DNA from: Anaerolinea thermophila
GTDB lineage: Bacteria > Chloroflexota > Anaerolineae > Anaerolineales > Villigracilaceae
Length of the DNA stretch: 35,678 nucleotides
Reading direction: 5' to 3'
NCBI GenBank assembly: GCA_020722345.1
Contig: DYKZ01000008.1
Span: forward strand, 1-35,678
Of the stretch, positions 1 to 35,678 are shown piece after piece. Position 1 is the stretch's first letter, and each line of letters opens with the position of its first letter. The notes beneath the pieces are model-generated. The model worked only from the letters and a program-made list of their open reading frames with translations. It did not search any database and was not told where the DNA came from. A program made the translations under genes and the position numbers.

Positions 1-380
1 CGTGGGCCGCTTCGTTGGGCTGATGTAAGGCGTTCGCGTGGGCGAGGGGCCTAGGCTGTTGGTATACGTTTTCGAGGGCGTAGGCGTGCGGGTTGGCGTG
101 GCCGTGCGCGTGAAGGTGGGTGTGCGTGTGAACGTCCTGGTGCGCGAAGCCGTCGGTGTCCGGCTCATGGTGGGAGTGCGGGAGAAGGTAAACGTGCGCG
201 TCGGCCAGCGCGTGTCGCTGGGACGTTTGGTTAACGTGAAGGTGGGTGTCCGCGAGGGCGTCGGCGTCCGGCTTGGCGTAAAGGTCCTCGAAGGCGTGAA
301 CGTCTTCGTAGGAGTGCGCGTGTTGGAGGGCGTGCGCGTCCTGGTCGGCGTGCGTGTGTTGCTGGGTGTCGCGCTGGGCT
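1..380 (-). repeat. Degenerate tandem repeat encoding the Thr/Pro/Arg-rich tail
   Basis: On the plus strand this stretch is a run of loosely repeated units such as gtgcgcgtg, gaaggtggg and ggcgtgcgcgt. Read on the minus strand it encodes alternating TPTR, TPSN, TFTPSR units of the M23 protein. The units are 12 to 18 bases and imperfect. The repeat continues to the window edge, so its full length is unknown. Confidence 0.7.
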
Positions 381-1665
381 GCAGTTCGCCGACCTTGACG
401 AAGCGCACCGCGTCCGCGCCCAATTCCAGACTTGCGTACTGGTCGGGGGTGTCGTCGGTCCGATTGGGCAGGGAAATGTATTCGCCACCGCTGCCTGTGA
501 ACTGGTAGCGGCCCACGTAGACCCAGCCATCGGTCACGAAGTAGGGATTGGGGAACACCTCCTGGTTCACCGTGACCGTGTCCGAGTGCCCGGCGTGGTT
601 GATGGTATAGTGCGCCCCCTCGCTGGAAGCATGGACCGCCGGGACGCGGATATAGACAGCATATTCTCCGCCCGCCAGGTTGGCGGGGAAATTCCAGCGC
701 GCCGAGCAGGTGGAAGCGTCCAGGTTGGGACGCACGTAGCGCATCGAACCGCCTTCGCTCTGAGACGGGGAGGTGGAAGCAATGGTGAAACAACCCGCCG
801 GGGATTCGGAAAACCAGGAACTGGAATCGTCCACAACCGTGCCGCCTGTCGGGGGGGAGGGGTAAGGGAGTTCGTCGCCATCAGGATAGACGAGCACCCG
901 CCCACCGTAATAGGTGACCGTGCTGGGATACTGCACCCACAGCGAGTTGCGCGGGTTGTAAGGCCAGGGGTCCGCCCCTTCGCCGATCCAGCCATAGGGG
1001 TCTATGGAGCGATTCGTGGGGTCGCCGACCCGGAAGTGCAGGTGCGGCCCGCTGGAGTTGCCGGAATTACCGCTGTAGCCGATCACTTCGCCGTGCGGGA
1101 GGATGGCGCAACCAGGGGAGGGGCAACTAAAGACGGCCACCGCGCTCATGTGGCCATAGGAGGTGGAATAACCGTTTGGGTGATGGAGTTTGACATACAG
1201 GCCGAGGGCGTAGCGGTGGTCGCGCGGGTCCTGCCAGCCGGCATAGACCACCTGGTCAGCGTCGGCGGCGGCCAGCAGGGGGCGGTACTGCATCCCATAG
1301 TCAATCCCGTCGTGGCCGTTGTAGGCCATCCAATCGCCCAGGCTGTAAGACCAGTAGATGCCGGAACCGATGTCACAGACGCCGGCCTGCGGTGGCGGGT
1401 AACCTGCCGGTTCGGGAGAGGGGCAGTTCTTGAGGGCCTCATCTCCCCCGTAGGTGACGATGCGGTTGTCGGTAGAAGAGTAGTTGGGCGAGGAATGGTC
1501 GAAGATGCTCTCCTCCGAAGCCGTGCCGGGATAAGGCGGATAGAGGAACGGCTCCACATATTGCAGGGCGGCCAGTTCCTGCGGACGGGCAGCGGCGCGC
1601 TGGGGCGGCGTCCAGGCAGAAGTGAGAAGGATGAGGAGCAGGAGCAAACGCAGGGAGCGGGACAC
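1..1665 (-). CDS. Exported M23-family zinc endopeptidase with Thr/Pro/Arg-rich tail (3' end beyond window)
   Basis: A reading frame open across the whole minus strand from a GTG at 1665 to the left edge (555 codons seen, no stop). Residues 1-26 form a signal peptide: basic start, Leu-rich core, then Ala-Ala-Ala. The lysostaphin-type M23 domain lies at about 95-215, with zinc-ligand motif HDGID (His118, Asp122), GHMS around His172, and GPHLHF (His208, His210). M23 enzymes cut peptide cross-links of peptidoglycan outside the membrane. A beta-rich region at about 230-410 follows. From about residue 412 the protein becomes a tail of repeated TPTR/TPSR/TFTPS units, as in wall-anchored or surface-exposed Chloroflexota proteins. 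The start is not certain: no strong ribosome site precedes the GTG, but it directly precedes the signal peptide. It lies 48 bases after the lipoprotein gene at 1714-2397 and may be co-transcribed with it. Confidence 0.85.
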   Translation of the reverse strand, partial: MSRSLRLLLLLILLTSAWTPPQRAAARPQELAALQYVEPFLYPPYPGTASEESIFDHSSPNYSSTDNRIVTYGGDEALKNCPSPEPAGYPPPQAGVCDIGSGIYWSYSLGDWMAYNGHDGIDYGMQYRPLLAAADADQVVYAGWQDPRDHRYALGLYVKLHHPNGYSTSYGHMSAVAVFSCPSPGCAILPHGEVIGYSGNSGNSSGPHLHFRVGDPTNRSIDPYGWIGEGADPWPYNPRNSLWVQYPSTVTYYGGRVLVYPDGDELPYPSPPTGGTVVDDSSSWFSESPAGCFTIASTSPSQSEGGSMRYVRPNLDASTCSARWNFPANLAGGEYAVYIRVPAVHASSEGAHYTINHAGHSDTVTVNQEVFPNPYFVTDGWVYVGRYQFTGSGGEYISLPNRTDDTPDQYASLELGADAVRFVKVGELQPSATPSNTRTPTRTRTPSNTRTPTKTFTPSRTFTPSRTPTPSRTPTFTLTKRPSDTRWPTRTFTFSRTPTMSRTPTASRTRTFTRTPTFTRTATPTRTPTPSKTYTNSLGPSPTRTPYISPTKRPT

Positions 1666-1713
1666 GGGACGAAAGGCTGAGCGAAAATGATTAAGGTTGA
1701 CGAAAGATGAAAA

Positions 1714-2397
1714 CTATGGCGTGGATGTGAACGTCGGTTCGAGCGTGAACGTGGGCGAGGGGGTGGGGGTGGCCGCCGGCGCGGAGGTAAGCGTGGCGAA
1801 GACTACTTCGGCATCTGACAGGCAGGCCTCCATCTGCTCCTCAAACGAGACCTGGAAGCCGGTCACAATCCCGCCGGCGCGCCCGAAGTAGTTGACGAAC
1901 TTCACCTGTCCCTCCTGCGAGGCGGTCGCCACCTCGAACTGGAGACTGCCGATCTCGCGGAAGACCGACTCCACCGTCCAGCCGCGCGGCATCCCGCGCC
2001 CGGCAGTCGGGACGATCTGGCAGTAAGGGATATTGCGATGCACCAGCGCCGGGAGTCCGCCCTCGTTTTCGATCAAGGCCCAGACGAGGCCATTGTAGGA
2101 GACGCGGAAGTCGAGCCCGGCCTCGGATTCCTCCAAATAGGTGGGCTGGCTGCTCCAAGTCTCCAGGGCCGGGAGCGTAGATTCCAGGGTGGGGAGTTCG
2201 GGCGTGGGGAGCAGTGTGGGAGTGAGAGAGGCAACCAAGGCGGTGGCCGAAGGCTCTGGGGTGGCTTCGGGCGTGTTGAGCGCCGCCAGGTGGATCTCTG
2301 CCGGCTTGGCGGAAAACGGCGCAACGGTCCCGCCCCCGCCGCCGCAGGCGGCGCAGACCGAGAGCAGGAGCGAGGTCAGAACGAGGCGCAGTCTCAT
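1714..2397 (-). CDS. Putative lipoprotein with Thr/Pro-rich linkers, unknown function
   Basis: The start is set at ATG 2397, not at the upstream Met at 2502, because GGAAGGTGAG sits directly before it and the protein then opens with a signal sequence (MRLRLVLTSLLLSVCAAC) whose Cys18 is followed by five glycines, as in lipoproteins. The length is 227 residues. A Thr/Pro/Glu-rich linker occupies about 40-75, a compact domain about 80-205, and a second TPTPSPTFT-type linker ends the protein. I recognise no family in the central domain. The ATG lies one base after the stop of the beta-propeller gene upstream, so the two are almost surely translated from one message. The matching linkers in this protein and the M23 peptidase suggest that the three genes act together at the cell surface; this is inference. 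Confidence 0.75.
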   Translation of the reverse strand: MRLRLVLTSLLLSVCAACGGGGGTVAPFSAKPAEIHLAALNTPEATPEPSATALVASLTPTLLPTPELPTLESTLPALETWSSQPTYLEESEAGLDFRVSYNGLVWALIENEGGLPALVHRNIPYCQIVPTAGRGMPRGWTVESVFREIGSLQFEVATASQEGQVKFVNYFGRAGGIVTGFQVSFEEQMEACLSDAEVVFATLTSAPAATPTPSPTFTLEPTFTSTP

Positions 2398-2398
2398 C

Positions 2399-3481
2399 TC
2401 ACCTTCCGGGTAGCCAGACGGCGCAGCAGGAGGCCGCCGTCTCATCCAGCGGGCGAGGTTCGCCGCCGGGAAATGCCTCAATCCACACTTGTATTTTACC
2501 ATCCCTGACCACGTTGAAGGCCAACAGCGTGCTATCTGGCGACCAGGCGGGCGTCTCGGCTACGGAATCGGTGAACTGCGTCAGGGGCGTGAGGCTGGAA
2601 TCGGCGATGCGGTAGAAGGACAAATTGCCGACGAACGGCTCGGACTGGAGGCGGACGACGAAGGCGATGCCGCTCCCGTCGGGCGACCAGGCCGGTGCGT
2701 AGCCGTGACCCGCGTCTGCCGCGGCCAGGAGGCGGGCATCTTCCCCACTGACGGCGCGCAGCCACAACTCCCCCTCCGGGAAAGCGACCGGCGAATCGGG
2801 CAGGAGGATATAGGCCAATTGTTTGCCGTCTGGCGAGGGACGCAGGTAGGCGACGATGCTGGACGGCTCAGAGAAGAGCAAACTGGCGCGCCGCCCGTCG
2901 GCTTTGGCGGCCCACACTTCGGAGCCGAAACCCAGGCCGCGCGTCAGGGCGTAGAGGATGCGCCCGTCTGGCAGGGACGCCATGTCGTAGATGGTCTCGG
3001 GCAGGTCGAGTTTCTCAGAAGCGCCAGAGACTACATCCACGCGCAAGGTAAAGGGCGCGCCGAGCGAGTCGGCTTTGAGATAGAGGTATCTCCCGTCTGC
3101 CGACCAGGCCAGGAAGCGCGAATCCACCTGGAAGGCCTCAGCAGGCACGCTAACGTCAGCGGTGCGCAGGTCCAGCAGTTGGACGGTTGGCCCGCCTCCG
3201 CAGACGAATTCGGCGGCCAGCAGGTAGTCCGCTGGCGAGGGATAGAGGTTGTAGATCGAACAGTCGGCTGGGAGGGGGAACGAGAGCGACTGGGGGGTGG
3301 ACCTCACCCCTGCCCCCTCTCCTAAAAGGAGAGGGGAGTGGGCCAGCAGATGCGGCGTCCCGGAAGGTTCGGCCTGGTAATAGACCAGCAGCGGGGGAAG
3401 GGAGGACTCGGTTGCGGCCGGGGAGGCGCAGGAGGAGAGGAAAGTAAAAAATAAAAGGCAAATGGCTAAACGCGAGTACAT
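2399..3481 (-). CDS. TolB-like beta-propeller lipoprotein
   Basis: 360 residues. A short signal peptide ends in the lipobox FLSSC (Cys18), so the protein should be lipid-anchored. The body has repeated PD40/WD40-like blades: SADGRYLYL, SPDGKQLAYI, SPDGSGIAFV and SPDSTLLAFN are clear copies of the SPDGxxLAF signature. Such propellers are binding or scaffolding modules; the ligand cannot be read from the sequence. Residues near 49-60 (HSPLLLGEGAGVRS) are encoded by a palindromic repeat that looks inserted in frame (see the repeat at 3301-3349). There is no ribosome site before ATG 3481, but a TATAAT lies six bases upstream, so the message may be leaderless. It is the first gene of the three-gene minus-strand group and is transcribed away from surE. 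Confidence 0.8.
   Translation of the reverse strand: MYSRLAICLLFFTFLSSCASPAATESSLPPLLVYYQAEPSGTPHLLAHSPLLLGEGAGVRSTPQSLSFPLPADCSIYNLYPSPADYLLAAEFVCGGGPTVQLLDLRTADVSVPAEAFQVDSRFLAWSADGRYLYLKADSLGAPFTLRVDVVSGASEKLDLPETIYDMASLPDGRILYALTRGLGFGSEVWAAKADGRRASLLFSEPSSIVAYLRPSPDGKQLAYILLPDSPVAFPEGELWLRAVSGEDARLLAAADAGHGYAPAWSPDGSGIAFVVRLQSEPFVGNLSFYRIADSSLTPLTQFTDSVAETPAWSPDSTLLAFNVVRDGKIQVWIEAFPGGEPRPLDETAASCCAVWLPGR
3301..3349. repeat. Palindromic repeat lying in frame inside the propeller lipoprotein gene
   Basis: The core 3314-3336 has perfect 10-base arms CCCCTCTCCT and AGGAGAGGGG around a three-base AAA loop, flanked by acctcacccctgc and agtgggcc. This looks like an intergenic palindromic element, yet it keeps the frame and adds a hydrophobic/Gly segment near the N-terminus of the mature lipoprotein. 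The same core, CCTCTCC plus AGGAGAGG, recurs in the hairpin after tRNA-Lys at 35523-35547. Confidence 0.6.
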
Positions 3482-3487
3482 GGTTCA

Positions 3488-3493
3488 ATTATA
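3488..3493 (-). promoter_or_regulatory. Possible -10 element of a leaderless promoter for the propeller lipoprotein
   Basis: Read on the minus strand this is TATAAT, ending six bases before the ATG at 3481. Transcription would begin at or next to the start codon. No good -35 hexamer is visible and there is no ribosome site, which fits a leaderless message. Confidence 0.35.
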
Positions 3494-3522
3494 TACGCGG
3501 TACAATCCGGAGAGAGGAAATC

Positions 3523-4287
3523 ATGCACATTCTTGTGACCAACGATGACGGCGTGCAGGCTCCCGGCCTGCTTGCCCTGGCGCAGGCGATGCGCCAAATT
3601 GGCAAAGTGACAATCTTTGCTCCCGACCGCAACTGGAGCGCCTCCGGGCACGTCAAGACGATGGACCGTCCGCTGCGGGTGCACGAAGTGACCCTGGCTG
3701 ACGGTTCACCCGCCCTAGCCACAGACGGTGCGCCCTCCGACAGCGTGGCGCTGGCCCTGCTGGGTGTGGTGAAGGAGAAGATTGACCTGGTTGTTTCGGG
3801 CATCAACCCGCACGAGAACATCGGCCACGACGTGACCTACTCCGGGACGGTGACGGCGGCCATGGAAGCGGTTATCGGCGGCCTGCCAGGGATCGCCGTC
3901 TCCCTGCATTCGCCGGAGGATTTTCACGGCGCGCTGGATTACAGCACGGCGGCGCAGGTGGCGCGGCGGGTGGCCGAAAAAGTTCTGGCCGAGGGGTTGC
4001 CTGAGAGAGTCCTGTTGAACGTCAACGTACCATATTTGAAGGAAAATGAACTCAAAGGCTTCCTAGTCACCCGCCAGGGACTGCGCCTCTACCGCGACGC
4101 TCTGGACGCCCGCAAAGACCCGCGCGGCAAGCCGTATTATTGGATCGGCGGCGAGTTCCCGATTGGGGTTGACGAAGAAGGCACGGACTACGGCGCGCTG
4201 AAAGCCGGGTACGTGTCCATCACCCCGCTGCAACTGGATTTGACCGCACGCCAGGCGATGGAGGGGATGAAGAAGTGGGAGTGGTAA
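3523..4287 (+). CDS. surE: 5'/3'-nucleotidase SurE
   Basis: 254 residues, the normal SurE length. SurE is a cytoplasmic metal-dependent phosphatase that removes phosphate from nucleoside 5'- and 3'-monophosphates and is linked to stationary-phase survival. The N-terminal motif MHILVTNDDG supplies Asp8 and Asp9. Ser39 in APDRNWSASG and Asn95 in SGINPHENIG complete the expected metal site, and the DVTYSGTV segment follows as in the family. ATG 3523 is preceded by GGAGAGAGG. It stands alone between the divergent lipoprotein group and the restriction-modification island. The C-terminus (about 190-254) carries the usual dimerisation region with a YVSITPLQLDLT stretch. Confidence 0.97.
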   Translation: MHILVTNDDGVQAPGLLALAQAMRQIGKVTIFAPDRNWSASGHVKTMDRPLRVHEVTLADGSPALATDGAPSDSVALALLGVVKEKIDLVVSGINPHENIGHDVTYSGTVTAAMEAVIGGLPGIAVSLHSPEDFHGALDYSTAAQVARRVAEKVLAEGLPERVLLNVNVPYLKENELKGFLVTRQGLRLYRDALDARKDPRGKPYYWIGGEFPIGVDEEGTDYGALKAGYVSITPLQLDLTARQAMEGMKKWEW

Positions 4288-4296
4288 TTTTGTCTC

Positions 4297-4325
4297 TTGA
4301 CAGTTTCACGCACTCGGTCTAATCT
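4297..4325 (+). promoter_or_regulatory. Promoter of the restriction-modification operon
   Basis: A perfect -35 TTGACA (4297-4302) stands 17 bases before TAATCT (4320-4325). Transcription would start near 4332, just ahead of the ribosome site before ATG 4341. No controller-protein gene or obvious C-box is present. Confidence 0.55.
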
Positions 4326-4340
4326 AGGAGTGAGGAACAT

Positions 4341-5225
4341 ATGCCCAAAAATCCACTTGCTGAAGTATTCGGGTTTCCTGTGGACAATATGTCCGCAGAA
4401 GCAGTCAATCATCGTAAAAATCGTCTTTGCCCTTTTCACAACTCTTCTGGCCCGAATTGTACAAAGTATAGCGTTCAAAACCCTCTGGGTGTTTGCAGCA
4501 TATTTCAGGGGAACAATCTTGTTATAACCTGTCCAGTTCGCTTTCGACAGAATTATTCGATATTGTCCGATGCCGGCAAATTCTTCTTTGGCGACAAGAG
4601 GTTTATTGCCCTAACCGAAGTTCGCTTGAGCGATAAGATCGGTAAGTCAGCAGGGAATATTGACATTGTTCTAGCAGTTATAGACGATAAAAAAACTGTA
4701 GTAGATTTTGGGGCAATTGAGGTTCAAGCAGTTTATATTAGCGGGAACATAAGCAATGGATTTCAAAACTATATAAGGAATCCAGAACAGAACTATGACG
4801 TTGAATGGCCTGTAAAAAATTATCCCAAGCCTGACTATCTGTCATCTTCACGTAAGCGATTGGCTCCTCAATTAATTTTCAAGGGAGGAATTTTGCATCA
4901 GTGGGGGAAGAAAACAGCCGTTGTCGTTCACCGAGGATTTTTTGAGCAACTCCCGGCTCTCGAAACTGCAAGCGAGCACGATGCAGACATTGCTTGGATG
5001 ATCTATGATCTAAAACGCGATAAATTAACGAACACGTATCAACTAAATTTATCCAATATTCTTTTCACAAAATTCGAGACTGCAATTAGCAGAATAACAA
5101 CACCTGAAACTGGTGATATCCGCAGTTTCACTGCAACACTAGAAAAGCGAATCAAAAGTGGGAAATTGTTTGGTACTCCTCCATCTAGCCCGGTAGAACC
5201 GGTGGTTGAACCCATAGAAATATGA
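4341..5225 (+). CDS. NotI-family type II restriction endonuclease
   Basis: 294 residues. The N-terminus matches the NotI family layout: NPLAEVFGFP, then four cysteines (Cys30, Cys40, Cys52, Cys64) in the contexts LCPF, NCTKYS, GVCSI and ITCP. In NotI this four-Cys cluster binds a metal. The nuclease core is a PD-(D/E)xK variant: NIDIVLAVID (Asp108) and then DFGAIEVQ (Glu127, Gln129), with Gln in place of the usual Lys, as in the ExQ type known from BglII. It would cut unmethylated DNA in the cytoplasm. ATG 4341 follows GAGGAAC. Its TGA overlaps the methyltransferase ATG in ATGA, so the pair is translationally coupled. The gene is visibly AT-rich compared with surE and pfkA, a sign of transfer. 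The recognition site cannot be read, but the adenine-type partner argues against GCGGCCGC. Confidence 0.85.
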   Translation: MPKNPLAEVFGFPVDNMSAEAVNHRKNRLCPFHNSSGPNCTKYSVQNPLGVCSIFQGNNLVITCPVRFRQNYSILSDAGKFFFGDKRFIALTEVRLSDKIGKSAGNIDIVLAVIDDKKTVVDFGAIEVQAVYISGNISNGFQNYIRNPEQNYDVEWPVKNYPKPDYLSSSRKRLAPQLIFKGGILHQWGKKTAVVVHRGFFEQLPALETASEHDADIAWMIYDLKRDKLTNTYQLNLSNILFTKFETAISRITTPETGDIRSFTATLEKRIKSGKLFGTPPSSPVEPVVEPIEI

Positions 5226-6124
5226 CAGAGAATCAGATTCGCGAGCAATTGGCTTTATGGAGTGACACAACAAAGGTGGTAAATGTTGCGTCCGTGCCAC
5301 AGCGAAGCCCGTTCCGCTATCCGGGAGGGAAAACTTGGCTTGTGCCGCGTATTCGGCAATGGTTAGCAAGCATTCCAAAGCCGAAATGCTTTATTGAGCC
5401 CTTTGCTGGAGGGGCTATTGTTGGCTTGACGGTTGCATTTGAAAACTATGCTGATGAGGTGCTGCTTGTTGAAAAGGATGAACAGGTGGCTGCTGTTTGG
5501 CGCACGATCATCAACGACAGAGGGGGAGCGCAATGGTTGGCTGAACAGATATCTCACTTTCAGTTATCACCGGAGTCGGCAAAGGAACTACTTGCGAGAA
5601 AGACTAGAAGCATTCGGTTGAAAGCCTTCCAAACCATTGTGCAAAATCGTATCAGTCACGGAGGAATTCTAGCACCTGGGGCAGGTGCCCTAAAACATGG
5701 AGAGAACGGGAAGGGAATTCTCTCCCGTTGGTATCCTGAAACACTCAGTCGGAGAATATTAGATATTTCCCGCGTGAAAGAGAAAATTCGCTTTGTTCAA
5801 GGAGATGGTGTAGATACTATTTCTAAGCACAGGGATGAGATCAATTCGGTTTTCTTTATTGACCCTCCCTATACTGCATCAACAAAGCGAGCAGGTACAA
5901 GGCTATACAAATATCATCAACTTGACCATGAAAAACTGTTCCATGAAATTAGCCTTTTAAAAGGGGATTTTCTAGTGACCTATGACGATGCAGAAGAAGT
6001 TCGGGCGTTGGCACGATCATACAGGTTTGAGACACGCACAATTGCTATGAACAATACTCATCATGCGATAATGAACGAATTGCTTATTGGTCGCGATTTT
6101 CATTGGCTTGGACCAGAAAGATAG
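5222..6124 (+). CDS. D12-class DNA adenine-N6 methyltransferase (Dam-like), protects against the NotI-like enzyme
   Basis: 300 residues, typical of the Dam/MboIIA D12 class. FRYPGGK (31-37) and EPFAGG (59-64) form the AdoMet site, and FIDPPYT with DPPY at 214-217 is the catalytic motif IV of N6-adenine methylases. An extra N-terminal stretch of about 28 residues precedes the first motif. The ATG overlaps the endonuclease stop by four bases, so the two form a complete type II restriction-modification operon. The base composition matches the endonuclease and not the flanks. Because this class methylates adenine, the shared recognition sequence should contain an A. It could in principle act as an orphan Dam, but the overlap makes partnership far more likely. 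Confidence 0.93.
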   Translation: MTENQIREQLALWSDTTKVVNVASVPQRSPFRYPGGKTWLVPRIRQWLASIPKPKCFIEPFAGGAIVGLTVAFENYADEVLLVEKDEQVAAVWRTIINDRGGAQWLAEQISHFQLSPESAKELLARKTRSIRLKAFQTIVQNRISHGGILAPGAGALKHGENGKGILSRWYPETLSRRILDISRVKEKIRFVQGDGVDTISKHRDEINSVFFIDPPYTASTKRAGTRLYKYHQLDHEKLFHEISLLKGDFLVTYDDAEEVRALARSYRFETRTIAMNNTHHAIMNELLIGRDFHWLGPER

Positions 6125-6152
6125 TCTTGCAACCAACTCACCAAGAGGAATT

Positions 6153-6473
6153 ATGGAACTTTTCATTGGATTGGCAGTTCTGGTTGTCGTCGTATGGGTC
6201 ATCGTGCGACTGATCGCGCTGCGCGCCCCACGCGGCGATAAATACCGCTTCCAGGTCAGGTGCGGCAAGTGCGGCGAAATCATCGCAGGCAAGGTTGATT
6301 TCTATACTGAGGCCAGCCGGGATTACGACGGCGAGAAGACAGTCTATTTTTGCCGCAAGGTGCTGATGGGAAGCGGTCCCTGCTACCAGCAAGTGGAAGT
6401 CACCCTCAAGTTCGATGAAAATTTCAAGGTTCTTGAACGGCAGATCAGGGGCGGGGAATTTGTAGAAGGCTAA
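6153..6473 (+). CDS. Small membrane-anchored Cys4 (zinc-ribbon-like) protein, unknown function
   Basis: 106 residues when started at ATG 6153, which has AAGAGGAA six bases upstream; an in-frame ATG at 6087 lies inside the methyltransferase gene and is less likely. One hydrophobic helix spans about residues 3-23. A small cytoplasmic domain follows with CGKCG (Cys37, Cys40) and two more cysteines at 67 and 77 (YFCRK, GPCYQ), a spacing fit for one zinc. The rest is predicted beta-rich with a charged tail. I do not recognise the family. Its GC content returns to that of the host genome, so it marks the right edge of the restriction-modification island. It lies 83 bases upstream of pfkA. Confidence 0.75.
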   Translation: MELFIGLAVLVVVVWVIVRLIALRAPRGDKYRFQVRCGKCGEIIAGKVDFYTEASRDYDGEKTVYFCRKVLMGSGPCYQQVEVTLKFDENFKVLERQIRGGEFVEG

Positions 6474-6531
6474 TCAATGGCTCACCTCTGCCTCTGCGAA
6501 CTGAGAACCGGGTCTCGCTCGACGTTGCCTC

Positions 6532-6540
6532 TGCTATAAT
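6532..6540 (+). promoter_or_regulatory. Extended -10 promoter of pfkA
   Basis: TGCTATAAT: a consensus TATAAT (6535-6540) with the TG of an extended -10 one base upstream. No convincing -35 is seen. The start would fall near 6547, giving a leader of about ten bases that begins with the ribosome site GGAGG. Confidence 0.5.
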
Positions 6541-6556
6541 GCCATTGGAGGCTTCT

Positions 6557-7645
6557 ATGAAACGAATTGCAGTCCTTACCGGCGGCGGAGACGCGCCCGG
6601 CCTGAACGCCGTCATCCGGGCGGTGGTCAAAACGGCCATCAACGACTACGGCTGTGAAGTGCTCGGCGTCCAGGACGGCTATGACGGATTTATCGCCCCA
6701 GGCGGCGTCTTCCCCCTGGACCTGGCAGCAGTGCGCGGCATCTTACCGCGCGGCGGCACCATCCTCGGCACAGCCAACCGCGGCAACCCCTTCGCCCGCA
6801 AAGTCATGCAGGATGGCAAGGAAATCATCATTGATGTTTCGGATAAAGTCGTAGCGGCCATCAAAGCGCTGAACCTGGATGCGGTCATCGTCATCGGCGG
6901 CGACGGCACCCTGCACGTCTCCATGGAACTCTGTGACAAGGGCGTCCCGGTTATCGGCGTGCCCAAGACGATAGACAACGACGTGGGCGGCACAGAAGTC
7001 ACCTTTGGCTTCGACACCGCTCTGACGATTGCCACCGAGGCCCTCGACCGGCTGCATACCACCGCCGAATCCCACCACCGCGTCATGGTGCTGGAACTGA
7101 TGGGCCGCGACGCCGGTTTCATCGCCCTCCACGCCGGCGTAGCAGGCGGGGCGGACATCATCCTGATTCCCGAAATTCCCTTCAGGTATGATGCTATCAT
7201 CCACAAGGTGCGCCAGCGCGTGGAACGCGGCTCGCACTTCAGCCTGGTGGCAGTTTCCGAAGGCGCGAAGCCGCTTGGGGGAGGGCAGGTCTTCTCGCGC
7301 CGCGGGGACGCAGTCTACGTGCCGAGGCTGGGCGGCATCGGACAGGAAGTAGCAGAATATATCAACGCCCAAGGATTCGAGTCGCGCGTCACCGTGCTCG
7401 GTCACATCCAGCGCGGCGGCACGCCAACCGCCTTCGACCGCTGGCTGGCGACGCGTTACGGCGCGGCGGCGGTCCGGGCAGCGGCGGCAGGCAGGTTCGG
7501 CCACATGGTCGCTCTCCACAACGCCCAGGTGATCACCGTCCCCCTGCGCGAGGCGCTGGCGGTCCCCAAGCGCGTCAACGTGGACAGCGACGCCGTCCGC
7601 ACCGCGCGCGGGATCGGCATCTCGTTTGGGGATGAGAACAATTAA
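6557..7645 (+). CDS. pfkA: 6-phosphofructokinase
   Basis: 362 residues from ATG 6557, chosen because GGAGG lies five bases upstream and the family N-terminus (MKRIAVLTGGGDAPGLN) starts there, not at the ATG 18 bases earlier that overlaps the -10 box. It phosphorylates fructose 6-phosphate in glycolysis. The nucleotide motif IGGDGT (113-118) and the catalytic PKTIDND (136-142) are intact. The position equal to E. coli Gly104 is Gly117, as in ATP enzymes, whereas the position equal to Gly124 is Lys137, as in PPi-dependent enzymes. This mixed pair occurs in the group III clade, so ATP is likely but the phosphoryl donor is not settled by sequence. The downstream spacer holds several hairpins that may end the transcript. 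Confidence 0.95.
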   Translation: MKRIAVLTGGGDAPGLNAVIRAVVKTAINDYGCEVLGVQDGYDGFIAPGGVFPLDLAAVRGILPRGGTILGTANRGNPFARKVMQDGKEIIIDVSDKVVAAIKALNLDAVIVIGGDGTLHVSMELCDKGVPVIGVPKTIDNDVGGTEVTFGFDTALTIATEALDRLHTTAESHHRVMVLELMGRDAGFIALHAGVAGGADIILIPEIPFRYDAIIHKVRQRVERGSHFSLVAVSEGAKPLGGGQVFSRRGDAVYVPRLGGIGQEVAEYINAQGFESRVTVLGHIQRGGTPTAFDRWLATRYGAAAVRAAAAGRFGHMVALHNAQVITVPLREALAVPKRVNVDSDAVRTARGIGISFGDENN

Positions 7646-7650
7646 ACACC

Positions 7651-7691
7651 AAGGACACAAAGCGACTCGAAGTTATCCCTTTGTGCTCCTT
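7651..7691. repeat. Short inverted repeat after pfkA
   Basis: AAGGACACAAAG (7651-7662) can pair with CTTTGTG plus TCCTT (7679-7691), leaving one bulged C. The arm reads as short repeated words (caccaagg, acacaaag), the same style as the other spacer repeats in this window. It may help stop transcription of pfkA, although no T-run follows. Confidence 0.4.
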
Positions 7692-7710
7692 TGAGTCCGT
7701 TGTGTTGAAA

Positions 7711-7874
7711 CGCTTTAAGAAGCGGAAGGCCGCCCTGTTCGGGCGGTCTCCCTGTTCGCGCTGCGGCATCTTTCGCTAATCAACAGCGAGGAGGGATGCC
7801 ACAGCGCTTCGTTTCAAACTACTATCCATTTCGGGCACCACCTCCTCTTCTGTAAGGATGGCGGGTTGGCGGCC
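7711..7874. other. Hairpin-rich convergent spacer; possible structured RNA or double terminator
   Basis: Three hairpins stand in a row: CGCTT/AAGCG (7711-7724), CCGCCC/GGGCGG (7730-7746) and a long stem 7758-7807 with arms GCGCTG-c-GGCATC and GATGCC-a-CAGCGC plus an inner TCGCT/AGCGA. The bulged GAGGAGG (7788-7794) can pair with CCTCCTC (7841-7847), and GGCCGCC (7728-7734) can pair with GGCGGCC (7868-7874), competing with the second hairpin. No T-run follows any stem on either strand. The spacer lies between two converging genes. It may be a terminator region or a small structured RNA; I match it to no known RNA family. Confidence 0.35.
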
Positions 7875-7927
7875 CCCCCTGTCTAAAGTCAGTATCACAC
7901 AAAACAAATTAGATGTCAATGGTGCGA

Positions 7928-10057
7928 TTAAACCTCGCTTAAGATAACGCGCACGTCGGCTGCCAGCGCGCCCCGGCCGGCAGGCAACACCATCAGCGGA
8001 TTGACGTCCAATTCCTCGATCTCCGGGCAGTCGGCAGCCAACTGACCGATCCGCACGATGGCCTCCACCAGGGCGGCGCGGTCGGCGGGCGGAGCGCCGC
8101 GCAGACCCTCCAGCAGTTTCGCCGCGCGGACCTCGCCGATCATCTCCTCCGCGTCCTGCCGCGAGAGCGGCGCAAGGCGGAAACTGACATCCGCCAGCGC
8201 CTCCACGTACACGCCCCCCAGCCCGAACATGACCAGCGGCCCAAAGACCGGGTCGCGTTTGACGCCAAGGATGACCTCCTGCCCGTCCGTCACCATCTGC
8301 TGGACCTGCACGCCGCGAATCTCGGCTTGCGGATGCGCCGCCCGGGCGCGCCTGACGATGGCCTGCCAGCCCTCCCGCGCCGCGGCCTCGTCTGACACAT
8401 TCAGCAGCACCCCGCCCACCTCGGTTTTGTGGAGGATGTCCGGCGAGGCGAGTTTGAGCGCCACCGGGAAGCCGATTTCGGCGGCGAAGCGGGCGGTCTC
8501 GTCGGGCGTAGTTGCCAGTCTATCTTGCGGGGTGGAGATGCCGTAGGCCTCCAGCAGGGCGCGGGCGGCGGCCGCGTCGAGGGCGCGGCGGCCGTTTCGA
8601 CGGGCAGCAGACAGCAGGTCCCGCGCCCGCTGCGGCGCAAGGCCGGAGGGAGGTTCGGGGAGCGGGTGTTCCGTCTCCAGCCAGAGGGCGCGGCGGCGCA
8701 TGATCCCAAAGGCCTGCACGGCGTCTTCGGGGAAGCGATAGGCAGGCAGGCCGCCTTCGTCGGCCACAGCGAAAGCGCCCTTCAGGCTGGCTTCGCCCAT
8801 CAGGCAGGCCAGGACAGGTTTGCGTGTGCCCGAATCGCGAATGACCGAGACGAGCGTTTGGAGGATGGCCTGCGGGTCTATCAGCACCATTGGGACGAGG
8901 ATGAGCAGGATGCCATCGTTGGCGGGGTCGGCGAGCAGGGCTTGGAGGGCGCGGCGGTAGTGACTCTCGCCTGCGCCGCCGAGCATGTCCACCGGGCCGT
9001 CGGTGACGGCGCTGGGGTTGAGAAAGGCGCGCAGGGCGGCGCGGGTTTCCGGGCCGGTGTGGGCCAGCGTCAGGCCGGCGGGTTCGAGGGCATCGGCGGC
9101 CAGCGCGGCGGGGCCGCCGGCGTTGGTCAGGATGGCGATGCGGTTGCCGCGGGGGAGCGGCTGGTGCGCCAGGGCCAGGGCCGCGCCGAAGAGATTCTCG
9201 ATGCCATCCACTTCGATGAGACCGGCCTGTTTGCAGGCGGCGCGGAAGGCGGCGTGGACGCCCGCCAGCGCGCCGGTGTGCGAGGCGGTGGCGGCCTGTC
9301 CGCTGTGCGTGCGTCCGCTCTTGAGCGCCAGCACCGACTTATGCAGGGAGGCCTTGCGGGCGGCGGCGAGGAAGGCCGATCCGTCTCTGATGTCTTCCAG
9401 GTAGAGGGTGATGACGCGGCTGTGGTCGTCGGCGGCCAGGTAATCGAGCAGGTCGGATTCGCTGACGTCCACTTTGTTGCCGATGCTGAGGAAGCGGCTG
9501 AAGTGCAGGCCGCGCGCCTGCGCCCAGTCTATAATGCCGCCGCACAGCGCCCCGGATTGCGAGACGAAGTCAATGTACCCTAATCCGTGCAGGCCGGCAG
9601 CGAAGGTGGTGTTGAGCGGGGTGTGCGTGTCAATGACGCCGATGCCGTTGGGGCCCATGAGCCGCATCCCGTAACGGCGGGCGATCTCCAGGCAAAGGCG
9701 CTCGCGTTCCTCCCCTTCGGGGCCGACCTCGCGGAAGCCGCCGGAGATGATGATGGCGGCCTTCAGCCCGCGTTTGCCGCAGTCTTCGAGCAGGGACGGA
9801 ATCATTTCCGCAGGGACGATGATGACGGCCAGTTCGACCGGGTCGGGGACGGAGAGAATATCGGGGTAGCAGGGCCGCCCAAGGATCTCCTCCGCTTTGG
9901 GGTTGACCGGGTAAACGGGGCCCGGATAGCCGAATTGCGGGTGGAGAAGGTTGACCAGGATGCCGTAGCCGAGTTTGGTCGGGTCGCCGCTGGCGCCGAT
10001 GAGGGCGACGCCGTTTGGCCGGAAGAAGGAAACGAGGGTCGTGGGGTCAGGGTGCAT
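7928..10057 (-). CDS. ADP-forming acyl-CoA synthetase (acetate-CoA ligase type), fused alpha-beta subunits
   Basis: 709 residues. The family makes ATP from ADP and phosphate while cleaving acetyl- or other acyl-CoA, or runs in reverse. The order is CoA-binding Rossmann domain (about 8-135, GVALIGASGDPTKLGYG), succinyl-CoA-ligase-like domain (about 150-290), a linking domain, and an ATP-grasp domain (about 485-705). The presumed phospho-His is His260 in ASHTGALAG. The second conserved His, which relays phosphate in the ATP-grasp part, is His543 in ILHKTEVGGV. The fusion order is that of the bacterial single-chain enzymes. The start at ATG 10057 lacks a clear ribosome site but begins at the family N-terminus. 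A good promoter lies about 45 bases upstream. The acyl substrate cannot be told from sequence. Confidence 0.93.
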   Translation of the reverse strand: MHPDPTTLVSFFRPNGVALIGASGDPTKLGYGILVNLLHPQFGYPGPVYPVNPKAEEILGRPCYPDILSVPDPVELAVIIVPAEMIPSLLEDCGKRGLKAAIIISGGFREVGPEGEERERLCLEIARRYGMRLMGPNGIGVIDTHTPLNTTFAAGLHGLGYIDFVSQSGALCGGIIDWAQARGLHFSRFLSIGNKVDVSESDLLDYLAADDHSRVITLYLEDIRDGSAFLAAARKASLHKSVLALKSGRTHSGQAATASHTGALAGVHAAFRAACKQAGLIEVDGIENLFGAALALAHQPLPRGNRIAILTNAGGPAALAADALEPAGLTLAHTGPETRAALRAFLNPSAVTDGPVDMLGGAGESHYRRALQALLADPANDGILLILVPMVLIDPQAILQTLVSVIRDSGTRKPVLACLMGEASLKGAFAVADEGGLPAYRFPEDAVQAFGIMRRRALWLETEHPLPEPPSGLAPQRARDLLSAARRNGRRALDAAAARALLEAYGISTPQDRLATTPDETARFAAEIGFPVALKLASPDILHKTEVGGVLLNVSDEAAAREGWQAIVRRARAAHPQAEIRGVQVQQMVTDGQEVILGVKRDPVFGPLVMFGLGGVYVEALADVSFRLAPLSRQDAEEMIGEVRAAKLLEGLRGAPPADRAALVEAIVRIGQLAADCPEIEELDVNPLMVLPAGRGALAADVRVILSEV

Positions 10058-10102
10058 GGAAATTCTTTGTGAGACGGAGGAGTGAGACTGCTTTTGGGTG
10101 AA

Positions 10103-10130
10103 ATTATAGCCGACAGGGAATAAAATACAA
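10103..10130 (-). promoter_or_regulatory. Promoter of the ADP-forming acyl-CoA synthetase gene
   Basis: On the minus strand TTGTAT (10130-10125) is followed after 16 bases by TATAAT (10108-10103). The start would lie near 10096, giving a leader of about 40 bases. Confidence 0.6.
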
Positions 10131-10262
10131 GTTACAATGTCCGGGAACGCCGGTTGTACGACTTGAAGCGCCCCGCTTATCTGACATCTTTTGAGAGTCC
10201 GTTGTGAGTCCCTGCCAGACGCGGCTGGCTACGATTGGTAAAACTCTTGTAAGGAGGTGCGT

Positions 10263-11861
10263 ATGAAACGCCCCAACGTCCTCTGGATCGTTGCCCTGTT
10301 CCTGGGCTGGGCCTTCGATTTCCTGTTCTGGAAGCACCGGCCGGGGATCAGTTTTGCCATCTACGTGGCGTTGTGCCTCGGCGGCGGCTTCCTGGCCCTG
10401 CTCTGGAACGGGATCAAGCCCTCGTGGAAATCGCTGCTCCTGCTCGTTCCTCTCCTGTTCTTCGCTGCTATGACCGTTGTCCGCCGCGAGCCGATGAGCG
10501 TTTTCCTGGCCACCGTCTTCCCACTGACGCTGTTGGGCATCCTGGCGGCCACCTACCTGGGCGGGCGCTGGCTGCGCTACAGCCTGGCCGACTACGTTGC
10601 CAACCTGTTCAAACTGACCGGGAGCATGATCGCTCGCCCCATTATCTTCCTGTTGGAGCAGAAGAAACAGGCCCGCAGCGGGGAAAACGCCAATCCGCCG
10701 GGAGCAGGCGCGCGGTCTGGGGGGAAGCGGATCTGGGCGGTGCTGCGCGGGGTGCTGATTGCCATCCCGATCGTGGTCGTCTTCGCCGCTCTGCTGTCGT
10801 CCGCGGACCTGGTGTTTGCCGCCCGTCTCGACGAGTTAATCCAAGCCTTCCGGCTGGAACGCCTGCCGGAGTACATTTTCCGCTGCATCTACATCCTGAT
10901 CTTTACCTACGCCCTGGCAGGGGTCATCCTGCACGCCGGGCAGAAGAGCCAGGACGAGAAATTGATCGGCGTGGAGAATCCGCTCGTGCCGCCCTTCCTG
11001 GGCTTCACCGAGACGGCCATCGTGCTCGGCGCGGTGAACCTGCTGTTTGGGTTCTTCGTGATCATCCAGTTCCAGTATTTCTTCGGCGGGCAGACTAACA
11101 TCGGCGTGGAGGGCTACACCTACGCCGAGTATGCCCGCAAGGGTTTCGGCGAACTGGTGGCGGTGGCCTTTTTCAGCCTGCTGCTCTTCCTGAGCCTGAG
11201 CGCCGCCGTCAAGCGGCAGACCGCGGCCCAGCGCTGGGCTTTCTCCGGGCTGGGCGTGCTGCTGGTGGCGCTGGTGGGCGTGATGCTCTTCTCGGCCTTC
11301 CGGCGGCTGGCGCTCTACGAGACAGCCTACGGTTTCACCCGCCTGCGGACATACACACACGTCTTCATGATCTGGCTGGGCGTCCTGCTGGCCGTGGTGG
11401 TAGCGCTGGACATCCTGCGCCGGGAACGGGCTTTTGCGCTGGCGATGGCGCTGGCCTCCATCGGGTTTGCCGCGACGCTGACCCTGCTGAACGTGGACGG
11501 GTTCATCGTCCGCCACAACGTGACCCGCGCCCCGCTAGAAGAGGAACTGGATGTGGCCTACCTGGCCTCCCTTTCCACAGATTCGGTGCCGGACCTGGCC
11601 TCTGCGCTGCAAGACGAGAGCCTCTCCGCCGGGAGGCGCGACGCGGTCGGCGCGGCGCTGGCCTGTCGCCTCGATGCGGCTGCTGACGAGCCGGACGACG
11701 ATTGGCGTTCCTTCACCTTCTCCGACCTGTGGGCAGACCGGGCGCTGAAACAGGTGCAGGGCATACTGGACAACTACACCATCCTGGACGATTTCTGGCC
11801 TGTGCAGGTGGAGACTCCCCTGGGCAAGACCTACGATTGCTGGACAGGCTGGATGGATTAG
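10263..11861 (+). CDS. Polytopic membrane protein, DUF4173/DUF4153-like
   Basis: 532 residues from ATG 10263; AAGGAGG five bases upstream decides this start over the GTG at 10257, which lies in that ribosome site. About eleven to thirteen hydrophobic helices fill residues 5-425, with a cytoplasmic-like charged gap near 125-150. The segment ETAYGFTRLRTYTHVFMIWL is a DUF4173 hallmark, and the last helix is followed by NVDGFIVRHN. A soluble tail of about 100 residues ends the chain (LDVAYLASLSTDSVPDL onward). Members are inner-membrane proteins with no settled biochemical role; some lie near two-component systems, but here there is none. It appears to be a single-gene unit with a hairpin terminator directly behind. 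Confidence 0.8.
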   Translation: MKRPNVLWIVALFLGWAFDFLFWKHRPGISFAIYVALCLGGGFLALLWNGIKPSWKSLLLLVPLLFFAAMTVVRREPMSVFLATVFPLTLLGILAATYLGGRWLRYSLADYVANLFKLTGSMIARPIIFLLEQKKQARSGENANPPGAGARSGGKRIWAVLRGVLIAIPIVVVFAALLSSADLVFAARLDELIQAFRLERLPEYIFRCIYILIFTYALAGVILHAGQKSQDEKLIGVENPLVPPFLGFTETAIVLGAVNLLFGFFVIIQFQYFFGGQTNIGVEGYTYAEYARKGFGELVAVAFFSLLLFLSLSAAVKRQTAAQRWAFSGLGVLLVALVGVMLFSAFRRLALYETAYGFTRLRTYTHVFMIWLGVLLAVVVALDILRRERAFALAMALASIGFAATLTLLNVDGFIVRHNVTRAPLEEELDVAYLASLSTDSVPDLASALQDESLSAGRRDAVGAALACRLDAAADEPDDDWRSFTFSDLWADRALKQVQGILDNYTILDDFWPVQVETPLGKTYDCWTGWMD

Positions 11862-11883
11862 CAGGCAGATTTCGGCGGAATCG

Positions 11884-11920
11884 AACAGCCGGGCAGGAGA
11901 GTTCTGTCCGGCTGTTGTTA
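11884..11920 (+). terminator. Hairpin after the DUF4173 gene
   Basis: AACAGCCGGGCAG (11884-11896) pairs with CTGTCCGGCTGTT (11904-11916), thirteen pairs with one G-T. It is followed by only a weak T-rich stretch (gttatcccctt). It lies 23 bases after the stop codon. Confidence 0.6.
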
Positions 11921-11929
11921 TCCCCTTGC

Positions 11930-12094
11930 TCATGCCAACTCTACCGGCTGGACATCCAGTTTCAGGAAATACTCGATTCCCTCCCTTCGCAATGCCAAAC
12001 GGATCGCTTTCGGGAATGCCGGCAGGGCAACTTCTTTGTCAATGAAATGACCGGGATGCGGTAGGGCCGGCCGCTCTTGCGTCCGGTAAGGTTT
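11930..12094 (-). pseudogene. Possible gene remnant: 54-codon open stretch without a start
   Basis: On the minus strand an open frame ends at TGA 11930-11932 and reads like protein (HFIDKEVALPAFPKAIRLAL, then GIEYFLKLDVQPVELA), with strong third-position G/C. It has no ATG or GTG and a stop closes it at 12095-12097. It may be the C-terminal stub of a lost gene. I recognise no family. This is the only coding-like signal in the spacer 11862-12190. Confidence 0.3.
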
Positions 12095-12142
12095 TCAGTG
12101 TCAGGTCAAGGGCATTTTTTGTGTTTTACCCGAATCTATCCG

Positions 12143-12180
12143 AATAAAAACTTGCGGCGCACTTTTCGGTGCGCCGCAAG
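12143..12180 (-). terminator. Rho-independent terminator of the ATP-grasp ligase gene
   Basis: A perfect 12-base stem, CTTGCGGCGCAC (12151-12162) with GTGCGCCGCAAG (12169-12180), and a six-base loop. Read on the minus strand it is followed by TTTTTATT. It lies just after the stop at 12191. Confidence 0.9.
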
Positions 12181-12190
12181 TCGGTTATGG

Positions 12191-13378
12191 CTATGAGGCT
12201 GCTGGCTTTGGGAGCAATGGGCTGGTCTTCTTTTTTGACGGCTGGGGCGTGGGGATTTCGCGCGGCGGGACAAGGCCAAAGCGTGAAGCGCCCAGGTAGA
12301 GGATTTCCAGGATCAGGTCTTCGTAGGAGATGCCCTGCGCGTTGGCTTGGATGCACAGGTCGCTGTAGCCGGGGGTCAGGCCGGGCAGGGTGTTGATCTC
12401 CAGCAGGCGCGGGTTGCCTTCGGCGTCCAGGCGAAAATCGGTGCGGGAAACGTCCAGTGCGCCGAGCACGACATGGGCGCGGTAGGCCAGGTGCTGCAAT
12501 TTTTTGCACAATTCGGGGTCAATGGGCGCCGGGCAGAGATAGTCGGGCGCGCCCTCCGCGCCGACCGATTGGGCTTTGGCTTCGATTCCGTACACGCCCG
12601 GTGTGACCGAGCGCGAACTGTCCAATTCCAGAACCGGCAGGCGCAGGAAGCCGTCCTTATTGTACCATTCGGGATGGCGGGAATAGAGGACGGTGTCGTA
12701 GCGCCCCAGCACGCCGACGGTGAACTCGCGCCCAGGCAGGAAGACCTCCACCAGGGCCGGCTGGTGGTACATGCGGATGACATATTCGACGCGTTCGCGC
12801 AATTCGGCCTCGTTGTTGACGACGGCGCGGGCGTCCACGCCCATACCGGTGCCTTCGCGGGCAGGTTTGACGAAGAGGGGGAAGTGGAGTTCAGGGCGCA
12901 GTGGTTCATCGCCGAAGGTGAATTCCTGGAAAGGCGCCACGGGCAGGCGGCGGTCGCGCCAGATGCGCTTGGTGAGCGTCTTGTCGAGCGAGATGGCGTT
13001 GGTCAGGACGCGCGAGCCGGTGTAGGGGATTTTGAGCAATTCGAGCAGGGCCGGGATCTGGGCTTCGCGCGCATCTCCCCCAAGCCCTTCGGCGATGTTG
13101 AAGCAGATGTCGGGTTTGGCGTCTTTCAGGGCATAGGGCAGGTTGGCGTCTGCCTGGATGAAGAGGGTCTTGTGCCCGTCGGTTTCGATCGCCGCCCGGA
13201 TGTGGTCAATGGTTTCGATGTAGTCGAAGTCCGCGCCGGCATCAGGAGGAACATCTGGCGGGAGGGGTTTATCGTGTTCCTTGATGTTGGCAAGTACAGC
13301 CACCCGCCACTTGCGTGCCAGACGCGGGGTGGAACTGGGAGGCTTTTCAGTTTCCTTACCTTGCGTGTTTGGGTTCAT
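12191..13378 (-). CDS. D-alanine-D-alanine ligase-like ATP-grasp protein
   Basis: 395 residues from ATG 13378, preceded by GAGG; upstream in-frame codons run through the promoter and are not coding. The body resembles Ddl: LLELLKIPYTGSRVLTNAIS with DKTLTKRIWRDRRLPV, FPLFVKPAREGTGMGV for ATP binding, EVFLPGREFTVGVLG, and DFRLDAEGNPRLLEINTLPG for the magnesium ligands. The N-terminal part is not typical: the usual GEDG-x-IQG strand is replaced by AEGLGGDAREAQIP. The family joins two amino acids with ATP, often D-Ala to D-Ala for peptidoglycan, but the altered substrate region means that the product may be another dipeptide. The C-terminal 25 residues are a Pro/Lys-rich tail. Its own promoter and terminator show a single-gene unit. 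Confidence 0.82.
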   Translation of the reverse strand: MNPNTQGKETEKPPSSTPRLARKWRVAVLANIKEHDKPLPPDVPPDAGADFDYIETIDHIRAAIETDGHKTLFIQADANLPYALKDAKPDICFNIAEGLGGDAREAQIPALLELLKIPYTGSRVLTNAISLDKTLTKRIWRDRRLPVAPFQEFTFGDEPLRPELHFPLFVKPAREGTGMGVDARAVVNNEAELRERVEYVIRMYHQPALVEVFLPGREFTVGVLGRYDTVLYSRHPEWYNKDGFLRLPVLELDSSRSVTPGVYGIEAKAQSVGAEGAPDYLCPAPIDPELCKKLQHLAYRAHVVLGALDVSRTDFRLDAEGNPRLLEINTLPGLTPGYSDLCIQANAQGISYEDLILEILYLGASRFGLVPPREIPTPQPSKKKTSPLLPKPAAS

Positions 13379-13410
13379 CTTGATCCTCGGAAATATCTTT
13401 TTGCGGGCGT

Positions 13411-13438
13411 AGTATAAAACAATCTGCCTGGATGACAA
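13411..13438 (-). promoter_or_regulatory. Promoter of the Ddl-like gene
   Basis: On the minus strand TTGTCA (13438-13433), 16 bases, then TATACT (13416-13411). The start would fall near 13404, giving a leader of about 26 bases with GAGG before the ATG. Confidence 0.55.
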
Positions 13439-13491
13439 GAGGAAACGCTGGCTATTTTGGGGAATTTTCGAGATTCTCCACAACGCTTGTG

Positions 13492-13515
13492 CGCCGCTGC
13501 GAGGCGGCGTTTTTT
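13492..13515 (+). terminator. Plus-strand rho-independent terminator with no gene in front
   Basis: CGCCGC (13492-13497) and GCGGCG (13504-13509) with a six-base loop are followed by six T residues. It lies between the divergent Ddl-like gene and atpA, upstream of the likely atpA promoter, so it should end a short plus-strand transcript that begins after about 13400. No protein-like frame is seen there. Confidence 0.55.
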
Positions 13516-13655
13516 CACCGAGGCAATCTCCCAAACGGCCAACAGCGACACACAAATTTCAACGGAGCAGGGGAGAGTCTGCCGGCTTTCCTGCGCCGGC
13601 TCCCCGGCTGGAGGGGCATTTAGCGGGATGGCTTTGTGCCAAATTGCACCCAAAC

Positions 13656-13684
13656 TGGACAATCGCCTTACTTTCAGGTATCAT
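13656..13684 (+). promoter_or_regulatory. Likely promoter of the atpAGDC operon
   Basis: TGGACA (13656-13661), 17 bases, TATCAT (13679-13684). The transcript would start near 13691 and carry a leader of about 130 bases. That leader contains a hairpin GCCCGGA/TCCGGGC at 13732-13754, whose role is unknown. Confidence 0.5.
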
Positions 13685-13823
13685 TCGCTTCGTCTCGTCA
13701 GAATGACTCTCTGGCAAAGCAACATTGGCAAGCCCGGACGCAAGGTATCCGGGCGATTGTGCGTAAATATCCGCCAATGCAAAAACCTGGAAATTGTTGG
13801 AAAATCCCCAATGTGGAGGCCAA

Positions 13824-15485
13824 ATGGCAGACCTCATCAAACAGATTACCACTGATCTTCAAAAACAAATCGAAGGCTACAAACCTGAAATTGGATTCAG
13901 CGACATCGGCACGGTGCTGGAAGCCGGCGACGGGATTGCCCGCGTGACCGGGCTGGCAAATGTCCGTTCGCAGGAACTCGTCCAGTTCGCCAATGGCGTG
14001 ATTGGCATTGCCTTCAACCTCGAAAAGGATTCGGTCGGCGTGATCATCATGGGTGATTACGCCGAAATTGTCGAAGGGATGACCGTACGTGCCACCGGAC
14101 GCATTGCCTCGGTGCCGGTGGGCGATGCCCTGATTGGACGCGTGGTCAATGCCCTGGGTGAGCCGGTGGACGGTAAGGGTCCCATCGCGACGACCGGTTA
14201 CCGTCCCATCGAACGCATCGCCGCCGGCGTGGTAGGCCGCCAGGATGTGGACACCCCCGTCCAGACGGGCATCAAAGCGATTGACACGATGATCCCAATC
14301 GGGCGCGGCCAGCGCGAACTCATCATCGGCGACCGCCAGACTGGCAAGACAGCCATTGCTATTGACACCATCATCAACCAAAAAGGTAAAGACCTGATCT
14401 GCATCTATGTTGCCATCGGGCAGAAGAAGGCGGCCATTGCCCGCACGGTGGCGCTCCTGGAGCGTTACGGGGCGATGGAGCATACGATTTTTGTCGTTGC
14501 CTCCGCCGACGAGTCGGCTGCCTTGCAGTACATTGCTCCCTACGCCGGGTGCGCCATTGGCGAAGAATTCATGGAAACCGGCCGCGATGCGCTGGTCATC
14601 TACGACGACCTTTCGAAGCACGCCTGGGCTTACCGCCAGGTCTCTCTCCTCTTACGCCGTCCGCCGGGACGCGAGGCTTATCCGGGCGACATCTTCTACC
14701 TGCATTCCCGCCTGCTCGAACGCGCCGCCCGCCTGGCAAACAAATACGTCATTGTGAAGAAGGATTTTTCCGCTGCCCTGGCCGAAGAGAAGGACGCGGT
14801 CAACGGGCAGGTCTATAGCGGCCCCCGCTCGGCGCATGACGCCGGCGAGGCGCTCAAAGCGCTTGACAACCCCGAAAACTATAAGATCGTCAAAGTAAAG
14901 GGCTCGGGCGGTTCGCTGACAGCGCTCCCAATCATCGAGACGCTCCTGGGCGATGTCTCGGCCTACATTCCCACCAACGTTATTTCGATCACCGATGGCC
15001 AGATCTACCTGGTCAACAACCTGTTCAATGCCGGCATCCGTCCGGCTGTGGATGTGGGTATCTCGGTCTCGCGGGTGGGCGGCGCGGCGCAGACCAAGGC
15101 CATGAAGCAGGTGGCCGGCAAACTGCGCCTCGACATGGCCTCCTACCGCGAACTGGCCGCCTTTGCATTGATGGCTTCTGACCTCGACAAGTCCACACAG
15201 GCGCAGTTGACGCGCGGCCAGCGTATGCAGGAAATCCTGAAGCAGCCGCAGTATGAACCCATGCCGCTCGAACACCAGGTGATGGTGGTGTTTGCGGGGA
15301 CGAACGGCTTTGCCGATGCTGTTCCCGTGGAGCGGATGAAGAAGTGGGAAGCCGATCTGGTGCGCTATCTTTCTGCTTCCTACCCGGAAATTGGCAAAGA
15401 TATTGCGGACAAGAAGCAGATCAGCCCTGAGACCGAGAAGAAACTGCGGGAAGCGTTGGGTGCTTTCCAGGCGAGTTGGCAATGA
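13824..15485 (+). CDS. atpA: F1 ATP synthase subunit alpha
   Basis: 553 residues from ATG 13824, fixed by GGAGG upstream. It is the regulatory nucleotide-binding subunit of the F1 head. Walker A GDRQTGKT is at 169-176, and the arginine-finger region [12 protein letters not shown] and [14 protein letters not shown] are conserved. Between NKYV and GSLTALP lie 53 residues (310-362), against about 12 in E. coli, so about 40 residues are inserted on the outer part of the nucleotide domain; this accounts for the long chain. Genes for delta, b, c and a do not precede it: the upstream neighbour is a divergent ligase gene. The order alpha, gamma, beta, epsilon then matches the distal half of a standard atp operon. 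Confidence 0.98.
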
Positions 15486-15515
15486 GAAGGCATCAGGTAG
15501 ACAGGTAAATAGGAA

Positions 15516-17836
<2,321 letters not shown>

Positions 17837-17840
17837 GTGT

Positions 17841-17897
17841 CCCAGTGTCAAGTGTCATGTGTTCTGGAACACGTGACGCCGAAACACTTGACACGGG
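17841..17897 (+). promoter_or_regulatory. Nested hairpin between atpD and atpC that covers the atpC ribosome site
   Basis: Outer arms GTGTCAAGTGT (17845-17855) and ACACTTGACAC (17884-17894) pair perfectly. Inside, CATGTGTTC (17856-17864) pairs with GAACACGTG (17867-17875). At the base CCC (17841-17843) can pair with GGG (17895-17897), which is the start of the GGGAGA ribosome site of atpC. The arms are built of heptamer-like words (gtgtcaa, gtgtcat). It could lower epsilon synthesis relative to beta, protect the message, or both. Confidence 0.6.
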
Positions 17898-17906
17898 AGA
17901 GCAGAC

Positions 17907-18356
17907 ATGCCAATCCGATGTGAGATTGTTTCGCAAGACCGCAGGGTGTACCAGGGCGACGCCGACATGGTGTTGCTCCCTGGCAGTGAAGGGGTGATGG
18001 GCATCTTGCCCCACCATGCCCCGCTGTTGACGACCCTCAAATTGGGGGTCATCACGGTGCGTTCCGGGGGCAACGAAGAATATTTCACCATTGCCGGCGG
18101 CATGGCCGAGGTCCAGCCCGACCTTATCACCATACTGGCCGACGCGGCCGAGAACGTGAGCGAGATTGACGTGGAACGCGCCCAAGCCGCTCGCGAGCGC
18201 GCCGAAGAAATGTTGGCCAAAGGCGTCCCCCCCGACACAGATGCTTATCTGGCTGTGGAAGCGGCCCTGCGCCGCTCGAATCTGCGCCTGGAAGCGGTCA
18301 GGCGCTTCCGCAAGGCCGGCGCCAAACCTGCGCGCATGACCGAGGAATCGAGGTAA
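17907..18356 (+). CDS. atpC: F1 ATP synthase subunit epsilon
   Basis: 149 residues, slightly longer than usual. It binds gamma at the foot of F1 and can inhibit ATP hydrolysis. The N-terminal beta-sandwich is clear (IRCEIVSQDRRVYQGDADMV, then GSEGVMGILPHHAPLLTTLK). A C-terminal pair of helices (about 90-140) is rich in Arg and Glu. The ribosome site GGGAGA is partly paired in the hairpin upstream. The stop lies two bases before the mreB-like ATG. Confidence 0.96.
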   Translation: MPIRCEIVSQDRRVYQGDADMVLLPGSEGVMGILPHHAPLLTTLKLGVITVRSGGNEEYFTIAGGMAEVQPDLITILADAAENVSEIDVERAQAARERAEEMLAKGVPPDTDAYLAVEAALRRSNLRLEAVRRFRKAGAKPARMTEESR

Positions 18357-18358
18357 GT

Positions 18359-19378
18359 ATGCCGCCCCTCACGTCCCTGTCCAAGGAATTGGGAATTGAC
18401 CTGGGCACCACCCAGACGCGCATTGCCGATTCGGGCGGCGTCCTGGTCAATGAACCGACTATCGTCGCCATTGTTATCGAAGAACAGAAGATTGTAGCGC
18501 TCGGCAATGAAGCGCATGCGATGCAGGGACGCGTCTCAGAGGAAACCATTGAAGTGGCTCACCCCCTGCAGAACGGGGTGGTGGCCGACTACGAGATCAC
18601 CGAGGCGCTGCTGGCCTATTTGCTGAAACAGGTCAGCGGTCCGATGCGCATCTTCCGCCCGCGGGTGATGATTACCGTCCCCTACGGCGTGACCAGCGTG
18701 GAGGCGCGCGCCGTCCACGAAGCGGTGCTGCAGGCCGGTTCACGCGACGCCTACCTGATCCAGCAGCCGCTGGCGGCCGCTATCGGTGTGGACCTGCCGA
18801 TTGGGTCCCCCTCCGGGAACATGGTTGTCTGCCTGGGCGGCGGTGCGACGCAGGCGGCGGTCATCTCCATGTACGGCATCGTCGCCGCCGAGACCTTGCG
18901 CGCCGGCGGCTTGCAATTGGACGAAGCCATTGCCGCCTACGTCCGCAGGAAGTATGGCGTCATCATTGGCCCGGCCACCGCCGAGCAGTTGAAGACCCGC
19001 ATCGGCGCGGCCATTCCGCAGGACAAGGAAGAGAGCCTCGAAGTCCAGGGACAAGACCAGGTCAGTGGCCTGCCGCGCCCGGCTACGCTCACGACCGGTG
19101 AGATCGTGGAGGCGCTCCAGGAGCCGCTCAAGCAAGTGGTGGAAACCTGCCGCCGCGTGCTCGAGAAGACTCCGCCCGAACTGGTCTCGGACATCATTGA
19201 CCGCGGCGTGGCGCTGACCGGCGGCGGGGCGCAGTTGCGCGGCCTGGACAAACTGCTGACCAAGATGCTTGGCATCCCCGCCTACCTGGTGGATAATCCC
19301 ACCACTTGCACGGTGCAGGGCGCAGTGAAGGCGCTCGGACTGTATCCTGTCCTCAAGCGGAACCTGCCGCCTGTATGA
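18359..19378 (+). CDS. MreB-family actin-like protein with altered nucleotide-site residues
   Basis: 339 residues, normal MreB length. MreB filaments ride under the membrane and guide wall synthesis in rod cells. The fold is clear: LGIDLGTTQTRI (phosphate 1), PRVMITVPYGVTSVEARAV, LAAAIGVDLP, RKYGVIIGPATAEQLK, TLTTGEIVEAL and ALTGGGAQLRGLD (adenosine loop). Yet key sites differ. The usual LIEEP motif is LIQQP (Gln135, Gln136), and VVDIGGGTTE is VVCLGGGATQ (Cys158, Gln165). The Glu and Asp at these places serve water activation and magnesium in MreB, so slow or no ATP hydrolysis is expected. GAGGTAAGT precedes the ATG and the gap to atpC is two bases, so it is the last gene of the atp operon. 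A terminator follows. Confidence 0.88.
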   Translation: MPPLTSLSKELGIDLGTTQTRIADSGGVLVNEPTIVAIVIEEQKIVALGNEAHAMQGRVSEETIEVAHPLQNGVVADYEITEALLAYLLKQVSGPMRIFRPRVMITVPYGVTSVEARAVHEAVLQAGSRDAYLIQQPLAAAIGVDLPIGSPSGNMVVCLGGGATQAAVISMYGIVAAETLRAGGLQLDEAIAAYVRRKYGVIIGPATAEQLKTRIGAAIPQDKEESLEVQGQDQVSGLPRPATLTTGEIVEALQEPLKQVVETCRRVLEKTPPELVSDIIDRGVALTGGGAQLRGLDKLLTKMLGIPAYLVDNPTTCTVQGAVKALGLYPVLKRNLPPV

Positions 19379-19385
19379 ACTTCAC

Positions 19386-19412
19386 AGACTGGGCCTGGCC
19401 AGTCTTGTTTTT
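19386..19412 (+). terminator. Rho-independent terminator of the atp-mreB-like operon
   Basis: AGACTGG (19386-19392) pairs with CCAGTCT (19399-19405), followed by TTGTTTTT. It begins eight bases after the mreB-like stop codon. Confidence 0.8.
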
Positions 19413-19421
19413 GAGAGAATT

Positions 19422-20219
19422 ATGACCGAAATTCCTCCCTCCTTTTCTTCCGTAATCGGGCTGGGTCAGCCGCAGTCGTGGTTCCCGGTGCGAAACTGGA
19501 ACCGGATCGGCAACCTGGTTATCGCCCTGGTCATGCTGGCCGGGGCCTGCTTGGTGGTCCTCTACGGCATCTACGACGCTTCCGTTGCCTTCCGCAAACA
19601 CGGACTGGCCGTGCTGGATGACAGATTATTCCTCCCGCTCGTGATTGCCGGGATCATGTTCCTGCTCGGCGGGCTGGGCGGATGGGGCGCGTATGCCAAC
19701 TGGAACAAAGGGGCGCTGCTGTGCGAGAAGGGATTTGCCCTGCGGACACGGCGGGGAATCCAGTCCTGGACCTGGGAGGATGTTGTTTCGTTCACCGCAG
19801 CGATCACGCGCCATTACACCAACGGCATCTACACCGGCACAACCCATGTGTACACCCTGCTGAATAAACAGGGCCAGCGGCTGGTGCTTTCGGACGTTTT
19901 CAAGGATGTGGAAAAACTGGCGCAGGCGGTGGAACAGGGGATTTTCCCCCATCTCTACGACCAGGCGGCTGCGCAGTACAACGGCGGACAGATGGTCCTC
20001 TTCGGGCCGGTGGCGGTCAGCAAGGCAGGCATCCGGGTTGGCAAGAAAACCTATCCCTGGCAGGATGTGAAGGAGGTATCCATCCACCAGGGTATCCTGA
20101 AGGTCTCGAAGAAGGATGGCGGGTGGTTCAGTGGAGCCAGCGCGCCTGCCTCCGTCATTTCCAACCTGCGGGTGTTGTTGAGCATCCTCCACCAGGTGGT
20201 GGGCGTGAAGGCGGGCTGA
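19422..20219 (+). CDS. Two-helix membrane protein, DUF6585-like
   Basis: 265 residues. Two hydrophobic helices lie at about 29-50 and 68-92, with a short outer loop. The rest is a soluble beta-rich region in two similar halves, each with a KG-x-ALRT or VGKKTYPW type strand and a W-(E/Q)-DV turn (SWTWEDVVSF and YPWQDVKEVS). The TGTTHVYTLLNKQGQRLVLS stretch resembles DUF6585 proteins, whose function is unknown. GAGAG lies before ATG 19422. It lies just after the terminator of the atp operon and so needs its own start of transcription or read-through. It is closed by a hairpin at 20321. Confidence 0.6.
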   Translation: MTEIPPSFSSVIGLGQPQSWFPVRNWNRIGNLVIALVMLAGACLVVLYGIYDASVAFRKHGLAVLDDRLFLPLVIAGIMFLLGGLGGWGAYANWNKGALLCEKGFALRTRRGIQSWTWEDVVSFTAAITRHYTNGIYTGTTHVYTLLNKQGQRLVLSDVFKDVEKLAQAVEQGIFPHLYDQAAAQYNGGQMVLFGPVAVSKAGIRVGKKTYPWQDVKEVSIHQGILKVSKKDGGWFSGASAPASVISNLRVLLSILHQVVGVKAG

Positions 20220-20320
20220 GGGAAGAATTGCGATTGCAGTTTAGCCGCCGCGCCGGTTGTCAATCGAAATCTGCCCTGAAACCCCAAATTTAACCAACCC
20301 TTACTCGCACTGAAAATGGA

Positions 20321-20350
20321 AATCTCCCGGCAGGGTATGGCCGGGAGATT
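20321..20350. terminator. Two-way hairpin terminator between converging genes
   Basis: AATCTCCCGGC (20321-20331) and GCCGGGAGATT (20340-20350) pair perfectly around an eight-base loop. On the minus strand TTTCCATTTT follows, which suits the channel gene ending at 20371. The plus strand has only a weak T content. Confidence 0.7.
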
Positions 20351-20370
20351 GTTACGAAAGGTAGAGCAAA

Positions 20371-22305
20371 TTATTCGTTGGCCGCCACGATGATCTTGTC
20401 GGCTTCTGAGAATGTGATCATTTCAAATTTCTTCGGGTTGGTGTGCACGCCGTAGGATTTGGCCGCCTCCCCGGCCTCGGCCACCAGCCGGTAGCCGATG
20501 GCTGTCTCACCCCGACGGCGCGCCGCCTCGACCACCGTGTAGAAGTTGACCGGCCTGCCAGCCTCCACGTAATCGCCGACCGGTTTCAGGTAGATCTCGG
20601 AACCTTCGGGGTCGAAGATGTCGGTGAAGACGGCATACAGGTTAGCGTTTTCGGAGAGTTGCGCCATCATCAGGCTGATGAGGTGGTCGCTGACGATGAA
20701 ATCGTCCACACGCGTCACCTCGGCCAGTTCGCGGTTGCGCAGGTCGAGCATCTCGCTGACGATGGAGAACGGCGTCTCGTCGCGTTCGGCGATGTCGCGC
20801 AGGTGCAGAAGGGTCACCAGCGTCCTGGCGTCTGCTTCCTGGACCTCGAGGCCGGCGTAACTCAACACAATGACATGATCGAAGTCCGCGGCTTTGATGC
20901 TCTCCAGAAGTTCCCGGCTGGCGGTATCGCCTTCCTGGAAAATCACTTTCTGGTTGGTGAGTTTACTACACTCCCGCCGGATGATTTTTTCTGCGCCGGC
21001 TGTCTCCGATGAGACAGCCGTGTTGGCTACTACCAGGACCTGCGACCCTGCCGGGACGTAGTTGTCGAGTTCGCGGATGATTACCGCCGCGTTGCGGTTC
21101 CATCCCAGGATGAGGCATTTCTCCGGTTTTGGTGTGCTGACCTTGCCTGCCGGATGGATGGCAGACTCGTCAACAGGAACGGAAGCAAATCCGGAAACTA
21201 CAAAGGTATCGTCATCAGCAGTCAAGCCGAAGAGTTCGTCCTCCGCTTCGATGACGGTATCCATGGGCGGGTTCAGGCTTGCAATGTTGTTCCCCTTCTT
21301 GATCCCCATCACCGTGGACGTTTCGTAAGCCATCAGGGCCTCGCCGTAGGTCTTCCCCGCCAGGGATGGCTCCCTGGTGAAGTAGATCTCGTCCCCGCCG
21401 AAGTTCAGGAGTTCGGTGTAGATCACCGAGAGGCCGCTCTGGCGCGAGGTCTGGGCGGTGACACGCGCCACCAGGTTCCCGACCAGCGCTGCCTGCACCT
21501 TGTCGCGCTTTCCGATCATCTCGACCACATCCATGTTCTTCTGTTCGCGGATCTGGGTCACGATGTGGTAGGGTTGTTCGCGACGGTTTGGGTTATTGGT
21601 AATCGCCAGCACAGTTTTGATAACCGCCGTATCAGGGTTATCGCCTTCTGGAGGCAGGATGATGATGGATTTGGCCTCGTGCGGGCTGACGATTTCCAGG
21701 TCGGTGGGGTCCATCGGCGAACCGGAGCGGCAAATGACCCGCGTGCTGCCCGCCGTTTCGACGCGGGCGCGGATCTCCTCCTCCATTGCCACCTTGTCTT
21801 TGTCTGCCAGGATGACGATGCGGGCATTCTTCTGGTTCTCGTTGGCCTGCATCAGTTCCGACAGGATGGTAAAGACCTGCGGCGACCAGCCTAGGATAAG
21901 TGTGTGCCCGCTTTCGAGCACCTGCGAACGGCCTTTGCGCAGTTCCTCCAGTTTGCCTTCCACGCCGGTGGTCAGCACGCCGATGAGTGTGCTGACGATG
22001 AAGATGCCGCCCAGGGTGACGCCCAGCATGATCAGCCGGAATCCCCAACCGGCATCCCCGCCCATCGTCCCGGCGTCCAGGGTGCGCATCAGGCTCCACC
22101 AGACTGCCTCGATGAAGTGGGGCGAATCGCTGCCTTCGGGCGCGAACAGGCGCCCCCCGATGGCAAGAATCAGCCCTGCCGCCAAGATGAGAAGCAGGGA
22201 AACCACGCCCAGCCCTCCAATCAGGGCGATGGTTCCCCCAGACATGAAGTTATCGAAAAAATATTGGAAACGTTGTTTGAAGGTCGGTTTTTTTGTCACA
22301 CACAT
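20371..22305 (-). CDS. CASTOR/POLLUX-like ion channel with RCK-type cytoplasmic domains
   Basis: 644 residues from ATG 22305, fixed by GGAGGA four bases upstream; an in-frame ATG at 22359 lies in the promoter. Two membrane helices (about 24-52 and 88-112) flank a pore segment with DAGTMGGDAG at 77-86, in the place of the plant CASTOR/POLLUX filter. Two large Rossmann-like units follow (HTLILGWSPQVFTILSEL near 134, KCLILGWNRNAAVIIREL near 415), each with a nucleotide- or ion-binding turn. Plant relatives pass calcium or potassium across the nuclear envelope; bacterial homologues are thought to act in the plasma membrane and are poorly studied. It is a single-gene unit with its own -10 box and terminator. 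Confidence 0.88.
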   Translation of the reverse strand: MCVTKKPTFKQRFQYFFDNFMSGGTIALIGGLGVVSLLLILAAGLILAIGGRLFAPEGSDSPHFIEAVWWSLMRTLDAGTMGGDAGWGFRLIMLGVTLGGIFIVSTLIGVLTTGVEGKLEELRKGRSQVLESGHTLILGWSPQVFTILSELMQANENQKNARIVILADKDKVAMEEEIRARVETAGSTRVICRSGSPMDPTDLEIVSPHEAKSIIILPPEGDNPDTAVIKTVLAITNNPNRREQPYHIVTQIREQKNMDVVEMIGKRDKVQAALVGNLVARVTAQTSRQSGLSVIYTELLNFGGDEIYFTREPSLAGKTYGEALMAYETSTVMGIKKGNNIASLNPPMDTVIEAEDELFGLTADDDTFVVSGFASVPVDESAIHPAGKVSTPKPEKCLILGWNRNAAVIIRELDNYVPAGSQVLVVANTAVSSETAGAEKIIRRECSKLTNQKVIFQEGDTASRELLESIKAADFDHVIVLSYAGLEVQEADARTLVTLLHLRDIAERDETPFSIVSEMLDLRNRELAEVTRVDDFIVSDHLISLMMAQLSENANLYAVFTDIFDPEGSEIYLKPVGDYVEAGRPVNFYTVVEAARRRGETAIGYRLVAEAGEAAKSYGVHTNPKKFEMITFSEADKIIVAANE

Positions 22306-22330
22306 ATTGTCCTCCGGATGCAGATGATGT

Positions 22331-22336
22331 ATTATA
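22331..22336 (-). promoter_or_regulatory. Likely -10 box of the channel gene
   Basis: TATAAT on the minus strand, 25 bases before ATG 22305. The expected -35 place holds no good match; a TTGTCA is present but only eight bases away. On the plus strand the same spot gives TTGACA at 22344-22349, which could serve the UPF0173 gene but lacks a clear -10. Confidence 0.4.
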
Positions 22337-22415
22337 GATTCGTTTGACAATCCTGCCAACAGGCTCGATTTTCTCGTTTTCCTGCCTGCATGGAATCTTT
22401 CGAAAAGGAGACTCT

Positions 22416-23096
22416 ATGACCACTCTCACTTGGTATGGACACGCCACCCTCGGCCTCGAGACTGGCGGCCAGCACATCCTGGTTGACCCGTTCTTTAGCG
22501 GCAACCCGTCTGCCACCATCTCGCCTGACAAGGTCAAAGCCGATTTCATCCTTGTCACCCACGGCCACGGCGACCACGTCGGCGATACCGTTGCCATTGC
22601 CAAACGCACCGGCGCGCTGGTCATCAGCAATTTCGAGATCGCCACCTGGCTGGGCAATCAGGGAGTCCAGACTCATGGACAGCACCTGGGCGGCGGGTAC
22701 AGGCATCCCTTCGGCTACCTCAAACTGACCCTCGCCCTGCACGGCTCGGCCCTGCCGGATGGCTCCTACGGCGGCAACCCGGCCGGCTTCCTGCTCACCA
22801 CCAACGACGGCAAGAAAATCTACCTGGCCGGCGACACCGGCCTCTTCGGCGACATGAAACTCATCGGCGAGGAAGGCCTCGACCTGGCGGTCATCCCCAT
22901 CGGCGACAACTTCACCATGGGCCCGGAGGACGCCCTGCGGGCGGTCAAACTGCTCACCCCGAAGGTCGTCATCCCGATCCATTTCGGGACCTGGGGCCTG
23001 ATTGACCAGGACCCGGCCGCCTGGGCCGCCCGCGTGGAAAAAGAGACTGCCGCCAGGGCGGTGGTGCTCAAACCGGGTGAGGTGTTCGAGTTCTAA
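22416..23096 (+). CDS. UPF0173 metal-dependent hydrolase (metallo-beta-lactamase fold)
   Basis: 226 residues from ATG 22416, preceded by AAAGGAGA; an ATG 72 bases earlier lies in the promoter region and has no ribosome site. The N-terminus TLTWYGHATLGLE and the metal motif HGHGDHVGD (His49, His51, Asp53, His54) are typical, with LAGDTGLFGDMKLI and PIHFGTWGLI as the later metal ligands. Members are small cytoplasmic zinc hydrolases of unknown substrate. It stands alone, divergent from the channel gene. Confidence 0.9.
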   Translation: MTTLTWYGHATLGLETGGQHILVDPFFSGNPSATISPDKVKADFILVTHGHGDHVGDTVAIAKRTGALVISNFEIATWLGNQGVQTHGQHLGGGYRHPFGYLKLTLALHGSALPDGSYGGNPAGFLLTTNDGKKIYLAGDTGLFGDMKLIGEEGLDLAVIPIGDNFTMGPEDALRAVKLLTPKVVIPIHFGTWGLIDQDPAAWAARVEKETAARAVVLKPGEVFEF

Positions 23097-23110
23097 GCGT
23101 CGGTTGAAAA

Positions 23111-23151
23111 TCGAAGGTTGAAAGTCTTCCGTAGACGTTCAACCTTCGATG
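23111..23151. repeat. Inverted repeat between the UPF0173 gene and the broken gene
   Basis: ATCGAAGGTTGAA (23111-23123) and TTCAACCTTCGAT (23139-23151) pair perfectly over 13 bases with a 15-base loop. The preceding gttgaaa is a further partial copy, so the spacer is built of the word GGTTGAAA. It may end transcripts from both sides. Confidence 0.6.
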
Positions 23152-23155
23152 CCTT

Positions 23156-23413
23156 TAAGACGGCCTGCCCGCTTTCCTCAACACAAACAACGCATCGGCG
23201 GTGACGAAGGGGGTCATCTTCACCTTGCTTGTCCCGCCCCAACCGACCGGCGAGTAACCGCTCAACGAGGGGCGCGTGACGCGGGAATAAGTTTCCTCGG
23301 CGGGGAAGCCGCCGTTTTAGCCTCCCCCGAAGCGGGTCCGCGCCGAGCACGTTGACGGCCACCTTCCAGGCCAGGGCGGGTTCGGCTTGCAGTTGGGGAA
23401 GCAGGTTATTCAT
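23156..23413 (-). pseudogene. Frameshifted remnant of the gene after folK
   Basis: ATG 23413 overlaps the end of folK by eight bases (ATGAATAA), a normal coupled start, and begins MNNLLPQLQAEPALAWKVAV. After NVLGADPLR the sense shifts: the protein-like continuation (EETYSRVTRPSLSGYS, then KMTPFVTADALFVLRKAG) is in another frame and ends at 23156, with a stop in that frame just before it. The break falls in a GC-rich palindromic stretch near 23300-23335 (ggggaagccgccgttttagcctccccc), which may be an inserted element. I do not recognise the parent family. Two short real genes are the alternative. Confidence 0.4.
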
Positions 23414-23897
23414 AGCGCAGGATTCCTTTCGTGTCCACGCCCGCCAGCAGAGCGCTGACGGGTTTGCCCAGGGTCGGATGAACGAGGGCAGGCGCCAGGT
23501 CCGCGAGCGGAACGAGGACGAAAGCCCGCTCGTGCAGGCGCGGGTGGGGAAGCGCCAGTTCGGGGGTGTCGAGTACCAGGTCAGCGTAGAACAGGATATC
23601 AATGTCAATCAGCCGCGGCCCGTAGCGAACGGAGGGGAGGCGTCCCAGGTCACGTTCGATTTGTTTCAGAAAATGCAGCAAGTCCAGCGGCGGCAGGCGC
23701 GTCTGGCCTTCGATGACCATGTTCAGGAATTTTGGCTGGTCGGCCAGTCCCCAGGGCGGGGTCTCGTAAATGGGGGACTCGGCCAGTACCTTCACAAGGG
23801 GCGGCAAAGCCTCAATGGCGCGGCGCAGGTTGGAGGTCCGGTCGCCGAGGTTGGCGCCAAGCGCCAGATAAATGGGTTTCGCAGGTTTGACAGGCAT
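23406..23897 (-). CDS. folK: 2-amino-4-hydroxy-6-hydroxymethyldihydropteridine pyrophosphokinase
   Basis: 163 residues from ATG 23897. HPPK moves pyrophosphate from ATP to the pterin in folate synthesis. The N-terminal YLALGANLGDR, SPIYETPPWG, FLN and the family signature RYGPRLIDIDILFY are all in place, followed by LPHPRLHERAFVLVPL. An in-frame GTG at 23930 is possible, but the family start fits ATG 23897. No ribosome site is seen; TATATT ends six bases before the ATG, which suggests a leaderless message. The downstream gene overlaps its end by eight bases and is broken. No other folate gene is in the window. Confidence 0.95.
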   Translation of the reverse strand: MPVKPAKPIYLALGANLGDRTSNLRRAIEALPPLVKVLAESPIYETPPWGLADQPKFLNMVIEGQTRLPPLDLLHFLKQIERDLGRLPSVRYGPRLIDIDILFYADLVLDTPELALPHPRLHERAFVLVPLADLAPALVHPTLGKPVSALLAGVDTKGILRYE

Positions 23898-23903
23898 GTA
23901 CCA

Positions 23904-23909
23904 AATATA
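23904..23909 (-). promoter_or_regulatory. Possible -10 element of a leaderless folK promoter
   Basis: TATATT on the minus strand with exactly six bases between it and ATG 23897. There is no ribosome site and no clear -35. The spacing equals that before the propeller lipoprotein gene. Confidence 0.35.
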
Positions 23910-23967
23910 TGCGTTTTGAGTTCCCGGCACGGCGCCTGTTGTCGAAAAAGTGCGCTGTCCGAGCGTT

Positions 23968-26742
23968 TTATTTCTTCACGCTAAAGCGGACCTCCGCTGC
24001 CCCCACGTTTCCCGCCCGGTCGGTTGCCTCGACCCGCAGTACGTGCTGCCCGGTCTTGGCCTGCCACAGCGCCCCAAACGGCGCGGCAGAGAGGCTGGCG
24101 ATCTTCTCCCCGTCCACGTAAACAGTCACCGCGCTCAGGAAAGCCTCCTGCACCTGCGCCTGGAGGGCAACCTGCGGCTCGCCGCCCAGGCTGACCTCCT
24201 GCCCGGCCTGCGGGTACAGGATGGCGACCTGCGGCGGGGTATTGTCCAGGGTCACCTGCACCAGGGATTCATCCACGCGGTCGCCGGCGCGGACCACCAG
24301 CAGGCGCAGCACGTACAACCCGTCCAGACCGGCCGTGTCCCAACTGGCGAGCAGGCCGCCGGTCACGGGGGCGGCGGAATCTTCGCCAATTTGCAGCCAG
24401 GTCGCCGGGTTCAGCCCGGCCCCGTATTCCAGCCGGTAGGAGACGAAATCCGCGCCCGCCGCCGTGCCGCGTACCTCCAGCACGCCGCGCCCGTCCGCGA
24501 ACATGGCCGGGGAGGTGATATGCGCCCATTCAAGGATGTTTTCCGGCTGGTAGGTGTCGTAGATGGATGGCGGCTGCTCGATCCCGGCTGTCTCGGCCCA
24601 GGCCTGCGCCTCCGGCGGCAGCACCATATACACCTGGCTCCTGATCAGTTCGGGCGGCGTGAAAACCGTCCCCAGCAGGCCGGTCTCGATGTTAATCTCG
24701 AACGCCCGGTAGAGCGTGTCGGCCTGCGCCGGCTGGCGGCCTTCCAGAAATACCTCCTCCACCACGTTCGGGCAGATCGAAGTCGGCAGCAGACCGGACG
24801 GGTCGCAGACTTTGACGCTGACGATGCCGGAGGGCATTTGCCAGCCTGCAGATGGCAGGGTGTGGACGGCTGTCTGCATCAGCGCCTGCCACAGCCCCGC
24901 CGCTGCGTCCCCGGACCCTGAGCCTGCTCCCGTCAAATAGACCGCCGTCACCCGCTGGGGCGTGTATCCCGTCACCCAGGCCGCCGCGCCGTCGAGCGTG
25001 GAGGAGACTTTGACGGCGGCCGGGCGGCCAATCTCCAGCAGACCGCTCCCCTCCGGCCGCTCGCTCAGCACGTGGTTCATCAGGTAAGCCAACTGCGGGC
25101 TGACCACCAGCCGCGTCTCCGGCATCGTCCAGTCCAGCCAGAGACTTCCATCCGCGCCGCTGACTTGCAAAACGGCGGACGGTTCCAGCGCGGACGAGTC
25201 CGCTTTCCTCCCTGCCTGGATACCCTCGACAGCGAAAGCTCCGTAGGCGGAAATTAGGTTGAAAGGAGAAACCTCGAATTCTTCTTCCAGCAGGCTGGCG
25301 GCGGGCAACTCCAAACCGAAAGACGCGGCCGTCTGGCGGATGCTTTGCGTCCCCAACTGCGCCGCCAGTGTGCGCGCCGGGACGAGGGAATCGTTGACCA
25401 GCGCCAGGCGCAGGCGCACCGGTCCGTGATAGACCTGCCCCAGATTGGGCGCCTCGGCGGGCAGGTCCCAGGCCAGGCTGGCGGGGTTGAGGCCTCTGGC
25501 AAAGCCGGTCAGATAGAGGAACGGGGTGATGGAGGTCCCGGCCGGGTGGGAGGAGAGGTCGCCTGCCGCGGCCAGGATTTGCCCGGTGGCCGGGTCGAGG
25601 ATGAGCACCCCGCCGCTTGTTGCCGAGGAGAGCGCAGTCACTGCGGGTAACAAAGCGGCGGTCTCGCAAGCAGAACCGTCGCTGGCGGGCAAGACAGCCG
25701 GGCCGCCTGCCAGTTGTGAAATCCGGCTGCGCAGGGCGCAGTCGGCCTGGAGTTGCAGAGCGTAGTCCAGGCTGGTGAGGACGACCGCTCCGCCGCGTTC
25801 GACGCGCCCTGCGCCGAGGGCCGAATCCAGTTGGCGCAGGAGGTAGTCCACGAACTGCGGCGAGACGCCCGCGTCGGCAATGAGGAGGTCGCTCTCCGGC
25901 CGCTCGAGGAGGGTGGGCGGACTGTTTACGGCTTCGTTGGCCTGGGCGGGCGTGATCCAGCCGAGCGAGAGCAGGGAGCGCAGCGCCTCCACCCAATTGG
26001 TCTCGGCGGCCTGCGGCGCGTCGAACGGGTTGAGGGCCGGGGCTTCCCCTACAACGGCCAGCATGGCGGCTTCGCTAAGAGTCAGGTCGGCGGCGGATTT
26101 GCCGAAATAAAGGCGCGCCGCCGCTTCGGCCCCGTAGGCGTTGTGGCCGTAGTCGGCGCTGTTGAGAACCCATTCCAGCACTTGCTGGGGGCCGTAGCGG
26201 GCAGTGATTTGGGCAGCCAGCAACCGCTCGCGGATGGCACGCCGGGCGCCGGGCGGCTCGTCTGCCAGCAGGAATTGATAGACCAGTTCCTGCGCCAGGG
26301 TGGGGTGAGAGGCCGGGTCCTGCCAGCCTTCCAGCACGTAGCCGGGAGAATCCCGGAAATCCGGCTGGGTGAGGGCCAGCGTGGCTTTCACCAGCCAGGG
26401 AGAGAACTCTTCGTAGCGCAGGAATGTGCGCGGCGAATCTGTCGGGGCGAGGACGGCCAACAGGTACTGGCCGGTGCGGTCGTAGAGGCGCGTTGGCCGG
26501 AGCAGGAGGCCGGTGGAGGCGTCCAGTTGCGCCTCGAGTGCTTCGACCGGGGGCAGGCCGCGGGTCAGGGAAGCGTAGGCGAAGGCCGCGGCCAGCACCA
26601 GCGTCACGGCCGCGGCGCTGACGATGAATCCGAAACCGAAGGCCAGCCGCTGGGTCCGTTTTTCGGCGCTGCGGCGCGTCCTCTCCTGCCGCTTGCGGCG
26701 TTGTCGGATGATGGAGATGGGGGAGGCGGAGCGGGGACTCAC
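23968..26742 (-). CDS. Class A penicillin-binding-protein-like pseudo-enzyme with C-terminal Ig-like domains
   Basis: 924 residues. A basic cytoplasmic start and one membrane helix (about 32-58) are followed by a glycosyltransferase-51 domain (about 85-240), a transpeptidase-like domain (about 315-610), and two Ig-like domains near the C-terminus (about 720-924). The fold is plain from DYGHNAYGAEAAARLYFGKS and AAWVTGYTPQRVTAVYL. But the catalytic motifs are gone. The usual LEDxxF is LTQPDF (Thr125, Gln126), SxxKPF is TSITPF (Thr403, Thr406), SxN is SLV (452-454), and KTG is KVS (578-580). The second glycosyltransferase Glu (Glu172) remains. So it should neither polymerise nor cross-link glycan, yet may still bind wall or partners. 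The GTG start overlaps the vapC stop by four bases. Confidence 0.85.
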   Translation of the reverse strand: MSPRSASPISIIRQRRKRQERTRRSAEKRTQRLAFGFGFIVSAAAVTLVLAAAFAYASLTRGLPPVEALEAQLDASTGLLLRPTRLYDRTGQYLLAVLAPTDSPRTFLRYEEFSPWLVKATLALTQPDFRDSPGYVLEGWQDPASHPTLAQELVYQFLLADEPPGARRAIRERLLAAQITARYGPQQVLEWVLNSADYGHNAYGAEAAARLYFGKSAADLTLSEAAMLAVVGEAPALNPFDAPQAAETNWVEALRSLLSLGWITPAQANEAVNSPPTLLERPESDLLIADAGVSPQFVDYLLRQLDSALGAGRVERGGAVVLTSLDYALQLQADCALRSRISQLAGGPAVLPASDGSACETAALLPAVTALSSATSGGVLILDPATGQILAAAGDLSSHPAGTSITPFLYLTGFARGLNPASLAWDLPAEAPNLGQVYHGPVRLRLALVNDSLVPARTLAAQLGTQSIRQTAASFGLELPAASLLEEEFEVSPFNLISAYGAFAVEGIQAGRKADSSALEPSAVLQVSGADGSLWLDWTMPETRLVVSPQLAYLMNHVLSERPEGSGLLEIGRPAAVKVSSTLDGAAAWVTGYTPQRVTAVYLTGAGSGSGDAAAGLWQALMQTAVHTLPSAGWQMPSGIVSVKVCDPSGLLPTSICPNVVEEVFLEGRQPAQADTLYRAFEINIETGLLGTVFTPPELIRSQVYMVLPPEAQAWAETAGIEQPPSIYDTYQPENILEWAHITSPAMFADGRGVLEVRGTAAGADFVSYRLEYGAGLNPATWLQIGEDSAAPVTGGLLASWDTAGLDGLYVLRLLVVRAGDRVDESLVQVTLDNTPPQVAILYPQAGQEVSLGGEPQVALQAQVQEAFLSAVTVYVDGEKIASLSAAPFGALWQAKTGQHVLRVEATDRAGNVGAAEVRFSVKK

Positions 26743-27152
26743 TTTGTGATGCGGGTCAGGCGCCCGCTGTCATCTGCCTGGAGGAGAGCCAGTTCGGGCA
26801 TGGGGAAGTGGCGGGCGTTGGTGGTGACGAGCGTCAGTTCATGGTGAATGGCCGTCGCGGCGATGATGGCATCCGCTTCACTGAGTGTGACCCCCTGCGC
26901 TCGCCACGAGTGAATCAGTTCTCCTGCCAAGTCAGCAATTCGGGCAGTCATTGGGATCGTTTGAAGGGAATCAAGCATGTGGAAGGTGGATACTTTTTCA
27001 TGGTCACGCATCCCGCGCACAATTTCGAGGCGCGTGATGGCAGAGATGTATAATCTGCCCTCCCCTGATAAAGCATCCATCAGATCATCATATCCTTCTG
27101 TTTCGCGGAAATGCCTGATCAGGATATTTGTGTCGAGCAGGTGATCACTCAT
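26739..27152 (-). CDS. vapC: VapC-type PIN-domain ribonuclease toxin
   Basis: 137 residues. PIN toxins cut RNA with magnesium held by acidic residues. Here these are Asp7 (LLDTN), Glu43 (SAITRLEIVRG) and Asp94 (LSEADAIIAATA), with TTNARHF at 110-116 in the final position. The start overlaps the end of the antitoxin gene by eight bases, the usual coupling in vapBC. The stop overlaps the GTG start of the PBP-like gene, so one message may carry all three. Confidence 0.92.
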   Translation of the reverse strand: MSDHLLDTNILIRHFRETEGYDDLMDALSGEGRLYISAITRLEIVRGMRDHEKVSTFHMLDSLQTIPMTARIADLAGELIHSWRAQGVTLSEADAIIAATAIHHELTLVTTNARHFPMPELALLQADDSGRLTRITK

Positions 27153-27429
27153 CCTTGCCCCACTCTTTAGAGAAGTCGCGGGTGAATCCTTTTCGACCTT
27201 CCTCGATCCAACGGTCTATATCTTCCGGTGTGGCTAATTCGGGATGATCTTCGAGTTTCCATGCGCCGTAGGAATTCTTAATGGCTTCTTTGACTTTCCT
27301 GCGGCGCAGTTCGCGCGCCAGCACCTCCTCCACGAAGCGCGTCCGCTCGCGGGCGGGGATGAGGCGGCGCAGTTCGTCGGCCACCGGCTTGGTGAGATAA
27401 AGATTCAGGCGTTCGCGGATCTCAGGCAT
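27145..27429 (-). CDS. vapB: VapB-type antitoxin
   Basis: 94 residues from ATG 27429, with AAGGA eight bases upstream; a GTG at 27447 would lie inside the operator repeat. The N-terminus (EIRERLNLYLTKPVADELRR) has the strand-helix look of a ribbon-helix-helix DNA-binding domain, followed by a charged helix (FVEEVLARELRRRKVKEAI) and a Trp-rich acidic tail that should wrap the toxin. It lies directly upstream of vapC and should repress its own promoter. The exact antitoxin subfamily is not certain. Confidence 0.8.
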   Translation of the reverse strand: MPEIRERLNLYLTKPVADELRRLIPARERTRFVEEVLARELRRRKVKEAIKNSYGAWKLEDHPELATPEDIDRWIEEGRKGFTRDFSKEWGKDE

Positions 27430-27440
27430 GGCGCAATTCC

Positions 27441-27470
27441 TTTGCACTATAAGTTTGCACTGTGATTATA
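27441..27470 (-). promoter_or_regulatory. vapBC promoter and likely antitoxin operator
   Basis: TATAAT on the minus strand (27470-27465) includes the stop codon of the oxidoreductase gene upstream. Two direct copies of AGTGCAAA (plus-strand TTTGCACT at 27441-27448 and 27454-27461) follow with a 13-base period, around the expected transcription start, as suits a ribbon-helix-helix repressor. No good -35 is visible. Confidence 0.5.
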
Positions 27471-29607
27471 CATCAATCCGGGTGTTCCTGCGCAGCGACT
27501 CCATCGCTGCGAACGTGGCCTTCGTCACGCCGATCAACTGCTCGTACGGGATGGGCGGCGCGCCGCTCTCATGGATGGCTCTGGCGAATGCCTCCCACTC
27601 GCCGCGCCAGCCTTTGTCCTGCGCCTTCCTGACCGTTGTCCGGCGTCCGTCGCGCACCATCTCCAGCGAGCGGAAATCGTCCAGTACGGCGATTCGTCCG
27701 CCGCAAAATATTTCGAGGCGCTCCTTGGGGAAGGATTTGTCGCCGTTAGCGAGATAGTCCACCACGCCGACCGAACCATCGGGGAAGGTGAAGGTCATCG
27801 AGACGTTGTCCTGCCGGTATTTGCCGCCGTCGGGCAGGGCGTGGGCGCTCACGCTGACCGGCGCGGCCCCTGCCAGGAAGGTCAGGAAATCCACGAAATG
27901 GCAGCCTTCGCCGATGATCCGCCCGCCGCCCTGGGCCGGGTCGTGAACCCAGTGGTTAGAGGGGATATATCCGGCATTGACACGATAGTGCATGTAGAGC
28001 GGTTCGTTGCGAGTCCTGAGTTGTGAGGAAAGGGCTTGGGCGAGGGGGGCAAATCTCCGGTTAAAACCCACAGTAAGAAGGGAGACGGAAGAAGTCAGAA
28101 GTTGATTGCTGACTGCTGACAGTTGGTTGCCATCCAGAGCCAACGGTTTTTCAACGAACACATGTTTCCCGGTCCGCAAGGCTTTCACTACAAGTTCAGC
28201 GTGAAGGTCGTGGCGCGTGAGAATGGCGACGGTGTTGATGTCCGGGTCGTTCAGGATTTCATCGTCGCTGGAGGCGGCGTAGGCAAAACCGAATTTTTTC
28301 GCCGCGTGTTGGGCGTGGAGTCCGCCTGCCGAGGCAATACCGACCAGTTCGATCCCGTCCACTTTTTGGATGGCCGGGAGCAGGGTGGCATTGGCGAAGT
28401 TGCCCGCGCCCAAAACGCCCAGTTTGACCGCGGACAATGGACGGTGAACGCCGGAAAATCGAATCTGATTATCTGTTTCCTGATCACCTAATTCTTTGTA
28501 AGTCAGCACAACTCCGAGAAATGGTTCTTTCTTCTTCCCGGTGATGACTTCGTATGCTTCGGCGGCGCGCTCGATGGGGAAGCGATGCGTGACGAGCGGC
28601 TGGACCCTGAGCCTGTCCTCCGCCATCAAGCCGACTATGGCCTCGAAGTTGCGTCCCTCCGTCCAGCGGACATAGCCGAGGGGGTAGTCGCGCCCGTTCT
28701 CCTCGTAGGCGGAATCGTAACGTCCCGGCCCATAGGAGCGGGAGTTGACGAAAGAGAGTTCCTTCTCGTAGTAGATTTTGCGCGGCAGCGAGAGTCCCAC
28801 CGCGCCGACCGCGACGATCCGCGCCCGGTCACGGGCGATGACCGCCGCCAGTTCGACCGGGTCGTTGGAGGAAGTATCGGCGCAGATAAGCACCACGTCG
28901 AAGCCGCGGTTGGCGGTGAATGCCTGGGCCGAGTCGGCGGCCTGGTCACGGAGGCAGGCTCGAAGTCCGAGAGACGAGGCGAGGGCGACGCGCTGGGGGT
29001 TGGTATCCACGCCCAAGACGCGGCAGCCGGCTGCGGCGGCAATCTGTCCGGCCAGCAATCCCAGCAGTCCCATGCCGATGACTGCCACAGTCTCGCCGAT
29101 CTGCGGTACAGCGAGACGGAAGCCGTGCAGGGCGATCGCGCCGAGGGTGGTGAAGGCGGCGGACTCGAAGTCCACGTTGTCGGGCAAGGGGGTAAGCAGG
29201 GCGCGGGGGATGACGTTGTACTCGGCGTGGACGGCGTATCCGCCCCCGGCGCAGGCCACGCGCTGACCGACCTTGAAGCCGTCCATCCCCTCGCCCAGCG
29301 CGACGATGGTCCCGGCGGAGGAATAGCCGAGTGCCATCGGCTGATCGAGGCGGCTGAAGGCGGCTTGCAGGGTGGGGATAACCCCCTCGCGTTTCATTTT
29401 GTCCACCACCTGGCGGACGAGGTCGGGGCGGGAGCGCGCCTTGCCGATCAGCGACTTTTCGGCAAACTCTACGACCATGCGTTCGGTGCCCGCCGAGACG
29501 AGCGAGGCGGCCACGCGGACGAGCGCCTGCCCGGCGCGCGGGCTGGGCGCGGGGACTTCTTCCACGCCGGTCTTGCCGGTTTTCATGTTTTGGAGGAGTT
29601 GTTTCAT
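27466..29607 (-). CDS. Fused zinc-type alcohol dehydrogenase / Gfo-Idh-MocA oxidoreductase
   Basis: 713 residues. The first half (1-350) is a medium-chain dehydrogenase: QALVRVAASLVSAGTER, GYSSAGTIVALG, VGQRVACAGGGYAVHAEY, and the Rossmann loop VAVIGMGLLGLLAGQ. The second half (about 385-713) is a Gfo/Idh/MocA unit with LGVLGAGNFANATLLPAI, LTRHDLHAELVVKAL, HVFVEKPLALD and EGCHFVDFLTFL. Such bi-domain enzymes often sit in surface-sugar clusters, but here no sugar gene is adjacent. Three stretches look like spacer DNA read in frame: 28431-28500 between the domains, 28092-28131 after EKPLALD, and 28005-28032 after QAL. The stop codon is part of the vapBC -10 box. The start at 29607 has only a weak ribosome site. 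Confidence 0.88.
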   Translation of the reverse strand: MKQLLQNMKTGKTGVEEVPAPSPRAGQALVRVAASLVSAGTERMVVEFAEKSLIGKARSRPDLVRQVVDKMKREGVIPTLQAAFSRLDQPMALGYSSAGTIVALGEGMDGFKVGQRVACAGGGYAVHAEYNVIPRALLTPLPDNVDFESAAFTTLGAIALHGFRLAVPQIGETVAVIGMGLLGLLAGQIAAAAGCRVLGVDTNPQRVALASSLGLRACLRDQAADSAQAFTANRGFDVVLICADTSSNDPVELAAVIARDRARIVAVGAVGLSLPRKIYYEKELSFVNSRSYGPGRYDSAYEENGRDYPLGYVRWTEGRNFEAIVGLMAEDRLRVQPLVTHRFPIERAAEAYEVITGKKKEPFLGVVLTYKELGDQETDNQIRFSGVHRPLSAVKLGVLGAGNFANATLLPAIQKVDGIELVGIASAGGLHAQHAAKKFGFAYAASSDDEILNDPDINTVAILTRHDLHAELVVKALRTGKHVFVEKPLALDGNQLSAVSNQLLTSSVSLLTVGFNRRFAPLAQALSSQLRTRNEPLYMHYRVNAGYIPSNHWVHDPAQGGGRIIGEGCHFVDFLTFLAGAAPVSVSAHALPDGGKYRQDNVSMTFTFPDGSVGVVDYLANGDKSFPKERLEIFCGGRIAVLDDFRSLEMVRDGRRTTVRKAQDKGWRGEWEAFARAIHESGAPPIPYEQLIGVTKATFAAMESLRRNTRIDV

Positions 29608-29748
29608 GGGTCAAACGGTTCTCTGCGGCTTGATTTTCGGTATTCGATATGGGTGAGGGGGGCTTCCTGACAATCTCGAACGGTGACATTCGTATTTCGG
29701 CATTGAGTATACCGCAAGAAAGGGGGCGCGAAATTGCCTCGAAACGGG

Positions 29749-29754
29749 TAAAAT
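29749..29754 (+). promoter_or_regulatory. Possible -10 element for the BTAD regulator gene
   Basis: TAAAAT lies eight bases before ATG 29763, with no ribosome site in between, so the message may be leaderless. The -35 place has no clear match. Confidence 0.3.
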
Positions 29755-29762
29755 ATTTGCAG

Positions 29763-32700
29763 ATGAGTGTCACGAATGGATTGCCGATCAGCCACACCAA
29801 GATCACCGTCCCGGGCCGCCGGCCGGAGATCTTGAGCCGCGCCCGCCTGTTGGAAAAGTTGGAGGAATTGCTCGACAAGCGGCTCGTGCTGGTCACTGCG
29901 CCGGCAGGCTATGGCAAGACCTCCCTGCTGATTGACCTGGCGCAAAATACCCACATGCCGGTCTGCTGGCTGTCGCTAGACGAACTCGACCGCGATCCGC
30001 AGCGTTTCCTGCTCTACTTTGCCGCCTCGATTGCTGAACAGTTCCCCCGCTTCGGGAGCCGCTCCACCGCCGCTCTGGCCGACCTGACCGACATCCGGGC
30101 GGCGCTCGAAAACGTTGTCATCACGTTCGCCAACGAAATCTACGACCAGGTTGACGAGCATTTTGTCCTGGCGCTCGATGACTATCAATATGTGGACATA
30201 GTGGCCGATATTCGAAACTTCGTCAGCCGCTTTGTGCAGCACGCTCCGGAGAACTGCCACATCCTCCTCGCCTCCCGCCGCCTGCCTGCCCTGCCAGACA
30301 TGACGGCCCTGGTGGCCCGCCAGCAAGTGGGCGGCTTCGACCTGACCGAACTGGCTTTCCGCCCGGAGGAGATCCGGGCGCTCTTCGAGCAGAACTACGG
30401 CGCATCCCTGAGCGAAGAAGAGACCATGCACCTGCTGCGCCGCACCGAGGGATGGATCACGGGCCTGCACCTGAGCCAGTTGAGCGATTCCCGCTCCATC
30501 CCGGACCTGACGCAGGCCGCCCGCGCCGTTGGCATTGACCTGTCTGATTACTTCGAACAGCAGGTGCTCAACCAGCAGACCGCTGAGATGCGTTCTTTCC
30601 TGCTCCAGACCTCCCTGCTGGAGGAGTTCGACGCCGCTCTGTGCGACGCCGTCCTCGGCGTTGGAGACTGGCAGTCCATGATGCGGAACGCGCGGCAGAA
30701 CAACCTGTTTGTCCTACCGGTCGGGCAGCGGGGGGATTGGCTCCGCTATCACTCCCTCTTCCAGGAATTCCTGCGCAAGCGCATCCAGCAGGAAAGCCCT
30801 GCCACGGTGCAGGCCATTCTGCTGCGCCTGGCGGAGGTCAGCGAGGAGAATGGCGATTGGGAAAAGGCCCATTTCGCCATCAAGCAGACCGGCGACCAGA
30901 ACGCCCTGACTGCTTTTGTGGAACGCGCTGGATCTCCTCTGATTCAAAGCGACCGCATCCTTACACTTGGTTCCTGGCTGGAGGAATTGCCTCCCCCGGC
31001 CATTCAGGAAAACCCCTCGCTGCTGGCCTTGAACAGTTTTGTCGCGCTCGTCAGGGGGCAGGTCAAATACGGCTTCGAGCAAAATGCACAAGCCGAAGCC
31101 ATGTTCCGCGCTCAGGGCAACCTGCTTGGTTTGGCCTTTACACTGGTGCAGCGCTCCTGGGCGAACCGTCTGCTGGGAGATTACCAGTCTGCGGTTGCGG
31201 CTGCCGAGGAAGCCATCCAACTGACGACCGGGCAGCCAGATCAGGAGTTCCGCTTGGCAGAAGCCTACCGGATGAAAGGCTTGGCCCTTTTTCGGCTGGG
31301 GCAGGTAACCCTCGCCTCCGAATGCCTGGAACGATCCTTGAAGATGTTTGCGCTTTTGCATCGGGACAAAGATGTTCCGCTCCTGCAAATGGAACTCGGC
31401 ATGACGCACCGGGTTCTCGGTGATATTGCCTCTGCCCGTTTGAGTTATGAAAAAGCGTTGGAAATCTGGCAGAAGCAGGGCAACCTTACGGCGCAGACCA
31501 CTCTGCTGAACAACCTGGGCGTCCTGCACCATTTCCGCGGAGAATACGAAAAGGCTGTCCAATCCTTCGAACAAGGTCTGGACTGCGCCCGCCGCAGCGG
31601 CTACCTGCGCTCTGAAGCCCTTCTCCTTGCCAGTCTGGGCGATGTGTATGCCGACATCAGCGACCTCGAGGCTGCCGGGCAGACCTACCAGCGCGCCCAA
31701 GAGATTGCTATCCAGACCAACGATCATTTCCTGCTCAACTACACCCGCATAGCCTTGGCGGGGATCGCACGCCGCGGCCGCGACCACGACCGCGCCCGTC
31801 TGCTGCTGGAAGACGCCGAGAGCGCCGTCCGGCAATCCGATTCACGTTACGAGACCGGGTTGTACATGCTCGAATTGGGCTGCCTGCATTTGTCAGAAGG
31901 CAGCCCCGGCCGCGCCGTCCCGGACCTGCTGGCTGCGCTGGAAAACTTCGAGCAGGGCGGCCTGCAAACGGAAGCAGGGCGGGCCAATCTCTGGCTGGCC
32001 GCCGTCCTGGCGCAGAACAAGGGCGCGGAGGCCGCCCGCCCAGCCATCGAGGCCGCCTTCCGTTTCGCCGGGGGCGGCGACTCGCCCGCGCCGTTTTTGC
32101 CGGCCGGCTCGCAAGTCCGCGCCTGGCTCGCTCCTCTGACAGAAGACGAAAAGATTGGGCCGCGCCTGCGTTTCTTCCTCAGCCAGGTGGACCAGTTCCA
32201 GAAGCAACTCCCCTCCCTGCGTAAGCGCCTGCGCCGCATTACCCGCCTGGCGCCGGAATCCGCGCCCGCCCTGACCATCCGCGCCTTTGGCAAATCGCAG
32301 GTTCGGGTGAAGGGGCAGTTGGTCACAAATGCCCAGTGGCGGACGCGGGCGGTGAAAGAATTGTTCTTCTTCCTGCTCCAGGCTCCCAGGCCGTTGACCA
32401 AGGAGCAGATCGGCCTCGAACTCTGGCCGGAAAACGATGCCGAGCAGTTGAGGAAGCATTTCAAGAACGAACTCTATCGCCTGCGCCGGGCGGTGGGGCA
32501 GGATGTAATTCTGTTCGACGGCGCCACCTACCGCTTCAACCACGACCTGGATATCGAGTACGATGTCGAAGTGTTCGAAAGCAGCCTGAAACGCGCCCGC
32601 GCCGCGCAGGACGCAGAGGCGAAACTGCGCGCCTATCAGGAGGCGGCGGCGGCTGTGCGCGGCCTGTACCTGGAGGATATCGGTTCCTCCTGGGTGATGG

Positions 32701-32990
32701 CAGACCAGGAACGGTTCCGGCAGCGCTATCTCGAAGCCCTGCTCGCCCAGGCTGAACTGCTTCTTGGCCGCCGCGATGCAGAAGAGGCGCTGAAGGTGTG
32801 CCAGTACATCCTGGTTCTGGATAAAACCTATGAAGGCGCCTACCGGCTGATGATGAGCATCCATGCGGCGCGCGGCGACCGTCCGGCTGTCACCCGTCAG
32901 TATCAGGCCTGCCGTGATGCTCTGACGCTGGAACTCGGCGTCCCGCCGTCTGTGGAAACCGAAGCGCTTTACCGCAAGTTGACCGCCTGA
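29763..32990 (+). CDS. Large STAND ATPase-TPR-BTAD transcriptional regulator (MalT/SARP-like)
   Basis: 1075 residues from ATG 29763; the frame is open for a further 38 codons upstream, but these read as promoter and not as protein. A MalT-like start (ISHTKITVPGRRPEILSRARLLEKLEE) leads to a P-loop ATPase with Walker A APAGYGKTS (46-54) and an acidic Walker B near FVLALDDYQYVD. Tetratricopeptide repeats fill about 400-790 (LNNLGVLHHFRGEYEKAVQS, LLASLGDVYADISDLEAA). A winged-helix DNA-binding domain (about 835-910, LTIRAFGKSQVRVKGQ, then LTKEQIGLELWP) precedes a BTAD domain (about 920-1075). Such proteins sense a ligand through the TPR part and activate genes when ATP-bound. The ligand is unknown; the peptide gene next door is a candidate. 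A terminator follows. Confidence 0.92.
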   Translation: MSVTNGLPISHTKITVPGRRPEILSRARLLEKLEELLDKRLVLVTAPAGYGKTSLLIDLAQNTHMPVCWLSLDELDRDPQRFLLYFAASIAEQFPRFGSRSTAALADLTDIRAALENVVITFANEIYDQVDEHFVLALDDYQYVDIVADIRNFVSRFVQHAPENCHILLASRRLPALPDMTALVARQQVGGFDLTELAFRPEEIRALFEQNYGASLSEEETMHLLRRTEGWITGLHLSQLSDSRSIPDLTQAARAVGIDLSDYFEQQVLNQQTAEMRSFLLQTSLLEEFDAALCDAVLGVGDWQSMMRNARQNNLFVLPVGQRGDWLRYHSLFQEFLRKRIQQESPATVQAILLRLAEVSEENGDWEKAHFAIKQTGDQNALTAFVERAGSPLIQSDRILTLGSWLEELPPPAIQENPSLLALNSFVALVRGQVKYGFEQNAQAEAMFRAQGNLLGLAFTLVQRSWANRLLGDYQSAVAAAEEAIQLTTGQPDQEFRLAEAYRMKGLALFRLGQVTLASECLERSLKMFALLHRDKDVPLLQMELGMTHRVLGDIASARLSYEKALEIWQKQGNLTAQTTLLNNLGVLHHFRGEYEKAVQSFEQGLDCARRSGYLRSEALLLASLGDVYADISDLEAAGQTYQRAQEIAIQTNDHFLLNYTRIALAGIARRGRDHDRARLLLEDAESAVRQSDSRYETGLYMLELGCLHLSEGSPGRAVPDLLAALENFEQGGLQTEAGRANLWLAAVLAQNKGAEAARPAIEAAFRFAGGGDSPAPFLPAGSQVRAWLAPLTEDEKIGPRLRFFLSQVDQFQKQLPSLRKRLRRITRLAPESAPALTIRAFGKSQVRVKGQLVTNAQWRTRAVKELFFFLLQAPRPLTKEQIGLELWPENDAEQLRKHFKNELYRLRRAVGQDVILFDGATYRFNHDLDIEYDVEVFESSLKRARAAQDAEAKLRAYQEAAAAVRGLYLEDIGSSWVMADQERFRQRYLEALLAQAELLLGRRDAEEALKVCQYILVLDKTYEGAYRLMMSIHAARGDRPAVTRQYQACRDALTLELGVPPSVETEALYRKLTA

Positions 32991-33007
32991 TCGTACGGTA
33001 TAAGCCG

Positions 33008-33039
33008 AATCCCCGCAGATGCCGGGGATTTTTTGTTTT
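33008..33039 (+). terminator. Rho-independent terminator of the BTAD regulator gene
   Basis: AATCCCCG (33008-33015) pairs with CGGGGATT (33023-33030), followed by TTTTTTGTTTT. It separates the regulator message from the small peptide gene. Confidence 0.92.
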
Positions 33040-33132
33040 ACTTGACGGCTTACTAAAAGCGTTTTTGCATCCTGGTTTGCAGCCTGCCTGTTTGTATGAT
33101 AACAGCAAATCTACGAAAGGCAGGTACTTCTC

Positions 33133-33201
33133 ATGAACAAGAATTATGCTCACCGCACTGACGAACCGGAAGACGGCGGCATTGGCATTGGCCCCAAATA
33201 A
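33133..33201 (+). CDS. 22-residue peptide gene, candidate signal or modified peptide
   Basis: ATG 33133 to TAA 33199-33201. The peptide is hydrophilic and acidic in the middle (RTDEPEDGG) and ends GGIGIGPK. GAAAGGCAGG lies upstream (AGG eight bases from the ATG) and a TATGAT at 33095-33100 may be its -10. It stands as its own unit: the regulator's terminator lies 90 bases before it, and a hairpin follows. There is no Cys, no signal sequence and no hydrophobic core, so it is not a toxin or membrane peptide by appearance. I recognise no family. The open frame is short enough to arise by chance, so it needs comparison with relatives. Confidence 0.4.
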   Translation: MNKNYAHRTDEPEDGGIGIGPK

Positions 33202-33232
33202 GCCTTGACTCTCCCCAGCGGGCGGTCGGATG

Positions 33233-33273
33233 GGGCGTCGCGCAACGGCAAGACGCCCTTGGTGGTTTCCACC
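33233..33273 (+). terminator. Hairpins after the small peptide gene, possible terminator
   Basis: GGGCGTC (33233-33239) pairs with GACGCCC (33252-33258), and GGTGG-TTT-CCACC (33261-33273) makes a second small stem. T content after them is modest. In the rest of the spacer, to 33495, I see no supported gene; short minus-strand stretches read weakly like protein but lack starts. Confidence 0.3.
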
Positions 33274-33495
33274 GCTCACCCATGGTTTCCTTATCATCAT
33301 CGCTTTCCTGTCGTAATTGGTCGCCTTGACGGCAGCCAATTTGCTGGCATTGCCTCCAATGATGGTTTCACAGGATCAAGGTCGGCAGCAATTTCGACTG
33401 GAAAAAGTTCTGCTCCTTCCTGAGAATGATTTGATTGCCATAGGCGCTTTCCAGGTAATGGTTGCAGGATCACATCATCGCCAAAAGGAATCGTA

Positions 33496-33816
33496 ATGTT
33501 TCAAACCAGTTCCCCACCTGTTCCCCTGGTCGTCCGCAAGTCCTCCGAAGACCGCCTGGAATTGTCCCGTTTAATGGCAGCCGCCACCGTCAACCCGGCG
33601 TTTGCCCGTCTCCTCCTCGATGACCCGGAAACCGCTCTGCGGCAGGGCTACCAGGATGAGACCTTCTTGCTTTCCGAAGAGGAACGCACCCTGATTTTGT
33701 CCATCCGGGCAGATTCATTGCCACAACTTGCTCAGGTCCTGCTCCGAACCCTAGACCAGGTTGAGCCAGTCCACATGCATTATCCCGCCCAGACGGAACA
33801 ATATTGCACACGCTGA
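33496..33816 (+). CDS. Os1348-like NHLP-clan peptide (putative RiPP-precursor-like protein)
   Basis: 106 residues from ATG 33496, preceded by AAAAGGAA. The core LSRLMAAATVNPAFARLLLDDPETALRQGY, described here by its parts (a helix, NPAFARLLL, then DPETAL), followed by LSEEERTLILSI and a Leu-rich helix, has the leader-like pattern of the NHLP clan: an N-terminal helix, x-DPxFxxLLLxDPxxAL, then an Thr/Ser-Glu-Glu-Glu helix cap. In Oscillochloris-type Os1348 proteins this resembles nitrile-hydratase-derived leaders of modified peptides. The last 20 residues (EPVHMHYPAQTEQYCTR) would be the core, with one Cys. No maturation enzyme or exporter is seen in the window, so a role in signalling is as likely as a peptide product. 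Confidence 0.6.
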   Translation: MFQTSSPPVPLVVRKSSEDRLELSRLMAAATVNPAFARLLLDDPETALRQGYQDETFLLSEEERTLILSIRADSLPQLAQVLLRTLDQVEPVHMHYPAQTEQYCTR

Positions 33817-33830
33817 GCGGATAAACCTGG

Positions 33831-33899
33831 ATGACGCGGCGGGAGGGCGGCGCGGTGACAGAGGGGAGTCACCGTGCCCCGCGTCCGCGTCTCCGCCCT
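33831..33899. repeat. GC-rich inverted repeat upstream of the HD-GYP gene
   Basis: CGGTGAC (33853-33859) pairs with GTCACCG (33868-33874), and flanking GGGCGG (33845-33850) can pair with CCGCCC (33893-33898). The right side is built of heptamer-like words (ccgcgtc, cgcgtct). It could end the NHLP message. It resembles in style the repeats at 17841 and 23111. Confidence 0.5.
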
Positions 33900-33920
33900 T
33901 TGGTTTAAGCGAGAAAACAC

Positions 33921-35441
33921 TTGAGCACCAAATCCGACCCGAAACCCGGCCATTTCGCACTCGACCAGCAGTACTGGCACCTCTCAACACAACTGGAAGC
34001 GCTGTTACGCGGCTTTCCCCAAGTTTTGCTTTTACTGGATGAAAAAGGGAAGATCCTCGACTACCAAACCGGCGACCCCTCGCTGTTGTTCATGCCCCCC
34101 GACCAGTTCCTGCAAAAGAATATCCGGGATGTTTTCCCACCCGATACTGGCAGCCAGGTAATCCGGGCGGTCGAAAACGCCCGCAGCACCGACCAGGTCG
34201 CCGCGTTTCGCTGCCAGTTGCCGACCCTCGGCGGGACGCGCTGGTTCGACCTGCGGGCGGTCTACACGTCCGACCGGCATATCGTCCTCGCCGGGCGCGA
34301 TGCCGGCGAACAGGTCTCCGCTGTGGAAGCAACCCGCAGGCAATTGCAGCAGGTCTCGGCCCTTCATGCCATCGATTCTGCGGCCATTGCCAGTTTTGAC
34401 CTGAAAGTTACCCTCTCCGTTATCCTGCGCGAAATCCTCAACCAGTTGTCTGTGGACGCGGCAGATATTCTCCTCCTCGATCCGCAGTCGAACATGCTCG
34501 AATTTGCCGCCGGCCTCGGTTTCCGTAACCCGGAAATCCCGCATGCCCCCATCCGGCTCGGACAGGGTTATGCCGGCAGCGCGGCCCGCGAGCGCCGCAC
34601 GGTCAGTTCCTCGCGCCTGGACCACGTCAATCTTGGCAATGTGTCTGCGGCTCAAATTTTGCACGAGCATTTTGTCAGTTATTATGCCGTCCCTCTTCTC
34701 GCCAAGGGACAGATCAAAGGGGTGCTGGAAATCTACTGCCGCGCCCCGCTGCCGCCGACAGAGAACTGGCTGGAATTTCTCAATGACCTGGCGTCCCACG
34801 CTGCCCTCGCCATAGACAGCGCCAAACAATTCCAGGAATTGCAGAAGAAAGTCCTCGAACTTAGCGTCTCGTCTGACCTGGCTATCGAGGCCTGGATTCG
34901 GGCGCTGGAGATCAGCGGACGCGAGAACCGCGAACATATCCGGCGCGTGGCAGATCTGACGGTCGAGGTCGCCCGAAAACTACAAGTCGGCGAGGCCGAG
35001 ATCGTCAACATGCGCCGCGGGGCATTGCTGCACGATGTCGGCTTTTTGGGGATTCCCGAAACCATTCTCCTGAAAGCCGGCTCGCTAACGCCTGAGGAAC
35101 GCGCCATTGTCCAAGAACATCCCGATCTGGCGCTCCACCTGTTGCAGCCCCTTCCTCATCTTACTGCCGCGCTGGACATTCCCCGCTACCACCACGAGCG
35201 CTGGGACGGGAGTGGCTACCCCGAAGGCCTGAAAGGGGAGCAGATTTCCCTGGCAGCGCGCATCTTTGCGGTGGTGGACGTGTTCGACGCGCTGACCTCT
35301 ACCCGCCCCTACCGCCCTGCCCGGTCACGAAAGGAAGCCCTGGAATACATTCGCCAGCAGGCCGGCGTCAAGTTCGATCCGCATGTCGTCGAGGCTTTCC
35401 TTGCTGTGGTGGAAGGCGCCAGCCATCTATGGTCGGAATGA
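33921..35441 (+). CDS. PAS-GAF-HD-GYP signalling protein, probable cyclic-di-GMP phosphodiesterase
   Basis: 506 residues, with a TTG start at 33921; no ATG lies further upstream in frame and the next Met is within the PAS domain. A PAS domain (about 22-125, VLLLLDEKGKILDYQTGDPS) is followed by a GAF domain (about 145-305, DAADILLLDPQSNMLEFAAG) and a short helix, then HD-GYP (about 320-495). The metal motif LLHDVGFLGIP and the GYP motif HHERWDGSGYPEGLKG (Gly-Tyr-Pro near 431-433) are complete, so degradation of cyclic di-GMP is expected. No membrane helix is seen, so it should be cytosolic. It lies 104 bases after the NHLP gene. Confidence 0.93.
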   Translation: MSTKSDPKPGHFALDQQYWHLSTQLEALLRGFPQVLLLLDEKGKILDYQTGDPSLLFMPPDQFLQKNIRDVFPPDTGSQVIRAVENARSTDQVAAFRCQLPTLGGTRWFDLRAVYTSDRHIVLAGRDAGEQVSAVEATRRQLQQVSALHAIDSAAIASFDLKVTLSVILREILNQLSVDAADILLLDPQSNMLEFAAGLGFRNPEIPHAPIRLGQGYAGSAARERRTVSSSRLDHVNLGNVSAAQILHEHFVSYYAVPLLAKGQIKGVLEIYCRAPLPPTENWLEFLNDLASHAALAIDSAKQFQELQKKVLELSVSSDLAIEAWIRALEISGRENREHIRRVADLTVEVARKLQVGEAEIVNMRRGALLHDVGFLGIPETILLKAGSLTPEERAIVQEHPDLALHLLQPLPHLTAALDIPRYHHERWDGSGYPEGLKGEQISLAARIFAVVDVFDALTSTRPYRPARSRKEALEYIRQQAGVKFDPHVVEAFLAVVEGASHLWSE

Positions 35442-35522
35442 ACTGGGGGTTGCCCTCGCGAGAGTAAGAAATGAGGACCTGGCAGCCATTCTCTCCCAAA
35501 TCCCCCACATTCTTACAGCAAA

Positions 35523-35547
35523 AGTCCTCTCCTAAGGAGAGGACTTG
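35523..35547 (-). terminator. Hairpin terminator of tRNA-Lys
   Basis: AAGTCCTCTCCT (35523-35534) pairs perfectly with AGGAGAGGACTT (35536-35547), one base apart. On the minus strand TTTT follows. The right arm overlaps the last base of the encoded CCA. The core CCTCTCC/GGAGAGG is shared with the repeat at 3314-3336. Confidence 0.75.
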
Positions 35548-35621
35548 GTGAGCGTGCAGGGATTCGAACCCTGAACCAATGGCTTAAAAGGCCACTGCTC
35601 TACCGTTGAGCTACACGCCCA
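35547..35621 (-). tRNA. tRNA-Lys(UUU)
   Basis: 75 bases including an encoded CCA. The acceptor GGGCGTG pairs with CACGCTC (one G-U). The D-arm is GCTC-AACGGTA-GAGC, the anticodon stem GTGGC/GCCAT holds the loop CTTTTAA with anticodon TTT, and the T-arm CAGGG-TTCGAAT-CCCTG is standard. The discriminator base is A. Confidence 0.96.
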
Positions 35622-35633
35622 TGCGGACGGCTA

Positions 35634-35662
35634 TTCTATCACGCACCTTTTTGGGCGTCAAT
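35634..35662 (-). promoter_or_regulatory. Promoter of tRNA-Lys
   Basis: On the minus strand TTGACG (35662-35657), exactly 17 bases, then TAGAAT (35639-35634). The start would fall near 35627, six bases before the mature tRNA. Confidence 0.75.
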
Positions 35663-35678
35663 CAATGCGGCTTTGTTT

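Follow-up and report, generated by a model that had tools for sequence, protein, structure and literature searches.

In this study, we analysed a window of 35,678 nucleotides from Anaerolinea thermophila (contig DYKZ01000008.1 of a draft genome of 3.07 Mb in 398 contigs), which harbours a class A penicillin-binding protein (PBP) that, judged by its sequence, is left with neither of its catalytic sites, as both the glycosyltransferase (GT) and the transpeptidase (TP) centre are erased. Comparison with its relatives indicates that this dead state derives from active class A PBPs, and that the same orthologue lost catalysis at least two times, in the order of the window and in another order, and was retained each time. 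The relatives named here are metagenome genomes of the Anaerolineales/Anaerolineae (Chloroflexota), and most of the sequences compared come from metagenome assemblies.

The protein, hereafter pseudo-aPBP, comprises 924 aa and is read from a GTG start at position 26742 to position 23968 on the minus strand (23968..26742; ORF, Pfam, orthologue search and AlphaFold model). The frame is intact over all 924 codons, as the initial annotation had reported without giving the strand. All features described in the following lie on the minus strand. The membrane anchor that had been proposed is recovered as a hydrophobic stretch preceded by a basic one (aa 33–59, 26566..26646), with a conserved RxxRR and Y56, and in the model it lies within an extended helix at the N-terminus (10–60). 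It is followed by a pseudo-glycosyltransferase domain (aa 115–275, 25918..26400), which is supported by PDB matches and by Pfam Transgly (GT51) with 73.6 bits at a cut-off of 27, the match being partial and covering model positions 68–174 only, and by a pseudo-transpeptidase domain (aa 376–635, 24838..25617), which retains the fold and scores below threshold with the Transpeptidase profile (13 bits, cut-off 22.1). Further downstream are a post-TP region (aa 636–742, 24517..24837), a first Ig/FNIII-like domain defined by structure models and fold matches (aa 743–833, 24244..24516) and a second one (aa 834–922, 23977..24243), where structure matches are accompanied by Pfam hits to BiPBP_C (29.0 bits, cut-off 26.8) and Big_7.

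The best NCBIfam model for pseudo-aPBP is PBP1A (TIGR02074), with 188.3 bits under a curated cut-off of 508.75, while active orthologues reach 480–558 bits and the paralogue of the same genome 486 bits. With the bifunctional class A PBPs of the PBP1A family, including the active Anaerolineae orthologues and the paralogue on contig C77, it shares the domain order, the fold and the N-terminal anchor; C-terminal Ig domains are likewise found in active orthologues, and the cysteine motif of the post-TP region also occurs in PBP1A-type relatives. It differs from this family in the loss of all GT and TP motifs, in its score (188 against a 509-bit cut-off) and in a constraint displaced towards the C-terminal part. 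PBP1C/PbpC resembles it in carrying a C-terminal BiPBP_C/Big_7, but pseudo-aPBP reaches only 102.9 bits with the PBP1C model TIGR02073 (curated cut-off 494.2) and has lost catalysis.

The register of the catalytic motifs was set against class A PBPs of the PDB, the active paralogue of the same genome (L036) and active orthologues. In the GT domain, the former EDxxFxxHxG motif reads LTQPDFRDSPG (aa 124–134, 26341..26373), with the catalytic Glu replaced by T125 and the adjacent Asp by Q126, and a stretch behind this motif is deleted. GASTITQQ is changed to SHPTLAQE (PTLAQE in place of STITQQ) and the RK motif to R168-A169. Among the hallmarks of a working glycosyltransferase (catalytic Glu, EDxxFxxHxG, GxSTITQQ, RKxxE), the second Glu, E172, is hence the only survivor. 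In the TP domain, SxxK corresponds to T403-S404-I405-T406 (25525..25536), SxN to D451-S452-L453 (25384..25392) and KTG to K578-V579-S580 (25003..25011), where the Lys is kept and Thr and Gly are gone; SxxK, SxN and KTG thus read TSIT, DSL and KVS. These alignments agree with the initial annotation in equating LEDxxF with LTQPDF, SxxK with T-S-I-T and KTG with KVS. The loss of SxN proposed there also holds, but its register, SLV, lies one residue off, and the position of the nucleophile is 403 instead of the suggested Ser404. Pseudo-aPBP is consequently a class A PBP by fold, homology and descent, and not a class A PBP enzyme by its motifs; it would be unable to bind beta-lactams covalently or to polymerise lipid II.

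That the overall fold remains, as had been assumed, is supported by an AlphaFold2 model computed from the window protein and 79 relatives (mean pLDDT 91.7, pTM 0.77), in which the GT-linker-TP fold is predicted to be intact. The best PDB matches of the model are class A PBPs, with PBP2 of Staphylococcus aureus (3dwk_A) superimposing over 522 residues at 3.2 A (Z 35.8). The former nucleophile is located at the start of helix 402–415, the former SxN between helices 444–449 and 453–463 and the former KTG on strand 576–581, which we take to be the secondary-structure places of these motifs in working PBPs. Modelled alone (pLDDT 90.7), the C-terminal part shows two Ig/FNIII-like domains with best matches to 9kvu (Z 14.8) and 3pdd (Z 14.4); these domains dominated the search, and no convincing fold match was obtained in it for the post-TP region, aa 636–742. 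The two Ig-like domains had been described as added. Their presence is clear, but they are inherited: since active orthologues carry both, a gain together with the catalytic loss was rejected. In about half of the same-family dead copies, the second domain has been lost.

The losses are fixed across the family. An orthologue was detected in at least 133 of 150 same-family genomes (E < 1e-100), and any match in 149 of 150, the weaker matches including fragments from broken assemblies. When close homologues were collected, the same substitutions were found throughout 95 distinct same-family orthologues: SxxK, K169 and S451 occur in none of them, the GT Glu in three and KTG in four. The residues H146, P147, A150, A169, R185 and D451 are new and fixed in the family, at positions where active orthologues have G, S, T, K, K and S, respectively, in 82–100%; the window protein itself has P at 185. 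It has also lost one residue more than most relatives (D126 to Q). As about 95 distinct orthologues share the pattern, a chance loss in one genome or a sequencing error can be excluded. That the protein is still an enzyme, its catalytic residues having moved elsewhere or its reaction having changed, might be suspected from the Glu at position 125 in three relatives and the KTG in four. Such continued catalysis is nevertheless very unlikely, given the absence of SxxK from all 95 sequences, the lack of a conserved replacement Lys or Glu at the sites and the fact that the motifs of both domains have all changed together.

Decay of the gene, or an artefact of assembly, would be another explanation for the missing motifs, and the additional loss of D126 in the window copy could be read in this direction. 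However, the frame is intact, the gene persists in more than 130 independent genomes (orthologue presence in at least 133 of 150), and the median pairwise dN/dS of the whole gene is 0.10 in 13 close pairs, with similarly low values for the single regions in close pairs (dead GT 0.105, dead TP 0.112, post-TP 0.050). A decaying pseudogene was therefore rejected; this explanation, too, is very unlikely and retains practically no probability. The view of the initial annotation that the loss is not decay is hence sustained by fixation in the whole family, a dN/dS of about 0.1, active ancestors and an intact paralogue in the genome. With lost catalytic residues, a retained fold and purifying selection, pseudo-aPBP has the properties of a pseudoenzyme.

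Full-length orthologues were found throughout the class and the phylum. The dead state is derived, because orthologues in most other sampled families and classes are intact bifunctional enzymes; within the order of the window, too, five families have active orthologues (L147, L148, L154, L155/L181 and L159/L180). In the tree, the order's dead copies group as a single clade inside the active orthologues (support 99), and masking of the motif columns under a mixture model again gave one change for this clade (support 80). Sequence and tree together place the loss of both sites in the ancestor of most of the order. Some lineages are seemingly without a dead copy, namely one genus of family f9 (g34) and two of family f13 (g48 and g68); in these genera, it was apparently lost and only active class A PBPs are left, which makes them natural knock-outs.

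With wider sampling, dead copies were also found in other orders, i.e., in f58 (3 of 3 genomes), in f33 (24 of 24 sampled genomes) and in one genus of f46. The f33 substitutions differ from those of the window's family, with ED kept, SxxK PGPTLQPF-like, SxN AGLLP-like and KTG VNG-like. An earlier tree, in which sequences from beyond the order were sparse, had given a single origin. In masked alignments, f33 and f58 adjoin the active orthologues L224, L301, L226 and L302, and a forced single origin of all dead copies of the class was rejected (lnL difference 55.6, p-AU 0.0047; AU test under LG+G4, with the constrained group named after the tree was seen). For these reasons, the orthologue died at least twice. 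Dead copies of the f46 genus join the dead clade of the order via a long branch, where a third origin and long-branch attraction are indistinguishable.

In the dead copies, constraint has shifted away from the TP domain and towards the post-TP/Ig region. Active orthologues conserve their TP domain better than their post-TP region (mean identity 0.59 and 0.49), whereas the reverse holds for dead copies of the own family (0.50 and 0.61) and of the rest of the order (0.42 and 0.56). In f33, dead copies show equal values (0.51 and 0.51), compared to 0.59 and 0.47 for the near active enzymes. The post-TP region, with its dN/dS of 0.05, is the most conserved part of the protein and contains the motif CDPSGLLPTxxCPN with two invariant cysteines.

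Beyond the fold, the selection, the derived and recurrent loss and the intact paralogue, for which the data are given here, we infer a role in the cell envelope. The initial annotation had named a structural, wall-binding or regulatory function, which stands as the best remaining class of explanation. We favour, with moderate confidence, a true pseudoenzyme that is anchored in the membrane and acts on peptidoglycan synthesis as a non-catalytic scaffold or regulator. In this model, pseudo-aPBP would be held by its membrane anchor, with the folded body exposed on the outer side, and would recruit or tune the real peptidoglycan synthases, i.e., the intact class A paralogue, a SEDS-class B complex or both, via contacts of the post-TP/Ig1 face and of the remodelled pseudo-active domains. 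As this orthologue lost catalysis at least two times independently and was retained, the non-catalytic job was probably present already in the active ancestor, where an active paralogue would have made the chemistry redundant. More generally, there is about an even chance that a job independent of catalysis, as scaffold or activator of a peptidoglycan synthase, is ancestral to this type of class A PBP, and that this is the part kept by selection, leading to the repeated origin of pseudoenzymes in the Anaerolineae. Against a scaffold or regulator speak the neighbouring genes, which show no PBP partner, and the seeming absence of the gene from some lineages of the order, owing to which it is not universally needed.

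The high conservation of the post-TP/Ig1 part could also suit a wall-binding or envelope-structural protein, in which the dead domains only support a stalk anchored in the membrane, and binding to peptidoglycan, polysaccharide or other surface proteins falls to the Ig/FNIII domains, without any regulation of synthesis; the C-terminal domains indeed resemble cellulosomal CbhA modules and adhesins most closely. However, the second Ig domain is gone in about half of the family, active enzymes carry Ig domains equally, and the full fold and a dN/dS of 0.10–0.11 in the GT and TP domains, like that of the whole protein, go beyond the needs of a spacer, which renders this option unlikely. Conserved clefts of pseudoenzymes frequently bind ligands, and several residues lining the former sites are kept in the 95 same-family orthologues, including Ser or Thr at position 403 (94/95, Ser in 71/95), D451 (91/95), K578 (91/95), G580 (82/95) and E172 (94/95). 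Since Ser at 403 and the second GT Glu are so widely retained, ligand binding is conceivable, and the remodelled clefts might bind lipid II, muropeptide or stem peptide without chemistry and report the state of the wall. Such a sensor is nonetheless doubtful, as the donor-site residues S147, Q152, K155, K169 and R142 of active orthologues are replaced in the dead copies, a stretch behind motif 1 is deleted and the cytoplasmic side consists of a short basic tail with no signalling domain. A scaffold or regulator of active synthases is the reading we prefer.

Enzymes that could be served by such a scaffold are available. An active paralogue, the presence of which had been left to be checked, is encoded in the same genome (C77, L036; 1003 aa) with all motifs intact (EDKDF, GASTITQQ, SSIK, SLN and KTGTS), as are three PBPs of class B type that retain SxxK and KTG, and PF00912 matches were obtained in 120 of 121 genomes of the order, usually two or three in each. 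The genome also encodes a fusion in which a SEDS protein (FTSW_RODA_SPOVE) is joined to a class B PBP (G000:C191, L037/L248, 1228–3690), the TP motifs of which are lost too, with PPGGALEPF in place of SxxK. Its relatives, fused or adjacent, occur throughout the order and SxxK was present in none of those checked; they appear to represent a second dead PBP family.

The gene neighbourhood did not serve as a pointer to a partner, since it contains housekeeping genes only: those that recur are folP/folK, pfkA, rnz, ftsK and the gene of an uncharacterised zinc-ribbon protein, with no PBP partner among them. An uncharacterised protein of about 440 aa with a TPR-like start and zinc-ribbon motifs is located near the dead PBP in 33 of 80 loci (among L059–L137), mostly 3–235 bases upstream, and 24 of these 80 have a 140-aa protein without a known function. 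Directly upstream in the window lies a likely VapBC-type pair (26739–27447, minus strand), a 100-aa protein followed by a PIN-domain protein, where relatives often carry folP or a zinc-ribbon gene; the PIN stop overlaps the start codon of pseudo-aPBP (GTGA), and translational coupling may occur in this genome. Other genes of the window encode a 713-aa protein that unites a zinc-type alcohol dehydrogenase with a Gfo/Idh/MocA oxidoreductase (27466–29607, minus strand), a Castor/Pollux-like ion channel with RCK/TrkA-N domains (20371–22359, minus strand) and a large transcriptional activator of the MalT/BTAD type that contains TPR repeats (29649–32990, plus strand).

Precedents for PBPs acting without their own chemistry exist. 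A catalytically inactive mutant of Bacillus subtilis PBP2B still supports division in a structural role, as part of a complex in which another PBP supplies the TP chemistry (PMC5656894), and PBP3 of Clostridioides difficile promotes septum synthesis without its catalytic Ser, in complex with the class A PBP1 (PMC12539705). Both are, however, class B proteins, PBP2B being naturally active and the SxxK of PBP3 naturally intact, whereas pseudo-aPBP is a class A PBP and naturally dead. Degenerate LytM regulators of the DipM type likewise combine a wall-enzyme fold and lost catalysis with the regulation of active enzymes, although theirs is a hydrolase fold and that of pseudo-aPBP a synthase fold (PMC10336132). 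In the open literature searched on pseudoenzyme PBPs and on PBPs of the Anaerolineae, no family of class A PBPs that is dead by nature was found to be described.

Non-catalytic roles of PBPs have so far been deduced mainly from engineered active-site mutants; here, the separation is natural, has occurred at least two times and extends to whole families. As a practical consequence, homology-based counts of class A PBPs and predictions of beta-lactam targets would overcount enzymes in the Chloroflexota. If our reading is true, nature has provided, in the dead proteins, separation-of-function mutants for what class A PBPs do apart from catalysis, and a comparison of the residues that dead and active copies retain would map the surfaces of this function in a directly testable system.
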